Positions 1-64,000 of a stretch of DNA of 64,000 nt are shown here, piece by piece. Below the pieces are notes generated by a model that did no database searches, was not told the origin of the DNA, and saw nothing but the letters and a program-made list of their open reading frames with translations. Origin of the DNA: Roseivirga ehrenbergii (GTDB lineage Bacteria; Bacteroidota; Bacteroidia; Cytophagales; Cyclobacteriaceae); the NCBI RefSeq assembly GCF_001593005.1, contig NZ_LQZQ01000045.1, positions 1-64,000 on the forward strand, given 5' to 3'. The position numbers and the translations under genes were made by a program. Each line of letters starts with the position of its first letter. Position 1 is the first letter of the stretch.

Positions 1-22
1 ACTAACAAAAGTCAGTGGTTTT

Positions 23-67
23 AGTCGGGGTGGCAGCTCCGAGACTTCGGAGCGAACCTACGACCTC
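23..67 (-). pseudogene. Decayed fragment of a tRNA-Pro 3' half
   Basis: Bases 23-36 and 53-67 match the 3' part of the intact tRNA-Pro gene at 130-203 (acceptor strand, T-arm and variable-loop side), in the same orientation. The four bases of the T-loop region are replaced by a 16-base self-complementary insert at 37-52 (arms CTCCG and CGGAG). No D-arm or proper anticodon arm follows. I read it as a duplicated, disrupted tRNA end, possibly left by an element that once integrated at the tRNA. It could instead be simple tandem duplication and decay. Confidence 0.5.
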
Positions 68-88
68 TCAAATAGAGTACTGAAAGGC

Positions 89-124
89 CTAAAAGCAAAA
101 GAGCCTTGCAATTTGCAAGGCTCT
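89..124 (-). terminator. Rho-independent terminator of tRNA-Pro
   Basis: A perfect 11-bp inverted repeat (AGAGCCTTGCA at 100-110 with its complement at 114-124) has a 3-base loop. Read on the minus strand it is followed by a T-rich run (complement of 91-99). It starts six bases after the 3' end of the tRNA. Confidence 0.8.
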
Positions 125-129
125 TAATG

Positions 130-203
130 TCGGGGTGGCAGGATTCGAACCTACGACCTCCTCGTCCCAAACGAGGCGCGATACCGGGCTACGCTACACC
201 CCG
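130..203 (-). tRNA. tRNA-Pro (anticodon TGG)
   Basis: On the minus strand the sequence begins CGGGGTG and ends CACCCCG plus discriminator A, giving a perfect 7-bp acceptor stem. The anticodon arm is CTCGTTTGGGACGAG with anticodon TGG, and the T-arm contains GGTTCGAATCC. The length is 74 bases and CCA is not encoded. A plus-strand open frame across it is an artefact of the tRNA sequence. Confidence 0.95.
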
Positions 204-735
204 AACTTTTATTTTGCGGGAAGTTCGAAACCCAATTTCTTTCAGTCTTTATTCAGTAAATGAAGACTCTTTTTTTCTGCTTTTGTAGACCGTTGTCCCA
301 ATTGCGAGTGCAAATATAGGGATAATTTTTATTGCACAACACGTCTACCGAAATTTTTATTAATTAAAATGAAATTGTTTCTAAGGGCTCTGTAGTGTAC
401 TATATAATATAGAAATAAGAGGAGTAAATACTTCGAAAATGTAGCTTCAATGTACAGTTAGGCTAACCTTGCTGACAACCAATTAGATACGTTTAAGATT
501 AGGTATTTAGCCCTAAATGGGTTTATTATTCTAAATATTTACCTTGTTTAATCTTTCTGTATCACTTGTAAAAATGGATTCGTATACAGGGTTACGCTAA
601 TTTAAATTGTTTAAGCTATTTATAATAATTCTAAATAAAAACTACCTTAGAATTAAGTGCGTAAACATCTGTTAATGAATGAAGTATGTGGTTTTTCAAT
701 CTCTTTTGACCACTCGTGTACTATCTAAACTTTAG
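204..735. other. Gene-free AT-rich interval between tRNA-Pro and the act operon
   Basis: About 530 bases separate the tRNA from the actA promoter. I see no credible reading frame, RNA structure or repeat, apart from the possible tRNA promoter near 311-318. The interval separates divergently transcribed units. Confidence 0.6.
311..318 (-). promoter_or_regulatory. Possible -7 box for the tRNA-Pro transcript
   Basis: The minus strand reads TATATTTG, a full match to the Bacteroidota -7 consensus TAnnTTTG, about 108 bases before the tRNA. No clean TTTG -33 box sits 19-21 bases upstream; only a TTGTG lies near 336-340. It could be a chance match in AT-rich DNA. Confidence 0.35.
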
Positions 736-766
736 TTTGAAATAAAGCATTCCGATACTACCTTTG
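736..766 (+). promoter_or_regulatory. Promoter of the act-cox operon
   Basis: TTTG at 736-739 and TACCTTTG at 759-766 are separated by 19 bases, an exact match to the Bacteroidota housekeeping promoter (TTTG-N19-21-TAnnTTTG). Transcription should start near 773. This makes the TTG codon at 764 impossible as a start, because it lies in the -7 box, and supports ATG at 815. Confidence 0.8.
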
Positions 767-814
767 TCTCGATTTTACGTGATGAGACAATCTGTGACTC
801 TAACTACTGATTAC

Positions 815-2059
815 ATGTTATCCAAAAAACTATTAGTCCGCTTCGCGACAGCATGCTTGTTTGTATGTTGTTTTGTTTTTTCTGGCAAGCAAGCCTTTGC
901 CCAGAGAGATAAAATTCCAACCGATGAAGCAATCATCAAAAAAGGAGAAGGTCTCTTTAAAGAATACATTTGTAATTCTTGCCACGCTGTGGATAAAAAA
1001 GTTGTAGGTCCTGCTTTAGCTGGAGTTTACGATAGAAGAGAGATCGACTGGATTTATTCCTTTGTGAAGAGCCCAGGCAAAATGATTAATGACGGTGATC
1101 CTCAAGCTGTGGCTCTTTTTAAAGAGTATAATCAGGTGATGCCTAATCAAGATCTTTCAGACGAGCAGATTTTGTCAATTATGGCTTATGTTCTGCATAC
1201 TGAAGAAAATCCTCCAGTAGAAGCTGCTCCAGCAGCTACTGCAACCGGTGCCGAAGGTGCTGCTCAAGCTGGCGGTGTTCCTTCAGAATATCTGAATGTA
1301 ATTATGGTTACCTTAATTGTGGTGTTGGTATTACTATTAGTAGTATTGGTTATCATCATCAATTTCGTTAGCCGTTATTTAAAAGATAAAAAGCAACTTT
1401 CTGCAGAAGATGAAGAGATTGTTAACGAGAAATTCAGTGTTTCTGCTTTCCTAAGAAGCCCAACAGTTATAGGTATTGTTACTTTCCTTGTAATAACCTT
1501 AGCTGCTAAAAACGTGATTGACGGTCTGTACACTGTAGGTGTACAACAAGGTTATGCGCCAACTCAACCAATCGCTTTTTCTCATGAAATACATGCTGGA
1601 ACTTACGAAATTGACTGTCAGTATTGCCATACAGGTGTAGAGATAGCCAAGAATGCAAACATACCTTCAGTGAACATCTGTATGAACTGTCATAGTCAAA
1701 TCAAAACAGATTCTCCTGAGATTCAAAAATTATATGCAGCTCAAGAAAGCGGAAAGCCAATTGAGTGGGTGCGTGTTCATAACTTGCCTGATTTGGCTTA
1801 TTTCAATCACTCACAACACGTAACGGTAGGAGAGATTGAGTGCCAGACTTGTCATGGTGAAATTCAAGAAATGGCTGTTGTTGAGCAGTTTGCCCCTTTA
1901 ACAATGGGCTGGTGTATTGACTGCCATAGAAATACAGATGTAAATACGCAAGGTAACGGATACTACGATAAGTTGGTGGAGATGCATAACGCAACCTCAA
2001 AAACACCTATGAAAGTAGCCGATATCGGTGGTTTGGAATGTGCTAAATGTCACTATTAA
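815..2059 (+). CDS. actA: Alternative Complex III subunit ActA, hexaheme cytochrome c
   Basis: ActA is the periplasmic multiheme subunit of ACIII, the quinol-oxidising complex that replaces bc1 in many Bacteroidota. With the ATG at 815 the protein has 414 residues and a signal peptide ending AFAQ at about 30. The open frame extends to a TTG at 764, but that codon is inside the promoter. Six CxxCH heme sites lie at residues 53, 268, 289, 343, 367 and 409. The first forms a separate monoheme domain; an Ala/Pro linker and a membrane segment (160-184) precede a hydrophobic stretch (about 215-232) and the five-heme domain typical of ActA. It is first in a long operon, 36 bases before actB. The extra N-terminal heme domain may carry electrons on to the oxidase (inference). 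Confidence 0.93.
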   Translation: MLSKKLLVRFATACLFVCCFVFSGKQAFAQRDKIPTDEAIIKKGEGLFKEYICNSCHAVDKKVVGPALAGVYDRREIDWIYSFVKSPGKMINDGDPQAVALFKEYNQVMPNQDLSDEQILSIMAYVLHTEENPPVEAAPAATATGAEGAAQAGGVPSEYLNVIMVTLIVVLVLLLVVLVIIINFVSRYLKDKKQLSAEDEEIVNEKFSVSAFLRSPTVIGIVTFLVITLAAKNVIDGLYTVGVQQGYAPTQPIAFSHEIHAGTYEIDCQYCHTGVEIAKNANIPSVNICMNCHSQIKTDSPEIQKLYAAQESGKPIEWVRVHNLPDLAYFNHSQHVTVGEIECQTCHGEIQEMAVVEQFAPLTMGWCIDCHRNTDVNTQGNGYYDKLVEMHNATSKTPMKVADIGGLECAKCHY

Positions 2060-2095
2060 TTATTGAATAGAATTTCGATTTCTGATTGATATACA

Positions 2096-5000
2096 ATGAA
2101 AGAAAATCAAAAAACATACTGGAAAGGGATAGAGCAGTTAACTAACGAACCTTCGTTTGTTAAAAATGCCGAGAAGGAATTTCCAGAATACCTTCCTATC
2201 AACGAAAATGGTGAGGGAAGCAGTAACAGAAGGGACTTCTTAAAATTAATGGGGTTTGGTATCGCAGCAGCTTCTTTAGCGGCTTGTGAGGCTCCGGTAA
2301 GGAAAGCAATCCCTTATTTGAACAAACCTGTTGATGTTGATCCTTCTATTCCTAATTATTATGCTTCTACCTATGTGAATGGCGGTGACGCTGTAAGTGT
2401 AGTGGTGAAAACTAGAGAAGGTCGTCCAATTAAAATTGAAGGAAATAAGTTTTCTTCAATGACAAAGGGAGGTACTAATGCTCAAGTAGAAGCTTCTGTA
2501 CTTTCATTGTACGATAAAGAAAGACTAGTAGGCCCTAAAAAAGCAGGTTCTAAAATTGACTGGGAAACTTTAGATAAAGAAGTAATCGCCAAGTTGGGTG
2601 AAATTTCTGCTAAGGGAGGTCAAATTAGAATTGTAAGTAATTCTGTTTTAAGCCCTACTACAAAAAGAGCAATAGGCGAGTTTACTGCTAATTATCCAAC
2701 AGCGCAACACATAAGTTACGATTCATCATCTGCTTATGGTATTTCTGAAGGAAATAGAAGATCATTTGGTACATCAATGGTGCCATCATATGATTTTAGC
2801 AAAGCCAAAACAATTGTGAGTGTAGGTGCCGATTTCTTAGGCACTTGGATTTCACCAATTGAGTTTACTAAGCAGTATTCGCAAACAAGAAAAATTAGCG
2901 CGGAGCACCGTGAAATGTCTAGACACTATCAATTTGAGTCTAACCTTTCATTAACGGGTGCAAACGCAGATTATAGAACAGGCATTCGCCCTTCACAAGC
3001 TGGCCCATTAGTAGCAGCCATATATAATGGAATTGCGGCTAAAGCTGGTCAAGCTAAAGTGAGTGGTGGAAATGCTGGAGATATTGCGCATTTAACAGCA
3101 GCAATCAATGAACTTTGGACAAACCGTGGCGCTGGACTTGTAGTTTCTGGCTCAAACGATCCAGTTGTTCAGGTTTTGGTCAATGGTATCAACGCCATGT
3201 TAGGTAACTACGGTGCTACTATTAATGTAAATGCACCACTTCATTTCCGTCAAGGAGATGACCAAGCCATGAGTTCATTTGTAAAAGATACCAACGCTGG
3301 TTTAATAGGTGCTGTAATCTTCTTTAACTGTAACCCAGTTTATGATTCAGCAGATGGAAAAGCCTTACAGGCTGGATTGGCTAAAGTTTCTTTGAAAATT
3401 TCTACATCAGATAGAATGGATGAGACGGCTGCTTTGGCAGACTACGTTGCTCCTGATCATCATTATTTAGAGCAGTGGAACGATGTTGAATTAAGAACTG
3501 GTCACTTCAGTTTAGTTCAACCTACAATTGCTCCATTATTTAGTACTCGTCAAGCACCAGAGACATTCTTGAAGTGGTCTGGTAAAACGGTAGAATACTA
3601 TACTTACCTACAAGATAACTGGAGAGAGAACTTCTTCACTAAGCAAACAGATACCTCTAATTTCCAGACATTCTGGGATAAAACTTTGTTTGATGGTGTA
3701 TTCGAAACAGGAGGGAACTCACAAGCATATACATTTGACTTTAGCGCAGTACCTGCGGCAGCCACCAGCATTGCTCAGAATTACAAGAGCAATGGAACTG
3801 GTCTAGAATTGGCGCTATACGAAAAAGTAACTATAGGGAATGGCTCAATGGCCAATAACCCTTGGTTACAAGAAGCTTCAGACCCAATTACAAAAACTAC
3901 TTGGGATAACTATTTAACGGTTTCTCAAGCTCAAGCAGAAGAGTGGGGAATCAAAATGGATGATGGTACCACTGAGAAAGTAACACTTTCGGTAGGGAAT
4001 ACATCTGTTAGTTTGCCAGTTTTAATTCAGCCAGGACAAGCAGCTGGAACTGTAGGGCTTGCTTTAGGTTATGGAAGAACTAGCGCGGGTAGAGTTGGAA
4101 ATGAAGTAGGGGTGAATGCCTATCCTTTCATTACTAAATTAAATGGTGCAAATGTTTACGATGTTTTTGCTGGAGTATCAGTAGAAAAAACAGGCGAATC
4201 ATACAGAATTGCACAAACACAAACACACCAGACTTACATGGGCAGAGCCAATGTAATTCAGGAGTCAACTTTAGGTGAATACAAAAAAGACACTAAAGCG
4301 GGAAGAGAATATCCGTTGATTTATAAGGAAGGTGAGTATATCAAGCCTTCTAAAATCACGCTTTGGAAAGGTCACGAATATAACAATCACCACTGGGGAT
4401 TGGCCATTGACATGAACTCTTGTACGGGTTGTGCAGCATGTACGGTTGCTTGTCAGGCAGAAAACAATATCCCAGTTGTTGGTAAGGAAGAAGTATTGAA
4501 CAGAAGAGAAATGGCCTGGATCAGAATTGATCGCTACTATAGCTCTGATGCTCCTGTAGATGATTTGAAAGCTTTAGAGAAAGCTTCAGAGAATCCAGAA
4601 GTTACATTCCAACCAATGATGTGTCAGCATTGTAATAATGCTCCATGTGAAACTGTATGTCCAGTAGCAGCTACCACGCATAGTACAGAAGGTCTTAACC
4701 AAATGACTTATAACAGATGTATCGGTACAAGATATTGTGCTAACAACTGTCCTTATAAAGTAAGACGATTTAACTGGTTCAAATATCACGACAATACGAA
4801 GTTTGATAAGAACCTTTCAATGAACAACGATTTGGGTAAAATGGTATTGAACCCAGATGTAACTGTTCGTGCAAGAGGTGTGATGGAGAAATGCTCAATG
4901 TGTGTGCAGAGAATCCAAGCTGGCAAGCTTGCCGCTAAACGCGAAGATAGAAGACCAAAAGATGGTGAAATTAACATGGCATGTGCTTCGGCTTGTCCTG

Positions 5001-5212
5001 CAGATGCGATCATCTTTGGCGATTTGAACGACAAAAACTCTAGAATTTCTCAAGCATTGAAAATTCAAGAGAAAGAAGACGGTCAAGGAGCTACCGAGCG
5101 TGTAGTGGAAGAAGACAGAGCTTATCACGTGTTGGAGGAAATCAACGTTAACCCTAACGTTTGGTATTTCACCAAAATCAGAAATAAGGAAAAACAATCA
5201 ACTGAAGCTTAA
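2096..5212 (+). CDS. actB: Alternative Complex III subunit ActB, iron-sulfur/molybdopterin-like protein
   Basis: ActB has 1038 residues, the usual size. A twin-arginine motif (RRDFLK, residues 45-50) before a hydrophobic stretch ending LAAC (Cys64) suggests Tat export and lipid anchoring. The middle resembles the molybdopterin oxidoreductase fold, which in ACIII carries no molybdenum cofactor (known for the family). The C-terminal ferredoxin-like part holds four cysteine groups: CTGCAACTVAC near 776, CQHCNNAPCETVCP near 842, CIGTRYCANNCP near 875, and CSMC near 932 with CASACP after it. These should bind [4Fe-4S]/[3Fe-4S] clusters linking quinol oxidation to the ActA hemes. It lies between actA and actC in the operon. 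Confidence 0.95.
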   Translation: MKENQKTYWKGIEQLTNEPSFVKNAEKEFPEYLPINENGEGSSNRRDFLKLMGFGIAAASLAACEAPVRKAIPYLNKPVDVDPSIPNYYASTYVNGGDAVSVVVKTREGRPIKIEGNKFSSMTKGGTNAQVEASVLSLYDKERLVGPKKAGSKIDWETLDKEVIAKLGEISAKGGQIRIVSNSVLSPTTKRAIGEFTANYPTAQHISYDSSSAYGISEGNRRSFGTSMVPSYDFSKAKTIVSVGADFLGTWISPIEFTKQYSQTRKISAEHREMSRHYQFESNLSLTGANADYRTGIRPSQAGPLVAAIYNGIAAKAGQAKVSGGNAGDIAHLTAAINELWTNRGAGLVVSGSNDPVVQVLVNGINAMLGNYGATINVNAPLHFRQGDDQAMSSFVKDTNAGLIGAVIFFNCNPVYDSADGKALQAGLAKVSLKISTSDRMDETAALADYVAPDHHYLEQWNDVELRTGHFSLVQPTIAPLFSTRQAPETFLKWSGKTVEYYTYLQDNWRENFFTKQTDTSNFQTFWDKTLFDGVFETGGNSQAYTFDFSAVPAAATSIAQNYKSNGTGLELALYEKVTIGNGSMANNPWLQEASDPITKTTWDNYLTVSQAQAEEWGIKMDDGTTEKVTLSVGNTSVSLPVLIQPGQAAGTVGLALGYGRTSAGRVGNEVGVNAYPFITKLNGANVYDVFAGVSVEKTGESYRIAQTQTHQTYMGRANVIQESTLGEYKKDTKAGREYPLIYKEGEYIKPSKITLWKGHEYNNHHWGLAIDMNSCTGCAACTVACQAENNIPVVGKEEVLNRREMAWIRIDRYYSSDAPVDDLKALEKASENPEVTFQPMMCQHCNNAPCETVCPVAATTHSTEGLNQMTYNRCIGTRYCANNCPYKVRRFNWFKYHDNTKFDKNLSMNNDLGKMVLNPDVTVRARGVMEKCSMCVQRIQAGKLAAKREDRRPKDGEINMACASACPADAIIFGDLNDKNSRISQALKIQEKEDGQGATERVVEEDRAYHVLEEINVNPNVWYFTKIRNKEKQSTEA

Positions 5213-5231
5213 TTTTTAAAAGAGATACACT

Positions 5232-6596
5232 ATGCAGGTTACTTCATCCGTAAGAACACCTTTGATAACTGGCGGTAAGACTGTCCATGACGTTACCGAG
5301 GATATCTGCAGGCAGGTAGAGGGCAAGCCTTCCAAATCATGGTTATTAGGCATGGGGATGGCACTTACTGCTTTTGGCATTGGTTTCATCGCTGTAGCTG
5401 CTACACTTTGGGAAGGAATTGGAATGTGGGGTCTGAACAAAACCGTAGGTTGGGCCTGGGATATTACAAACTTCGTATGGTGGGTAGGTATTGGTCACGC
5501 TGGAACTTTGATTTCGGCAGTACTTTTACTTTTCCGTCAGAAATGGAGAATGGCAATTAACAGAGCAGCAGAGGCAATGACAATTTTTGCCGTAATATGT
5601 GCTGCAATGTTCCCAGTACTTCACATGGGACGACCTTGGTTAGGAGCTTATTGGGCTTTACCGTTACCGAATACATTTGGTTCACTTTGGGTAAACTTTA
5701 ACTCTCCACTTCTTTGGGACGTATTCGCAATTTCTACATACTTCTCTGTATCTCTAGTGTTCTGGTACATAGGGCTTGTTCCTGATTTTGCTACCATTAG
5801 AGATAGAGCAACTGGAGTAAGAAAGAAAATTTACGGAGCACTAAGCCTTGGTTGGAATGGCGCTGCTAAAGCCTGGAGCCGATACGAAAGTGTATCTTTG
5901 ATTTTGGCTGGTTTAGCAACACCACTCGTACTTTCCGTACACACCATTGTATCATTTGACTTTGCAACCTCAGTAATACCAGGATGGCATACTACGATTT
6001 TCCCTCCATACTTTGTTGCTGGAGCTATTTTCTCAGGGTTTGCAATGGTACTGACATTGATGTTGGTAACTAGAAAACTATTTAAACTAGAAGACTACAT
6101 TACCATTGAGCACATTGGTTTGATGAACATAGTAATTACAATTACTGGTTCAATTGTAGGTATAGCGTACATTACTGAGTTCTTTGTAGCTTGGTATTCT
6201 GGAGTTCCTGCAGAACAATACGCGTTCTTTAATAGAATGCAAGGGCCATATTGGTGGGCTTACTGGTCTATGATGACATGTAACGTAATCTCTCCACAGT
6301 TATTCTGGTTTAAGAAAATTAGAACCAATATTGCCGCTACTTTCATTATTTCAATTATTGTAAACATTGGAATGTGGTTCGAGCGATTTGTGATTATCGT
6401 TACTTCATTGCATAGGGATTATCTACCATCATCATGGGCTATGTTCTACCCAACTGTGTACGATATGGGAGTTTATTTATTCACATTCGGATTGTTCTTT
6501 ACAGCATTCTTATTATTTGCTAAGTTCTTCCCAGTAGTGAATATGGCTGAAATTAAAAGTATTGTGAAATCTTCATCAGAAAAACAGACTGCATAA
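5232..6596 (+). CDS. actC: Alternative Complex III subunit ActC, NrfD-like quinol-binding membrane protein
   Basis: This 454-residue polytopic membrane protein belongs to the NrfD/PsrC family. About ten hydrophobic segments are visible, the first near residues 36-60. In ACIII the NrfD-like subunit next to ActB carries the quinol site. Conserved-looking features include [15 protein letters not shown] near residue 92 and HMGRPW near 135. It starts 19 bases after actB and ends two bases before actD. The ATG at 5232 is the only reasonable start. Confidence 0.93.
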
Positions 6597-6598
6597 TT

Positions 6599-7132
6599 AT
6601 GAGCGATTCTAGAAATTTTGTTCTCGGTGTTTTTGATGACGAGGACGTATTATTAAGCGCGGTACGAAAGGTGAGAGGTGCCGGTGTTAAAATTGACGAG
6701 GTATATTCTCCATTCCCGGTTCATGGTCTTGATGAAGAATTAGGCTATAAGAGATCTAGACTTCCTATTGCCGCATTTATGTTCGGTATATTAGGAACTT
6801 CATTGGCGCTTACAATGCAGTTTTGGATGCTAGGAGTGGATTGGCCAATGATTATTGGTGGTAAAGACTTTACTCCACTACCAGATTTTATCCCTGTAAC
6901 TTTTGAACTAACGGTTTTACTCGCTGCTTTTGGTATGGTGGGTACATTCTTCGTAAGTACTGATTTAAAACCATGGAAAGACCCTAAAATGCTTGATTTG
7001 AGAATTACAGATGATAAGCATGTAATGGCAATTGATTTAGGTCAAAACAAATCTGTGGATGCTCAAACAATCAATAGCGTATTGAAAGATTCAGGCGCTA
7101 TTGAAGTGAACGATAAAGAAGTTGAAGACTAA
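6599..7132 (+). CDS. actD: Alternative Complex III subunit ActD (DUF3341)
   Basis: A 177-residue protein of the DUF3341 family, which is ActD in ACIII operons. It has a soluble N-terminal part, two membrane helices (about residues 60-82 and 98-122, separated by a loop with GKDFTPLPDF) and an acidic soluble C-terminus. No cofactor motif is present; the role is structural. The start follows the actC stop by two bases, so translation is probably coupled. Confidence 0.9.
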   Translation: MSDSRNFVLGVFDDEDVLLSAVRKVRGAGVKIDEVYSPFPVHGLDEELGYKRSRLPIAAFMFGILGTSLALTMQFWMLGVDWPMIIGGKDFTPLPDFIPVTFELTVLLAAFGMVGTFFVSTDLKPWKDPKMLDLRITDDKHVMAIDLGQNKSVDAQTINSVLKDSGAIEVNDKEVED

Positions 7133-7139
7133 GCTAAAG

Positions 7140-7763
7140 ATGATCATGTTGAATAGATTGAAAGCATTTTTACCACTCATAGCGATCTTTGCTCTGGCTT
7201 CTTGTAATGCTAGTGGCGATAACCCAGGTACAGAATATGCACCACAGATGTATCATTCAATACCTTATGAGCCATTAACACAAATCAAGGAAAAGGATAG
7301 AGGAGAATGGTTGAGTAATAGAGAAGATGGATTAGGTGAGTTTTATAATTCCAATCCAAACAATGCCTATGAACAAAATGTAAAGTTGCCAGTAGCAGGT
7401 ACTGTAAGAAGAACTGCTGATGGTGTACTTCCTTATCGTTTAGAAAAAGATGACATCGAAGCGGCAAGCCTTATAGAAAATCCTCTACCTGAAACACCAG
7501 AGATTTTGGCAGAAGGTAAAAGATTATATGAACTCTATTGCGACCATTGTCATGGCTCTAATGGCCAAGCTGATGGAACCGTGTCTGAAATCTTTGCCGG
7601 TGTGCCTCCTTATACGGCTCCAGCACAAAGAGGTCTTTCAGAAGGTCATGTTTTCCATGTAATTACTTATGGAATTAGAAGAATGGGAGCTCACGGTTCT
7701 CAGATCAGTCCGGAGAAAAGATGGAAGATTGTAAAGTATGTTAAACAATTGCAACAACAGTAA
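7140..7763 (+). CDS. actE: Alternative Complex III subunit ActE, monoheme cytochrome c lipoprotein
   Basis: With ATG at 7140 the protein has 207 residues and begins with a lipoprotein signal peptide whose lipobox ends FALASC (Cys22). A single CDHCH heme site sits at 134-138, and Met182 in RRMGAHG is the likely second ligand. The frame extends to a TTG at 7122 inside actD, but that would spoil the signal peptide; ATG at 7146 is also possible. As ActE it should sit on the periplasmic face and pass electrons out of ACIII. Confidence 0.9.
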   Translation: MIMLNRLKAFLPLIAIFALASCNASGDNPGTEYAPQMYHSIPYEPLTQIKEKDRGEWLSNREDGLGEFYNSNPNNAYEQNVKLPVAGTVRRTADGVLPYRLEKDDIEAASLIENPLPETPEILAEGKRLYELYCDHCHGSNGQADGTVSEIFAGVPPYTAPAQRGLSEGHVFHVITYGIRRMGAHGSQISPEKRWKIVKYVKQLQQQ

Positions 7764-7782
7764 CCCCCAAATTTTTTAGAAA

Positions 7783-9204
7783 ATGGCAAAAGAAAGATTT
7801 GAATTTACGACAGGCTTAAAAAAGAAGCTATATCTCGTAGCCATCATTGGGTTTGTATTGCTGCTTGTAGGTGCAATATTCCCTGGCGGTGGTCATGAAG
7901 CTGAGGCTGGCGATCATGAAGGAACAGAACAACACGATGCTGGTACTTCTGACGATCATGGAACAAATGCTAGCGATGACCATAGCGGTGCTGATAATGA
8001 CGGGCACGGTGGAATGATATCTGATGAATCAGGTGAAGATCATGGTGCAGGCGAAGCGGATCATGGTGGTGGTTGGTTAAAAAGACTAGGAGTAAACCTT
8101 TGGATCAACAATGTTTATTTTGTTGGACTAGGTATTATAGGAATATTCTTCTTTGCACTTCAATATGCTTCACAAGCAGGTTGGTCTGCTTATTTATTGA
8201 GAGTTCCGTTGGCGATGGGTAGCTGGTTGCCTTACGCATTTGTATTGATGATCGTTACTTTCATGATTTTTGGTCATGATATTTTCCACTGGACTCATAG
8301 TGATTTGTATAATCAATTCTTAGCAAATGGAGAATTAAACCCGCATTATGATGCGCTAATTGCTGGAAAAAGTAGCTACTTCTTTCTTCCTTTAGAAGGA
8401 GGTTCATTCCCGCTTTTCTTTGTGCTTAGAATGGTTGTATTCTTTGCAGTGTGGTTCTTCCTATTCAAGAAAATTAAGTCTTTAGCTTTGGCTGAAGATG
8501 AATTGGGTGGTGATAGCTACTGGTTCAAAATGAGAAAATTCTCTGCAATCTTCTTGGTATTCTTTGCAGTGAGTTCATCTGTTTCAGCTTGGGATTGGAT
8601 CATGTCAATTGACGTGCACTGGTTCTCTACAATGTTTGGTTGGTATGTATTTGCTAGCTGGTGGGTAACAGGTTTGGCTTTCATTACACTTGTAACAGTG
8701 CTATTAAAAGAAGCTGGTTATTTATCTCAAGTAACCTCTAATCACCTACATGATCTTGGTAAGTTTATCTTCGCATTCAGTATTTTCTGGACTTACGTTT
8801 GGTTCTCTCAATTCCTTTTGATCTACTATGCTAACATCCCTGAGGAGTCAGTGTATTTTGTAGAAAGATTATTGAGTGACAAATACGCACCATTCTTCTT
8901 CATTAACCTTATTTTGAATTTCATCTTCCCTCTTCTTACGTTCATGACAAGAGATGCAAAACGATTGAATGTATTCTTGAAAATCGTTTGTATTGTTATT
9001 CTAGGAGGGCACTGGATTGATTTTTACCTAATGGTAACACCAGGTACGCTTGGCGAAAATGGAGCATTTGGTTTTACTGAGATTGGCTTGTTCATGATTT
9101 TCGGAGTAGCCTTCTTGTTCGTCACCTTAACTGCCTTATCTAAATCAGCATTGGTGGCTAAAAATCATCCAATGCTAGAAGAGGCAAAGCATCATCATAT
9201 TTAA
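7783..9204 (+). CDS. actF: Alternative Complex III subunit ActF with a His/Asp-rich loop
   Basis: This 473-residue polytopic membrane protein is an NrfD-family paralogue of ActC, as expected for ActF. Helix 1 is at about residues 16-34. It is followed by an unusual hydrophilic stretch (about 37-96) with a dozen or so His and many Asp/Glu/Gly, then about nine further helices. The chain ends KHHHI. The loop probably faces the periplasm if the N-terminus is cytoplasmic and could bind metal (inference). It is the last act gene, 18 bases before the oxidase subunit II gene. Confidence 0.9.
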   Translation: MAKERFEFTTGLKKKLYLVAIIGFVLLLVGAIFPGGGHEAEAGDHEGTEQHDAGTSDDHGTNASDDHSGADNDGHGGMISDESGEDHGAGEADHGGGWLKRLGVNLWINNVYFVGLGIIGIFFFALQYASQAGWSAYLLRVPLAMGSWLPYAFVLMIVTFMIFGHDIFHWTHSDLYNQFLANGELNPHYDALIAGKSSYFFLPLEGGSFPLFFVLRMVVFFAVWFFLFKKIKSLALAEDELGGDSYWFKMRKFSAIFLVFFAVSSSVSAWDWIMSIDVHWFSTMFGWYVFASWWVTGLAFITLVTVLLKEAGYLSQVTSNHLHDLGKFIFAFSIFWTYVWFSQFLLIYYANIPEESVYFVERLLSDKYAPFFFINLILNFIFPLLTFMTRDAKRLNVFLKIVCIVILGGHWIDFYLMVTPGTLGENGAFGFTEIGLFMIFGVAFLFVTLTALSKSALVAKNHPMLEEAKHHHI

Positions 9205-9222
9205 TAAGAGTAAACTAAAGAT

Positions 9223-10257
9223 ATGTTCGGGTTTTATATAGTTTTAGCGATTTTCTTAGTACTGGCGATCTTGTTGATGATCTTCAGAGTAAGTAGATTG
9301 ATTAGTGTTGTTAAAGGTTCTGATGAAAAGTCAGTTACTGGAAGTAACAATGTGAACGCCATATTAATGGTGGTTTTCTTGGTCTTGTTCTTTGGCTTAA
9401 TGGCGTGGTATTCATTTGCGCATTTTGATTCATATGATCCACCAGTAGCCTCTGATCATGGTATAGTAACTGATAAGTTGTTCTGGAGAACAATGTGGAT
9501 TACAGGTATTGTGTTTGTGATTACACATATTTTACTTTTTGTATTTGCCTACAAGTATAGATACAGAGAGAATCACAGGGCCGAGTTCTACCCACATAAC
9601 AACAAATTAGAGCTTTTGTGGACTGGTGTGCCTGCTATTGTATTAACATGGTTGGTAATTTCAGGATTTGCAGCTTGGTCTGATATTACAAGCAAAGCGC
9701 CTGAAGATGCAGAACAAATTGAAATTACAGGACAACAATTTACATGGTTGATCCGCTATGGTGGAATGGACAATGAAGTTGGAGATTACGATTATCGTTT
9801 GATTGATGCTACTAATGATTTGGGCATGGATTTTACGGATAAGGCCAATTTCGATGATTTTAATAACAACTCTATCGTACTTCCTAAAGGGCGCCCTGTG
9901 TTATTGAAAATTAGAGCTAAGGATGTACTTCATAGTGTTTATATGCCTCATATGAGATTGAAAATGGATGCTGTTCCTGGTATGCCTACTCAATTCTGGT
10001 TTGTGCCTAATAAGACAACTGAGGAAATGAGAATCGAGGAAAACAACCCTGATTTTAATTTTGAATTGGCTTGCGCAGAGATTTGTGGTACATCACATTT
10101 TGCTATGCGTAGAATTGTGACGGTTTTAGAACCTGAAGAATACGATAAATGGAAAGCAGAGCAAAAATCTTGGTTGTCAAAAAACCCAGATTATATGTCT
10201 CAGGTACCTGAGAATTTGAAAGAGTTGGCCGTAGTTACAGCGGGCATTAACGAGTAA
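9223..10257 (+). CDS. coxB: Cytochrome c oxidase subunit II
   Basis: Subunit II accepts electrons at the CuA centre. The 344-residue protein has four hydrophobic segments in its first 150 residues (subunit II normally has two; extra N-terminal helices are common in Bacteroidota) and a cupredoxin domain. CuA ligands are visible as C284, E286, C288, H292 and M295 in CAEICGTSHFAM, with the upstream His in LHSVYMPHM. There is no C-terminal heme c domain, so it is not a classical caa3 subunit II. Electrons probably come directly from ACIII cytochromes, since the genes share an operon. Confidence 0.93.
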   Translation: MFGFYIVLAIFLVLAILLMIFRVSRLISVVKGSDEKSVTGSNNVNAILMVVFLVLFFGLMAWYSFAHFDSYDPPVASDHGIVTDKLFWRTMWITGIVFVITHILLFVFAYKYRYRENHRAEFYPHNNKLELLWTGVPAIVLTWLVISGFAAWSDITSKAPEDAEQIEITGQQFTWLIRYGGMDNEVGDYDYRLIDATNDLGMDFTDKANFDDFNNNSIVLPKGRPVLLKIRAKDVLHSVYMPHMRLKMDAVPGMPTQFWFVPNKTTEEMRIEENNPDFNFELACAEICGTSHFAMRRIVTVLEPEEYDKWKAEQKSWLSKNPDYMSQVPENLKELAVVTAGINE

Positions 10258-10279
10258 TTAATAAGACCAATATATTAAG

Positions 10280-12154
10280 ATGGCAACAGCAACACATATT
10301 GATGCACACGCGCATGATGATCACGATCACGAGCATCATGAAACGTTCATCACAAAGTATATTTTCTCACTTGACCATAAAACGATTGCCAAGCAATTCC
10401 TGATAACAGGTATTATTTGGGCAATTATTGGAGCAGGTTTTTCTGCAATCTTTAGATTGCAGTTGGGATTCCCTGAAGCAGACTTATCTTGGTTAAGACC
10501 GCTTTTAGGTAAATGGATTCAGCCAGAAGGTAGCTTAGATCCACAATTCTATCTGGCTTTGGTAACCATGCATGGTACCATCATGGTGTTCTTTGTATTG
10601 ACAGCTGGATTGAGTGGTACATTCAGTAACTTCCTTATTCCGCTTCAAATTGGAGCGAGAGATATGGCTTCTGGCTTTATGAACATGCTTTCTTACTGGT
10701 TCTTTTTCCTTTCCAGTGTTATCATGTTTATCTCATTATTCTTAGAAACCGGGCCTGCATCAGGAGGTTGGGTGGTTTATCCACCGCTAAGTGCTTTGCC
10801 ACAGGCAATGGATGGTTCTGGACTAGGAATGACTTTATGGCTTGTTGCTATTGTGTTCTTTATTGTTTCATCATTGTTGGGAGGTATTAACTATATCACC
10901 ACAATTATCAACTTAAGAACGAAGGGAATGACCTTCTCTAGATTGCCTCTTACGATTTGGAGTTTCTTCTTAACCGCTGTAATTGGAGTTTTATCTTTCC
11001 CTGTATTGTTTGCCGCAGCCCTACTATTGGTAATGGATAGAAGCTTTGGTACATCATTCTACTTATCTGAAATTTATATTGGAGGAGAAGCACTTCCAAA
11101 TGTAGGGGGTAGTCCAATTCTTTATCAGCATTTGTTCTGGTTCTTGGGTCACCCTGAAGTATATATCGTATTGTTACCTGCTTTAGGTATTACATCTGAA
11201 ATTATCGCAACCAATTCAAGAAAGCCAATCTTTGGTTATAAGGCCATGATTATTTCGATGTTGGGTATTACTGTGCTTTCTTTCGTTGTATGGGCACACC
11301 ATATGTTCGTTTCGGGCTTGAGTCCATTCTTAGGGTCGATCTTCATGTTTTTAACATTGATTATCGCTATACCTTCAGCAGTAAAAGTATTTAACTACCT
11401 AACAACACTATGGCGCGGAAATATTGTATTTACGCCTGCTATGCTATTCTCAATAGGATTGGTGTCGGTGTTTATTTCGGGTGGTATTACAGGTATTTTC
11501 TTAGGTAACTCAGCAATTGATATTCAATTGCATGACACTTACTTTGTTGTAGCTCACTTCCACTTAGTAATGGGGGCAGCTTCTTCTTTCGGATTATTGG
11601 CTGGGGTTTACCATTGGTTCCCTAAAATGTTCGGAAGAATGTTAGATAGAAAATTAGGTTACATCCACTTCTGGTTTACGTTCATTGGTATTTACGCTGT
11701 GTTCTTCCCAATGCACTATATTGGAATCGCAGGTTTCCCAAGAAGGTACTATTCGTTTACCAACTTTGATGCCTTCAGTGGATTTACAGACCTTAATGCC
11801 TTTATTAGTGTGGCTGCGATTTTGACTTTCTTTGGACAGTTTATCTTCCTATTCAACTTCTTCTACAGCATATTTAGAGGGAAGAAAGCGCCACTTAACC
11901 CATGGAAGTCTAATACCTTGGAATGGACAACGCCAAGAGTTGCTGGACACGGCAACTGGCCAGGTGAAATCCCAACGGTATACAGATGGCCTTACGATTA
12001 CTCTAAGCCAGGTGCCGAGGAAGACTTTATTCCTCAAACAGTACCTTTCTCAGAAACTATGGATTCGAATCTTCCGCATGAGAATGATATGATTGCAATT
12101 GAGAAAGAGGAGAGCGCTAGCGAGATTGTAGTTGATGGGGCAAAAGGTCATTAA
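10280..12154 (+). CDS. coxA: Cytochrome c oxidase subunit I
   Basis: The catalytic heme-copper subunit, 624 residues with about 12 or more membrane helices. Visible motifs are HPEVY near 291 (CuB His and the cross-linked Tyr), HHMF near 340 (CuB His pair) and HDTYFVVAHFH near 418-428 (heme ligands); they fit an A-type oxidase. The N-terminus is very His/Asp-rich (residues 7-21), like the loop in ActF. It overlaps ctaA by 23 bases, and ctaA and ctaB supply its heme A. Confidence 0.95.
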   Translation: MATATHIDAHAHDDHDHEHHETFITKYIFSLDHKTIAKQFLITGIIWAIIGAGFSAIFRLQLGFPEADLSWLRPLLGKWIQPEGSLDPQFYLALVTMHGTIMVFFVLTAGLSGTFSNFLIPLQIGARDMASGFMNMLSYWFFFLSSVIMFISLFLETGPASGGWVVYPPLSALPQAMDGSGLGMTLWLVAIVFFIVSSLLGGINYITTIINLRTKGMTFSRLPLTIWSFFLTAVIGVLSFPVLFAAALLLVMDRSFGTSFYLSEIYIGGEALPNVGGSPILYQHLFWFLGHPEVYIVLLPALGITSEIIATNSRKPIFGYKAMIISMLGITVLSFVVWAHHMFVSGLSPFLGSIFMFLTLIIAIPSAVKVFNYLTTLWRGNIVFTPAMLFSIGLVSVFISGGITGIFLGNSAIDIQLHDTYFVVAHFHLVMGAASSFGLLAGVYHWFPKMFGRMLDRKLGYIHFWFTFIGIYAVFFPMHYIGIAGFPRRYYSFTNFDAFSGFTDLNAFISVAAILTFFGQFIFLFNFFYSIFRGKKAPLNPWKSNTLEWTTPRVAGHGNWPGEIPTVYRWPYDYSKPGAEEDFIPQTVPFSETMDSNLPHENDMIAIEKEESASEIVVDGAKGH

Positions 12155-13184
12155 CGGACGAGCATTTAGACGATTTTCGGCCGTCACGGTAATTGCCGTA
12201 TATCTCCTGATTCTTATCGGAGGTATTGTAAGAACCACTGGGTCGGGAATGGGATGTCCGGACTGGCCCAAATGTTTTGGAAGTTGGGTGCCACCAACAG
12301 ATGTCAGTCAACTTCCATCTGATTACAAAGAAGTTTACGCCCAGGAAAGGGCAGAGAAGAATAAAAGGTTTGTAAGTTACCTTACAGCATTTGGTTTTGA
12401 CGAGTTGGCCGATCAGATTCTAAACGATCCTGATATTCTGACTGAGGAGGAGTTTAATGCTACAAAAACACTTACTGAATACATTAACCGCCTAGTGGGT
12501 GCGGTTATCGGTCTTTTGATCTTCGGGACATTTATAATGTCTATTCGATATTGGAGAACCGATAGAACCATTACCGTTCTTTCTTTTATTGCATTTGTAT
12601 TGGTAGGGTTTCAGGGATGGATCGGATCAATTGTGGTGAGTACCAACTTGCTACATTGGATGATTACTATTCATATGTTACTCGCTTTATTAATCGTATG
12701 CCTTCTGATCTATGTTTATTATAGGTCAAAAAGAGAGGTGCTGAACCTTAATTTGGAAGGAACTGGCAAGCTGCGGGCAGTTTTATTGATTTGCTTTATT
12801 ACCACATTACCTCAAATCGTAATGGGTACACAGGTAAGAGAAAGCATCGACCTTTTGGCAGATCATTTTGCTAGGTCAGAGTGGATATCGAAGCTGGGGA
12901 TGGAATTCTTAGTGCATCGATCATATTCAATTTTGCTGTTGGGCTTACACCTTTATTTGGTTTGGCTTTTAACAATGAAAAAGGATACTCCACAGAAATT
13001 AAAGCTTTATGGTGCAATAATGTTACTTATTGTGGGTATAGAGGTTTTGAGTGGCGTTGTGATGGCTTATTTTGGAGTTCCAGCGGCTATACAGCCAATA
13101 CATTTGTTGTTGGGAACATTAATTATAGGAGTACAGTACTATGTGCTGTTGCTTTTAGGGAATAGAAGAGTACAAACTAGTTAA
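12132..13184 (+). CDS. ctaA: Heme A synthase (CtaA/COX15)
   Basis: CtaA oxidises the heme O methyl group to a formyl to make heme A. The 350-residue membrane protein shows the family layout: helix 1 with GGIVRTTGSGMGCPDWPKC near residue 30, an extended loop, TEYINRLVGAVIGLL, FQGWIGSIVVS, and a second similar half. His residues in HWMITIHM and FLVHRSYS fit the heme-ligand positions. The start lies inside coxA (23-base overlap). The C-terminal half is a divergent repeat of the N-terminal half, as in the family. Confidence 0.9.
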   Translation: MMGQKVINGRAFRRFSAVTVIAVYLLILIGGIVRTTGSGMGCPDWPKCFGSWVPPTDVSQLPSDYKEVYAQERAEKNKRFVSYLTAFGFDELADQILNDPDILTEEEFNATKTLTEYINRLVGAVIGLLIFGTFIMSIRYWRTDRTITVLSFIAFVLVGFQGWIGSIVVSTNLLHWMITIHMLLALLIVCLLIYVYYRSKREVLNLNLEGTGKLRAVLLICFITTLPQIVMGTQVRESIDLLADHFARSEWISKLGMEFLVHRSYSILLLGLHLYLVWLLTMKKDTPQKLKLYGAIMLLIVGIEVLSGVVMAYFGVPAAIQPIHLLLGTLIIGVQYYVLLLLGNRRVQTS

Positions 13185-13188
13185 CTGA

Positions 13189-14091
13189 ATGATATCAGGT
13201 AGTTCTGCAAATATTGGAGTAGGAGAATTAATCGCTCAAAAGGCCAAGGCTTATTTAGAGTTGGTTAAAATGAGGCTATCACTTTTGGTGGCTTTCTCTT
13301 CAGCCTTTGGCTATACCTTGGCCATGGGTGGCAATGTTGACTGGACCCAACTGATTTTATTATTTATAGGTGGTTTTTTGGTTTCAGGTGCCTCTTGCAC
13401 AGTAAACCAAGTAACCGAAAAGGAATATGATGCGATGATGAAACGCACGCAGAATCGCCCTTTACCTACCAACCGACTTACTAAAAATGAAGCCTTGACC
13501 TTTGCAGCCATTGTAGCGGTGATGGGTATTCTTGTACTTTATTTTTCTACTAACTTATTAACCACAGGTTTGGCTATTCTGTCTATGGTGCTGTATAGTT
13601 TTGTCTATACACCATTGAAAAGAGTAGGGCCAATTGCCGTATTTGTGGGGGCTTTTCCAGGGGCATTACCTCCGTTGTTGGGTTGGGTAGCTGCTACAGG
13701 AGCGATTAGCCATGAAGCAATGATTATTTTCGGTATCCAGTTTATTTGGCAGTTTCCACATTTTTGGGCAATTGCTTGGGTAGCCGATGAAGATTATAAA
13801 AAGGCAGGTTTTAAACTTCTTCCTGTAAAAGGAGAGAAAGATATGAAGACTGCTTTTCAGATAATGACATATACACTATTCTTAATTCCACTTGGTTTAT
13901 TGCCTACCTATTTTGGCATTACTGGAGTTAATTCAGGAGTAGTGGCCACCATTTGTGGAGTTTTGTTTTTAGCGCAGACGATTAAGTTGATGCGTGATCA
14001 ATCGAGAAAATCAGCATTGAGAATTATGTTTGGTTCATTTCTCTATTTACCGATCGTGCAGATTGCTTACTTATTGGACATGGTGAAATAA
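13189..14091 (+). CDS. ctaB: Protoheme IX farnesyltransferase (heme O synthase, CtaB/COX10)
   Basis: CtaB farnesylates heme B to heme O, the substrate of CtaA. The 300-residue UbiA-family protein has about nine membrane helices. The signature NQVTEKEYDAMMKRTQ, followed by NRPLPT (residues about 73-94), includes the prenyl-diphosphate binding acidic residues, and a second polar motif is ADEDYKKAGFKLLPV. It starts four bases after ctaA and its stop overlaps the start of the next gene (TAATG). Confidence 0.93.
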   Translation: MISGSSANIGVGELIAQKAKAYLELVKMRLSLLVAFSSAFGYTLAMGGNVDWTQLILLFIGGFLVSGASCTVNQVTEKEYDAMMKRTQNRPLPTNRLTKNEALTFAAIVAVMGILVLYFSTNLLTTGLAILSMVLYSFVYTPLKRVGPIAVFVGAFPGALPPLLGWVAATGAISHEAMIIFGIQFIWQFPHFWAIAWVADEDYKKAGFKLLPVKGEKDMKTAFQIMTYTLFLIPLGLLPTYFGITGVNSGVVATICGVLFLAQTIKLMRDQSRKSALRIMFGSFLYLPIVQIAYLLDMVK

Positions 14092-14675
14092 TGACAGATA
14101 ATTATCAATTTGTAGATAGCCAAGTGGAACAGCCACTTTCAATGCATCCAAAGAAATTTGCGATGTGGTTGTTCATCGTAACTGTGGTAATGATATTTGC
14201 AGCATTTACCAGTGCTCACATCGTGAGACAGGCCAGTGGAAATTGGTTGGAATATGACTTGCCATCTCTCTTTTGGTCAACTTCTGTGGTCATTATAGTA
14301 AGTAGTGGGTTTATGCATTGGGCATACCTTTCTGCAAAAAAGAATGATTTTGTAAAAGTACGAATAGCATTAAGTATCACTTTTGTTCTGGGTTTGGCTT
14401 TCCTTATAGGTCAGTTTATGGCTTGGGGGCAAATGGTTGATGCAGGTGTGTTCTTTGTAGGTAATCCTGCGGGGAGCTTCTTATACATCTTTACAGGCTT
14501 ACACGGTCTACATTTAGTGGCCGCTGTGATTTATCTTTTATATCTGTTAATTTCGTCTTTCAAGCTAAAGGTGAACTCTGAAAACATGTTGAACATGGAA
14601 ATGTGCTCAACTTTTTGGCACTTCTTAGGCGGACTTTGGATATACTTGTTTATATTTTTATTACTTAACCATTAA
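14091..14675 (+). CDS. Cytochrome c oxidase subunit III, first copy (short)
   Basis: A 194-residue membrane protein of the heme-copper oxidase subunit III family with five helices. MHPKKFAMWLFIVTVVM is the first helix start, and FTGLHGLHLVAAVIYLL with MCSTFWHFLGGLWIYLF matches the conserved C-terminal part. It overlaps the ctaB stop by one base and precedes a second, longer subunit III gene. Two adjacent subunit III-like genes are common in Bacteroidota. Which of them binds subunit I cannot be told from sequence alone. Confidence 0.85.
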   Translation: MTDNYQFVDSQVEQPLSMHPKKFAMWLFIVTVVMIFAAFTSAHIVRQASGNWLEYDLPSLFWSTSVVIIVSSGFMHWAYLSAKKNDFVKVRIALSITFVLGLAFLIGQFMAWGQMVDAGVFFVGNPAGSFLYIFTGLHGLHLVAAVIYLLYLLISSFKLKVNSENMLNMEMCSTFWHFLGGLWIYLFIFLLLNH

Positions 14676-14691
14676 CTAGAACCAATTAACT

Positions 14692-15456
14692 ATGGCTACT
14701 ACAGCTACAGTCGGCAACAAGAGCTTATGGGCAGGTGGGGTTGCGCCTCTTAAGGCGAGCTATGGAAAACTCATGATGTGGTTTTTCCTGCTTTCAGATG
14801 CCTTTACTTTCTCTGGTCTTTTGATCGCATACGCATTTATAAGATGGAGTGCTCCAGCTTATAAAGGAAATCCAGATGACTTCGTGTTTTCTACCGAATA
14901 TTGGCCAATTCCAGAAAAGGTGTATGATGCCTTTCCAGGAGTACATGGTCAAGAATGGCCGTTAGTCTTTGTAGGTTTAATGACCTTCATTCTAATTCTA
15001 AGTTCTGTGACTATGGTTTTGGCTGTAGAAGCTGGTCAGAGAATGGATAAGAAGGGCGTGGTTAAATGGATGCTTTGGACTATTATCGGTGGTATTGCAT
15101 TCTTAAGTTGCCAAGCTTGGGAATGGGCTCACTTTATATCTGGAAGCGGTGTTGCTACTATCGGAGACGTTTTCTTAAACGGCAGATGGGTAGAGGACTA
15201 TGAAATTATGGGGGCAGGTTTGAGCTTCAATCAATACGGACCGCCTGCTTTTGCTGCGCTATTCTTCTTTATTACTGGTTTCCACGGTTTCCACGTATTC
15301 TCTGGAGTAGTCATCAATATTATTACTTTCTTTAATGCAGCCAATGGCATGTATGAAAAGAGAGGCCATTATGAAATGATTGAAAAAGTTGGTTTGTATT
15401 GGCACTTTGTAGATCTAGTTTGGGTCTTCGTTTTCACTTTCTTCTATTTGATCTAA
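14692..15456 (+). CDS. coxC: Cytochrome c oxidase subunit III, second copy
   Basis: A 254-residue subunit III homologue. Family motifs are LMMWFFLLSDAFTFSGLL near residue 28, a central loop with WEWAHFI, then FITGFHGFHVFSGV and VGLYWHFVDLVWVFVF at the C-terminus. It is longer than its upstream neighbour because of an extra loop (about 62-85). Subunit III stabilises the oxidase core. It starts 16 bases after the first copy and lies 15 bases before the subunit IV gene. Confidence 0.9.
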   Translation: MATTATVGNKSLWAGGVAPLKASYGKLMMWFFLLSDAFTFSGLLIAYAFIRWSAPAYKGNPDDFVFSTEYWPIPEKVYDAFPGVHGQEWPLVFVGLMTFILILSSVTMVLAVEAGQRMDKKGVVKWMLWTIIGGIAFLSCQAWEWAHFISGSGVATIGDVFLNGRWVEDYEIMGAGLSFNQYGPPAFAALFFFITGFHGFHVFSGVVINIITFFNAANGMYEKRGHYEMIEKVGLYWHFVDLVWVFVFTFFYLI

Positions 15457-15471
15457 GGACATTTATATACT

Positions 15472-15843
15472 ATGGAACAAACATCAAACGTGGTTGTACA
15501 ACCAGTAGATAAGAATAAAATTCGCGGTATTTGGAAGATTGCAGGTATACTTGCGATCATCACCGCTATCGAGTATGTATTTGCATTCACAATGGATGCA
15601 GGCTTACTTAGAAATGTGATTTTCGTAGGTCTTACTATTCTTAAGGCTTTTTACATCGTAAGTGAATTTATGCACTTAGGACACGAGGTGAAAGGCTTAA
15701 TATATTCAGTAATACTACCTATGATTTTCATCGTATGGCTTATTGTAGCGCTTGTAGAATTAGAAGGCGGTGCGGTAAAAAGTAGCAGAGGAATAGTGGA
15801 TTATAATCCAGCTGGTTCCGAGCAAGTCGATGATAGTCATTAG
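15472..15843 (+). CDS. Cytochrome c oxidase subunit IV (CtaF-like)
   Basis: A 123-residue protein with three hydrophobic segments (about 23-42, 48-66 and 76-96), matching the prokaryotic cytochrome c oxidase subunit IV family. GHEVKGLIYSVILPM resembles the conserved loop. It is the last gene of the operon and is followed by a terminator hairpin. It aids oxidase assembly or stability. Confidence 0.85.
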   Translation: MEQTSNVVVQPVDKNKIRGIWKIAGILAIITAIEYVFAFTMDAGLLRNVIFVGLTILKAFYIVSEFMHLGHEVKGLIYSVILPMIFIVWLIVALVELEGGAVKSSRGIVDYNPAGSEQVDDSH

Positions 15844-15873
15844 TGATAAGAGCTATATCTAATAATATTATAG

Positions 15874-15903
15874 AATCAGACTGAGCAATTGGTCTGATTT
15901 TTT
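15874..15903 (+). terminator. Terminator of the act-cox operon
   Basis: An 8-bp stem (AATCAGAC at 15874-15881 with GTCTGATT at 15892-15899) and 10-base loop run into a six-T tract. It lies 30 bases after the subunit IV stop. Confidence 0.8.
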
Positions 15904-15918
15904 GTTGATCAGAGTATT

Positions 15919-16518
15919 ATGAAGAATAAGAAAGGCATATACTTATTTCTGTTGATTTTATTACCAGCACTTATCTTTCTCTTTCTGAAGGGTTTTGGGG
16001 AAAATAGATTTCAAATTCCAATCTATTATTCTAATGGAATTGGAGATACTTTGCGTCAAGTAACCTGCTTAGAAAGAAATACTGACCAATATATAGTGAA
16101 AAGTTCAGAGCTAGAAATGGGAATCACAAAAGTGGTTCATTTTGAAAGAATGGACGGCCCAGTGTTAAAAACTAGATTGGAAGAGCTAGAAAAAGTACAG
16201 GACGTGTTTTATAACAATCCAGACATTAAAATGATGTCGTATCTTAATCAAGCCTCAATCCAAACCGATGCAATTACGGGTTATAATCAGCGGGTCACAT
16301 TTATGGATCAGTTCTGGCACTTCAAAGAGCTTGATTCAACTAGCTGGTCTAATTTAAAGTATTGTGGTATGGTAATGTCAGACCTCGACAATAGAGTAGT
16401 TTTGGTAGATGCTAAAAATAGAATTAGAGGCTACTATAATATTATGGAGAGAGAAGAAACTGATAGGCTTATACTTGAGTTAAGGATTTTACAAACCATA
16501 GATTTGGAAAATGAATAA
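15919..16518 (+). CDS. SCO1/SenC-like protein lacking the copper-binding cysteines
   Basis: A 199-residue protein with one N-terminal membrane anchor (about 7-24). Its position, before DUF420 and after the oxidase genes, and its C-terminal part (VVLVDAKNRIRGYYN, like the SCO family LVD..GRIRG) suggest SCO/thioredoxin ancestry. SCO proteins deliver copper to CuA through CxxxC and a distal His. Here only two cysteines occur (in QVTCLERN and LKYCGMVM), far apart, so the copper site is absent. It may be a structural assembly factor, or the fold assignment may be wrong. It overlaps the next gene by eight bases. Confidence 0.6.
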   Translation: MKNKKGIYLFLLILLPALIFLFLKGFGENRFQIPIYYSNGIGDTLRQVTCLERNTDQYIVKSSELEMGITKVVHFERMDGPVLKTRLEELEKVQDVFYNNPDIKMMSYLNQASIQTDAITGYNQRVTFMDQFWHFKELDSTSWSNLKYCGMVMSDLDNRVVLVDAKNRIRGYYNIMEREETDRLILELRILQTIDLENE

Positions 16519-17053
16519 AGTTGATTTGAAGCAAAAAAGATCAATGCTTTGGATAAAGGTTTTATCCGTAGCCATTCCGTTGGCAGTAGCAGTGCTATTA
16601 GGGCTGCCACAAAAGCTTGATTTAGGAGACTGGGTGTATAATCTTCCTCATGTTATCGGGGTGATCAACACGCTTACATCGCTGTGTTTAATTTTTGCGT
16701 TAATTGCTATTAAGGCAAAAAAGAACGTTGGTCTGCATAGAAAATTTAACACGGCTGCACTTGTTTTAGGTGCACTGTTTTTACTCTGCTATGTAACTTA
16801 TCATGCTTCTGCACCTTCAACTACATTTGGAGGAGAAGGCGCAATAAAATCAGTTTATTACTTTTTCCTGATTAGCCATATTGTATTATCAATAGGAGTA
16901 GTTCCTTTGGTGCTTTTGGCCTTTTTCTACGCTTGGAGCAATATGATTGATAAGCATAAGAAAATAGTGAAGTATACTTATCCTATTTGGCTATATGTGT
17001 CGGTAACAGGTGTTATTGTTTATTTAATGATTAGCCCTTATTATCAGTTTTAG
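16511..17053 (+). CDS. DUF420 family membrane protein, likely oxidase assembly (CtaM-like)
   Basis: A 180-residue protein with five hydrophobic segments. The DUF420 family includes CtaM of Gram-positives, needed for heme A oxidase maturation (known). Family-like features are a short polar loop after helix 2 (KAKKNVGLHRKFN), TYHASAPSTTFGGEG, and His in ISHIVLSIGVVPLVL and IDKHKKIVKYTYPIW. It overlaps the SCO-like gene by eight bases. Its position supports a role in cytochrome oxidase biogenesis. Confidence 0.85.
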   Translation: MNKVDLKQKRSMLWIKVLSVAIPLAVAVLLGLPQKLDLGDWVYNLPHVIGVINTLTSLCLIFALIAIKAKKNVGLHRKFNTAALVLGALFLLCYVTYHASAPSTTFGGEGAIKSVYYFFLISHIVLSIGVVPLVLLAFFYAWSNMIDKHKKIVKYTYPIWLYVSVTGVIVYLMISPYYQF

Positions 17054-17080
17054 TATAAAAACCTTTAACTTTGGTACATC

Positions 17081-17347
17081 ATGAGAAGAGTTAAACAAAT
17101 TATCCTTTCGACAATTTTACTAACTATTTTTAGTGTGTCAGCCCATGCACAATGTGCCATGTGTAGAGGAACTTTAGAGTCTTCTGTGGCAGGTGGTGAT
17201 ACAACAACTGCTTCTAATTTAAACATAGGTATACTCTACCTTTTTGTCGCACCTTATATCCTTTTTGCGGTGTTGGGCTACTTTTGGTATAGAACTAGCA
17301 AACGGAATGGTCAAAAGAACAAAGCTCTCAGCAGTATTACAGGCTAG
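17081..17347 (+). CDS. Small exported protein with a CAMC motif
   Basis: An 88-residue protein with a signal peptide ending SAHAQ at about residue 24, immediately followed by CAMC (25-28), then a short Ser/Thr-rich stretch, one membrane helix (about 48-68) and a basic tail. The CxxC facing the periplasm and the location among oxidase-assembly genes suggest metal or disulfide handling, but I know of no proven function. The end overlaps the DUF983 gene by 41 bases. Confidence 0.7.
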   Translation: MRRVKQIILSTILLTIFSVSAHAQCAMCRGTLESSVAGGDTTTASNLNIGILYLFVAPYILFAVLGYFWYRTSKRNGQKNKALSSITG

Positions 17348-17690
17348 ATGCCCTCAGTGCCGTGAAGGCAAACTATTTATATCTAAAGCTTATAACCTTC
17401 GGAAATTCCTTATTATGAAAAAGGAATGTGACTGTTGTGGTGTAAGGTTCGAAAAAGAACCACGCTTTTTCGATGGAGCCATGTACATTAGTTATGCAAT
17501 GTCTGTAGGTCTCTTTTTAGTTAGTGCATTTATTATTTACCATACAATTGAAGACGCCAATGAGAATACTTACCTCATTGCTATTATTACCGAGGTAATT
17601 TTACTCTACCCCTTAATGTATCGCTATAGTCGTGTTTTCTATCTTTATGCCTTTGGAGGTTTTAAGTACACTCCTAAACAAAATAATTAG
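17307..17690 (+). CDS. DUF983 family membrane protein
   Basis: With ATG at 17307 the protein has 127 residues and begins in the usual DUF983 way: a short basic stretch, then RCPQCREGKLF (residues about 14-24) and CDCCGVRF (about 39-46), a zinc-ribbon-like pair of CxxC motifs. Two membrane helices follow. The frame can be extended to 17244 deep in the preceding gene, but that adds an unrelated N-terminus. DUF983 genes often accompany oxidase-assembly genes; function unknown. Confidence 0.8.
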   Translation: MVKRTKLSAVLQARCPQCREGKLFISKAYNLRKFLIMKKECDCCGVRFEKEPRFFDGAMYISYAMSVGLFLVSAFIIYHTIEDANENTYLIAIITEVILLYPLMYRYSRVFYLYAFGGFKYTPKQNN

Positions 17691-17725
17691 TACTTTAAGC
17701 CTGTTCTAAAAGAATAGCAAAAGGA

Positions 17726-20700
17726 TTGTTGGCAAAACAGAGAAAATTTGAATTTCAGAAGCACAGGTACTTTTTACTGTGCATTGGTATATTGGCCCTA
17801 ACGCTGATTATCGATGAAGTGATTTTTTCGGACAGGAAGAGGAGAGTAGAACCTCAAGAAACCATTTCTGACAATATTAAAACACAACTTTCAATTCTAG
17901 ACCAAGAAGTAAGGTCTGTTGAAAGCAAAGCCATTGTTGACCTAAGCAGGCTTTTCAATCGATTAGAGGTAAGTAATGAGTTTCCAATTTTTATTTATGA
18001 AAATGGAGAAGTGATCTATTGGTCTACCAACCGTTTTGTACCTAAATATGGAACCTTAGAGGGCCTATTCCAATACCGCTATTTAGAACTAGGAAACGAT
18101 AAATTCATCGTTAAGAAGACGACCATTAATAGCGCCCAAAACAGAATTGTAGAGATTTATGGCTTTCTTCCACTCAAGTCTGATGTTCCAATAACAGAAA
18201 GTTTTGCCAATACAGGACTTAATCAGAAAATCTTCGGCAAATCAAATTATGATTTAAGTGCAGATGAGAGTTTGCCTGAAAAGAATAGAATTTCCTCACA
18301 GCAAGGCGTTTACCTTTTTTCTTTTACAGGAACTGATTTAATGAAAATCGATTACCCTGTTTACTCTACAATTATTATTTTAATGTTTGCGCTAAGCATA
18401 TTTTTCTATGTTCGCTCGGCATTTTTCTATTCGGCTTTGCTCAACGATAGAGGCAAGCCTGTCTATGCGCTAGGTTTACTTGCACTAATGTTCTTTGCTT
18501 TAAGGGCACTCATGATCCGTTATGAACTGCCTTATAGTGTACGATCCTATGGCTTATTCGATCCTGTGCATTTTGCCGCAAGTTATTTTGAACCCTCACT
18601 AGGTGACCTTCTGCTTAATCAGATCAGCCTTTTGGTGGTAGTTGTGTATGGCTTTTTAAATTTTCACGATAGAAATGAGGGAACTCGGTACGATTGGAAA
18701 TTCTTTGGAATACTGGCCTTATCCATGTTCTCCTTTTATTATCTCACTTATGAACTCCATTCCATGCTTAGCAATTCGCAATGGAAGCTGGATATCGCCA
18801 AAGACAATAATCTAACAATCTATAAGCTCATCAACTACTTTGTGATTTTCATACAAGGAGTGATGTTCTTTTTGCTGACCCAACTGGCAGCAACAAGGTT
18901 TATTAACCTAAAAAATAAGACTCCTTTTCAAGTTGGTTTGGCCATCGTTTTAGTTGCTTCGTTGATATTAGGCTGGGTTTTAAAGGAAAGTCTATTTGCC
19001 TATTTGGCCATTTACATTATTTACCTGGTGTTGATTGTCCGTTTGGAATTCCCGTCTGAGATCAAAAGGCTTAGTTATAACACCTTCCTCTATTTCTTTA
19101 CGGCATCTTTCGCAGTGGCCTTGGTAAGTACCTTGGTTTTGGGTGAAGATATTAAAAAAGTGGACAGGCAAGATAAAGTGAGCATCGCCACAGAATTGCT
19201 CACTAGTAAAGATGAAACCGCAGAGTACCTGCTTGGCGAAGCGAAAAAGAAGATTGAAGATGATATACTTATTCAAACGAATATTTCAAGTGTTTTTTCG
19301 CCAAAACAGTTAATCCGACAAAGAATACGGAGGTCGTATTTGGGGGAATATTTCGATAAGTATGATATTGAAATTATGCTGTTCAACGGCTCCGGGAGAC
19401 CTATAAATAATTCCAATTCCAACGATTATTCCTCGTATAGCTTATATAGCCAAGATCAGTATCGGACCGATCAAGAAGGTGTTTATTTTTTAAGTTTTCG
19501 CTTTCCTACCATATCCAATCACTACTATGTGTTTATGGATATTGAGCGCTACAATACTGTGGTGGGACATATTATCATCCAGTTGGTTAAAAAGGAACAA
19601 TTGAACAACAGTATTCTTCCTCGTTTGCTTTTTGATGAAAGTAGTAATGTTGCAGATAACGGTCATTTCGATTATGCCCTTTTTCAAAATGGTGAAATGG
19701 TCAGTAATGTTGGTGATTTTAATTACGCTAAAGACTTTCCGAGTAACTGGAAAGATAATCCAGAGTTGTTTGGTAAAGGCTTGTTAGTGAGTGGTTATAC
19801 ACATTTAGCCGTTCAGGGAAGAGACGCTACTGAGTATTTTATTATCAGTAGCCCTGTTTATCCTACGCGCTTTATGATTACCAATTTCTCGCTATTCTTT
19901 CTCTTTATAGTGGGAATGATCATCTTGGTTTTCTTAGCCAGTGCTTTGTTTTATAACCTCAGAAAACGAACGGTAACTATTGCCGCTAAAGTTCAAATTC
20001 TGCTGAATTTTGCGTTTTTCCTTCCACTTATTATTGTAAGTATTGTTGTACTCAGACTGGTAAACGAAACGGTAAGAAAAAACATTGAAGAGAATTACTT
20101 GGAGGTAGCTGAAAGCGCTGGCTCAAACCTAACCGTTACGCTAAAAGAGTTTTTAGACAGCCAAAGCGAGAACAATGAAACCTTAGAGAATAGGGTGGGA
20201 GAAATCAGCCAATACTCTAGGGCCGACATTAACCTATTCAACGACAAAGGAGTACTGGTTGCCACCAATCAACGAATGATTTTTGAAAATCAAATTCTCT
20301 CTCCATTCGTGAACCCTAAAGCCATGGCCGAAATTATTGAAAATCGATCAAGTGAAAGGTTGTATACAGAAAGGGTGGGCGAATTAGAGTATCAATCTAC
20401 GTATGTTGGAATAAGGTCTCAGAACAATGAATTATTGGGTATTTTGAGCATGCCGTTTTTTGAGTCGCAAACGCAGCTTAAGCGGCAGCAAACCGATATT
20501 ATTTCCAATATTCTTAATTCATTTACTTTCATTTTTATAGTGTTTGTATTGCTGTCGTTTTTGGCATCAAAAATCATTACTTATCCTTTTACTTACCTCA
20601 CCAAAAGAATCAAGGCTACCACTTTTTCCAATATTAATGAGCCTTTGGAATGGAGTGCTGAAGATGAAATTGGGCTGATGGTACGTGAGTACAATCGCAT

Positions 20701-21412
20701 GTTGGTGAACTTGGAACGAAGTAAAAAGGAGTTGGCCATGAGCGAAAAAGAAAGTGCTTGGCGTGAAATGGCACAGCAAGTAGCACATGAGATTAAGAAT
20801 CCACTCACTCCGATGAAACTCAAATTACAGCATCTGAAAAGAGTGCTCACCGAGGGTAAAGGGCTGAACCAAGATTTCAATAAACCAATTGATAGTATTT
20901 TAAACCAAGTTGAATCACTTAGCGATATAGCTACATCCTTTTCGTCTTTCGCAAAAATGCCAGTTCCAAGAAACGAAAGGCTGGATTTGGCGGATTCATT
21001 GCGTAAAGTAGTACGCCTGTTCAAGGCCGATGACGAAGTGGAAATTACTCCGAATATTCCTAGAAACCCCGTTTGGATTGAAGGAGATGCCAATCTGTTG
21101 GGTAGAATTTTCAACAACTTAATCCTGAATGCGCTGCAAGCCATGCCAGAAGGGCGCGTGGCAAAGCTCGAAATCAGCCTGGAGGAAACCCATTCTAAAG
21201 CGATTATTAGCGTGAAGGATAATGGTTTTGGAATTCCAGAGGAAATTCAAGACAAAATTTTTATCCCTAAATTTAGTACAAAGGTTGAAGGCTCTGGAAT
21301 CGGTTTGGCCATTGCCAAACGAGGGGTAGAGCATGCAGGAGGGAGTATATGGTTCGAAACTGTGGCAGACGTGGGTACCACATTCTTCTTAGAGTTTCCA
21401 TTAAGCGATTAA
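17726..21412 (+). CDS. Very large multi-pass membrane sensor histidine kinase
   Basis: A 1228-residue kinase. Order: helix 1 (about 14-32); an extracytoplasmic domain to about 205; about eight closely spaced helices (to about 470); a second exposed domain; helices near 715-740 and 755-785; a third exposed domain to about 930; a last helix; a HAMP-like region; a HisKA domain with phospho-acceptor His1021 in HEIKNPLTPMK; and an ATPase domain with N-box NLILNALQAMPEG, DNGFGIP and GSGIGLAIAKR. The C-terminal part resembles NtrY. The start must be TTG (17726, or 17729); there is no ATG or GTG between the upstream in-frame stop and the first helix. No response regulator gene is adjacent. The next gene starts three bases after the stop. 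Confidence 0.88.
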   Translation: MLAKQRKFEFQKHRYFLLCIGILALTLIIDEVIFSDRKRRVEPQETISDNIKTQLSILDQEVRSVESKAIVDLSRLFNRLEVSNEFPIFIYENGEVIYWSTNRFVPKYGTLEGLFQYRYLELGNDKFIVKKTTINSAQNRIVEIYGFLPLKSDVPITESFANTGLNQKIFGKSNYDLSADESLPEKNRISSQQGVYLFSFTGTDLMKIDYPVYSTIIILMFALSIFFYVRSAFFYSALLNDRGKPVYALGLLALMFFALRALMIRYELPYSVRSYGLFDPVHFAASYFEPSLGDLLLNQISLLVVVVYGFLNFHDRNEGTRYDWKFFGILALSMFSFYYLTYELHSMLSNSQWKLDIAKDNNLTIYKLINYFVIFIQGVMFFLLTQLAATRFINLKNKTPFQVGLAIVLVASLILGWVLKESLFAYLAIYIIYLVLIVRLEFPSEIKRLSYNTFLYFFTASFAVALVSTLVLGEDIKKVDRQDKVSIATELLTSKDETAEYLLGEAKKKIEDDILIQTNISSVFSPKQLIRQRIRRSYLGEYFDKYDIEIMLFNGSGRPINNSNSNDYSSYSLYSQDQYRTDQEGVYFLSFRFPTISNHYYVFMDIERYNTVVGHIIIQLVKKEQLNNSILPRLLFDESSNVADNGHFDYALFQNGEMVSNVGDFNYAKDFPSNWKDNPELFGKGLLVSGYTHLAVQGRDATEYFIISSPVYPTRFMITNFSLFFLFIVGMIILVFLASALFYNLRKRTVTIAAKVQILLNFAFFLPLIIVSIVVLRLVNETVRKNIEENYLEVAESAGSNLTVTLKEFLDSQSENNETLENRVGEISQYSRADINLFNDKGVLVATNQRMIFENQILSPFVNPKAMAEIIENRSSERLYTERVGELEYQSTYVGIRSQNNELLGILSMPFFESQTQLKRQQTDIISNILNSFTFIFIVFVLLSFLASKIITYPFTYLTKRIKATTFSNINEPLEWSAEDEIGLMVREYNRMLVNLERSKKELAMSEKESAWREMAQQVAHEIKNPLTPMKLKLQHLKRVLTEGKGLNQDFNKPIDSILNQVESLSDIATSFSSFAKMPVPRNERLDLADSLRKVVRLFKADDEVEITPNIPRNPVWIEGDANLLGRIFNNLILNALQAMPEGRVAKLEISLEETHSKAIISVKDNGFGIPEEIQDKIFIPKFSTKVEGSGIGLAIAKRGVEHAGGSIWFETVADVGTTFFLEFPLSD

Positions 21413-21414
21413 TA

Positions 21415-24400
21415 GTGTTGCGTGGCATATTTATTTGTATTTGCTTAATCCTCTTTGGGCCATTGCTTTTTGCCCAAACAGAAGAACAGTGCAAATGGGT
21501 GAAAACTGACGGTAAACCAATCGTGCTCGATTCGCTTACTGCCATTCCTGAATCCATAAAAGTGGCGCAATTAGAGGGGCAAAATATCCAATTCAACTTT
21601 CAATTAAATACCAATACCATCAGTATTTCTTATCCTACATTGGATTCGGTTATCGTTTGTTTCCGCACTTTGCCCTATGATTTACATACCAAACGCGCGA
21701 ATAAAACACTGGCCATTTATGACTCTACTGCCTTGTTCAAAGATGCCATTCGTTACCAGCAAAAATTGGCCATGCCGAAACGCGAAGAAGCTTTTTCTAC
21801 CCAAAACATTTCAAAAACAGGGAGTATTACTCGTGGAATTTCCTTCGGGAATAAACAGGATGTGTTTGTGAATTCTTCCCTAAATCTGCAGATGGAGGGG
21901 CAGTTGACAGAAAATGTGAATTTACGTGCAGTAATTACCGATAGAAATGTGCCTTTTCAGCCAGAAGGAAACACGCAACAACTACAAGATTTCGACAATA
22001 TTTTCATTCAGCTTTATAACGATAAATGGTCATTAACAGCCGGTGATGTAGTGCTCAAGAATGGAGCTTCCAACTTTTTGCGCTACTACAAAAATGTTCA
22101 GGGAGCGCAATTTAAAACGGCATACGAAATGGCGAATGGCTTTAAGGCGGAAACCACTTTTGCGGCCTCAGTAGCCAAAGGCCGGTTTGCCTCCATCAAT
22201 GTGGATCCTATAGAAGGCGTCCTCGGACCTTATCGAGTTCGAGGGCCAAACAATGAGCGTTTCATCATTGTAATAGCAGGTTCTGAAAAAGTATTTGTAG
22301 ATGGAGAAGAACTCACCCGTGGTTTTGATAATGATTATGTGATCGATTATAATTTGGGCGAAGTTACTTTCACCAACAAAGTGCTCATTACCAAATTCAG
22401 TAGAATTAGGATTGATTTTGAGTTTTCAGACCAAAACTATTCGCGTTCTATTTTTCAAGCCAGTCACTACCAATCCAACGATAAACTCGATTTCTCTTTT
22501 AACTATTATGGGGAGAAGGATAATCGAAATCAACCGTTGGCTTTTGATTTGAGTTTGGAAGAAAAACGAATTTTAGCCGATGCGGGCGATGATCTGAATC
22601 AAGCCTTTACATCTCGTGTAGATAGCCTTGAATACAGGCCAGATATTGTCCTTTATCGAAAAACAATTGGCACGGATAATTTGGGAAATGAATTCGATAT
22701 TTTTCAATATTCCACCAATCCAGATTCTGCCTTTTTCAATGTCCAGTTTACTTTGCTAGGGCAAGGTAGTGGTAATTACGTGTTAATTAACTCTACCACC
22801 AACGGACGAATTTATAAATGGGTAGCGCCTGTAAATGGCCAGCTGCAAGGAGATTATGAACCCATTTCGCTACTAAATGCGCCCAACCAAAAGCAAATGG
22901 TTACGCTCGGTGCGGGTGCCAAGTTAAATCAATATGATAAACTTAGTGGCGAAGTAGCTTTCTCTAAAAACGACCTCAATCTATTATCAGATTTGGATGC
23001 AGAGGATGATAGAGGAATGGCCTATAAGCTCATCTATGAATCTGTAAACCGACCCGTAAAAGGGCTCGAAGGCTATAAGTTCAATGCAGGTGCTTCATAC
23101 GAATTCAATAACGATGCGTTCTCATTTATCGACCGTGTGCGGTATATAGAATTTGATCGCGATTGGAGTTTCAATGCCACTGATTTTGAAGAACAATTTG
23201 CCGAGAATATTCTGGAGGCCAAGGCTGGTTTGCAGAAGGATGCCCTCAATAATATAGATTATCGGTTTGTGAGAAGAAAAAGAGGAGAGGCCGTAGATGG
23301 TTTTCAGCAATACTTTAAAGGAGCAAAAGAGCTCGGTATTTTTAGACTAAAAGTAGATGCTTTTTCTATGAATAATGATCAGCAAATCTTGTATTCAGAA
23401 TGGCAAAGGTTATCCACCGATTTGTCTATTCGTTCCAAGTGGTTAATTCCGGGCTACCGTTATCAAGTAGATCGAAATGAGGTTTTTAACACCACTACGG
23501 ATGAAATTGTACGGTCTTCAATGAATTTTGAAGCACATACTTTCTATTTGAAAAATGATGAAAGCCTTACCACGAACTATGGAGTTGAATACCAAGTTCG
23601 GGAAGATAGAACACCATTCAACGGTGAGCTGATTAACAGCAATAGATCAGAAACTTGGTCTGCGTTTTTCAATACTGAAATAGATGAAACTCAAACCCTA
23701 CGAACCCTTTTCACTTACCGAGATTTAGAAAATTTAAACCAAACCGGAGAGGATAGGAATGACCGCACCATCATGGGACGAGTGGATTGGTTGGGGAATT
23801 TCTTCGATCGTTCAATTCAGTCAGAACTTTCGTATAACCTGGCCAATAGCCGTGAGCTCCGTAGAGAGTTTATCTTTATTCAGGTACCAACTGGAGAAGG
23901 AACACATACTTGGCGTGACGATAATAATGATGGGGTACAAGACCTAAATGAATTCTACATTGCTGTAAACCCCGATGAAAAGAACTATGCCAAGATTTTT
24001 GTACCCACCGATAATTATGAAGAGGCTTTTAATACCAACATCAGCTATCGCTTAAGAATGAAAACGCCCAATACTTGGTTTGAAGAAGGAGGGTTGAAAA
24101 AGCTCTTGGCACGTTTTACCAATACAACGGCCTATACGTTGAACTCTAAAATCACAGACGAAGATTTAGCTTCCAGACTTTGGCCTATAAACGTGGCAGA
24201 TGATATGATTTTATCTTCCAGGCAAACCCTGCGTTCGACCCTCTTTTTTAATCAATCTAGAGCGGCCTTTGCGGCTGATTTAGGCTTTGCGCAGCAAGAG
24301 AATCGACAACTATTGTTGAATGGCTTTGAGCGTATTGATAATGACGAATTGAGAGCTCATGTCCGTTGGAATGTGAACTACCAAACTAATCTCGATCTTA

Positions 24401-24867
24401 CTTTTATTTCTGGCGAAAGAGCAAGTAATTCGGATGTACTTACCCAAAGAAATTACCTGATTCAGAGCAAGGTTTATCAGCCGGCAATTTCATGGCAGCC
24501 TAGCAATTTTTTCAGACTCACGACCACTTATGCCAATAAAGAAAAGAAGAATGTTTTTTCTGAAAACAGTAATGAAGGCTCTAAAATCAATGAATTCTCA
24601 ATTGACACTCGTTTTTCTAAAGCGGCTAAAACTACCTTGAGTGCCAATTTCAAGTACATTAATATTGATTTTACTGGGCAAGAAAACTCACCTACTGGTT
24701 ACGAACTATTAGAAGCGCTTCGGCCAGGTCGTAACCTTACCTGGAACCTGAACTGGCAACAGAAAGTTGGAAATGGACTCCAATTGCTTCTTCGTTATGA
24801 TGCCCGTAAATCAGAAGGCAATCCAATTGTGCATTTAGGCAGGGTTCAGATATCTGCTTTGTTTTAG
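21415..24867 (+). CDS. Predicted outer-membrane or secreted beta-rich protein, family not recognised
   Basis: From GTG at 21415 (or TTG at 21418) the protein has about 1150 residues and a signal peptide ending LLFAQ. The longer frame from 21349 lies within the kinase gene and would bury the signal peptide. The body is rich in alternating aromatic/polar beta-strand-like sequence, for example SLNLQMEGQLTENVNLRAV and ARFTNTTAYTLNSKI, and a calcium-binding-like DDNNDGVQDLNEF near residue 835. The C-terminus ends in hydrophobic strands (LHLGRVQISALF minus the first residue is the last strand), as in outer-membrane barrels. I do not recognise a named family. It is probably co-transcribed with the kinase (two bases between stop and GTG). 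Confidence 0.75.
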   Translation: MLRGIFICICLILFGPLLFAQTEEQCKWVKTDGKPIVLDSLTAIPESIKVAQLEGQNIQFNFQLNTNTISISYPTLDSVIVCFRTLPYDLHTKRANKTLAIYDSTALFKDAIRYQQKLAMPKREEAFSTQNISKTGSITRGISFGNKQDVFVNSSLNLQMEGQLTENVNLRAVITDRNVPFQPEGNTQQLQDFDNIFIQLYNDKWSLTAGDVVLKNGASNFLRYYKNVQGAQFKTAYEMANGFKAETTFAASVAKGRFASINVDPIEGVLGPYRVRGPNNERFIIVIAGSEKVFVDGEELTRGFDNDYVIDYNLGEVTFTNKVLITKFSRIRIDFEFSDQNYSRSIFQASHYQSNDKLDFSFNYYGEKDNRNQPLAFDLSLEEKRILADAGDDLNQAFTSRVDSLEYRPDIVLYRKTIGTDNLGNEFDIFQYSTNPDSAFFNVQFTLLGQGSGNYVLINSTTNGRIYKWVAPVNGQLQGDYEPISLLNAPNQKQMVTLGAGAKLNQYDKLSGEVAFSKNDLNLLSDLDAEDDRGMAYKLIYESVNRPVKGLEGYKFNAGASYEFNNDAFSFIDRVRYIEFDRDWSFNATDFEEQFAENILEAKAGLQKDALNNIDYRFVRRKRGEAVDGFQQYFKGAKELGIFRLKVDAFSMNNDQQILYSEWQRLSTDLSIRSKWLIPGYRYQVDRNEVFNTTTDEIVRSSMNFEAHTFYLKNDESLTTNYGVEYQVREDRTPFNGELINSNRSETWSAFFNTEIDETQTLRTLFTYRDLENLNQTGEDRNDRTIMGRVDWLGNFFDRSIQSELSYNLANSRELRREFIFIQVPTGEGTHTWRDDNNDGVQDLNEFYIAVNPDEKNYAKIFVPTDNYEEAFNTNISYRLRMKTPNTWFEEGGLKKLLARFTNTTAYTLNSKITDEDLASRLWPINVADDMILSSRQTLRSTLFFNQSRAAFAADLGFAQQENRQLLLNGFERIDNDELRAHVRWNVNYQTNLDLTFISGERASNSDVLTQRNYLIQSKVYQPAISWQPSNFFRLTTTYANKEKKNVFSENSNEGSKINEFSIDTRFSKAAKTTLSANFKYINIDFTGQENSPTGYELLEALRPGRNLTWNLNWQQKVGNGLQLLLRYDARKSEGNPIVHLGRVQISALF

Positions 24868-24927
24868 AATTAGTTTTCAAAACAAAATACCCTATTTTTA
24901 ACGTTGTAAGCATAAAACAAAATAGCT

Positions 24928-26061
24928 ATGTCCTTTATTAAACCTCTTTTCGCACTTGCAATTTTCTTCACTCTTTCATGTGATGCTCAAACCACCAGTG
25001 GACCACTTGAAATCACGGAACCCACTCAAGCCAGTGATTTAGTGCCTGAGTTGGTAACAGACGAATTAAGTAATCCATGGGGAATGGCTTTTCTTCCTGA
25101 TGGTAAAATATTGGTTACTGAGAAAGCAGGAACTATTGTCTTGATTGAGAATGGTAAGGTGGTGAACAAGGAAGTTTCAGGAGGGCCTCAAAGCACAACA
25201 AGAGGACAAGGTGGACTATTGGATATCGAGCTTCATCCTGATTTTGAATCGAATAAATGGGTCTACTTTACTTTTGCCAGTGCAGAAGGTGAGGGTGACG
25301 GAGCAATGACAGCCCTTTCAAGAGCAAAATGGAACGGCTCTTCTTTTGATAATCACGAAGTGCTTTACAAGGGTTCACCTAACACAAGAGCGGGTCAGCA
25401 TTTCGGAAGTAGAATAGCCTTCGATGCCCAAAATCATGTTTACTTTTCGATTGGCGACCGAGGTAATCGGGATGTAAACCCTCAAGATATTACACGTGAT
25501 GGAGGGAAGGTCTATCGATTGAATGATGACGGTTCAATTCCTTCAGACAACCCTTTTGTGAATACGGCTAACGCAAAAACAGCGATTTACTCTTACGGCC
25601 ATAGAAACCCTCAAGGTTTGGCAACCAACCCAAAAACGGGTGACATTTGGGAACATGAGCATGGCCCACAAGGAGGAGACGAGGTAAATATTATTGGAAA
25701 GGGAAAGAATTACGGTTGGCCAGTGATTACCTACGGTGAAAATTATGGTGGTGGTGCGATTACAGATAAAACGGCAATGGAAGGGATGGAACAGCCCGTT
25801 ACTTATTGGGTGCCGTCAATTGCTCCTTGCGGAATGGCCTTTGTTCAGAATGCTAAATATGCGGGCTGGGATGGCGATTTAATTGTTGGTTCATTGAAGT
25901 TCAGTTATTTGGTGCGTTGCGTAATCGAAAACGATAAAGTGGTAAGACAAGAAAAAATTGCCGAAGGCATTGGTCGTGTACGTAATGTAGAAATGGGTAA
26001 CGATGGCTATTTGTATGTTGGTGTAGAAGGAAAAGGACTTTATAGATTGGTGCAGAAGTAA
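24928..26061 (+). CDS. PQQ-dependent aldose sugar dehydrogenase-like protein
   Basis: A 377-residue protein of the glucose/sorbosone dehydrogenase family (six-bladed propeller, relatives of soluble glucose dehydrogenase and YliI). A lipoprotein-like signal ends FTLSC (Cys18). Family motifs are NPWGMAFLPDGKILVTEK (near 49), the likely catalytic His in RAGQHFGSRIAF, GDRGNRDVNPQ, SYGHRNPQGLA and EHEHGPQGGDEVN. It should oxidise sugars at the cell envelope and needs PQQ. No PQQ synthesis genes are in the window. It converges on the next gene with 13 bases between stops. Confidence 0.85.
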   Translation: MSFIKPLFALAIFFTLSCDAQTTSGPLEITEPTQASDLVPELVTDELSNPWGMAFLPDGKILVTEKAGTIVLIENGKVVNKEVSGGPQSTTRGQGGLLDIELHPDFESNKWVYFTFASAEGEGDGAMTALSRAKWNGSSFDNHEVLYKGSPNTRAGQHFGSRIAFDAQNHVYFSIGDRGNRDVNPQDITRDGGKVYRLNDDGSIPSDNPFVNTANAKTAIYSYGHRNPQGLATNPKTGDIWEHEHGPQGGDEVNIIGKGKNYGWPVITYGENYGGGAITDKTAMEGMEQPVTYWVPSIAPCGMAFVQNAKYAGWDGDLIVGSLKFSYLVRCVIENDKVVRQEKIAEGIGRVRNVEMGNDGYLYVGVEGKGLYRLVQK

Positions 26062-26074
26062 GGCTCACCAAAAT

Positions 26075-27481
26075 CTACTTTTCAATTAGTTGCTTTTCGA
26101 TAATCTCCAAAAGCAGATCAATTTCCTTTTTATGGGTTCTGAATGAAAGCACGGCTACACGCATGTAGAATTGGCCATTGAGCGTGGTGGAAGAAATGAA
26201 AATTCTTCCGTCTTGGTGTATGGCTTTGACAATGGCTGCATTGAATTCATTGGCATCTTTATCCTTGGGCAGAAACCTAAAAATTACGGTTGAAAGTACT
26301 GGGGCTGGCCCTACTTCAAAGCCCATTGCTTTAATCTTGGTATAGAAATACTGCGCCAATTCCATTTTCTCTTCCAAACAAGCTTTAAATGGGCCGATAC
26401 CATGAAGCTTAAGCGGTAACCACATGCGCATACCCCTAAAATGCTTGCTCAATTCTGGAGAAAGCTCAGCTGGCGACATTTCATCCTGATGCATTTTAGT
26501 GTCTTGCATATAATTGGCTTCATAGCTATTGGCAGCGGCCAAATGCTCAATATTTTTGATCAAAACAATGCCAGAACCATAGGGGAGGAACAAGCCTTTA
26601 TGTGGGTCGAGAATAACGGAATCAGCTTTTTCAATGCCGCTCATTACTTCCTTACCCTGCGCTGTCAATTGGAAGAAACCGCCATAGGCAGCATCTACAT
26701 GAAACCATAAATCATGCTCTTCCGCAATACTGGCAATGGCGTTAAGCGGGTCAACTGCGCCAACATCCGTAGAGCCTGCATTGGCAATAATTAAAAAGGG
26801 CTGAAGGCCTTGTTTTTGATCTTCTAGCACCTGAGTGTTTAGTTTTTCTGGAATAATCCGATAATCTTCATCCAAATCAATAATGCGCAAGATGCATTCG
26901 CTCAAACCACAAAGCTTAATAGCTTTTTGCAAACTATGATGCGTTTGTTGGCTGGTATAGATTACCGTTGACTCAAGGTCTTTCCCTTTTAGCTTTTTAG
27001 CTTCTCTCGCTGTCGAAATAGCGATGAGGTTAGCAATGCTTCCGCCCGAAGTTAAATTGCCTCCAAAGCGCCCTGTATAGCCAATCAGCTTTGCTGCCCA
27101 ATCGATCAGTGCATTCTCCATGCGCACCGCTCCCGGGGAAGCATAAAATACACCTGCGTAACGATTGGAAACTGCAGCCAAATAATCACCCAAAGCCGAT
27201 TCATAAATTCCGCCACCAGGTATATAACCCAGATGGCCTCCAGAAGCTGGGTTCAGGCCGGGTTTATCTACTCTTACAGCAATAAAAGGAAGAATGTCCT
27301 CAATAGGGTGGTTCTGCTCATCAATATCAAAGAAACTGTCTTGATCCTTTTTTTCATAACTATCATATTCGTAAGCCTTTCTATTTTCAAGGCTATTCAA
27401 AAAGTCTTCCGCATATTCAATTACCGATTTTTGTAAAGAAAGTCTTTGATCTGCGTTGGTCTCTAAAGAAGTTAAATTCAT
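26075..27481 (-). CDS. Pyridoxal-phosphate-dependent amino acid decarboxylase (group II)
   Basis: A 468-residue enzyme of the aromatic-L-amino-acid/glutamate decarboxylase fold. The PLP Lys295 is in DPHKGLFLPYGSG; Asp263 of HVDAAYGGF contacts the cofactor; GGNLTSGGSIANL binds the phosphate and NAGSTDVGAVD is a conserved loop. The reaction is loss of CO2 from an amino acid, but the substrate cannot be read from sequence with confidence. It appears monocistronic. The start ATG is at the first Met of the frame, preceded by a normal leader. Confidence 0.88.
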   Translation of the reverse strand: MNLTSLETNADQRLSLQKSVIEYAEDFLNSLENRKAYEYDSYEKKDQDSFFDIDEQNHPIEDILPFIAVRVDKPGLNPASGGHLGYIPGGGIYESALGDYLAAVSNRYAGVFYASPGAVRMENALIDWAAKLIGYTGRFGGNLTSGGSIANLIAISTAREAKKLKGKDLESTVIYTSQQTHHSLQKAIKLCGLSECILRIIDLDEDYRIIPEKLNTQVLEDQKQGLQPFLIIANAGSTDVGAVDPLNAIASIAEEHDLWFHVDAAYGGFFQLTAQGKEVMSGIEKADSVILDPHKGLFLPYGSGIVLIKNIEHLAAANSYEANYMQDTKMHQDEMSPAELSPELSKHFRGMRMWLPLKLHGIGPFKACLEEKMELAQYFYTKIKAMGFEVGPAPVLSTVIFRFLPKDKDANEFNAAIVKAIHQDGRIFISSTTLNGQFYMRVAVLSFRTHKKEIDLLLEIIEKQLIEK

Positions 27482-27582
27482 TGCCGATGGTTCTCTTAGG
27501 TATAGCTGCCACTAAAGTAAGGCTATAATAGTAGACTTAGAAGTTTTTTGAGTGACCTTAATACATCGCAGTTTAAATCAAC

Positions 27583-28047
27583 TTATAGCCAAAAAGGATC
27601 TTCATTATTTTCCTTGAATGTAACTGAATCATGCATTTCGGTCATTTGCGCTAGCTGTTCGGGAGTTGCTATGTCTTGAATTTCGGGAAAAAGTACCCGT
27701 TCTTCAAAGCGGATATGGCTTTCCAACTCTTCCTCAATTCTGTTGAGGTTGCGGGCAATGTCTTCTTTATCTTCAAAAAGCCGAGCAAGCCTTCTGTGTT
27801 CCGCCATGGCTTTTTTGATGTGCTCATGTTCTTCTCCCAACATGGGGAAGATGAATTTCTCCTCGTCTGAAAAATGAGGAATGAGATGGGTTTTATAAAA
27901 CCAGTCAGCATAAGTTTTTATCCTCATTGGATCAACTTTAGAAAGAAAGCCCTTCCGTATTTTCCAACAGAGCAATAAGCCATGGTGGTGTTCGCGGCTG
28001 AAAGGTTGGAGTGCTTTGTGTCGTTTCAGAGGTTTTCTTTCTTCCAT
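27583..28047 (-). CDS. Hemerythrin-domain protein
   Basis: A 154-residue soluble protein with the hemerythrin four-helix pattern of metal ligands: HHHGLLL, HFSDEEKFIFPML, HEHIKKAMAEH, and HIRFEERVLFPEI. It should bind a di-iron site that senses or stores O2 or NO. It lies 129 bases downstream of the RIC gene on the same strand, so it belongs to the nitrosative/iron-repair cluster controlled by the Rrf2 regulator (inference). A stem-loop lies between the two genes. Confidence 0.85.
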   Translation of the reverse strand: MEERKPLKRHKALQPFSREHHHGLLLCWKIRKGFLSKVDPMRIKTYADWFYKTHLIPHFSDEEKFIFPMLGEEHEHIKKAMAEHRRLARLFEDKEDIARNLNRIEEELESHIRFEERVLFPEIQDIATPEQLAQMTEMHDSVTFKENNEDPFWL

Positions 28048-28074
28048 ATTTTTTCTTGTTAATAAAGAGAAATA

Positions 28075-28111
28075 CCCCTGTGATTTGTAGACAGAACTGA
28101 AATCACAGGGT
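28075..28111 (-). promoter_or_regulatory. Stem-loop between the RIC and hemerythrin genes
   Basis: An 11-bp perfect inverted repeat (CCCTGTGATTT at 28076-28086, complement at 28100-28110) encloses 13 bases. In the minus-strand transcript it lies in the leader of the hemerythrin gene and is not followed by a T-run, so it is not a typical terminator. It may be an RNA processing or stability element or an operator. Confidence 0.5.
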
Positions 28112-28176
28112 TGGCTATGTTGAATTTCGGGGACAAGCAGAAGACTCTGTTTACTCCTTCCATCAAGTGTAAGATA

Positions 28177-28902
28177 TTATGCCGTTAATCTCTTCTCTAA
28201 GGCTACGGCTTTAGGGAATAGAATGTTGTTCTCTAAATGAATATGAAGGTGTAAATCCTCTTCAAATTCTTTTAAAAGAGAAAAGGCTACTTTGTAAGTA
28301 TTACAAGCATCGGCTGGCGGTGTGTACTGGTTACTCAATTCACTGATCTGGCGAAAGCGTTCTCCTTCAGTATCGTGTTCGTGCATCATGGCCTGAATGG
28401 GGTTTTGAACGGTTCCAAAATGAGGAGGCTGTGCTTTTATATCTTCATTTTGGGCGCTCATCATTTTTCTAACAAAAGGGAAGAGCATGAGTTCTTCTTT
28501 TTTCATGTGCATAGCCAATTCACCAGCAGAAGCATTGAAAAGTGATTCTATTTCTAATAATTCAGGGTGGTTTTTGCCGTGAACACTACTGATTTTATTC
28601 AAATACTGTTTTATCACTGGTATTTTCTCTTCTACATAGCGGTGGTGTTTTTTTTCAATATAATCTGCCAGTAGATCAATTGGCCAGAGCTGATAATCGT
28701 TTCTGTTTGTTTGAGTTACTGTAAGTGATGTGTTGAGTTTCGATAATAACTCATCTTGGTTAATGTTTTTTGCTTCGCAAGCTACATTAATACTGCGATT
28801 GCCGTTGCAACAGAAATCGATGCCATAAGATTCGAATACTGCCGCGGCACGGTAATCTTCAGCTACAATTTCACCGATCGTTTTTTCAATTAGATTTTCC
28901 AT
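28177..28902 (-). CDS. Iron-sulfur cluster repair di-iron protein (RIC/ScdA/YtfE family)
   Basis: RIC proteins repair iron-sulfur clusters damaged by nitric oxide or oxidants. From ATG at 28902 the protein has 241 residues. An N-terminal DUF542 domain contains YGIDFCCNGNRS (residues about 22-33), followed by a hemerythrin-like di-iron domain with HHRYVEEKIP, HGKNHPELLEIE, HMKKEELMLFP, HEHDTEGE and HIHLENNILFP. The longer frame from 28932 adds ten residues that do not match the family start. Neighbours (Rrf2 regulator, truncated hemoglobin, hemerythrin) support a nitrosative-stress role. Confidence 0.9.
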   Translation of the reverse strand: MENLIEKTIGEIVAEDYRAAAVFESYGIDFCCNGNRSINVACEAKNINQDELLSKLNTSLTVTQTNRNDYQLWPIDLLADYIEKKHHRYVEEKIPVIKQYLNKISSVHGKNHPELLEIESLFNASAGELAMHMKKEELMLFPFVRKMMSAQNEDIKAQPPHFGTVQNPIQAMMHEHDTEGERFRQISELSNQYTPPADACNTYKVAFSLLKEFEEDLHLHIHLENNILFPKAVALEKRLTA

Positions 28903-29022
28903 GATCTGTATTTTTAAATAGTGTGATACCATAAATAAGTAAGCACATCACCTTGATAATTTCTGTCCCAGCATAATTGAAATATGGATTTAAAGCATTG
29001 GGTGGATGTTTTACTTGTGCGG

Positions 29023-29409
29023 TCATAACAAAGGTTTTGAGTCTCTTTCCTTATAATACTCGATTTTGGAAAGGAACATTTCCGCCATTTTTTTAGCTCT
29101 CCATTTTGCTTCATCAGCTTTCTCACCTTCAAAGAGTTCGTCAATAGTCGCGTAGAACAAGTTGATCCATTGCTCGAAATGCCTTGCATCTATTGGCATA
29201 TGGGCATGAGGAGAAAAGGGGCTGCCGTAATAGGTGTGCTCACCCAAAAGAATGGTTTGCCAAAAGCGGTACATCTTCTCTAAATGCTGTGGCCATTTGT
29301 CTTTGATCACGCCATTGAAAATATCGGCCAAGAGTTCGTCCTCTCTCACCTTACTATAAAAGGTGTCAACTAGTAATCTGATGTCCGCTATGCTTATGAT
29401 TTCTTTCAT
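29023..29409 (-). CDS. Group III truncated hemoglobin
   Basis: A 128-residue globin of the 2/2 type. The proximal His is in DARHFEQWINLF (about residue 77) and the distal part holds LVDTFYSKVREDELLADIF and WPQHLEKMYRFW, typical of group III. It should bind heme and react with NO or O2. It starts 42 bases after the Rrf2 gene, so both are likely in one transcript. RIC follows 120 bases on. Confidence 0.88.
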   Translation of the reverse strand: MKEIISIADIRLLVDTFYSKVREDELLADIFNGVIKDKWPQHLEKMYRFWQTILLGEHTYYGSPFSPHAHMPIDARHFEQWINLFYATIDELFEGEKADEAKWRAKKMAEMFLSKIEYYKERDSKPLL

Positions 29410-29451
29410 TACTAGATATTAATACCTTTATATCCTTTATTGTGTTAAATT

Positions 29452-29886
29452 TTATCTTTTTAAATAAGTCAAACCCGTTTCTAAACTGGTGGCCAATTCA
29501 AAAAGGCTCGTATTTTCAAGCATTTTTCTCAATTCACTTCTTATGCTGGTGAACTTATCGTGAACAGGGCAGGGCTCGTTGGCATTACATACCTTTAAAC
29601 CTAAACCACATCCTTTGTAGATGCTATCGCCATCCAATGCGTTCACAATTTGGCTAAGCTTTATCGAATCAATTTTATCTTTACCAATTTCAAATCCTCC
29701 ATTTGGTCCTTTTAATGAATTGATGATTTTTGCTTTGGCCAACTGCTGTAAAACTTTGGCGGTGAATGCTTCAGGTGAATCTATTTCTGCAGTAATGTCC
29801 TTCAAACTCGCACGTTCCTCGTTAAGAGATTTTTGTGCGATGTAAATCACTGCCCGAATTCCGTATTCACATGCTTTTGAGAACAT
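29452..29886 (-). CDS. Rrf2-family transcription regulator with three cysteines (NsrR/IscR type)
   Basis: From ATG at 29886 the protein has 144 residues. It begins MFSKACEYGIRAVIYIAQ, the usual Rrf2 start, then has a winged-helix domain with the DNA-recognition region around residues 27-50. Cys93, Cys100 and Cys106 (CGLGLKVCNANEPC) are the [2Fe-2S] or [4Fe-4S] ligands of NsrR/IscR. Loss of the cluster by NO would relieve repression. The gene heads a cluster for NO handling and iron-sulfur repair. A 32-bp palindrome overlaps its own promoter, suggesting autorepression. The longer frame to 29907 would put the start close to the predicted start of transcription. Confidence 0.9.
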   Translation of the reverse strand: MFSKACEYGIRAVIYIAQKSLNEERASLKDITAEIDSPEAFTAKVLQQLAKAKIINSLKGPNGGFEIGKDKIDSIKLSQIVNALDGDSIYKGCGLGLKVCNANEPCPVHDKFTSIRSELRKMLENTSLFELATSLETGLTYLKR

Positions 29887-29904
29887 AGTTGTATATTTTC
29901 TACG

Positions 29905-29936
29905 CAAAGATAGGTCAGGATTTTAATTCGGACAAA
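29905..29936 (-). promoter_or_regulatory. Promoter of the Rrf2-hemoglobin operon
   Basis: On the minus strand TTTG (complement of 29933-29936) and TATCTTTG (complement of 29905-29912) are separated by 20 bases, an exact Bacteroidota promoter. Transcription should start near 29898, 12 bases before the ATG. The -33 box lies at the centre of a palindromic operator. Confidence 0.8.
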
Positions 29937-29952
29937 TTTATCCGAATTAAAA
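29921..29952. promoter_or_regulatory. 32-bp near-perfect palindrome, likely Rrf2 operator
   Basis: Left arm TTTTAATTCGGA (29921-29932) and right arm TCCGAATTAAAA (29941-29952) are exact complements; the inner eight bases add three more pairs, so 15 of 16 pairs match. The single break (C at 29933) is the last base of the -33 TTTG on the minus strand. A bound repressor would cover the -33 box. Confidence 0.75.
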
Positions 29953-30029
29953 AGATGTCTTTTTTGAAATATTAAAAAGACCGAAGTAGAACGAAGGGGA
30001 AAAGCGTTTTTTGAGTGCTAGAGCAATGC

Positions 30030-30779
30030 TTATTGATCTCTAAACTTGCGCATCATTTTGTTGGCAAATACGAATTCGTCAAGTTCTTGAACGCCAGAAT
30101 GCATAATGTCATCACTATTACCTTCCCAAAGTTTGTGGCTGTTGCTAAGGAACATAATGTATTCGCCAATCTCCATTACCGAGTTCATGTCATGAGTTAC
30201 AATCACGGTTGTGATTTGATATTCTTCCGTAATTTCCGCTAGTAAACGGTCTATTTTGATCGAAGTAATTGGGTCGAGTCCAGAATTTGGTTCGTCACAA
30301 AACAGGTATTGAGAGCTGTTTACGATGGCCCTGGCAATGCCCACTCTTTTCTGCATACCACCACTAATTTCAGAAGGCATTCGCTTATTGGTGTTTTCTA
30401 ACTTTACCCGTTTCAGACAAAAGTTTACTCTATCGAGTTTTTCCTCTTCGGGCATTTTGGTAAGAATATCCAATGGAAATTTCACATTCTGCTCTACAGT
30501 CATTGAATCGAAAAGGGCACCTCCTTGAAAAAGCATTCCTATTTCCCTTCTTATGTCGGTTTTCAGGTCTCTGTGGGCGTTAATAAAATCACGGCCATCG
30601 TAAAGAATGTCACCTGAATCAGGTTTGAAAAGGCCAACGATATTTTTCAGCATCACACTTTTTCCCGATCCACTGGCACCAATAATCAGGTTCGTCTTTC
30701 CCTTCTCAAATTTCACACTGATGTCATCTAAGACCACCTTATCATCGAACGACTTTACTAAATTCTTAACTTCTATCAT
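30030..30779 (-). CDS. mlaF: ABC transporter ATPase, MlaF-like (phospholipid/lipid transport)
   Basis: A 249-residue ATPase. Walker A is GASGSGKS (near 34-41), the signature is SGGMQKRVGIARA, and Walker B is YLFCDEPNSGLDP with the H-loop in VIVTHDM. The closest family is MlaF/Ttg2A, which with MlaE moves phospholipids between the membranes. It overlaps the MlaE stop by ATGA. No mlaD (MCE) gene follows; the next minus-strand gene is the Rrf2 regulator. Confidence 0.9.
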   Translation of the reverse strand: MIEVKNLVKSFDDKVVLDDISVKFEKGKTNLIIGASGSGKSVMLKNIVGLFKPDSGDILYDGRDFINAHRDLKTDIRREIGMLFQGGALFDSMTVEQNVKFPLDILTKMPEEEKLDRVNFCLKRVKLENTNKRMPSEISGGMQKRVGIARAIVNSSQYLFCDEPNSGLDPITSIKIDRLLAEITEEYQITTVIVTHDMNSVMEIGEYIMFLSNSHKLWEGNSDDIMHSGVQELDEFVFANKMMRKFRDQ

Positions 30780-31510
30780 CTTACTAAAAGCAATTGAGCG
30801 AGAATAAAATCACTGAATAAAATGGCGATACAGCTTACGGTTACCGCACGTGTACTGGCCTGACCTACTTCTAAGGCTCCGCCTCTGGTAAAAAAGCCCA
30901 TATAGGAAGAAATGGAAGAAACAAGAAAGCCAAAAACAACAGATTTTATTAATGCGAAAGAAACGGTGAATTGATTGAAGTCCATTTTGAGCCCCATAAA
31001 GTAGTCCGCAGTAGATACCACACCGCCAAATTTTGCTGCTAAGAACCCACCAAAAATGGCTAACACGCCAGCAAGAATTACGAGTAATGGATACATAATT
31101 AATGTACCTACAATTTTTGGAAGTACTAAATAGGAGGAAGAGTTAATTCCCATTACTTCCAAGGCATCGATTTGTTCAGTAATACGCATGGTGCCTAAAT
31201 TTCCAGCAATACTTGACCCTACCTTACCTGCAAAAATGATGGCTGTAATGGTAGGCGCCAATTCCAAAATCGTTAAATCTCGAACCACAAGCCCGACAAC
31301 ACTATCAGGAATAAGTGGGTTAACAAGGTTGTATGCCGTTTGAAGGGTAGATACTGCTCCGATAAAAAGCGAAACCAAACCCACCAAAACGATACTGTTG
31401 ATACCCACCAACATACATTCGTCAAGGGTTAATTTAACATAGGTTTTGAACGACTCACGATTTTTGAAAAGAGAGCTTATAAACAATAAGTATTTGCCGA
31501 GACTCTTCAT
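30776..31510 (-). CDS. mlaE: ABC transporter permease, MlaE-like
   Basis: A 244-residue MlaE-family permease with about five to six membrane helices. Family motifs are LTLDECMLVGINSIVLVGL near the N-terminus, VVRDLTILELAPTITAIIF, GKVGSSIAGNLGTMRITEQ (the conserved coupling region near residue 116) and DALEVMGINS. It pairs with the ATPase gene that overlaps its 3' end. Substrate is presumed to be phospholipid. Confidence 0.9.
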   Translation of the reverse strand: MKSLGKYLLFISSLFKNRESFKTYVKLTLDECMLVGINSIVLVGLVSLFIGAVSTLQTAYNLVNPLIPDSVVGLVVRDLTILELAPTITAIIFAGKVGSSIAGNLGTMRITEQIDALEVMGINSSSYLVLPKIVGTLIMYPLLVILAGVLAIFGGFLAAKFGGVVSTADYFMGLKMDFNQFTVSFALIKSVVFGFLVSSISSYMGFFTRGGALEVGQASTRAVTVSCIAILFSDFILAQLLLVR

Positions 31511-31664
31511 TAAAAAAGCATTTCCATCAGGGTGATTAAATTAACAGGGTGGTAAAATAACAAAACTTGAGGCAAAAGATTCGGCTTGGGCCATCTTAAT
31601 TGAACAAATTGATCTAATTTCAAGTCGTTGGTAAAACGTAAAAATCTGAAACAATTATTCAAAC

Positions 31665-32372
31665 ATGAAAAAACTGGCAGTAATTACTGGAGGAACTAAG
31701 GGAATAGGCAGAGCCACGATTGAGAAATTTGCCAAAGAAGGCTTCGATATTATGACTTGCGCTCGAAACCAAGAAGACCTGAAACAGCTCGCGAATGATA
31801 TAAATGAGGCTTTTCCTGAAATTGAAATACATACCATACAAGCAGATTTATCAAAGAAACAGGGGGTGCTTAAATTCGCTGAGATGGTGAAATCCTTTGA
31901 CCGCCCTGTGGATCTGCTTTTGAATAATACAGGCACTTTTATTCCGGGCAGTGTATATAATGAGGACGAAGGAAATCTGGAAATGATGATCGAGACGAAC
32001 CTTTATAGTGCTTATCACCTTACCCGTGAATTGATTTCTGGGATGATGGAGCGTAAATCTGGTCATGTTTTTACTTCAGGTTCAATAGCTGGAATTCAGG
32101 CCTATGCCAATGGAGGTAGCTATTCTATTTCAAAATTTGCCTTACTCGGTTTCACCAAAGCTTTGCGCGAAGAAATGAAACCTCATGGGGTACGGGTTAC
32201 TTCTATTTTGGCTGGCGCAACCTATACGCCAAGCTGGGAAGGAGCGGGACTTCCAGAAGAACGATTTATGAAGGCTTCAGATATTGCTGACGCAATTTAT
32301 GCTGCTCATGCATTGTCGCCTAACACGGTAGTAGAGGAAATCATCCTTCGTCCGCAGTTGGGGGATATTTAA
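31665..32372 (+). CDS. Short-chain dehydrogenase/reductase
   Basis: A 235-residue Rossmann-fold enzyme. The nucleotide-binding glycine motif is TGGTKGIG (residues 8-15), NNTG lies at 87-90, and the catalytic set is Ser138/140 with Tyr153 and Lys157 (YSISK). Acidic/basic residues after strand 2 (CARNQEDL) suggest NADPH. The substrate is unknown. It is divergent from mlaE, with 154 bases between them and no clear promoter consensus. Confidence 0.88.
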   Translation: MKKLAVITGGTKGIGRATIEKFAKEGFDIMTCARNQEDLKQLANDINEAFPEIEIHTIQADLSKKQGVLKFAEMVKSFDRPVDLLLNNTGTFIPGSVYNEDEGNLEMMIETNLYSAYHLTRELISGMMERKSGHVFTSGSIAGIQAYANGGSYSISKFALLGFTKALREEMKPHGVRVTSILAGATYTPSWEGAGLPEERFMKASDIADAIYAAHALSPNTVVEEIILRPQLGDI

Positions 32373-32474
32373 GTCTTTACGACTAACAGGTTGAGATACT
32401 GCCCTTTTTGGTTTTTTTACCAACAAGCCTACAACGTTAAATTATCCACTGTGGTAAATTTTGAATGGTAACAA

Positions 32475-33008
32475 ATGATTATTAATTATAGACTAAGCGA
32501 CTCTCAGCGCAAAAAATATTTCATTCTACCATTGGCAAAGCTATTAACTGCAATTGTGGTATTTACATTAATAGCTATGTATTGGTTTAATACTGATGCT
32601 GAAAATTTACCTTTTATTGTAGGGATTACATGGTCTTGGGTGGGCTTAATTCATGTATTGCCACTGCTAATTTTGGCAGCACACCACCTGAAAGTAAGTA
32701 AGGGTGTATCATTTGTAATAGACACTACAAATTGGGAGTACCGATATAAAAAAGCGGATTTTGACCTGACCTTTAAGGCAAGCCATATTAAACGGGTTGT
32801 TAAAGTTATGTCACCACCAAAGTATGACGGAAGAAGAGATTTTCTTGGTTTTGGGTACTTCTATTATTGGGAAGTTACGTTGGTAGATGAGACTCTACTA
32901 TCATTGTCTTGTATGCTTTTGGATAGTGATGAATTTTTGGGCTATGAAAACGAAAGGAAAAAGCAACTGTTTCCAATACCTAAAAGGGGAATTAAGCCCC
33001 AGCAGTAA
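32475..33008 (+). CDS. Two-helix membrane protein of unknown function
   Basis: A 177-residue protein with two membrane helices (about 17-39 and 48-70) followed by a soluble beta-rich part that resembles bacterial PH-like domains in pattern (FVIDTTNWEYRYKKADFDL, YYWEVTLVDETLLSL). I do not recognise a family. It converges with the Rieske gene, with 29 bases between stops. Confidence 0.65.
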   Translation: MIINYRLSDSQRKKYFILPLAKLLTAIVVFTLIAMYWFNTDAENLPFIVGITWSWVGLIHVLPLLILAAHHLKVSKGVSFVIDTTNWEYRYKKADFDLTFKASHIKRVVKVMSPPKYDGRRDFLGFGYFYYWEVTLVDETLLSLSCMLLDSDEFLGYENERKKQLFPIPKRGIKPQQ

Positions 33009-33037
33009 AATAGAGTTCACTTAACCACAGCTATAAT

Positions 33038-34090
33038 TTAAGTCTGCCACTGTAAAGTTTGTGGTTTGATTGGGTTTTCGAAAGGCGTTTTCACCTCTTG
33101 GCATTTTTCGTAACGCGTGCGAATGGCGTTGTACCATTTCGCTTGCATATCAGGGTCGCCCATGAGCATCAGTGGAGGGTTGTTCTGAAGACCTTCCTTT
33201 AGTTTTTCGAAAACATCAACATCCTGCTGAATAAAGGTGTTCGCAAAGCGATAGAAGATAGGCTTTAAGTATTTGAACCAACCGATGTCCGTGTAAATAA
33301 ATTGAATCAGTTCCGTCTGATTTTCATTCACAGGAGTCAGGGCCGTCATGATCACGATGTCATTTTCGCCCACTTTAATATGCTCAATTCTGATGCCTGG
33401 TAACTGAAAACTGATTTCCGTAGTCTGCTCTTTCTTTAGAATTTTATAAGCCGCTGAATTCTTAGAAGGTTCATGTCGAACCATTTTGAAACCTAGGTGC
33501 GAAGGAGCAAAATTCTTTGTCTTTAGCTTTAGATTGGTCTTTTTTCTAAAGAACCAAGATTGATGCACAAAAGGAACGTGTGCAGGATCAATCAAACCAA
33601 TCACCGAATGATCGAGGCTGCAAGACATTGGTTTTGCAGTCACAAAATCGAAATTGGCTTCTTCCTTTAAAGGAAACTCAGGGAAAAGACTTTCGTCCAT
33701 GTCCTCAGGCTTGCGCATGTCTTTGGGTAAGTAAATCAGTACAATGCCATGCACTTCGCGCAGCGGATAATAAGGCGCTCTCACCTTGGTTACATCTAAT
33801 TTAGAAGAAGGAGGGAGCGTTGGTATTTTAGAGCAAGTGCCGTCTGTTTTAAACCTCCAGCCATGGTAACAACATTCAATTTCGCAGCCGTCAAAATTGC
33901 CATAGGTTAATGGTATACCACGGTGCGGACATTGGTTGCGAAGCGCGAAAACTTTCCCTTGTTCATCTCTGCCCAAAAGAATTTTCTCACTGTCTATTTC
34001 CTTCTCAATGGTCTTACCTTTTTTCAAAAGGCTACCATGACAGGCCACATACCAAATGTTTCGTAAATTTTTTGACTTTGCTGTACTCAT
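33038..34090 (-). CDS. Rieske-type non-heme iron oxygenase, catalytic subunit
   Basis: A 350-residue ring-hydroxylating-oxygenase alpha-subunit relative. The Rieske cluster ligands are Cys54/His56 (CPHRG) and Cys73/His76 (CCYHGW). The mononuclear iron site is visible as LIDPAHVPFVHQSWF (about 168-182, D..H....H). The size and layout fit single-component types such as vanillate, pheophorbide or choline-like oxygenases. No reductase or ferredoxin gene is adjacent, so the electron donor and substrate are unknown. It may act on a pigment, sterol or aromatic compound (inference). Confidence 0.82.
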   Translation of the reverse strand: MSTAKSKNLRNIWYVACHGSLLKKGKTIEKEIDSEKILLGRDEQGKVFALRNQCPHRGIPLTYGNFDGCEIECCYHGWRFKTDGTCSKIPTLPPSSKLDVTKVRAPYYPLREVHGIVLIYLPKDMRKPEDMDESLFPEFPLKEEANFDFVTAKPMSCSLDHSVIGLIDPAHVPFVHQSWFFRKKTNLKLKTKNFAPSHLGFKMVRHEPSKNSAAYKILKKEQTTEISFQLPGIRIEHIKVGENDIVIMTALTPVNENQTELIQFIYTDIGWFKYLKPIFYRFANTFIQQDVDVFEKLKEGLQNNPPLMLMGDPDMQAKWYNAIRTRYEKCQEVKTPFENPIKPQTLQWQT

Positions 34091-34170
34091 TGAATCAAAT
34101 CTGCACCCACAAACATAATGATTATCAACCGCATCTATTTTTAGAGAGGGCAGAAATTTTAAGAAGGCCG

Positions 34171-34722
34171 CTAAAGGTCGTTATATACTGGTGCTGCTAT
34201 TTCTTTATAAGGAACAGCACTCACCAATAAGCCGCCACTCATATTGTAACTGAGGTTCACGAGATCATTTGAAACTGGGTCGATGTTGAAATCTACGCAG
34301 GCAATTTGCAGTTGATTTCCGTTAGAAAAGCTGAGTACCATTTCTTGTGGCACATAGAGTTTCTCCTCTAAGATTTCAAAATTTTCATCAAGCTTTTGGA
34401 AGTAAGTCCAGTTGATTTCAACGGCATTCACTTCATCACCTTCCATATTTTTGAAGGTGTCGATGTTGGTGATTTCAATATCATCCCAATCTTCATCTAC
34501 TTCTACCTTGGCCAAAGAGAAGTTGAAAATCCCATCTTCTAGATGCCAATAGAAGGTGATTGGTTCATCTTCGAAAATGAAGGCTACAGCAGCAGAAACC
34601 ACCACAGCCTCATTTTCTTCTACAAAAGGGTAGGGCTGGTGGTGGTTGTATACTCTAATACTGGTTAGTTTTTTATTAAGAATCTTACTTGTGAGGAGTT
34701 CGTTGGCTTCTTGTTCAGTCAT
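34171..34722 (-). CDS. Hypothetical acidic cytoplasmic protein
   Basis: A 183-residue acidic protein with no signal peptide or membrane helix and no motif I recognise. It is Asp/Glu-rich in the middle (KVEVDEDWDDIEITNID) with alternating strand-like segments. It lies 17 bases downstream of the large T9SS protein gene and may share its transcript. Confidence 0.6.
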   Translation of the reverse strand: MTEQEANELLTSKILNKKLTSIRVYNHHQPYPFVEENEAVVVSAAVAFIFEDEPITFYWHLEDGIFNFSLAKVEVDEDWDDIEITNIDTFKNMEGDEVNAVEINWTYFQKLDENFEILEEKLYVPQEMVLSFSNGNQLQIACVDFNIDPVSNDLVNLSYNMSGGLLVSAVPYKEIAAPVYNDL

Positions 34723-34739
34723 TATTATTAATAAATGTA

Positions 34740-37700
34740 TTAGTTCTTTATTATTTTCTTTAGTGAACGGTATTTACCGCTTTGCACAATTTCAACAAAG
34801 TAAGTTCCGTCTGTTTGCTGGCTAAGATCAATAGATTTAGAGAATTCATATTGCTTTTTCTGGAAACTGCCACGATAAACCTTCGCACCATTCAAGTCTG
34901 TAATAGTAATGATAATGTCATCAAAATTGCTGTTTTCCAATACAATGTTCAATTGGTTTTGCGTAGGATTAGGGAATAAATCAAGCCTTAGAGAGAAGGT
35001 ATCCAGATCGATGCTGGTGACTTCACTTACTTCCAAAGTAATATTTACTTCGTCACTGTCTATATTACCATCGTTTACCTTTACAGGTATTGTCAAGGTT
35101 CCAATAAATTCTGGAGTTGGAGTAATCACATTTCCAGCAAGAATATAATTGGCCCCTCCGGCAACAGATAAAGTAAAGTCAGATGGATAATTATTATCAG
35201 GGTCGGTTACTGATAAATCAGTGAGACTTAAAGTGAATGGTGTTTCATTATCTGTTATCAATGTGCTCACTGTTCCTACTATCACAGGTTTGTCATTTAC
35301 TGGAGTGACTTCAAGTTGTGCATTGAAGCTATTACTATCATCAGTACCGTCATTTACTTTTACAGCTACCGTTAATGTCCCGTTAAAATCGGTGTTAGGG
35401 ATAACCGTGTTTCCGTCAATGGTGTAATTATCGCCTCCAGTTATAGTTAAAGAGAAATCCGTTGGAAAGCTGTTGTCTGGATCGGTTACGGTAAATGCAT
35501 CCAGATCAAAAGTGAAATTTGTCTCTTCAGCTGTTGTCAAACCACTCGAAGCTTCAGTGATAATAGGAGCATCGTTCACAGCTGTTACCGAAATTTCTAT
35601 GTTAAATATTTTGCTATCTAATTCTCCATCGTTGGCAATAACAGGGACTGTTAACGTACCATTGAAGTCTAAAACTGGAGTAATTGTATTATCACTAACT
35701 GTGTAATTGGCACCTTCAGAAATTGAGATTGTTATGTCTCCAACTTCGTTCTCTGGGTCAGTGATTAGAAGGTCGCTAGACGCTATGGTGATGGCTTCTT
35801 CTTCTTTTGTTGTTAATGCTGAAACAACACCGTCAATAATCGGTGCTGAATTGACCGTTTTAATTTTAGCGATACCAAAACTTGGAGTTCCATTTACAGA
35901 AGAAAATTCACCTACAGCGAATATGTTCTCTGAATCAACCCTTTCAATTTTATTTAAGTAGCCTAAAAAATTGACGTTGAATTTATTGTCTACAATACCA
36001 GATGTTTTTATTCTTGCTAAGTTGCTGTGCAATTCTTGGTTAATAAATTCATAAGATCCAGCGACTAAAATAGAGCCATCATCTTCCAATAAAAGATCCT
36101 TATAAAAACCAAAATTATCGGTATCGGATATCCCAATGGTTGTGTCGTCTAATTCGTTTCCTGTTAAATTAGCTTGATATAAAGGCATCCTATCACTAAA
36201 ACCACCACCTGCAAAATTGGTCCCACCAAATAACAGTTTTTCATTTATGACTTGAATGACATTTACACTTCCTGTAAGTGTTTCATTGTTGTTGAATTCT
36301 GAAACCAGCGATCCATCAGTATTTAGGTTATTAATAAACCCTGAAACCCTGCCATCACTGGAAAAGTAGCCACCAACAAGATAAGTGCCATCTGCCTTGA
36401 TAGCTAAGGCCTCTATGATTTTTTGATTATTAGTTTCTTGAGGGTTTGCAGCTAATACGGAGTTGAAATCTAAGTCGTAGGCTCCATTTTTACCAAGTCG
36501 TACTATAATTTCATTTGAATCCGCAAGATTATTTCCTGTGTTAATAATTCCTCCAGCTACTAGCAAACCATCATCTTCAAGAACTGTAATCTGCTTGATA
36601 TTATCGCCTAAATAATAGGCTCTAGCAGTTGTGCTAAAAGTGGGGTCAATACTGCCGTCTTGGTTTAACCTTATGATGCTTGTTATTGTATTATCATAGT
36701 GCATATAACCACCCAATATAATCTTGCCATCGCTTTGTTTGGTGATCACGTTGATTTCATTGATCGCAGAGTTCAGCTCGATGCCCAATTCAAAACCAGA
36801 ATCAATTGTTCCGTCTGCATTTAATTTGGTTAAATAAGAAACATAGGAACCATTCACTAGAATGAAGTCTCCTGACACCAATACTTTCCCATCATCGAAG
36901 GGTAAGGCTGCATATGCAGTTGCTGCTTTTGTTAGGGTAAAATTCTGAGGAAGTATGTTTCCGGAAAAATCGGTTTGCGCAATACTCAATCGCTTATCAG
37001 CTATTGTTCCAGTAAATTTATTGGCAAAAATGACTTGCTCTCCAATGATTTCAATATTAAAATATTGCCCCCTATTAAAAGAACTAAAGGCTTGAGCAGC
37101 ATACGTTTGGTCGGTAGATCCATCAGCATTAAGTCTTATTAATATTGCATCGTTTAAATGCCCGCCAGCTAAATAAATTTTGTTATCTGGAGCTTCTTTT
37201 ATTTTACTTGCCCTCCTACTGATTCTATTTATTACACCATCTGCGTTGAAAGCAGTGACAACTGCACCGTTTGCATCTAATTTAACAAGTCCAGACGGTG
37301 TTGACACCCCGTTGAAGCTATTAAAATAGCCAGAAACTAGAATGGTTTCATCCTGCAATACCTCTACATCAATTACATCCCCATCGCTGATTGTTGCGGT
37401 ACCTGTGTTAAAGGTTTGATCCAAAGATCCATCAGAGTTTACTCGGAAAATAGTACCAACATCCGTGTCATCATATTTATTGGTTTGACCTGACACTAGG
37501 ATTTTGTTATCATTGAGAATTGTGATTTCTACAGGGCTTGATCCATCTAACTTGTGTGTGCCAAATTCTGAGTTTAGACTACCATCGCTGTTTAATTTCA
37601 CAAAATTTAGCGAGCCTGATAAAATTGCAGCGGCATAATAATGACCGTCTTTATGTTCAATCTTATAGATTAAACTAATGGAGTTGTCAAGTTGAAAATT

Positions 37701-38099
37701 AGTATCAATCGAGCCATCTAAATTTAGAACATCAATCCCGTTATCGTTATTTCGTGCAAAGGAAACCAGAAGTATTTTGTCTTGATAAACTTGAACACTG
37801 TTAAATGATTTACTTGCTAAAGTTTCATCCAGTTTAAAGCTTGGGTCATACTCTCCCAGATTATCAATGCGAATCAAGTTATTCACGTAGCTCGCATCGA
37901 GAAAAGTATCGTCTATTCGTTTAAAGTCCCCGAGAATGTAAAGTTTGCCTTCACTATCCTTTTGAAGTCCAATGATTTCGGACTCGCTGGCCAAATGAGC
38001 TGAAAATCTTTTATCGAGCGACTGGGAGTATAGGTTAGTACTGAAAAAAGTAATGAGGGAAGCTAAAGCTAATGAGATTGACAGTTTATATGATTTCAT
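34740..38099 (-). CDS. Large T9SS-secreted protein with delta-60 repeats and cadherin-like repeats
   Basis: From ATG at 38099 the protein has 1119 residues and a signal peptide ending NLYSQ; the upstream frame to 38156 adds a polar stretch before it. Residues about 30-710 are repeats of the delta-60 type (for example NSDGSLDQTFNTGT, DGKIILGGYMHYD), a seven-bladed-propeller-like repeat. Three tandem cadherin/Ig-like repeats of about 95-100 residues follow (each with NDAPII or NDKPVI starts, ITDPDN-type and F.GTLTVPV segments). The last about 75 residues, starting near LDLFPNPTQNQLNIVL, are a type A T9SS sorting domain. It should be exported across the outer membrane and attached to the surface or released; probably adhesive. 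Confidence 0.88.
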   Translation of the reverse strand: MKSYKLSISLALASLITFFSTNLYSQSLDKRFSAHLASESEIIGLQKDSEGKLYILGDFKRIDDTFLDASYVNNLIRIDNLGEYDPSFKLDETLASKSFNSVQVYQDKILLVSFARNNDNGIDVLNLDGSIDTNFQLDNSISLIYKIEHKDGHYYAAAILSGSLNFVKLNSDGSLNSEFGTHKLDGSSPVEITILNDNKILVSGQTNKYDDTDVGTIFRVNSDGSLDQTFNTGTATISDGDVIDVEVLQDETILVSGYFNSFNGVSTPSGLVKLDANGAVVTAFNADGVINRISRRASKIKEAPDNKIYLAGGHLNDAILIRLNADGSTDQTYAAQAFSSFNRGQYFNIEIIGEQVIFANKFTGTIADKRLSIAQTDFSGNILPQNFTLTKAATAYAALPFDDGKVLVSGDFILVNGSYVSYLTKLNADGTIDSGFELGIELNSAINEINVITKQSDGKIILGGYMHYDNTITSIIRLNQDGSIDPTFSTTARAYYLGDNIKQITVLEDDGLLVAGGIINTGNNLADSNEIIVRLGKNGAYDLDFNSVLAANPQETNNQKIIEALAIKADGTYLVGGYFSSDGRVSGFINNLNTDGSLVSEFNNNETLTGSVNVIQVINEKLLFGGTNFAGGGFSDRMPLYQANLTGNELDDTTIGISDTDNFGFYKDLLLEDDGSILVAGSYEFINQELHSNLARIKTSGIVDNKFNVNFLGYLNKIERVDSENIFAVGEFSSVNGTPSFGIAKIKTVNSAPIIDGVVSALTTKEEEAITIASSDLLITDPENEVGDITISISEGANYTVSDNTITPVLDFNGTLTVPVIANDGELDSKIFNIEISVTAVNDAPIITEASSGLTTAEETNFTFDLDAFTVTDPDNSFPTDFSLTITGGDNYTIDGNTVIPNTDFNGTLTVAVKVNDGTDDSNSFNAQLEVTPVNDKPVIVGTVSTLITDNETPFTLSLTDLSVTDPDNNYPSDFTLSVAGGANYILAGNVITPTPEFIGTLTIPVKVNDGNIDSDEVNITLEVSEVTSIDLDTFSLRLDLFPNPTQNQLNIVLENSNFDDIIITITDLNGAKVYRGSFQKKQYEFSKSIDLSQQTDGTYFVEIVQSGKYRSLKKIIKN

Positions 38100-38278
38100 C
38101 AAGAGGTGTTTTGATTGATGAGTTAAAATATGTTTTTTTTCGATGTAAACCTTCAATATACCGTATCAGTTATTCGAAAATTTTAATTATGGTCGATATA
38201 TAGACTGAATGATTGGTTTTGGCTGACAAAAACTAGTGTAATGAAAGAGTATCAGCTTGCCATTTTTTTGAGATGAGG

Positions 38279-39520
38279 TTACTGTTTGTATATGCTTTTC
38301 AACACCTCCAACTTCCCGTCAACCTCAGGTAACTCATTAATGCCTAAAATATGGGCTACAAAAGGATAAACGTTCACATTTTCAAACTTGGGAAGTTTGG
38401 TGCCTGGTTTAATGTTTGGCCCATTTGCGTAGAAAATTGTAGCCATATCTTCTGAGAGATAAGGATCATAACCATGCTCTCCGTGTACTCCGCCTTGGGC
38501 AATCATTCTTTCTCTGTTGCTTTTCGAGCTCAATGAGTGACCTGCATTGGCCACCAAAACTATTTCGCCACTTCTCGAATTTTGATAATGCCAGTTTTTA
38601 GGGAATCCCTCTTTCTCGTAGGCTGTGAAACTATTCTCCTTTCCTTTAATGGCCGTATATATTTGGTCAATTTTTGATTGGTCGTTAACATAAAGGTGAG
38701 CGAGGGTTCCGCTGTTAACAAACCTGTAATCATCCTTATTTATTCCTTCCAGAACTTCATCAACGTTAATCAAACTTTCTTCATTATTGGCTACTTCGTT
38801 CATACCGTGATCGGAAGTGACAATCACATTCACTGGCAGATCAATTTGTTTGAGTTGCTCCATGATTAAACCCAGAAGTCGATCGGCTTCTAAAACAGAT
38901 TCTTTAGCACCATTAGGGCCGTTGGCATGCCCTTGGTCGTCTACTATGGAAAAGTATAATGAAATGTAATTGGGGCGTTCAGCTTTTGGTAATTTTAGCC
39001 ATTCCATTACCGTTGAAATTCGGTCTTCATTTTTCACCTTACCATCATAGATTTCATAATAATTAGGGAAACTACCTGCGATTGGAGCTTCGGAACCCAC
39101 CCAGAAATAAGAAGCCGATTTCATTCCGTTTTTCTGCACCAACTGCCATAGAGGTAAACCATCATAAAAATCAGGGTTTTCTACTACTTCACGATTGCCG
39201 ATGCTATACCGTAAATCAAGGTCGCGGTCATAGAAATTATTATCCACCAAACCGTGATTTCCCGGATAAAGCCCTGTTACCAATGTATAATGATTTGGGA
39301 AGGTTTTACTCGGAAATGAGGGAAGCATGGCCTCGGCAGACGCTCCTGTTTCTATGAATTTCTTGAAATTCGGAGCGTCATATTTTTCTACATAATCATG
39401 TCTGAAACCATCAAAGGAAATCATGATTACATAAGGAGTTTCCTGTTGACAAGAAACGGCACTCATTGCTAAAAGCGCAAATACAGTGAGTAACAAGGCT
39501 GATTTTATATATTTCTTCAT
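38279..39520 (-). CDS. Lipoprotein phosphodiesterase/nucleotide pyrophosphatase (alkaline phosphatase superfamily)
   Basis: A 413-residue protein of the NPP family. The lipobox ends SAVSC (Cys24). Thr73 in PSKTFPNHYTLVTG is the predicted nucleophile; SFDGFRHD gives the first metal Asp; SDHGMNE and GGVHGEHGYDP supply other zinc ligands. It should hydrolyse phosphodiesters or nucleotides in the periplasm. It appears monocistronic. Confidence 0.9.
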   Translation of the reverse strand: MKKYIKSALLLTVFALLAMSAVSCQQETPYVIMISFDGFRHDYVEKYDAPNFKKFIETGASAEAMLPSFPSKTFPNHYTLVTGLYPGNHGLVDNNFYDRDLDLRYSIGNREVVENPDFYDGLPLWQLVQKNGMKSASYFWVGSEAPIAGSFPNYYEIYDGKVKNEDRISTVMEWLKLPKAERPNYISLYFSIVDDQGHANGPNGAKESVLEADRLLGLIMEQLKQIDLPVNVIVTSDHGMNEVANNEESLINVDEVLEGINKDDYRFVNSGTLAHLYVNDQSKIDQIYTAIKGKENSFTAYEKEGFPKNWHYQNSRSGEIVLVANAGHSLSSKSNRERMIAQGGVHGEHGYDPYLSEDMATIFYANGPNIKPGTKLPKFENVNVYPFVAHILGINELPEVDGKLEVLKSIYKQ

Positions 39521-39537
39521 TGCTTTGTGGATTGCCT

Positions 39538-39545
39538 CAAAGATA
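39538..39545 (-). promoter_or_regulatory. Possible -7 box of the phosphodiesterase gene
   Basis: The minus strand reads TATCTTTG (TAnnTTTG consensus) 18 bases before the ATG. No TTTG lies 19-21 bases upstream, so support is partial. Confidence 0.4.
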
Positions 39546-39600
39546 AAGGCTGCATCAATTAATACGATTGCTTTTTGGATTTTTTACAAGCCAAAGATCT

Positions 39601-41409
39601 TTAATCCAGGTAGCTCAGTTTCATGTCAATGGTCAGAGCCAGTTCATTCATGATGGTTTTTGAAAGTCCTTTACAGCGACTCATTTCATATTTATAAAAG
39701 AATTGGAGTGTGTGGAGTTTGCTTTCGTAGAAATCAGTGGCGTAAGTGCTGTCGTTTATGTCTAAAGCTTTCTGTGCCGAAACTCCGATTTTAAGCCACT
39801 GCCAGCCCATAACAACTGTTCCAAATAAATCCATAAAAATGGTGGCATCGGCCAAGTAGCGTTCAAAATCACCATTTTGAGCATGAGGCATTAAGGCACC
39901 TAAAACCTGCTGTATTGAATTAAGGCTTTCTCCTAAAACTCTAATATTAAATTGGAGTGAATCATGAGCGCTAGCTTCTTTAATAGTAGACTGAATTTCT
40001 TCGGCCAGCCATTCGAGTACTTTGCCATTTTTCAACCCTATTTTTCGCCCTAGTAAATCGAGAGACTGAATGCCAGTTGTGCCTTCGTAAATGGAAATAA
40101 TTCGAATGTCGCGGTAATATTGCTGAAGTATGAAGTCCATGCAAAATCCATAGCCACCAAGCACTTGTAGGCCTGTGCTTACTGCCTCAAGTCCCTTTTC
40201 CGAAGGATATGTTTTAGCGATAGGAGTGAGTAATTCCAGAAGTAAATTGTAACGTTCCTTTTCTTCTCCTTCTGAAATGTGTTCTAAATCCACATAATGC
40301 GCTGCCTGCATTACTAAACTTAAAGAACCTTCCACAATGGACTTTTGGAAGAGCAGCATTCGTTTTACATCAGGGTGATTGATGATTAAGGTTTGTTCTT
40401 CGTCTAAATCCTTTTTACCTGAAGATGTTAGTTTTCTTCCCTGAGGCCTTTCTTTCGCATATTGCAGAGAAGCATAATAAGCCGCAGACGCAATTCCTGT
40501 CCCCATTCTGCCTGTAGCAATTCTCGCTTCATTCATCATTTGGAACATGTACATCAAACCATGATTTTCTTCGCCAATCATGTGTCCAATGCTGTCTTCA
40601 AAAACCAAATGCGAGGTGCAATAACCTCGCTGACCCAGTTTTTCAAATTCACCCGCCACAATCACTTGCTGCTCACCAAGACTACCATCAGCGGCTACTC
40701 TTTTCTTCGGAACTACAAACAAGGAAACGCCTTTTGTGCCTGAAGGAGCGCCTTCTGTTCGAGCCAATACCAAATGAATGATGTTCTCGGCAAACTGATG
40801 GTCGCCCGAGGAGATGAAGATTTTTTGACCATTGATTTTATAAGTGCCATCTGCCTGAAGGCTGGCAGTAGTTTTCACATCTGATAATGACGATCCCGCT
40901 TGCGGTTCGGTCAGACACATGGTGCCTGTCCATTCCAGAGACATCATTTTTTGCGCGTAGGTTTCTTTTAGAAAATCACTTCCGAAGGAAACAATAAGGT
41001 TTGCCGCACCTGCGGTTAAACCCAAATAGCCTGTAACATGGTTATTGGCGGCTTCCATCATAAAATAGAGGGTATGAAAAACGATGTTTGGCAGTTGTAA
41101 ACCGCCATCCTTTTCCTCGAACATGGCAGCTACAAGCCCCATTTCTCCTGATTCTTTTAAAATACTCTCGAATTGTGGGTGAATCGTAATTGCTCCATTT
41201 GCAAAGGTGGAAGGCTTTTCATCCATTTCTTTAATAAAGGGGTGGAGGCTTTTATCGCAGAAAGTTTTGACTGAATTCAACAGAAGGTCTATCGAGGGCT
41301 TGTCGTAAGCGGAATAACGGTTGGCTTCAAGTAATTCTTCCGTTTGATGAACATTGTACATCAAAAACTTAATCGTATTCAGGTTGGTGTATTGCGATGA
41401 ATTGGGCAT
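39601..41409 (-). CDS. Acyl-CoA dehydrogenase
   Basis: A 602-residue flavoenzyme from ATG at 41409 (frame open to 41445). Family motifs are MCLTEPQAGSSLSDV (FAD/substrate region), GQKIFISSGDHQF, LGGYGFCMDFILQQYYRD and ISIYEGTTGIQSLDLLGRK. It has the longer form with an additional C-terminal helical domain, common in Bacteroidota and close to the FadE-type group. It catalyses the first oxidation of beta-oxidation; chain length is not predictable. No other fatty-acid degradation gene is adjacent. Confidence 0.9.
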   Translation of the reverse strand: MPNSSQYTNLNTIKFLMYNVHQTEELLEANRYSAYDKPSIDLLLNSVKTFCDKSLHPFIKEMDEKPSTFANGAITIHPQFESILKESGEMGLVAAMFEEKDGGLQLPNIVFHTLYFMMEAANNHVTGYLGLTAGAANLIVSFGSDFLKETYAQKMMSLEWTGTMCLTEPQAGSSLSDVKTTASLQADGTYKINGQKIFISSGDHQFAENIIHLVLARTEGAPSGTKGVSLFVVPKKRVAADGSLGEQQVIVAGEFEKLGQRGYCTSHLVFEDSIGHMIGEENHGLMYMFQMMNEARIATGRMGTGIASAAYYASLQYAKERPQGRKLTSSGKKDLDEEQTLIINHPDVKRMLLFQKSIVEGSLSLVMQAAHYVDLEHISEGEEKERYNLLLELLTPIAKTYPSEKGLEAVSTGLQVLGGYGFCMDFILQQYYRDIRIISIYEGTTGIQSLDLLGRKIGLKNGKVLEWLAEEIQSTIKEASAHDSLQFNIRVLGESLNSIQQVLGALMPHAQNGDFERYLADATIFMDLFGTVVMGWQWLKIGVSAQKALDINDSTYATDFYESKLHTLQFFYKYEMSRCKGLSKTIMNELALTIDMKLSYLD

Positions 41410-41502
41410 GGTATAAGGGTTTATTTTCAATATAAGTGAAAACAAATAAAATGCTGGTAACTAAGTTCAGAATGAAACTTATTCAGATGCCAATTGTGAT
41501 GC

Positions 41503-42960
41503 TTAGAGCAATGGTGCTAGTAATCTACAAACAGATTCGAGTAGTTTCTTCGAAATACTGCGTTTCTTCCATTCACTAAGATGTAGTTCTTCGCAATCAG
41601 CCTTATCTGTTTCAAAATTCTGATTGAGTTGAATAGCAATAGCAGGATCATAAATATAGGTGTTCACCTCATGGTTTAGATCGAAACTTCGATAATCCAT
41701 ATTGGCTGTGCCTACTATGGCTAGCTTTCCGTCTACTGTAAGCGTTTTAGAATGCAGAAAGCCCTTTTTGTAGAGATACACCTTTACACCAGCATCCAAA
41801 AGTTGCTTCATAAATGACATTGAAGCTGCTTGAACAATCCATGAATCGGAAGCGTAGGGAATCATAAGTTCGACTGAAACCCCACTTTTGGCAGAGGTAG
41901 TAATTCCATTAATTATACTCTCATTTGGAATAAAGTATGGGGTGGCAATTCTCAGGCTATTTCTGGCAGAATTAATGGCTAAGTAGAAAGAGTCCATTAT
42001 ACTGGCCAAGTCCCAATCGGGGCCGCTAGCATTTACTTGAACAAAACTAGACCCAAATGAAGGTTCGGTTTTTGGGAAATGCTTTTCAGTTGGTCGCCAA
42101 GGTTGTCCAGAAACAAATTGCCAATTCAGAATAAATAGAAACTGTAATGTTTTTACTGCAGCCCCCTCAAGCTTGATATGGGTGTCGCGCCAGTAGGTTG
42201 GGTATTTACCATTGTTGATGTAACGGTCGTCTACATTAATCCCTCCAGTAAAACTCGTAATGCCGTCAATAATAACTACTTTCCTGTGGTTACGGTAATT
42301 AATTTTACTGGTAAACGAAGGGAAAAGTACTGGCATGAATTCAAAAATTTCTACGCCTGCGCCTTTCATTTTTTCGAAATAAGAGCTTTTTAAACCGAGA
42401 CTTCCAACACCATCTACAATCACCCTTACTTGAACACCCTCTTTAGCTTTTGCGATCAAGAGTTCACTAATCTGTAGCCCAATTCCATCGCTAGTAAAGA
42501 TGTAGTATTCTATATGAATATGGTTTTTCGCTTGTTTCAGCGCTTCTAAAAGTGCTGGAAACTTCTCCTCTCCGTTTCTCAATAAAGTGATTTTATTGTT
42601 TTCTGAAAGAGGGGAGAGATCACGACTTAAAAAGCGGATGAGTTTGTCGAATTGTTCGCTTACTAAAGCTTTATGAATAGGAGTTGCATTCTCTGGGGTT
42701 AAATATTCATCAATATATTTTTGGCCAAAAGCAGAGTTTATCAATTGGTTTTTAGAGAATATTCTTCGTTTTCTGATGTGCTGCCCAAAAAACAGATAGA
42801 TGATTAGGCCTAAAACAGGCAATAATAATAGCAGTAAGAGGTAAGAATGAGTTTTTAGCGGGTTTCTGTTTTCAAGCAGAATATTAATGACCACAATAAA
42901 AATAGCCAAATAATATAGCCCTAGAAGGAAAGGAGAAAGCGTGAACCAAAAATCAAGCAT
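41503..42960 (-). CDS. cls: Cardiolipin synthase (phospholipase D family)
   Basis: A 485-residue membrane enzyme joining two phosphatidylglycerol molecules to form cardiolipin. Two N-terminal helices (about 8-30 and 38-58) are followed by two HKD motifs: HRKVVIIDGITSFTGG and HSKTLTVDGKLAIVGTAN, each with the downstream G-G/N pattern. Size and order are as in ClsA. It lies upstream of the acyl-CoA dehydrogenase gene, 93 bases away. Confidence 0.93.
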   Translation of the reverse strand: MLDFWFTLSPFLLGLYYLAIFIVVINILLENRNPLKTHSYLLLLLLLPVLGLIIYLFFGQHIRKRRIFSKNQLINSAFGQKYIDEYLTPENATPIHKALVSEQFDKLIRFLSRDLSPLSENNKITLLRNGEEKFPALLEALKQAKNHIHIEYYIFTSDGIGLQISELLIAKAKEGVQVRVIVDGVGSLGLKSSYFEKMKGAGVEIFEFMPVLFPSFTSKINYRNHRKVVIIDGITSFTGGINVDDRYINNGKYPTYWRDTHIKLEGAAVKTLQFLFILNWQFVSGQPWRPTEKHFPKTEPSFGSSFVQVNASGPDWDLASIMDSFYLAINSARNSLRIATPYFIPNESIINGITTSAKSGVSVELMIPYASDSWIVQAASMSFMKQLLDAGVKVYLYKKGFLHSKTLTVDGKLAIVGTANMDYRSFDLNHEVNTYIYDPAIAIQLNQNFETDKADCEELHLSEWKKRSISKKLLESVCRLLAPLL

Positions 42961-43035
42961 GATTAAAATTAGCGATTTAACCCATAGCTAGTTACTAAAG
43001 TTCAGAATTGATTTCAATGAGAAATGAAGGGAAGA

Positions 43036-43602
43036 TTAAAAACTTAGAAGCTCTTTATATAGCTTGTGCAAGGGCAGGCCCATCACATTGTAAAAATCAC
43101 CTTCAATTTTCTCGATTCCCACCATGCCAATCCATTCTTGGATTCCGTAGGCACCCGCCTTGTCGAAAGGCTTGTATTTTTTGATATAATGCTCGATTTC
43201 AGCTTTTTCTAGCTTTCGAAAAGTGACTTTGGTAGTTTCTGAAAAGCTTCTTTTTTTATTGGAAGAACGAAGGCAAACGCCTGTGATTACCTGATGCGTT
43301 TTGCCTGAAAGCGACTGAATCATTTCAAACGCTTTCTGTGCATTTTCGGCTTTATTTAAAATTTGGTCTTCATTCAAAACCGTAGTGTCGGAAGTAATGA
43401 CTAATTCGTTTTCTTTTAAATTCTCAAAAGCATCAGATTTTTTAACTGCTAAATACTCAGCTACTTCGTTTACGGGTATTGATAGAGGAAAAGACTCGTC
43501 CACCTCTTTTGTTCTGATTTCAAAATCCACTTCCAAAGATCGAAGCAGTTCTTGTCTTCGAGGCGATTTAGAAGCCAATATCAAATGGTAGGGTAAATTC
43601 AT
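43036..43602 (-). CDS. maf: Maf family nucleoside triphosphate pyrophosphatase
   Basis: From ATG at 43602 the protein has 188 residues and begins MNLPYHLILASKSPRRQEL, the family signature. Other motifs are TSDTTVLNEDQILNKAEN and DKAGAYGIQEWIG. Maf/YhdE enzymes remove non-canonical or methylated nucleotides. The start overlaps the 3' end of the DUF1015 gene by 35 bases. A longer frame to 43632 would lack family support. Confidence 0.9.
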   Translation of the reverse strand: MNLPYHLILASKSPRRQELLRSLEVDFEIRTKEVDESFPLSIPVNEVAEYLAVKKSDAFENLKENELVITSDTTVLNEDQILNKAENAQKAFEMIQSLSGKTHQVITGVCLRSSNKKRSFSETTKVTFRKLEKAEIEHYIKKYKPFDKAGAYGIQEWIGMVGIEKIEGDFYNVMGLPLHKLYKELLSF

Positions 43603-44866
43603 CTTCTTTAATTGATCCGAATAAATAACCACTAATTACTTTAGGGTAGAAATAGGTCGATTTTTGGGGTAGGGTATATCCTGAGTGGCAAACGTTTTTC
43701 ACATCTTCCATGCTGATATCTTGAGTGATAATGGCAAAATCTACTTCCCCAGTAATGGTTTTTTCTAAACAGTTTGAGAAGTTTCTTTCAAAGGAAATAT
43801 GCTCAGAACTACGTTGGTCTTTTCCTAAAATACCCAATGCTTTTTCTATAATAAAATAGTGCATTACGGTTAAGTCCAAATCTTTAACTACCTGAGGGAA
43901 ATTCCATTTGAGTTCAGTAATTCGTTCAGGCTTCAATCTTACTTTCACGGCTTCTTTTCCAAATAATAAACCAAAGGCCCATTTTTTACCTAAAATGATT
44001 TCATTTACATCATTTGGGTTGTCAAGTGGTTTAATAATAAAGTCTTCAGAAAGCGTATTGAGCAGATCTTCTTTGTTGAAGTTTTTTAAGCCAGAGAGTA
44101 ACCTGTGGGTAGGTAGGATTCTTAAATCATCGGCTTCTGCATTGGTCAGGTACATCAAATGAAAATTGTAAGCCTCATTACCAGTGTGGTTAGGATTTTG
44201 AGCCTTCATTCGCTGTTTATAGAGCAAAGAGCCTTCGTATCTATGATGACCATCGGCTAAAATCACTTGCTGATCTTTCAGTTTAGCCACAAACTTTTTG
44301 ATGACTTCAAAATCATGAATTACACTCAAAACATCACGAACACCCTGATAATCTTCCCTATCATAAATGGGGTTTTTCATGCTTTCGTCCATGTATTGCT
44401 CAAGGCTAAATTCAGGGTCGAAATAAAGCCCATGCGTTGGACTCACATTCATTTGGCTTTGTGCTAAAATATCTATTCTGTCGTTTACAGAATGCGGCAT
44501 TGTGTTCTCATGGCGAAGCACATCAGAATCTACACTGTTCCAATCTGTGGCTTCTATAAAGCAAATAAAGCCCTTTCTAATATATGTTCGTCTACTGCCG
44601 GGTAGTGTAAAATGTTGGTAATAAACGTAAATGCCCGGAATTTGATCTTGATTGATAATGCCTTCTGCCTTCCATTCTTCTACTGTCCTCTTCTGCGTTT
44701 CGATATCTCTAGGAACGCTGATGTGGATGCTGTTATATGGATTGTTATAAAGTGCCTCTCGTTGTTTTTTTGAAACGACATCAAAAAGGGGAGAAGCTAA
44801 ATCTTCAATTTTATTTGATAATTCACGGTTATATCGCCAAGCGCGAAAGGGTTTTATTCTTGCCAT
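43568..44866 (-). CDS. DUF1015 family protein
   Basis: A 432-residue protein of the widespread DUF1015 family, which often neighbours serine-synthesis genes. It begins MARIKPFRAWRYN and has the typical DGHHRYEGSLLYKQRM motif (about residue 207) and PTHRLLSGL. No catalytic role is proven. The gene sits between accC (5 bases upstream) and maf (overlap), suggesting one transcript. Confidence 0.85.
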   Translation of the reverse strand: MARIKPFRAWRYNRELSNKIEDLASPLFDVVSKKQREALYNNPYNSIHISVPRDIETQKRTVEEWKAEGIINQDQIPGIYVYYQHFTLPGSRRTYIRKGFICFIEATDWNSVDSDVLRHENTMPHSVNDRIDILAQSQMNVSPTHGLYFDPEFSLEQYMDESMKNPIYDREDYQGVRDVLSVIHDFEVIKKFVAKLKDQQVILADGHHRYEGSLLYKQRMKAQNPNHTGNEAYNFHLMYLTNAEADDLRILPTHRLLSGLKNFNKEDLLNTLSEDFIIKPLDNPNDVNEIILGKKWAFGLLFGKEAVKVRLKPERITELKWNFPQVVKDLDLTVMHYFIIEKALGILGKDQRSSEHISFERNFSNCLEKTITGEVDFAIITQDISMEDVKNVCHSGYTLPQKSTYFYPKVISGYLFGSIKEDEFTLPFDIGF

Positions 44867-44871
44867 AATGT

Positions 44872-46377
44872 TTAGTCGCGTACTCTTAGCTTCCAGTTAC
44901 TGGAGGTAGTGTTACTCTTTAACTTGAGACTATTGTTACTTTTTTCTTCACTGATTAAAGCAGCAAGTACCAAAGCAATGTCGTGATGCTCGGGGTTTAC
45001 TTCTTGAAGCAATTCAGGTTTGTAATATGTTTCTACAAACTTGGTGTCGAATTTACCTGAAGTAAAGGCTTCGTGCTTAATGGCGAATTCGCAGAAGTTA
45101 AGCGTAGTTTTAAAGCCTGTTATTTCATATTCCTGAATAGCTTTTACCATTCTTTCAATGGCTTCAGTTCGGTCTTTTCCTGAGGCAATAAGCTTGGCTA
45201 TCATTGGGTCGTAATAGATAGGAATATCCATTCCCTCTTCAAAACCGTCATCTACTCTGATCCCTGGCCCCTCAGGTCGATTGTAGGTGCTTAAATATCC
45301 AATATCTGGTAGGAAATTATTGGTTGGGTCTTCAGCATAAACCCTTACTTCCAATGAATGTCCTTTTATTTTAAGGTCTTCTTGTTTAAAGCTTAATGGA
45401 TGACCTTCGGCAATTAAAATCTGTTCCTTTACTAAGTCTACACCGGTAATTTCTTCGGTAACGGGGTGTTCTACTTGTAAACGTGTATTCATTTCTAAAA
45501 AGAAGAAATCTAAATTTTCGTCTACAATAAACTCTACCGTACCTGCACTGTAGTAGTCGCAAGACTTGGCAACTCCCAATGCAGCTTCGCCCATGGCTTT
45601 ACGTTTTTCTGGAGTAAGTATAGCAGAGGGAGCTTCTTCAATTACTTTTTGATGTCTTCTTTGAATAGAACATTCGCGTTCGAAAAGGTAAACTAAGTTT
45701 CCATGTTTATCGCCCAATACCTGAATTTCGATATGACGTGGAGAGGTGATGAATTTTTCAACGAAAACAGCGCCATTACCAAAAGCAGATTGTGCTTCGC
45801 TAATGGCACGTTTCATTTGCTCTTCCAGTTCTTCAGGATTTTCGACAACCCTCATTCCTTTACCGCCACCACCAGCACTGGCTTTAATTAGAACTGGGTA
45901 ACCTACTTGCTCAGCAATTTTTCTTGCCTCTTCTGGATCTGTAACGGCATGATTTACTCCTGGTACCATAGGAACATTATAGCCCGATACAGCCTCTTTG
46001 GCAGAGAGCTTATCGCCCATAATTTCAATGGCTTTTGTAGATGGGCCAATAAAAATGATACCGTTTTCTTCTATCTTTTTTGCAAAGTCAGCATTTTCAG
46101 AGAGGAATCCATAGCCAGGATGCACGGCATCAACTGCTAAATCTTTACAAATTTCGATAATCTTGTCAGTCATTAAATAAGACTGTGCGGAAGGAGGAGG
46201 ACCAACGTTAACGGCTTCGTCTGCATAGCGCACATGTGGCGAATGGCGGTCTGCATCGCTATATATGGCTACGGTTTTGATTCCCATTTCGCGGGCTGTT
46301 TTCATTACCCTGATAGCAATTTCACCGCGGTTGGCTACTAAAATTTTCTTTATTTTCCTGATTTCCATTCCCTTCAA
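44872..46377 (-). CDS. accC: Biotin carboxylase subunit of acetyl/acyl-CoA carboxylase
   Basis: A 501-residue biotin carboxylase, which carboxylates biotin on its carrier using ATP and bicarbonate. Visible are KKILVANRGEIAIRVM at the N-terminus, the ATP-grasp loop ASAGGGGKGMRVV, the metal-binding EMNTRLQVEHPVTE region and EVRVYAEDP. There is no C-terminal biotinyl domain, so a separate BCCP must exist. The C-terminal 50 residues extend slightly beyond AccC of Escherichia coli. ATG at 46368 is an equally good start. It diverges from the oxoamine synthase gene. Confidence 0.92.
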   Translation of the reverse strand: MKGMEIRKIKKILVANRGEIAIRVMKTAREMGIKTVAIYSDADRHSPHVRYADEAVNVGPPPSAQSYLMTDKIIEICKDLAVDAVHPGYGFLSENADFAKKIEENGIIFIGPSTKAIEIMGDKLSAKEAVSGYNVPMVPGVNHAVTDPEEARKIAEQVGYPVLIKASAGGGGKGMRVVENPEELEEQMKRAISEAQSAFGNGAVFVEKFITSPRHIEIQVLGDKHGNLVYLFERECSIQRRHQKVIEEAPSAILTPEKRKAMGEAALGVAKSCDYYSAGTVEFIVDENLDFFFLEMNTRLQVEHPVTEEITGVDLVKEQILIAEGHPLSFKQEDLKIKGHSLEVRVYAEDPTNNFLPDIGYLSTYNRPEGPGIRVDDGFEEGMDIPIYYDPMIAKLIASGKDRTEAIERMVKAIQEYEITGFKTTLNFCEFAIKHEAFTSGKFDTKFVETYYKPELLQEVNPEHHDIALVLAALISEEKSNNSLKLKSNTTSSNWKLRVRD

Positions 46378-46449
46378 AATTTTGCTTACAATGCTAATTA
46401 ATTATCTGCTAAAATCTAAGTTTGGGCTTGTGATATATACCTGCGGTTT

Positions 46450-46481
46450 TTTGATAAATGGCGTTTATAGTGTTACATTTG
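46450..46481 (+). promoter_or_regulatory. Promoter of the oxoamine synthase gene
   Basis: TTTG at 46450-46453 and TACATTTG at 46474-46481 are 20 bases apart, a full match to the Bacteroidota consensus. Transcription should start near 46488, giving a leader of about 40 bases before the TTG start at 46528. Confidence 0.8.
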
Positions 46482-46527
46482 CAGCCTTATTTGTTACTTA
46501 GGTTAATCAACTTAAAGTCTAAAGGAA

Positions 46528-47778
46528 TTGGATCTATTTGAAAAATTACTTGCTGATAACGGCCCATTAGGGAAACATTCAGAGATATCAGAAGGGTACT
46601 TTACGTTCCCTAAATTAGAAGGTGAAATTGCTCCACGAATGAAGTTTATGGGCAAAGAAGTCCTTACTTGGAGTTTAAATAACTATTTGGGTTTGGGTAA
46701 CCTGCCAGAAGTTAGAGAGGCAGATGCTAAAGCTGCTGCCGATTGGGGCTTAGCTTATCCTATGGGAGCTAGAATGATGTCTGGAAATACAGACTATCAT
46801 GAAGAATTAGAGCAGGGCTTGGCCTCATTTGTGGGCAAAGAATCTGGATACTTATTGAATTACGGATATCAAGGCGTACTTTCTATTATAGATGCTTTGG
46901 TTGATCGTAAGGATGTAATTGTTTATGATGGCGAATCGCATGCTTGTATTATTGATGGCGTAAGATTGCACATGGGTAAACGCTTTGTGTACCCACATAA
47001 CGATATTGAAAACCTTGAAAAGCAGCTTGAAAGAGCTACTCGTTTGACTAAAGAAACGGGAGGTGGGATTTTAGTGATTACCGAAGGTGTATTTGGGATG
47101 ACTGGTAACCTGGGTTCATTAAACGAGATTGCTGCCTTAAAATCTAAATTCAACTTCAGACTTTTTGTAGATGATGCTCATGGTTTTGGTACTATGGGAG
47201 CTACTGGTGCTGGTACCCACGAGCACTTGAATTGTGTTGATGAAGTTGATTTGTATTTCTCAACCTTTGCTAAATCAATGGCCGCTGTTGGGGCTTTTGT
47301 AGCAGGAGATAAGCGAATTATCCATTACCTTAAATACAATATGAGGTCTCAGATTTTCGCGAAAGCATTACCAATGCCATTTGTGATTGGTGGTCTTAAA
47401 AGATTAGAGATCATAAAAACTCAGCCTCAGCATAAGGAAAACCTTTGGAAAATTGTAAACGCACTTCAAGGTGGGTTACAAGCAAAAGGTTTTAGTATTG
47501 GAACCACCAAATCGAGTGTAACTCCGGTGGTACTGAACGGAACCGTTGGTGAGGCAGCAACCTTAAGTAAGGATTTAAGGGAGAATTTTAATATTTTCTG
47601 TTCTGTTGTGATATACCCAGTAGTGCCAAAAGGAATGATCATTTTAAGACTAATTCCAACAGCGTCTCACAGTATGGAAGATGTAAACGAAACTATTGCT
47701 GCATTTGAGGCAATTAAGGGTAAGTTAACGAGCGGTGAGTACAAAAATGCCGAGTTAGCCGCTGCCTTTGGGGAGTAA
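46528..47778 (+). CDS. Alpha-oxoamine synthase (serine palmitoyltransferase / cysteate acyltransferase / KBL-like)
   Basis: A 416-residue PLP enzyme that condenses an amino acid with an acyl thioester. PLP Lys249 is in STFAKSMAAVG; Asp215-His218 (VDDAHGFG) and His138 (GESHACIIDG) contact the cofactor; SLNNYLGLGNLPEV is the family N-terminal motif. In Bacteroidota such proteins make sphingolipid or sulfonolipid (capnine) bases, so serine or cysteate is the likely substrate; 2-amino-3-ketobutyrate ligase is the main alternative. The start is TTG at 46528, right after AAAGGA and downstream of a good promoter; no ATG fits the conserved N-terminus. Confidence 0.82.
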   Translation: MDLFEKLLADNGPLGKHSEISEGYFTFPKLEGEIAPRMKFMGKEVLTWSLNNYLGLGNLPEVREADAKAAADWGLAYPMGARMMSGNTDYHEELEQGLASFVGKESGYLLNYGYQGVLSIIDALVDRKDVIVYDGESHACIIDGVRLHMGKRFVYPHNDIENLEKQLERATRLTKETGGGILVITEGVFGMTGNLGSLNEIAALKSKFNFRLFVDDAHGFGTMGATGAGTHEHLNCVDEVDLYFSTFAKSMAAVGAFVAGDKRIIHYLKYNMRSQIFAKALPMPFVIGGLKRLEIIKTQPQHKENLWKIVNALQGGLQAKGFSIGTTKSSVTPVVLNGTVGEAATLSKDLRENFNIFCSVVIYPVVPKGMIILRLIPTASHSMEDVNETIAAFEAIKGKLTSGEYKNAELAAAFGE

Positions 47779-47876
47779 TGTTAAAAAAAAGTGCCCTGAC
47801 TGTTGCAAATAGAGTATTTTGATTTAAATTGCTATCCAAACAAACATTTTTCAACAACCTTAAAAGCACAAATAAT

Positions 47877-48053
47877 ATGAGCAGATTTAGCGAAGTAAAA
47901 AACTTAATTGACTCTTTAGAGGGTGATTTCGAAAAGTTCTACGACAAGAAAAATCAAGCTGCGGGTACTAGAGTTAGAAAAGGAATGCAAGACCTTAAGA
48001 ACTTAGCTCAAGAAATTCGAATTGATGTTCAAAACATTAAGAACCAAGGATAA
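47877..48053 (+). CDS. Histone H1-like small protein (Hc1-like)
   Basis: A 58-residue charged protein from ATG at 47877 (the frame opens earlier at 47829, but the family starts MSRFSEVKNLI). It shows the conserved block LEGDFEKFYDKKNQAAGTR and VRKGMQDLKNLAQEIR. This family is annotated as histone H1/Hc1-like in Bacteroidota and is probably a DNA- or nucleoid-binding protein; direct proof is lacking. It is followed by a strong bidirectional terminator. Confidence 0.85.
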   Translation: MSRFSEVKNLIDSLEGDFEKFYDKKNQAAGTRVRKGMQDLKNLAQEIRIDVQNIKNQG

Positions 48054-48070
48054 TTATTACATCCTTTGAA

Positions 48071-48113
48071 AAATAAAAGAGAGGCTAATCGTTAGATTGG
48101 CCTCTCTTTTTTT
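48071..48113. terminator. Bidirectional terminator between the H1-like gene and dapA
   Basis: An 8-bp stem AGAGAGGC (48078-48085) pairs with GCCTCTCT (48100-48107), extended by AATC/GATT inside. Seven T follow on the plus strand and A-rich DNA precedes, giving U-tracts in both directions for convergent genes. Confidence 0.85.
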
Positions 48114-48126
48114 GTGCTATAATTAC

Positions 48127-48987
48127 TTATAATAAAGCCTTAATCTTTGTTTTAAGTTCTTCTGAGGCTGGTAATAGAGGCATTCGTACATAGTTTTTAC
48201 ATACGCCTAATTCTTCTAAAACTTGCTTTATTCCTACCGGGTTGCTTTCTACATACATCAAAGGATTGATGTCGATTAACTCAAAAGTGGCTTCTGAAGA
48301 TGCTTTAAAATCGGCAGAAAATGCTGCTTTTGTTATTCTCTTAAAGGTTTCTGGGAAGGCATTTGCAAGTACAGAAATGACACCAACTGCCCCAGTCGCC
48401 ATCATTGGAGTTGTCAATAAATCGTCACCAGAAATCAGTAGAAATCCTTCCGGAGCATCTTTCGAAATTGTCATACATTGGGTTAAATCTCCTGATGCCT
48501 CCTTAATGGCCACAATATTTTTGTGTTGAGCCAAACGTAATGTAGTGTTTGCTGATATATTTGACTGCGTTCTACCAGGTACGTTGTATAAAATTACAGG
48601 AACGGGAGATGCATCGGCAATCATTTTAAAGTGCTGATAAATCCCTTCTTGGCTTGGTTTGTTATAGTATGGACTAACGGATAGTATTGCGTCTACGCCA
48701 TCTAAATCAGCTGATTTAATATTGTCTAAAACAGACTGAGTGTTGTTTCCTCCAATACCATATACAATGGGTAAACCAGCTTTATTGTTCTTCTTTACAA
48801 ACGAGAGAATCTCAGCTTTTTCCGCTGCAGTCGTAGTGGCTGATTCTCCCGTTGTACCTTGTACTACGTAATAATCAACCCCTATAGCGGTGTGTTCTAA
48901 GAGCTTTAATAGCCCATCAAAATCAATTGTTAAATCTTCTTTAAAAGGTGTAACTAGTGCTACACCTGTACCTTTTAATATTTCCAT
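48127..48987 (-). CDS. dapA: 4-hydroxy-tetrahydrodipicolinate synthase
   Basis: DapA condenses pyruvate with aspartate semialdehyde in lysine/diaminopimelate synthesis. The 286-residue protein has the usual length. Schiff-base Lys is in NIVAIKEASGDL; the catalytic Tyr is in VILYNVPGRTQ; VVQGTTGESATTT is the substrate-loop motif. It is the last gene of the xseA-xseB-ligA-unknown-dapA run, five bases after the upstream gene. Confidence 0.95.
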   Translation of the reverse strand: MEILKGTGVALVTPFKEDLTIDFDGLLKLLEHTAIGVDYYVVQGTTGESATTTAAEKAEILSFVKKNNKAGLPIVYGIGGNNTQSVLDNIKSADLDGVDAILSVSPYYNKPSQEGIYQHFKMIADASPVPVILYNVPGRTQSNISANTTLRLAQHKNIVAIKEASGDLTQCMTISKDAPEGFLLISGDDLLTTPMMATGAVGVISVLANAFPETFKRITKAAFSADFKASSEATFELIDINPLMYVESNPVGIKQVLEELGVCKNYVRMPLLPASEELKTKIKALL

Positions 48988-48992
48988 TTTCT

Positions 48993-49486
48993 TTACTTCA
49001 ATGCGTTTACATAAATAAGCATTTGGTCTGATAAGTTCTTCAAACCAGCACTTTTATTGATTTTAATCATCAAGTCATAAATACCTTCACCTTCATCTGA
49101 ATGGCAGCCCACTTTCCAGTTGGCCCTTGATTTAGTAAGCAAGGGTTTAATAGACGAGTTAATATCGAAATCAAGATGAAATAAGTAGTCAAAAGGTTTT
49201 TCCATAAAAGAAAGAACGATTTCGGACTGTATCTTTCCAAATAAATTGAAATCTGCTCGGCTAAAGGTTGGGTTTTCAGTTGCAGGTTGAACTTTTTTGA
49301 TGGGGTTGAAGCACAAAAAATCAATGGACTTATCTAAACCTAATGAATTAGCGAACTCTTGAATAGATTTTTCCTTTTGACTGTCTTCCCAAGAATAAAG
49401 TAATCCTATATGTTTCGACTCAGAAAAAAGCTTAAAGCCTTCTTGGGTAATGCTATTTACGGTTGATGATTTTGTGAATAATGACA

Positions 49487-49487
<1 letters not shown>
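48993..49487 (-). CDS. Conserved protein of unknown function between ligA and dapA
   Basis: A 164-residue soluble protein from ATG at 49487, which overlaps the ligA stop as TGATG; a TTG one codon earlier is less likely. I see no catalytic motif. Features are KHIGLLYSWEDSQKEKSIQ, a central ADFNLFGKIQ and C-terminal WKVGCHSDEGEGIYDLMIK. It resembles a Bacteroidota family I would tentatively label DUF6913. The tight coupling with ligA and dapA suggests co-expression only. Confidence 0.7.
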
Positions 49488-51748
<2,261 letters not shown>

Positions 51749-51756
<8 letters not shown>

Positions 51757-53053
51757 TGTTGGCTGATTTTACCGTACTCTTAATTCTGTGTTTGGCAGTT
51801 ATGGTTTCTAATTCTTCTCCAGTTTTTACTTCTTGTACTGAGGAGATAGGTTTTCCATTAATTAGTGTTATTGAATAACCTCGATTTAAAACCGATGCTG
51901 GGTCTAATAATTTGAGCTGTTTTTCCAACCCGTCCAATTTTTTTTCTGCTTCTTTTAGTCTTTGGTTTTTAGCTTTGGCTAAGGGTAATTCAAAGTTATC
52001 TACTTTCTTGTTTTCAACCCTAAAAAGATTTTGAACTGCGTAATTTAACCTTAATTGTTTTTGATCTAATATATTTTCAGACTGATGCATTATCGCTTTC
52101 ATCGAAGCTTTTAAAGAATAACCTACATTCATTATTTCGTAAGCCGAAACCTGTATAAGGTGTTTCCCTGATTTCTCTAATCGGTAGGCCATCTCGTTTA
52201 GGTTATCGTCAAAGCGTTCTATTCCAGAAATAAGGAATTCAGCCACAGCGGTAGGAGTTTTCATTTGGGTATGAGCTACTAAATCGGCTATGGTTTCGTC
52301 TCGTTCATGGCCAATTCCAGTAATCACCGGTAGGGGAAATTGTGCAATATGAGAAGCCAATTCGTAGTCATCAAAACAATCTAGATCAACCTGAGATCCA
52401 CCTCCTCGAATAATCACAACTAAATCAAATGCTTGTATTTCAGCATGAATTTGGTGTAAGGCTGAGATCATAGCGCTTGGGGCTTGATCGCCTTGCATTA
52501 ACGATTGAAAGAGTTTTGTTTTGAAAGAATAGCCTCGTGTATTCTGTTCAATTTGATTCTTGAAATCACCATAACCAGCCGCAGATTCGGAACTGATGAT
52601 TGCAATGCGCTGAGGAACGATAGGGAGTGTTAGTTCTTTGTTGATATCGAATATGCCTTCGTCTTGAAGCTTTTGAATTACTTCCTGACGTTTTCGGGCG
52701 CGCTCTCCTAGGGTAAAGTTCGGGTCAATGTCTTTAATATTCAGACTCATTCCGTACTGTTCGTGATACTGTACCTGAACATTGAGCAATACTTTTATTC
52801 CAGGTTGAAGAGAGGTTTTTGTGATGGATTCAAACCAGGCACTAAGATTTCGGTAGGTATAAGCCCAAATGTTTGCTCTGATTTTGCTGGTTACATATTG
52901 ACCCTCTTTGTCTACCAACTCCATATAGCAATGGCCCTTTGGATTAAGTCTCATTTCGCTGATTTCAGCAATAACCCAATAGGAGGGTTCGAGATTTTTC
53001 TCGAGTTCTGATTTAATGAGGCTGGTTAACTCAAAAAGAGTGAGGTGAGTCAT
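51749..53053 (-). CDS. xseA: Exodeoxyribonuclease VII large subunit
   Basis: From ATG at 53053 the protein has 434 residues. It has an N-terminal OB-fold domain (YWVIAEISEMRLNPKGHCYM), the catalytic domain with IAIISSESAAGYGDF and IIRGGGSQVDLDCFDDY, and TGIGHERDETIADLVAH with metal ligands, then a coiled-coil C-terminus. The frame extends to 53086. On the minus strand a TTTG-N19-TAATTTG lies just before this ATG and might be a weak promoter with a very short leader. Confidence 0.93.
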
Positions 53054-53094
53054 AACGCAAATTACATCAATGGCATTCTTGATCAAACGGGATT

Positions 53095-53123
53095 AAACAA
53101 AAAATCCTGCGTTAGCAGGATTT
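53095..53123 (-). terminator. Terminator of the first ECF sigma operon
   Basis: A 9-bp stem AAATCCTGC (53102-53110) pairs with GCAGGATTT (53115-53123) around a GTTA loop. On the minus strand it is followed by a T-rich run (complement of 53095-53101). It lies 25 bases after the Spy-like gene. Confidence 0.8.
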
Positions 53124-53147
53124 AAATTTTTCTGGGGTGTTATTGTT

Positions 53148-53636
53148 TTAGTTGCGATTACCACCTCGCTTAGGTTCTTCCTTATCATCGTGTTTCATAC
53201 TGCGGTCAATTAGCGATCTTCTAAAATCACTTTCGAAGGAAATCATTCTCCAAATTTGTCTCGAGTTTAACACTTCGCTGAATTTTTTCATGTAGGTTTT
53301 TTCTACATCTAACTCCGCTTGTTTTTGGTCTAAATAAATATCTAAAAGGGTATTAGCATCCTCTTCTTTCATGTTTCTAGAGTCTTCTGACTTTGCGAAG
53401 ATTTCTCTTTTCTTTTGGCTGTACACGTGCGACAGCTCAATTTTCTTACTATCATACTCTGTAAATATTGGCCAGAATAATTTTGCTTGATCTACGCTCA
53501 AGTCTAAACGATTGGTTAGGAATGCGATTTTCGCTTTCTGAATTTTTTCTCTGTCTTCTTGTGGGGGTCTGCCATTTTGAGCAAATGCCGTAAAGCAGAA
53601 GGTCAGTATGTATAATGTGAAAATAATTTTTTTCAT
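53148..53636 (-). CDS. Spy/CpxP-like periplasmic protein
   Basis: A 162-residue exported protein with signal peptide ending TAFAQ (about 20). The mature part is highly charged and helical, with KIAFLTNRLDLSVDQAKLF and YDSKKIELSHVYSQKKREI, similar in type to Spy/CpxP chaperone-sensors and to small periplasmic proteins found behind ECF sigma genes. It is third in the sigma/anti-sigma operon and is probably an envelope stress protein. The C-terminus is basic/acidic (KHDDKEEPKRGGNRN). Confidence 0.7.
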   Translation of the reverse strand: MKKIIFTLYILTFCFTAFAQNGRPPQEDREKIQKAKIAFLTNRLDLSVDQAKLFWPIFTEYDSKKIELSHVYSQKKREIFAKSEDSRNMKEEDANTLLDIYLDQKQAELDVEKTYMKKFSEVLNSRQIWRMISFESDFRRSLIDRSMKHDDKEEPKRGGNRN

Positions 53637-53646
53637 GGTTATTACA

Positions 53647-54300
53647 CTAGTAATCTAAATATTCAAAGTCGTAATCTAATTCTGGGTTTTCATTTAATGC
53701 GAAGCTATAGCTTGATGTTTCCTCCAGAATCATATTGTCAAGTATTGCATCTAAACCTTCAATAGATGAAAGGAGTTCATATTCGATTGCTTGGCGTTCT
53801 TCTAAATAGTTTATGATCGCCTCATCCGAAATCTCACTCAACAGTTCAGATTCACTTACTTCATTTTTTGGTATTGATAACAATGCTACCATTATAAGTA
53901 CCACTGCAGCGGCCACTGATCTAAACCACGTAGTTTGGTACAGCGGAATAATTTTGGCTTCCGGTTTGACTTTTGAAAGAATCTCAGCATTGAGCTTCTC
54001 GAAATAATTTTCTGGTGTTGTAAAAGCATTTCCCTTAAGATGCTCATTACCAAGAATCCCTTCCTCTTTAGTAATACTAGTAGCTGAAATTATTTTTTCA
54101 TTTAGTTTGTCGAAGTAGCCATCGGGAACATTGAAAACACCCTTCTTAAGCTGTTCCTTCTTAAGAAATCTATTTTCTTCGGCACTAACTTCTAGATGAG
54201 TTTTTTCCTTCAGACTGTCAAAATACCCCTCTGGGACTCCAAAAATATTGTTTTTGAGCTGAGGGTCTTTAAGTTTTTTATATGGAGTTTCGTCCGACAT
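53647..54300 (-). CDS. Anti-sigma-factor-like membrane protein with three YF repeats
   Basis: A 217-residue protein from ATG at 54300. Residues 13-103 hold three repeats with a period of 36-37: IFGVPEGYFDSL (19-30), VFNVPDGYFDKL (55-66) and AFTTPENYFEKL (92-103). One membrane helix follows (about 124-143), then an acidic C-terminal tail. Location directly after an ECF sigma gene and the soluble-helix-tail layout suggest it anchors or inhibits that sigma factor. No zinc-finger HxxxCxxC is present. Confidence 0.7.
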   Translation of the reverse strand: MSDETPYKKLKDPQLKNNIFGVPEGYFDSLKEKTHLEVSAEENRFLKKEQLKKGVFNVPDGYFDKLNEKIISATSITKEEGILGNEHLKGNAFTTPENYFEKLNAEILSKVKPEAKIIPLYQTTWFRSVAAAVVLIMVALLSIPKNEVSESELLSEISDEAIINYLEERQAIEYELLSSIEGLDAILDNMILEETSSYSFALNENPELDYDFEYLDY

Positions 54301-54331
54301 CGATGCTTTGATTCTCAAAGGGTTATAAGGT

Positions 54332-54871
54332 TTAATCTTGAGCTAAATACTCCTCTATTTTTTTAACAGCTAAATGGTAATTTGCTTTGAGCCCACCCAC
54401 ACTTGTGCCAATAATTTCTGAAATTTCTTCATACTTCATATCGTCAAAGTATTTCATATTGAATACTAACTTTTGCTTTTCGGGTAAGGTTAAAATTGCC
54501 TTTTGAAGTTTGACTTGAATTTCATCCCCATCAATATATGAGCCGCTTGTAAGTTTGTTTTCTAAATCATGATTGACATCGTCAATTGACCAAGCTTGTT
54601 TTCTTTGCCTTTTCTTTAAAAAAGTTAGGGCTTCATTTGTGGCTATTCTATAAATCCAAGTATATAATTGAGAAGCTTCTCTGAATCCATCAAGATTTTT
54701 AAAAACCTTAATGAACACCTCTTGTACTACATCATCAGTGTCATCATGGTCAATTAGAATTTTTCGAATATGCCAATAAATGCGTTGTTGGTACCTCTCT
54801 AGAAGTACATTAAAAGCTTTATTTCGTGTGGTTGGATTTTTAAAATCCTCTATGATTTGATGATCGTCCAA
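54332..54871 (-). CDS. ECF-type RNA polymerase sigma factor
   Basis: A 179-residue sigma-70 family factor with regions 2 and 4. Region 2 has DDVVQEVFIKVFKNLDGF and YTWIYRIATNEALTFLKK; region 4 has LPEKQKLVFNMKYFDDM and YEEISEIIGTSVGGLKANY. The start codon is TTG at 54871; no ATG fits better. It heads an operon with an anti-sigma-like and a Spy-like gene, and likely responds to envelope stress. Confidence 0.9.
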   Translation of the reverse strand: MDDHQIIEDFKNPTTRNKAFNVLLERYQQRIYWHIRKILIDHDDTDDVVQEVFIKVFKNLDGFREASQLYTWIYRIATNEALTFLKKRQRKQAWSIDDVNHDLENKLTSGSYIDGDEIQVKLQKAILTLPEKQKLVFNMKYFDDMKYEEISEIIGTSVGGLKANYHLAVKKIEEYLAQD

Positions 54872-55031
54872 AAAGAATGTGTTGTTTAGACCGTTAGATG
54901 CTGTGCTTGCCTATTGGTTTAGCTGAAAGTTAATTGGTTTTAATCAAATTAAAAATTTTGAACCACTTAGGACTGTATGAGGTTTAATTTTCGTTCTTTA
55001 TATTTAACATTGAGTACATAATTCATATGCT

Positions 55032-55493
55032 GTGGGGTTAGAAGAAGATATTAAACAGGGCCGGAAGTTTACGAATGAGTATGAAAAACTTATAGTAAAC
55101 TTGATTTATACTAATTGTTGGATTTCAGAGCAACAGCTGCATATTTTTAAACCCTTCGGTATTTCTTCCGCACAGTATAATGTGTTAAGAATTTTGCGGG
55201 GTCATTATCCTAAACCTTGCACCATCAATACAATTATAGATCGAATGATTGATAGGATGTCTAACGCCTCTCGTATCGTAGATAGACTTGAGGCTAAGTC
55301 GCTCGTAAAGAGGGAGGTCAGTATGACTGATAGAAGAGCCAAGGATGTGCTCATTACTCAAAAAGGACTTGACTTACTCGATGAAGTGGAGACACAATCT
55401 AAGCAATGGATGGACGGGTTTAAGAAGATTAGTGAGGAAAGGGTAAAGGAAGTCAATATTTTACTAGATGAGCTGCGGTCTACTCAGGATTAG
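55032..55493 (+). CDS. MarR-family transcription regulator
   Basis: A 153-residue winged-helix protein. The recognition region is NTIIDRMIDRMSNASRIVD, and the wing is KREVSMTDRRAKDVLITQKG. It begins with GTG at 55032. Divergent from the sigma gene and 117 bases upstream of a small heme protein, it may control either. The ligand is not predictable. Confidence 0.88.
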   Translation: MGLEEDIKQGRKFTNEYEKLIVNLIYTNCWISEQQLHIFKPFGISSAQYNVLRILRGHYPKPCTINTIIDRMIDRMSNASRIVDRLEAKSLVKREVSMTDRRAKDVLITQKGLDLLDEVETQSKQWMDGFKKISEERVKEVNILLDELRSTQD

Positions 55494-55609
55494 ATAAAAC
55501 GTAAATGCCAATGTTGTACCGTTGGTATGTATTATTCTACTGTCTAACAATTTCTAGTTTAAACCATTAGATGCTTTTATCATCTTACTTTAGTAAAATT
55601 ATTTTAACT

Positions 55610-56017
55610 ATGAAAAACCTTCTTAAAGCTAGCGCAGTACTTTTTGCTTTTCTTATCATTTCTGTTTCTTTTAAGAGCAAACCTGAAGCTCCATTAACAC
55701 AAGCGATGAACGAGCAAGAAGGGATTACATTCCCGGAAAATATTCAGGAAATTATAGATGCGAAGTGTATGAATTGCCATAAGCCTGATGCTCGTAATGA
55801 AAAGGCGAAGGAAAAGCTTCAGTGGGAAAAGGTAGCGAAAATGAACAAGGAAGAACAATCTCACTTTATTGCTGAGATGTTCGAAGTATTGGAAGATGGT
55901 AAAATGCCTCCCGCAAGAACTGTAGAGCGTAACCCTGACATGAAATTGACAGATGATGAAACCAAGGCGTTATTGACTTGGATGGAAGCTGAAGAGAAAA
56001 GAATCAAAGGGAAGTAA
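55610..56017 (+). CDS. Small exported heme-binding (cytochrome c-like) protein
   Basis: A 135-residue protein from ATG at 55610 (the frame opens at 55571). It has a signal peptide or anchor (about 5-20) and one CMNCH heme site at residues 53-57, with a late Met (GKMPPARTVERNP) as likely second ligand. It resembles the haem-binding domain family found in Bacteroidota. It could be an electron carrier or sensor. A bidirectional terminator follows. Confidence 0.8.
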   Translation: MKNLLKASAVLFAFLIISVSFKSKPEAPLTQAMNEQEGITFPENIQEIIDAKCMNCHKPDARNEKAKEKLQWEKVAKMNKEEQSHFIAEMFEVLEDGKMPPARTVERNPDMKLTDDETKALLTWMEAEEKRIKGK

Positions 56018-56041
56018 CTGAAATTTTAATTTCAGTACAAG

Positions 56042-56078
56042 AAAAAGCCTTTCACTCGTAAGAATGAAAGGCTTTTCT
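56042..56078. terminator. Bidirectional terminator between the heme protein and usp genes
   Basis: A 12-bp stem (AAAAGCCTTTCA at 56043-56054 with its complement at 56065-56076) has A-rich and T-rich flanks, serving both convergent genes. Confidence 0.85.
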
Positions 56079-56094
56079 ATGAAGTGCTTTTGGT

Positions 56095-57018
56095 CTAAAT
56101 CTCTCTTATGAAATCCATTAAGCCTGAATTCTTTCCTTTAGGTCGTACAATCATCATAGGAATGTTGTTGTTGATTTGAATGAGTTGTTCAGCCCTACTT
56201 CCAATAAATAAAGCGGTAGTGGCGGTTCTTCCTTTAACACCTATAATAATTGTGGTTGGTTTATGCTCATTGGCAAAGTCTATGATATCATTCACCGGGT
56301 CGTCATTAGTATCTAATGAATAAACTACTTCAATATCACAACCTTCATGGTCAATGCCAGCCATGAATTTCTTGTAATCCCTTTCTGCATTTGCTCGCAT
56401 TACTTCTGCAAACTCTTCGTAAGTTTTTCCAGAGTAATGGTATCCACCTGGTACGGTATATACATTTTGACAAATGATCTTTATATCATTGTCGTACTTT
56501 CTTGAAATACCAATTGCTTCCTCCATTGCAATTCTAGAATGCTCGGAGAAGTCGCAAGGCACGTGAATTAGGTTTAAATTAGAGCCAGAGTTTTCAGGGA
56601 TAATGAAAAGTGCACAATCGGCTCTACGCGCTAGGCGATTAGATAAGATTCCACCACCAACAAAATCTTTATGGCGTCCCATCATGATTAAGTCGATATC
56701 GTTCTTTTCGACAAATTTTAGGATGGCCTTAGCTGGTGAACCTTCTTTAATATGTACCTCACTGATTCCAACGAGTTTTTCGGGAAGAGAAGAAGATACC
56801 AAGTCCTGGATCATTTTTCTTCTTTCCTCGATGGATTTAACCTTTATTTCAGGGAAGCTCTTTAAAACCTCCTCCGGAATTTTCATTTCGCTAATGCTAT
56901 TAAAGAAATGAATTTCTTTGGTTTCGTGTGCGGTGGCAATTACCTCAATAAACTTGAGGAGCGTTTTGTCAACATCGCTGGTGTCCATCAACACCAAAAT
57001 TTTCTCTCTTTTGGGCAT
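56095..57018 (-). CDS. Tandem universal stress protein
   Basis: A 307-residue protein with two UspA domains (about 1-145 and 150-290). The second carries an intact ATP-binding pattern G2xG9xGS in GVKGRTATTALFIGSRA; the first has a degenerate version (GRHKDFVGGGILSNRLA). Such proteins bind ATP/AMP and aid stress survival. Promoter-like boxes lie upstream. Confidence 0.9.
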   Translation of the reverse strand: MPKREKILVLMDTSDVDKTLLKFIEVIATAHETKEIHFFNSISEMKIPEEVLKSFPEIKVKSIEERRKMIQDLVSSSLPEKLVGISEVHIKEGSPAKAILKFVEKNDIDLIMMGRHKDFVGGGILSNRLARRADCALFIIPENSGSNLNLIHVPCDFSEHSRIAMEEAIGISRKYDNDIKIICQNVYTVPGGYHYSGKTYEEFAEVMRANAERDYKKFMAGIDHEGCDIEVVYSLDTNDDPVNDIIDFANEHKPTTIIIGVKGRTATTALFIGSRAEQLIQINNNIPMMIVRPKGKNSGLMDFIREI

Positions 57019-57055
57019 AGTTATAATATAAACCTAAGGGCAAAATTAAAGATAT

Positions 57056-57087
57056 AAAAGGTAGATATACCCATGAATATAGTCAAA
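57056..57087 (-). promoter_or_regulatory. Likely promoter of the usp gene
   Basis: On the minus strand TTTG (complement of 57084-57087) and TACCTTTT (complement of 57056-57063, one mismatch to TAnnTTTG) are 20 bases apart, about 40 bases before the ATG. Confidence 0.55.
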
Positions 57088-57123
57088 ATTTAAACAGATT
57101 CTAATACGTTTTTTTTGAGCGAC

Positions 57124-58209
57124 TTAAAGCTTCATTCCATTTATAGTATCATAGAGCAATTCAATCAATTCTTTTGAATGTGTTGGGAACGAAGCGATTC
57201 TAATTTGTTTTCCTTTATAGTCGCCATAGCCATTTCCAACGACAAAACCCTTAGATGTAAGTTCATCAATCCACTCTTGAGATGGGGTAGATGTATTTGC
57301 CACTATTACCGTTTTAGATCTTAGTTTTTCATCTGTAACAAAATGATTAAAAGAAGGATGATCGGTAACCAATTTTTGTAAAAGCAACCCTTTATAGGCG
57401 CTTTCTCTTCTTATCATATCAATGCCTTTATTCAGCATGTCGGTAGTTACTTTCATCAACAAATAAATGTTGAGCACATTAATGGTGTAGGTAGTCTGAA
57501 ACTTACTTCCGTTTTTAAGAAGGTTCGGTAGTGTTTGGTAAGTGCCTATTGAGTTTCCTTCGGCTTCCTTCTTTAAAGCTTTTTCAATACAACGGTTGTT
57601 CACAATCCATACGCCTAAACCTGCAGGCAGCCCAAAGCACTTTTGTACCGAAAAATAGGCGCTATCAATTTGTGTGAAATCAATGTCAATCACCGGAAAT
57701 GCCGAAACGCCATCAACGGCAATAATGGCTTCGGGATGTGACTTTCTTACTTTATAGATTTCTTCTACAGGAAAAGTAACTCCAGTACTGGTTTCGTTTA
57801 GCGCAAAACTGATCAATTCGCTGTCTTGAGGAATATTGTCTGGGTTTACTTCGGGAATGGTTCCAAACTTGGATTCATTCTTAAAAGCTTGTTTGCCAAG
57901 ATTTTTAGAAAACTCATAGAATCGGTTAGAGAAAGCGCCATTGCAGAAGTGATAAGATTTATCTACCACCAAATTTTGAATTTGTCGTTCCCAAATTTCT
58001 GTAGCTGAACTAAGAAAGAAGACGTGATAGTCTTCAGGAATATTCATCAAGCTCTTTACGTTTTCTATAGCATGTTGATAATAGGCGGCAGCTTGCTTGC
58101 TTCTATGATTCACCTCCATCACTTGCTCTTTAACGGCTTGCTTCAGGTGTTCTTCTACTGTGAAATAGAGGGCAGAGGGCCCTGGAGTAAAGAAAATTTT
58201 TCTAGCCAT
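57124..58209 (-). CDS. Class V aminotransferase, phosphoserine aminotransferase-like
   Basis: A 361-residue PLP enzyme. It begins MARKIFFTPGPSALYF and has FLSSATEIWERQ, AVDGVSAFPVIDID and the PLP Lys in YFSVQKCFGLPAGLGVW, like SerC/alanine-glyoxylate aminotransferases. Divergence from SerC and the lack of serA nearby leave the substrate open. It overlaps the upstream MFS gene by eight bases, so the two may act on one metabolite. Confidence 0.82.
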   Translation of the reverse strand: MARKIFFTPGPSALYFTVEEHLKQAVKEQVMEVNHRSKQAAAYYQHAIENVKSLMNIPEDYHVFFLSSATEIWERQIQNLVVDKSYHFCNGAFSNRFYEFSKNLGKQAFKNESKFGTIPEVNPDNIPQDSELISFALNETSTGVTFPVEEIYKVRKSHPEAIIAVDGVSAFPVIDIDFTQIDSAYFSVQKCFGLPAGLGVWIVNNRCIEKALKKEAEGNSIGTYQTLPNLLKNGSKFQTTYTINVLNIYLLMKVTTDMLNKGIDMIRRESAYKGLLLQKLVTDHPSFNHFVTDEKLRSKTVIVANTSTPSQEWIDELTSKGFVVGNGYGDYKGKQIRIASFPTHSKELIELLYDTINGMKL

Positions 58210-59389
58210 TGTGTTCTTCCTTTTTTAGCAACTCCAACTGTTGGTAATAGTGATTACGTACAAACAGAAAATAAAATGCTAACGGAAGCAAAAGTATTAA
58301 GCCGCAGATGAAAAACATCGTGTCGATGCCATAATATTCTGCAACATAACCTAGAGCTATTGAGCCTGCGCCAATTCCTAAGTCAACAGCAGAAAAGAAA
58401 GTTGCGTTTGCAGCGCCTCTTCTTTCAATAGGAACAATGTTTAAGGCCATGGTTTGAACAGTAGGCATAATCAATCCATTGCCCATACCTACTAAAACGC
58501 CACACATCATAAATGGCCAGAAAGTTTCTGTGTATTTGAGCCAAATCAATCCAATAATGGTAACCACCAAACCAATAACTACAATGCCCGTAGGGCCTTT
58601 TCTATCCATTACTTTGCCTACCAATAGTCTGGCTACAGCTACTCCAATGGCCATGAAAATGAAAAATAATGCGCCTTGTTTTAGACCAAGTTCATCACTG
58701 TAAATTCGGATAAAAGAAATGATGGCGGCATAGGGAAAAGCCCCCATGAACATTACTGCTGCAATACGATTTACACGGCCATCAAACATTTTTTTAATGC
58801 TAAGTTTCGTTTCTCCTGTTTTAATATTCGGTACTTTAATAATTAATGCGAGCACAAGCGAAGCAAAGCAAACAGCAAACGAAATATTAAAGAGGTTGGT
58901 GAAATTGCCTTGCCCCATAATCTGGTCGCCAGCGTAAGGTGCAAAAGCAATTGAGAAGGTCATAGCCAAACCGAAGTAGCCAATTCCTTCACCTCTTTTG
59001 CTTTCAGGAATAAGATCAGCCGCTATTGTGCTTCCACTAGTTGTAATCGTTCCCCAAGTAAAACCATGGAATACGCGGAGTATTAATAGAATAAAGAAAG
59101 TAGAGGATAAATGATAGAGCGCAAAGAGTATGGTGAAAATGGCCAAGGCCCAAAGATAAACCGATCGCCTTCCATAAGCATCTAACGCATAACCGCAAAA
59201 TGGGCGAATGATTAATGCCGATAAAGCATATACTCCAATAATGTAGCCTACTTGATTTTTATTAGCTCCTAAAGCATCTACCGCATATACTGGTAGGGTA
59301 GGCAGCAGAAAATAGAAAGCTGTTGCCATTAAAAAATAGGAGATGAAATGAAGGACGAAATCCCTGGTTAAAATCTTATCGGTCTGCAA
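58202..59389 (-). CDS. Major facilitator superfamily transporter
   Basis: A 395-residue protein with 12 hydrophobic segments. The loop 2-3 motif is GYALDAYGRRSVYLW, followed by RVFHGFTWGTITTSGSTIA in helix 4 and a second-half KVMDRKGPTGIVVIG. Substrate unknown; drug or metabolite export is typical. It is co-transcribed with the class V aminotransferase gene. Confidence 0.88.
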   Translation of the reverse strand: MQTDKILTRDFVLHFISYFLMATAFYFLLPTLPVYAVDALGANKNQVGYIIGVYALSALIIRPFCGYALDAYGRRSVYLWALAIFTILFALYHLSSTFFILLILRVFHGFTWGTITTSGSTIAADLIPESKRGEGIGYFGLAMTFSIAFAPYAGDQIMGQGNFTNLFNISFAVCFASLVLALIIKVPNIKTGETKLSIKKMFDGRVNRIAAVMFMGAFPYAAIISFIRIYSDELGLKQGALFFIFMAIGVAVARLLVGKVMDRKGPTGIVVIGLVVTIIGLIWLKYTETFWPFMMCGVLVGMGNGLIMPTVQTMALNIVPIERRGAANATFFSAVDLGIGAGSIALGYVAEYYGIDTMFFICGLILLLPLAFYFLFVRNHYYQQLELLKKEEHNG

Positions 59390-59413
59390 AAGCTAAATCT
59401 CTTTATGGATAAT

Positions 59414-59426
59414 TGCCTTAAAGGCA
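59414..59426. promoter_or_regulatory. 13-bp dyad upstream of the MFS gene
   Basis: TGCCTT and AAGGCA flank a central A, 25 bases before the MFS start. It could be an operator for a local regulator. Confidence 0.35.
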
Positions 59427-59552
59427 TTTGACAAAACAAAGAATAAATTATCACGAATGAAAACGGAAAGCTTCTCAAACGCATTTTTTATTGTTTGTTA
59501 GGGTATGACGTAAAATTAGAGGTTTGGGTAACAGCCAATAAAAAGGAATAGT

Positions 59553-59587
59553 TTTGTTTTTATGGAACAATTGGCTTCGTAGATTTG
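59553..59587 (+). promoter_or_regulatory. Promoter-like boxes before the structured RNA region
   Basis: TAGATTTG at 59580-59587 is an exact -7 consensus. TTTT at 59557-59560 lies 19 bases upstream and TTTG at 59553-59556 lies 23 bases upstream, so the -33 fit is imperfect. Transcription would start near 59594. Confidence 0.5.
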
Positions 59588-59593
59588 TATGTA

Positions 59594-59845
59594 TATTCCC
59601 TAAGGGGCTCGGACACATTTTTGAACTTTACAAGTTAAACTAAAATTCCGGGTGATTCTCGCACAAAACAAGGCCTCACCTTGTTCCGTTTTTCGGTACA
59701 AGGCCTCGTTCGAAAGAACAGGATAACAGTGGACTGTTGCGGGCAAAGGGATAGCCCAAATCCTGTCTATTAAGGAGGTTCAAAAACCTCCGAGTTCTAA
59801 AGGGTTTATGAAAAGCTCCGATTTATCGGGGCTTTTTGCTTTTTA
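59594..59845 (+). ncRNA. Candidate structured non-coding RNA, class not recognised
   Basis: The 555 bases between the MFS gene and the secreted-protein operon hold no credible reading frame, yet show a -7 box, dense hairpins and a strong plus-strand terminator. Helices seen: AACTT/AAGTT (59624-59636); CCTTGT/ACAAGG with inner CCG/CGG (59679-59703); GTTC-GAAA-GAAC tetraloop (59708-59719); outer stem AGGAT/ATCCT (59720-59724 with 59760-59764) enclosing hairpins AACAG/CTGTT (59725-59738) and GGGC/GCCC (59741-59757), a three-way junction; GGAGGTT/AACCTCC with CAAA loop (59774-59791); then the terminator. It lacks the signatures I know for tmRNA, RNase P RNA and the SRP RNA; a divergent 6S RNA cannot be excluded. 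Confidence 0.55.
59811..59845 (+). terminator. Terminator of the candidate RNA
   Basis: A 12-bp stem (59811-59822 with 59825-59836, one G-U pair; core GCTCCGAT/ATCGGGGC) is followed by TTTTTGCTTTTT. No plus-strand gene precedes it, which is the main sign of an RNA gene here. Confidence 0.8.
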
Positions 59846-59877
59846 TTGAAGCTGAGCTGTTGAATTCACTTGGCCCT

Positions 59878-59919
59878 AAAAAAGCAATAAGTGGCATGAA
59901 ATTCATCATACCACTTATT
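59878..59919 (-). terminator. Terminator of the second ECF sigma operon
   Basis: AATAAGTGG (59886-59894) pairs with CCACTTATT (59911-59919), extended inward. On the minus strand it is followed by GCTTTTTTAG. It lies 25 bases after the last gene of the operon. Confidence 0.75.
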
Positions 59920-59944
59920 ACCTTGACCTTCTTTATTACTAAGG

Positions 59945-61261
59945 CTAATTTTTACCTTCTGCTTTACCGTTAAGTACTCTGACTTTATCGTAAACCGACT
60001 GTGCTTCTGTAGAACTCGGTTGAACAAAATAAATTCCTTCAGCGGATGAGTTAATACTTGAAGTCAGCTTCTTTACATCGATATCTTTCTTTAGTTGGTC
60101 TAAGCTGATACCACCTTTAGAGAATTGATCGATCTGGCTTTTGTTAACAGAGATTCTAACAGATTTTGGCAGCATATTTTTAGTGAAAAAGCTACTGAAG
60201 TTTAAGTTGAGAATGATCACTTCATCGCTTTTTACGCTGCGTAAAGTACGTCCGTAAGTAATCAGGCTTTCTTTGGCCAATTCAATCAAATCATCGAAAG
60301 ACTCTTCAATTTTATTGAGTTGCTCCTCTTCTTTCTTCTTGTATTCCTCTTCTTTGACAACATCAGCACGTTGGCCACTATAAAAAGCTACTCTAGCACT
60401 ATTACCTCCTGTATTGTATGATAAACCTATGTTGTACATTAAGCCAAAGCCTTCAAAATAGGTCCAGCTTGTGTTGCTTGTTTTTCTATAGGTTCCATCA
60501 AAAGTAGATGCAAAAAGGTCGTCAAGAATGCCTGCCATGATTTTAGTGTCAGACGATTCGTTGGTTTCATTGTCTATCACCTTGGTGGTTATTTTGCCTT
60601 TGGTAGCCTCAAAAGAAAGCTTGCCACTCAATAAATCTTTCAAATCTTTAAACTGAATGGAAGATGAGATTCGCTTTGTGTTTTTAGTGCCACGGCTTAA
60701 GAAAACGATGTTTTCACCTTGATTGGCCTGTTTGCTATTTTCATCAATGGGATAATATTTAACGTTCAGCATGATTTGCTCATTATCTTTTACTTCGGAA
60801 AGTATACTTCCATAATTCAATAAGAATTCTTTAGAGAGTTCTTTGAGCTGATTTTCTTTCTCCTTGTTAGCTTGGTCTATATTGATTTCCTTTTTATCAC
60901 CTGTATTTTTCTCACCGGTGGCTATCATATTTAGCTGTGTAAAAAGGACACTCTCAGATAAACTGTTATCACCCACATTGAAAATCACTCCTTTTCCAGG
61001 GATGTGAATCCCCTTAATTTCAGTTGAAAGAGAAGAGTAACGTTGTTGACTAGACTCCTTGAACATATCATTCAACACATTTTGAAGAATGATAATGTCG
61101 CGCTCCATTTTAGGGAGTTTAGACAAGTCTTGCTCTTGAGAAGGAAATCCGCTTACCACTGTTGACCCAGTAGTGCTAACGAATCGTTGTGCATTTAATG
61201 AACCTCCAAACATCATAAGAGATGCTAAAACGAGTCCTTTGATTGTTGTTTTCATTTTCAT
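59945..61261 (-). CDS. Secreted protein with two copies of an unrecognised domain
   Basis: From ATG at 61261 the protein has 438 residues and a signal peptide ending SLNAQ. It consists of two similar halves (about 50-230 and 235-415). Each has an opening helix (DIIILQNVLNDMF; IMAGILDDLFAS), a G-rich strand pair (GKGVIFNVG; GFGLMYNIG), a helix of the type FLLNYGSILSEVKDNE / SLITYGRTLRSVKSDE, then a strand ILNLNF or IMLNVKYY and a final helix with DLLSGKLS / QFSKGGIS. The same domain occurs once in the upstream gene. No catalytic motif is seen. It lies 19 bases after the upstream gene, at the end of a sigma/anti-sigma operon. Confidence 0.75.
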   Translation of the reverse strand: MKMKTTIKGLVLASLMMFGGSLNAQRFVSTTGSTVVSGFPSQEQDLSKLPKMERDIIILQNVLNDMFKESSQQRYSSLSTEIKGIHIPGKGVIFNVGDNSLSESVLFTQLNMIATGEKNTGDKKEINIDQANKEKENQLKELSKEFLLNYGSILSEVKDNEQIMLNVKYYPIDENSKQANQGENIVFLSRGTKNTKRISSSIQFKDLKDLLSGKLSFEATKGKITTKVIDNETNESSDTKIMAGILDDLFASTFDGTYRKTSNTSWTYFEGFGLMYNIGLSYNTGGNSARVAFYSGQRADVVKEEEYKKKEEEQLNKIEESFDDLIELAKESLITYGRTLRSVKSDEVIILNLNFSSFFTKNMLPKSVRISVNKSQIDQFSKGGISLDQLKKDIDVKKLTSSINSSAEGIYFVQPSSTEAQSVYDKVRVLNGKAEGKN

Positions 61262-61280
61262 GATTTTGATATTTTGATTG

Positions 61281-61889
61281 TTATTTCTTTTCAATTTTGA
61301 TTCTGTCTGACAATTGACTTTCGTTGATTTCTCCTCTACTGAAAGCCTCTATGTCGCTCATTCTCCAGACTGCTTCTAGCTTGTATGTTCGCTTTGCTGA
61401 TTTCGGAGAAGGAGGGAGTTCTTTTCCATCTACTTTTATTTTGCTGTCTTCGATGTTAAACACAAACCTGAATTCTTCATTTGGTTTTAGCTGAGGTAGA
61501 TAGGAATAGAAATCCCTGATAAATTTCTTGGTAGCCTCTTCTAATCTTTTTTGTTGCAGGCTGATGATCTCATCGGTATAGAAGGTATCGAGTACCTCGT
61601 AATCATTGTTGCCGAACCTAGCGGATGCCGTAGCTATATATACGTTTGCATTATAAGCTTCAAAGTGAATCTCAATGCCTTTGCCGTCTTTGTAATCTCC
61701 TTCACTTTCTTTTATGTTATTCAATAGCACTGCATCGTCATAATGTTTGAGGAAGTTTTCAAAAGTGACTCTGGTAATTTCTAAGTCTCTTTTGATTGGG
61801 CTCAAGCCATTTTGTTGTAGTTGGGCTTGTGCGCTTATGCTTACCACCAGACCAAGGAGGTAAATCAGATATTTTGAGTTTTTGACCAT
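61281..61889 (-). CDS. Secreted protein with one copy of the same unrecognised domain
   Basis: From ATG at 61889 the protein has 202 residues and a signal peptide ending ISAQAQ. The domain shows GIEIHFEAYNANVYIA, the helix KKFIRDFYSYLPQLKPNE, the strand FRFVFNIE and the end helix DIEAFSRGEINESQLSDRI, parallel to the two copies in the downstream gene. The frame opens at 61919, but the signal peptide starts at the chosen Met. It starts one base after the anti-sigma stop, so it is translationally coupled. Confidence 0.75.
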   Translation of the reverse strand: MVKNSKYLIYLLGLVVSISAQAQLQQNGLSPIKRDLEITRVTFENFLKHYDDAVLLNNIKESEGDYKDGKGIEIHFEAYNANVYIATASARFGNNDYEVLDTFYTDEIISLQQKRLEEATKKFIRDFYSYLPQLKPNEEFRFVFNIEDSKIKVDGKELPPSPKSAKRTYKLEAVWRMSDIEAFSRGEINESQLSDRIKIEKK

Positions 61890-61890
61890 T

Positions 61891-62664
61891 TTACTTTTTG
61901 TTTGGGTTGTTTGCGGCAATGATTTCTACTTTTTCAGAAAGCGTCAATATTGCATCTTCAATGTCCAGTTGCTTGTTGATGGTGGCATCTTCAAGATTGG
62001 TAAATGCAGCTTGAATGCTTCTTAAATCTTCGATGCGCTGACTTTCCCAATTGTTTGAAAAGGCGACAACAATTTCCCTCAGCATATCTCGATAATCGCC
62101 TCCGAGTTTATCATTCAGCGAAGCCATTTGATACATCAAATCATTTTTCTCTTGCTCAAATACCTTTTTGATTACTTCTTCGGAACTCATATTGGCCTGT
62201 AGAACTTGCATTTCATAACCGATACTGTCCTGGACAGATTTCAAACTGGTTTGCATATAATCGAGCATCAATTGGCGGTCATTATTTAAAATATCAGCGA
62301 CTTGTTGCTCGGTGAGGCCATTTTGGATATCGCCAAAAGCCATTTGAAGCCCATCATTGTTATACTGAATTGAAAAACCAGAAGCCCAACCTGCTGTGAT
62401 GATGAGGAGGATTGTAGCAGCTATGGCTACATATTTTCTCCAGTAGAGCCATTCACTATTCGTTTGTGGCATCATGAAAGGAATAGACTCGGGTTCTTCA
62501 TCATTCAAATCGGCCATTACCATTCTAGTGGCTTCAAGTACTTGCAGTTCTTCTTTTAACTCAGGATGAGATTTTATATAATCATCGATCTGAGCTTTTT
62601 TCTCTGGACTGATCTCATCGTAGAGATAATCCATAAGATCTTCGTTTGTTGGTTTATAGCTCAT
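61891..62664 (-). CDS. Anti-sigma factor-like membrane protein
   Basis: A 257-residue protein. The N-terminus has the anti-sigma layout without zinc ligands (DLMDYLYDEISPEKKAQIDDY), followed by one membrane helix (about 73-95) and an exported helical C-terminal domain with EVIKKVFEQEKNDLMYQMA and a long coiled segment. It overlaps the sigma gene by 11 bases. It should hold the sigma factor at the membrane until an envelope signal. Confidence 0.82.
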   Translation of the reverse strand: MSYKPTNEDLMDYLYDEISPEKKAQIDDYIKSHPELKEELQVLEATRMVMADLNDEEPESIPFMMPQTNSEWLYWRKYVAIAATILLIITAGWASGFSIQYNNDGLQMAFGDIQNGLTEQQVADILNNDRQLMLDYMQTSLKSVQDSIGYEMQVLQANMSSEEVIKKVFEQEKNDLMYQMASLNDKLGGDYRDMLREIVVAFSNNWESQRIEDLRSIQAAFTNLEDATINKQLDIEDAILTLSEKVEIIAANNPNKK

Positions 62665-63274
62665 AATGAATTGTTTCTTGGTTAATGTTCCATTGGGCCA
62701 GTAGCTTTTTTAAGGAGCCTAATGCATAATACAAGCGAGACTTGACTGTGTTTTCTGAAATGTCCATCGCCTCGGCAATCTCTCTTATTTTCAGCCCCTC
62801 ATATTCTTTCATAATCACCACCAGTCGTTGTTCTTCTGGTAATTCGGCCAATGCTTTTTTCAATACTTGTTTTAATTCCATACTGCCGAATTCCTTTTCT
62901 GGGTCACTATTCCTGTCTGTCGATTCAGAATTCTGAATAAAGTCTTGGTCGGTTTTCGACTGCACTTTCATAAAAGGAAAAACCCATTTTGCCTTTTGTC
63001 TTCGGGCTTCTTCATGACAGTAATTAGAAGCAATCCTATAGAGCCAAGGTTTAAACCTGCGCTCATCTTGTAAGGATTTCAGGTTCTTGTTCATGCTGAT
63101 AAAGGTTTTCTGAGTCACCTCCATTGCTTGATCATGGTCGCCAAAATACTTTAGAGCAAAGTTGTAAATACGCTTATACCATTGTTTCACCAGTTGGTTA
63201 AGCGCAATGGCATCCCCCTGTTTTGCAGCGGTAATCAAGAAGTTGGTTTGTGGCATCAGGTTGATTTCCTTCAT
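62654..63274 (-). CDS. ECF-type RNA polymerase sigma factor, second
   Basis: A 206-residue sigma factor. Region 2 has FGDHDQAMEVTQKTFISM and PWLYRIASNYCHEEARRQ; region 4 has LPEEQRLVVIMKEYEGL and IREIAEAMDISENTVKSRL. ATG at 63256 is an alternative start. It heads the operon with the anti-sigma gene and two secreted-domain genes. Confidence 0.92.
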   Translation of the reverse strand: MKEINLMPQTNFLITAAKQGDAIALNQLVKQWYKRIYNFALKYFGDHDQAMEVTQKTFISMNKNLKSLQDERRFKPWLYRIASNYCHEEARRQKAKWVFPFMKVQSKTDQDFIQNSESTDRNSDPEKEFGSMELKQVLKKALAELPEEQRLVVIMKEYEGLKIREIAEAMDISENTVKSRLYYALGSLKKLLAQWNINQETIHYEL

Positions 63275-63439
63275 TGGATTATCGTGTTCCTGAACTTATG
63301 ATGAACTAAGTTTTTAAAAAGTTTGAAGGAAGTTAAAGAATCCTTATGAATTCAAAGCCAAGAAGAGGAGAGTCATTGTCTTAAAGTATTGAATTTCAGT
63401 GTAAGGCCGCTTTTTTGGGCAAAATGCCACTCTCATAAT

Positions 63440-63494
63440 CATGACCTAGATCATGTTTTAAGGTGTTTAAAGTCACTGTGTACGTTGATACACA
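63440..63494. promoter_or_regulatory. Two dyads upstream of the YceI gene
   Basis: CATGACCTAGATCATG (63440-63455, seven of eight pairs) and TGTGTA/TACACA with a 6-base spacer (63477-63494) lie 59-113 bases before the ATG. Their spacing resembles sites for CRP/FNR-type or other dimeric regulators. Confidence 0.45.
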
Positions 63495-63551
63495 TCAATC
63501 TAAATGGAATGCTAATTTTTGACCTTTGTATTGTTACTAAAACCTAGAACT

Positions 63552-64000
63552 ATGAAGGTTAACACTACTATAAAATTCACAATAAGATTAATACTACTAA
63601 TGCTTATGACAATGTCATATAGTGTTCTGAGTGCACAAGAACAATACAGTTTGGTAAAAGCCAATCAGAAATTTATGGTGAAGGGTACTTCATCATTGCA
63701 CGATTGGCATATGGAGGCCACTGATGGCCAAGGCGAGTGTGTATTGACGCAGACTAGCGGAGTTATCAATATTCAAAAAGCTGAAGTAAAGTTTAAGGCA
63801 GAAGCCTTAGAGAGTGGAAAAAGAGGAATGGATAAAAATGCTTATAAGGCCCTCAAAACAGAAGATTTCCCTTGGATTGAATTTAAACTCTCGGCTTTTG
63901 AAGCAAAACAAGCAGGTAAAGGGCTTGTTAAGGGAGATCTTACTATTGCCGGATTCACCAAGCCAGTCACTTTTGAAGTTGAAACTGTTCAAGGAACAGG
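63552..64000 (+). CDS. YceI-family periplasmic protein (partial, runs off the window)
   Basis: The first 149 residues are visible from ATG at 63552. A signal peptide ends VLSAQ (about 29); the lipocalin-like YceI fold shows FMVKGTSSLHDWHMEA, GKRGMDKNAYKALK, FPWIEFKLS and GDLTIAGFTKPVTFEVE. YceI proteins bind polyisoprenoid-like lipids. The end lies outside the window. Confidence 0.85.
   Translation, partial: MKVNTTIKFTIRLILLMLMTMSYSVLSAQEQYSLVKANQKFMVKGTSSLHDWHMEATDGQGECVLTQTSGVINIQKAEVKFKAEALESGKRGMDKNAYKALKTEDFPWIEFKLSAFEAKQAGKGLVKGDLTIAGFTKPVTFEVETVQGT

Follow-up and report, generated by a model that had tools for sequence, protein, structure and literature searches.

A probable diverged 6S RNA gene in Roseivirga ehrenbergii and related Cytophagales

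The locus and its neighbours

The window analysed here comprises positions 1 to 64,000 of the forward strand of contig NZ_LQZQ01000045.1 of Roseivirga ehrenbergii, a member of the Cytophagales. Near its right end, two genes on the minus strand, one for an MFS transporter and one for a protein without a Pfam match, enclose an intergenic block (59594-59845) that a sequence-only reading had described as gene-free (Table 1). Indeed, the list of open reading frames contains no plus-strand frame of 50 or more amino acids between these genes, and only a minus-strand frame of 53 amino acids (59866-60027) overlaps the right edge of the block.

Table 1. Features of the RNA locus and of its surroundings in the window
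Feature	Position	Strand	Remarks
Class-V aminotransferase gene	57124-58209		Pfam
MFS transporter gene	58202-59389	minus	Pfam MFS_1
-7 promoter box TAGATTTG	59580-59587	+	Bacteroidota consensus TAnnTTTG; just outside 59594-59845
Probable 6S-type RNA gene	59592-59845	+	models R1 and R2 match 59616-59784; promoter; terminator; homology to 6S-Flavo and Bacteroidales-1
Outer closing stem, 5' strand	59604-59613	+	pairs with 59789-59798
Inner closing stem, 5' strand	59621-59629	+	pairs with 59775-59783
Central bulge, 5' strand	59630-59649	+	expected pRNA template
Apical arm	59650-59757	+	helices, then branched apex
Arm helix GGGT/GCCC	59650-59653/59754-59757	+	
Arm helix TTCT/GGAT	within 59650-59757	+	
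Arm helix AACA/TGTT	59667-59670/59735-59738	+	
Apical hairpin 1	59679-59703	+	sequence variable; two-sided changes at all 7 pairs
Apical hairpin 2	59704-59722	+	GAAA tetraloop 59712-59715
Central bulge, 3' strand	59758-59774	+	conserved core AAATC(C/T)TGTC
Inner closing stem, 3' strand	59775-59783	+	
Outer closing stem, 3' strand	59789-59798	+	
Intrinsic terminator	59809-59845	+	hairpin 59809-59838 (13 pairs), then T-run
Downstream protein gene	59945-61294	minus	without Pfam match

The MFS transporter gene lies directly upstream of the RNA, in divergent orientation, in all 17 full-length loci of the genus, which might be taken as a sign that the block is a cis-regulatory leader or an untranslated region of a neighbouring gene. 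However, both neighbours in the window lie on the other strand, the RNA has a promoter box and a terminator of its own, and the downstream gene of the window adjoins it in only 3 of the 17 genus loci, so that the RNA is not part of what follows. The probability of such a leader is close to nil, in agreement with the sequence-only reading. A homologue of the class-V aminotransferase also adjoins the RNA in distant members of the taxonomic family (L066, L069, L091, L092 and L134), and the neighbourhood is therefore old.

The same window carries a gene of an ECF-type sigma factor (62654-63274, Pfam Sigma70_r2/r4). It is followed (region 61891-63274) by a frame without a Pfam match which, as a guess from its position, might encode an anti-sigma factor, and then by two more proteins without a match, down to 59945.

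Promoter and terminator

The -7 box of the RNA follows the promoter consensus described for Bacteroidota (PMC7366714). In the 90 nt that precede the model start, TAnnTTTG was found in 17 of 17 genus loci, where 1.1 were expected from letter shuffles, and in 28 of the 33 other family loci (2.1 expected). A plain sigma-70 scan gave no site, the consensus of this phylum, as given in PMC7366714, being different. Transcription probably starts at about 59592, and the gene boundaries in Table 1 are the inferred ends of the transcript.

A crude scan detected a terminator-like element downstream of the RNA in all 17 genus loci, weak and distant in one of them (L009), and in 28 of the 33 other family loci. 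Of the promoter-like boxes reported by the sequence-only reading, a -7 box is thus supported, as is the strong terminator; together with the folding and covariation results given below, they bear out its view that the block holds a separate gene for a structured RNA of some 250 nt. The sequence of the terminator hairpin recurs elsewhere in the same genome (G000:C45:448800-448837, 83% identity over about 40 bases), and terminator-like stretches of this sequence are also found at other places in related genomes of the genus.

Secondary structure and covariation

Folding of the plus strand is far more stable than that of shuffled sequences (z -5.34, with 0 of 200 shuffles as good); the minus strand also beats its shuffles, less strongly (z -3.82). 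The structure was derived from 17 genus sequences with RNAalifold. Two covariance models were used: R1, built from the 17 genus sequences only, and R2, built from 61 sequences of three groups, namely the RNA of this family, 6S-Flavo (RF01685) and Bacteroidales-1 (RF01693).

The MAFFT alignment of the 17 genus sequences pairs in 97.3% of cells, with two-sided changes at 14 of 41 pairs (54 cells, against 15.2 in shuffled alignments). Further pair types number 28 in the genus alignment, and 98 of 500 shuffles (mean 26.0) had at least as many, while none of the 500 attained the other four of the five measures. For 50 family sequences aligned to R1, the figures are 93.8% of cells paired and 25 of 41 pairs with two-sided changes (322 cells against 100.5), slid controls falling to 28-52% paired. 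The 61-sequence alignment of all three groups yields 91.8% and 31 of 41 (358 cells against 117.6). All these figures lean towards the structure, because the genus structure was taken from the same sequences, the two larger alignments were fitted to that structure, and the shuffles keep the relatedness of the sequences. Covariation is strong and the structure is real, which is the outcome of the comparison of related genomes for paired changes that the sequence-only reading had proposed.

The outer closing stem shows two-sided changes at 3 of 10 pairs within the genus, and the inner one at 6 of 9 pairs, with 93.5% of cells paired among the 50 family sequences; the mean pair probability of both stems in the window is 0.93. 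The two strands of the central bulge measure 16-21 nt (5') and 14-18 nt (3') in the 61 sequences, according to the model-fitted alignment, and a similar core of the 3' strand is found in all three groups. The 5' strand has a mean unpaired probability of 0.81 in the window, and the 3' side (59757-59774) only 0.54, being partly unpaired in the ensemble. Each of the three arm helices has at least one pair with a two-sided change in the 50 family sequences. The four pairs of AACA/TGTT exist in every one of the 50 sequences, and two of these pairs alternate between CG, AU, UA, UG and GU. Apical hairpin 2 has two-sided changes at 3 of 6 pairs in the family, and its loop in the genus alignment, counted by eye, is GNRA in 7 and UUCG in 6 of 17 sequences.

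The most conserved segments of the molecule are found at the apical junction (1.79 and 1.85 bits, against 1.35 and 1.42 bits for the bulge), which is formed by AAAACAAGGCCUCA ... CCUCGU ... AGGAUAACAGUGGA. The three-way junction and the GAAA tetraloop of the sequence-only reading are supported. The local hairpin ACAGU..ACUGU (59730-59738; AACAG/CUGUU in the minimum free energy structure) is stable in a single-sequence fold, but at one pair it is kept in only 18 of 50 family sequences, against 50 of 50 for the four pairs of the competing helix AACA/TGTT. Its rejection by the family comparison calls for caution with readings based on folding only.

Further candidates inside the molecule found no support. 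A pseudoknot between AGGAT and ATC(C/T)T can form at five of six positions in 43-50 of the 50 family sequences, with hardly any compensating variation; the sixth position pairs in 39 of 50, and 2 of its 14 cells that are not A-U are compensated on both sides. A hairpin within the 3' bulge strand, as in Bacillus subtilis 6S-1, could form at least three of four pairs in 42 of 50 sequences, and swapped arms gave a mean of 42.4. The search for a mimic of the -7 box in the 3' bulge strand produced nothing better than shuffles.

Rfam models and reverse searches

At the RNA locus, no match attains the gathering score of any Rfam family; the window has a single match of this kind, a tRNA at 130-203. 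Neither tmRNA, RNase P, SRP nor a riboswitch is therefore matched at the locus, in line with the sequence-only reading. Hits to rimP, rnk_pseudo and BSnc120 in Rfam are confined to the 3' end of the RNA, which contains the terminator, and were put down to the chance resemblance of a hairpin followed by a T-run.

In E-value mode, the 6S-Flavo model RF01685 aligns end to end with the RNA of the window at 21.4 bits (cut-off 85, E 1.3), as one of 17 weak hits listed; in L031, a relative, the score is 23.8 bits and common blocks are evident. Not one of the 26 family genomes searched, the 19 of the genus included, has a match to it over the cut-off, and the nine family genomes of the phylum sample give no match at E <= 0.01. 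Genome-wide, no match was obtained in the window's own genome at E <= 10. Among the sub-threshold matches listed for the 19 genus genomes, three fall exactly on the locus (G012, G014 and G016) and the other 12 elsewhere; at E <= 10, the model also matches 4 of 14 control genomes. A divergent family locus (L134 in G495), which lies beside the same aminotransferase gene, reaches 39.6 bits with 6S-Flavo (E 0.0021).

The canonical 6S model RF00013 (cut-off 46.4 bits) exceeds its cut-off in none of the 19 genus genomes, and its one weak match (G006, E 4.76) lies at another place than the RNA locus. The Bacteroidales-1 model RF01693 produced 15 matches in 392 genomes of the phylum at E <= 0.01, five over and ten below its cut-off (60 bits), and all ten of the latter overlap either 6S-Flavo loci (eight) or the RNA studied here (two). 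The two belong to the nine family genomes of the sample (30.4 and 30.8 bits); none of the nine is over the cut-off, and the window's own genome has no match. In a control Bacteroides genome, RF01693 is over its cut-off and RF00013 gives no match.

Since sub-threshold hits of RF01685 alone are only a lead, R1 was built as a test in the reverse direction. Both R1 and R2 match the window (Table 1). Of 20 Rfam 6S-Flavo loci, R1 recovers 17 in the correct position and on the correct strand (E 8e-5 to 0.09), with no other match at E <= 10 in the 62,255 bases of this test DNA; the 20 loci are taken from the 23 that exceed the cut-off in the 392 phylum genomes. It also matches 4 of 5 Bacteroidales-1 loci, with none of its 11 matches off target. 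Searched against the 392 phylum genomes, R1 matches each of the nine genomes from the window's family and a single further site (G125:C37:76275-76413, E 0.023), which is the 6S-Flavo locus of that genome, found blind. Two chance matches of R1 (alignment A4) were removed by a repeated search at E 1, and A4 was not used further; alignment A5 leaves out the loci that R1 missed (L099, L103, L104, L107, L046, L050 and L056), together with several loci that repeat, or are closely related to, ones already included.

Residue-level alignments reveal core blocks common to the RNA, 6S-Flavo and Bacteroidales-1. Because the model searches match in both directions and are exact in position, the three are read as one homologous group on the grounds of sequence comparison. 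The suggestion that the block represents a new structured RNA class, unrelated to any known family, which the sequence-only reading had put forward, could draw on the absence of an Rfam match at gathering score and on the fact that the best below-threshold hits of a plain scan touch only the terminator end. It is nevertheless contradicted by the two-way, position-exact matches with 6S-Flavo and Bacteroidales-1, which have no counterpart elsewhere in the tested locus DNA. Such a class is already refuted unless all of these matches are convergent, which is very improbable. The match to a known family that was to decide the question thus exists, but only below the cut-off of the database.

Distribution

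A DNA search of the 19 genus genomes returned long matches in 17, the closest genome (G004) being 99% identical. A further genome (G010) has the locus split over two contig ends, where R2 finds nothing; counting it, the RNA is present in 18 of 19. The last one (G009) has terminator-like matches only and also lacks the neighbouring aminotransferase gene, hence the region may be absent from this assembly.

In the wider family, R1 finds one copy each in 108 of 118 genomes and R2 adds one more (G495), giving 109, once per genome. Six of the nine remaining genomes have aminotransferase loci, and these six contain no credible RNA (best E 0.76, inside the aminotransferase gene). The other three have no aminotransferase match (G413 and G444) or only a 32% match (G504).

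Searched against 192 genomes of the order, R2 matches 33, of which 21 belong to the window's family, 11 to family f72 and one to family f70, the last two (12 genomes) lying outside its training set; the other 159 have no match. No match at E <= 0.1 came from two further families of the order (f2 and f3), represented by six genomes of the phylum sample. In the phylum sample, R2 matches 59 of 392 genomes and leaves 333 without a match. One R2 match in a genome of the same phylum (G123:C24:695053-695232, E 0.0033) is possibly a further 6S RNA.

Interpretation as a 6S RNA

The element is very probably a 6S RNA gene, belonging to a Cytophagales branch of the RNA described by RF01685 and RF01693 that has diverged too far for those models. 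This identity rests on the homology seen by the models in both directions and on the layout of closing stem, large central bulge and apical arm, with a bulge that the model-fitted alignment shows in the 61 sequences from all three groups. The element further has the appearance of a free-standing RNA gene with a predicted housekeeping promoter and terminator.

In Escherichia coli 6S RNA, the 5' strand of the bulge is the template of pRNAs. By analogy with 6S biology, the RNA of R. ehrenbergii would imitate an open promoter and would bind and sequester the holoenzyme of RNA polymerase with the housekeeping sigma factor when growth slows. The polymerase would then copy the 5' bulge strand into short pRNAs, and the RNA would be released. 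The role of the central bulge as pRNA template in 6S RNA is described in PMC8414754. Within the phylum, 6S-Flavo was placed among RNAs performing a known function by Weinberg 2010 (PMC2864571), 6S RNA was detected in Flavobacterium psychrophilum (PMC9723704), and Ryan 2020 (PMC7366714) reported a 6S RNA with two classes of pRNA in Bacteroides thetaiotaomicron, whose equivalence with the Rfam locus is assumed here. No report of a 6S RNA for the Cytophagales lineage was found in the literature examined, although an earlier one is possible and Wehner 2014 may list candidates.

Several points do not fit a 6S RNA: conservation is stronger at the apical junction than in the bulge, and the bulge contains no mimicry of a promoter box above chance. 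Nor does the bulge have a supported 3' hairpin, and its 3' strand is unpaired only in part in the window's ensemble. The first two points, together with the absence of over-cut-off matches to RF00013 in the 19 genus genomes, could speak for a Bacteroidota group that is homologous throughout but has another, non-6S function. Against this stand the layout of closing stem, central bulge and apical arm common to the group, the 6S RNA with two pRNA classes reported for Bacteroides (PMC7366714), and the control Bacteroides genome in which RF01693 responds and RF00013 is silent. We regard a non-6S function of the whole group as improbable. The misfits would be compatible with an additional role of the apex, but they do not undo the homology. 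It is conceivable, though rather unlikely, that the branched-apex junction is a second binding site, beside the 6S role, in which case it would serve the housekeeping sigma factor of Bacteroidota or another protein.

As 6S RNA is a global transcription regulator, its probable presence here is of interest since the Rfam 6S models miss it in the tested genomes of this family. R1 and R2 would place a 6S RNA in 109 of 118 sampled family genomes and, elsewhere in the order, in 12 genomes from two families, which is useful for annotation. Much of the phylum is still without a 6S call: in at least 264 of the 392 genomes, R2, RF01685 and RF01693 all fail to give a match at the thresholds applied. The searches show, at the level of sequence, that 6S-Flavo and Bacteroidales-1, separate Rfam families without a clan in the Rfam copy used, form one homologous group. 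Given the unusual TAnnTTTG promoter of Bacteroidota, the aligned set of 6S RNAs from this phylum could serve to address how 6S RNA imitates a different promoter.

Comparison with known RNAs

With canonical 6S RNA (RF00013), the RNA of R. ehrenbergii shares the order of closing stem, central bulge and apical arm, as described in PMC8414754, but its apex is branched and the RF00013 model stays below its cut-off throughout the genus genomes.

The likeness to 6S-Flavo (RF01685) includes the core blocks GGGUGA, AAA.CAAGCC-like and UAGCCC-AAA.C(U/C)UGU, a closing stem ending in GGAGUU/GGAGGUU and a central bulge of similar size. However, the RNA of the window scores far below the cut-off of that model, and the stretch enclosed by the model ends is as much as about 50 nt shorter in 6S-Flavo RNAs (the shortest has 119 nt, that of the window 169), the difference lying in the apex. 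TAnnTTTG was found in none of the 16 6S-Flavo loci printed (of L042-L061; 90 nt upstream of the R1 match), and many of those printed have, by eye, an upstream block like CGTTCTTTAAAATA instead; therefore, 6S genes of Flavobacteriia may use a different promoter. The closing stem of 6S-Flavo also seems to continue directly into a T-run, doubling as a terminator.

Bacteroidales-1 (RF01693) is annotated in Rfam as "6S-Bacteroidales RNA suggested". Its model matches only two of the nine family genomes, below the cut-off, but it shares with the RNA studied here the blocks ACCGAG, GGCC, GUGGA, CUCAAAUCUUGUC and GGAG. The apex of the Bacteroidales-1 model carries multiloop marks, and TAnnTTTG lies upstream in all four of its printed loci, as it does upstream of the RNA of R. 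ehrenbergii.
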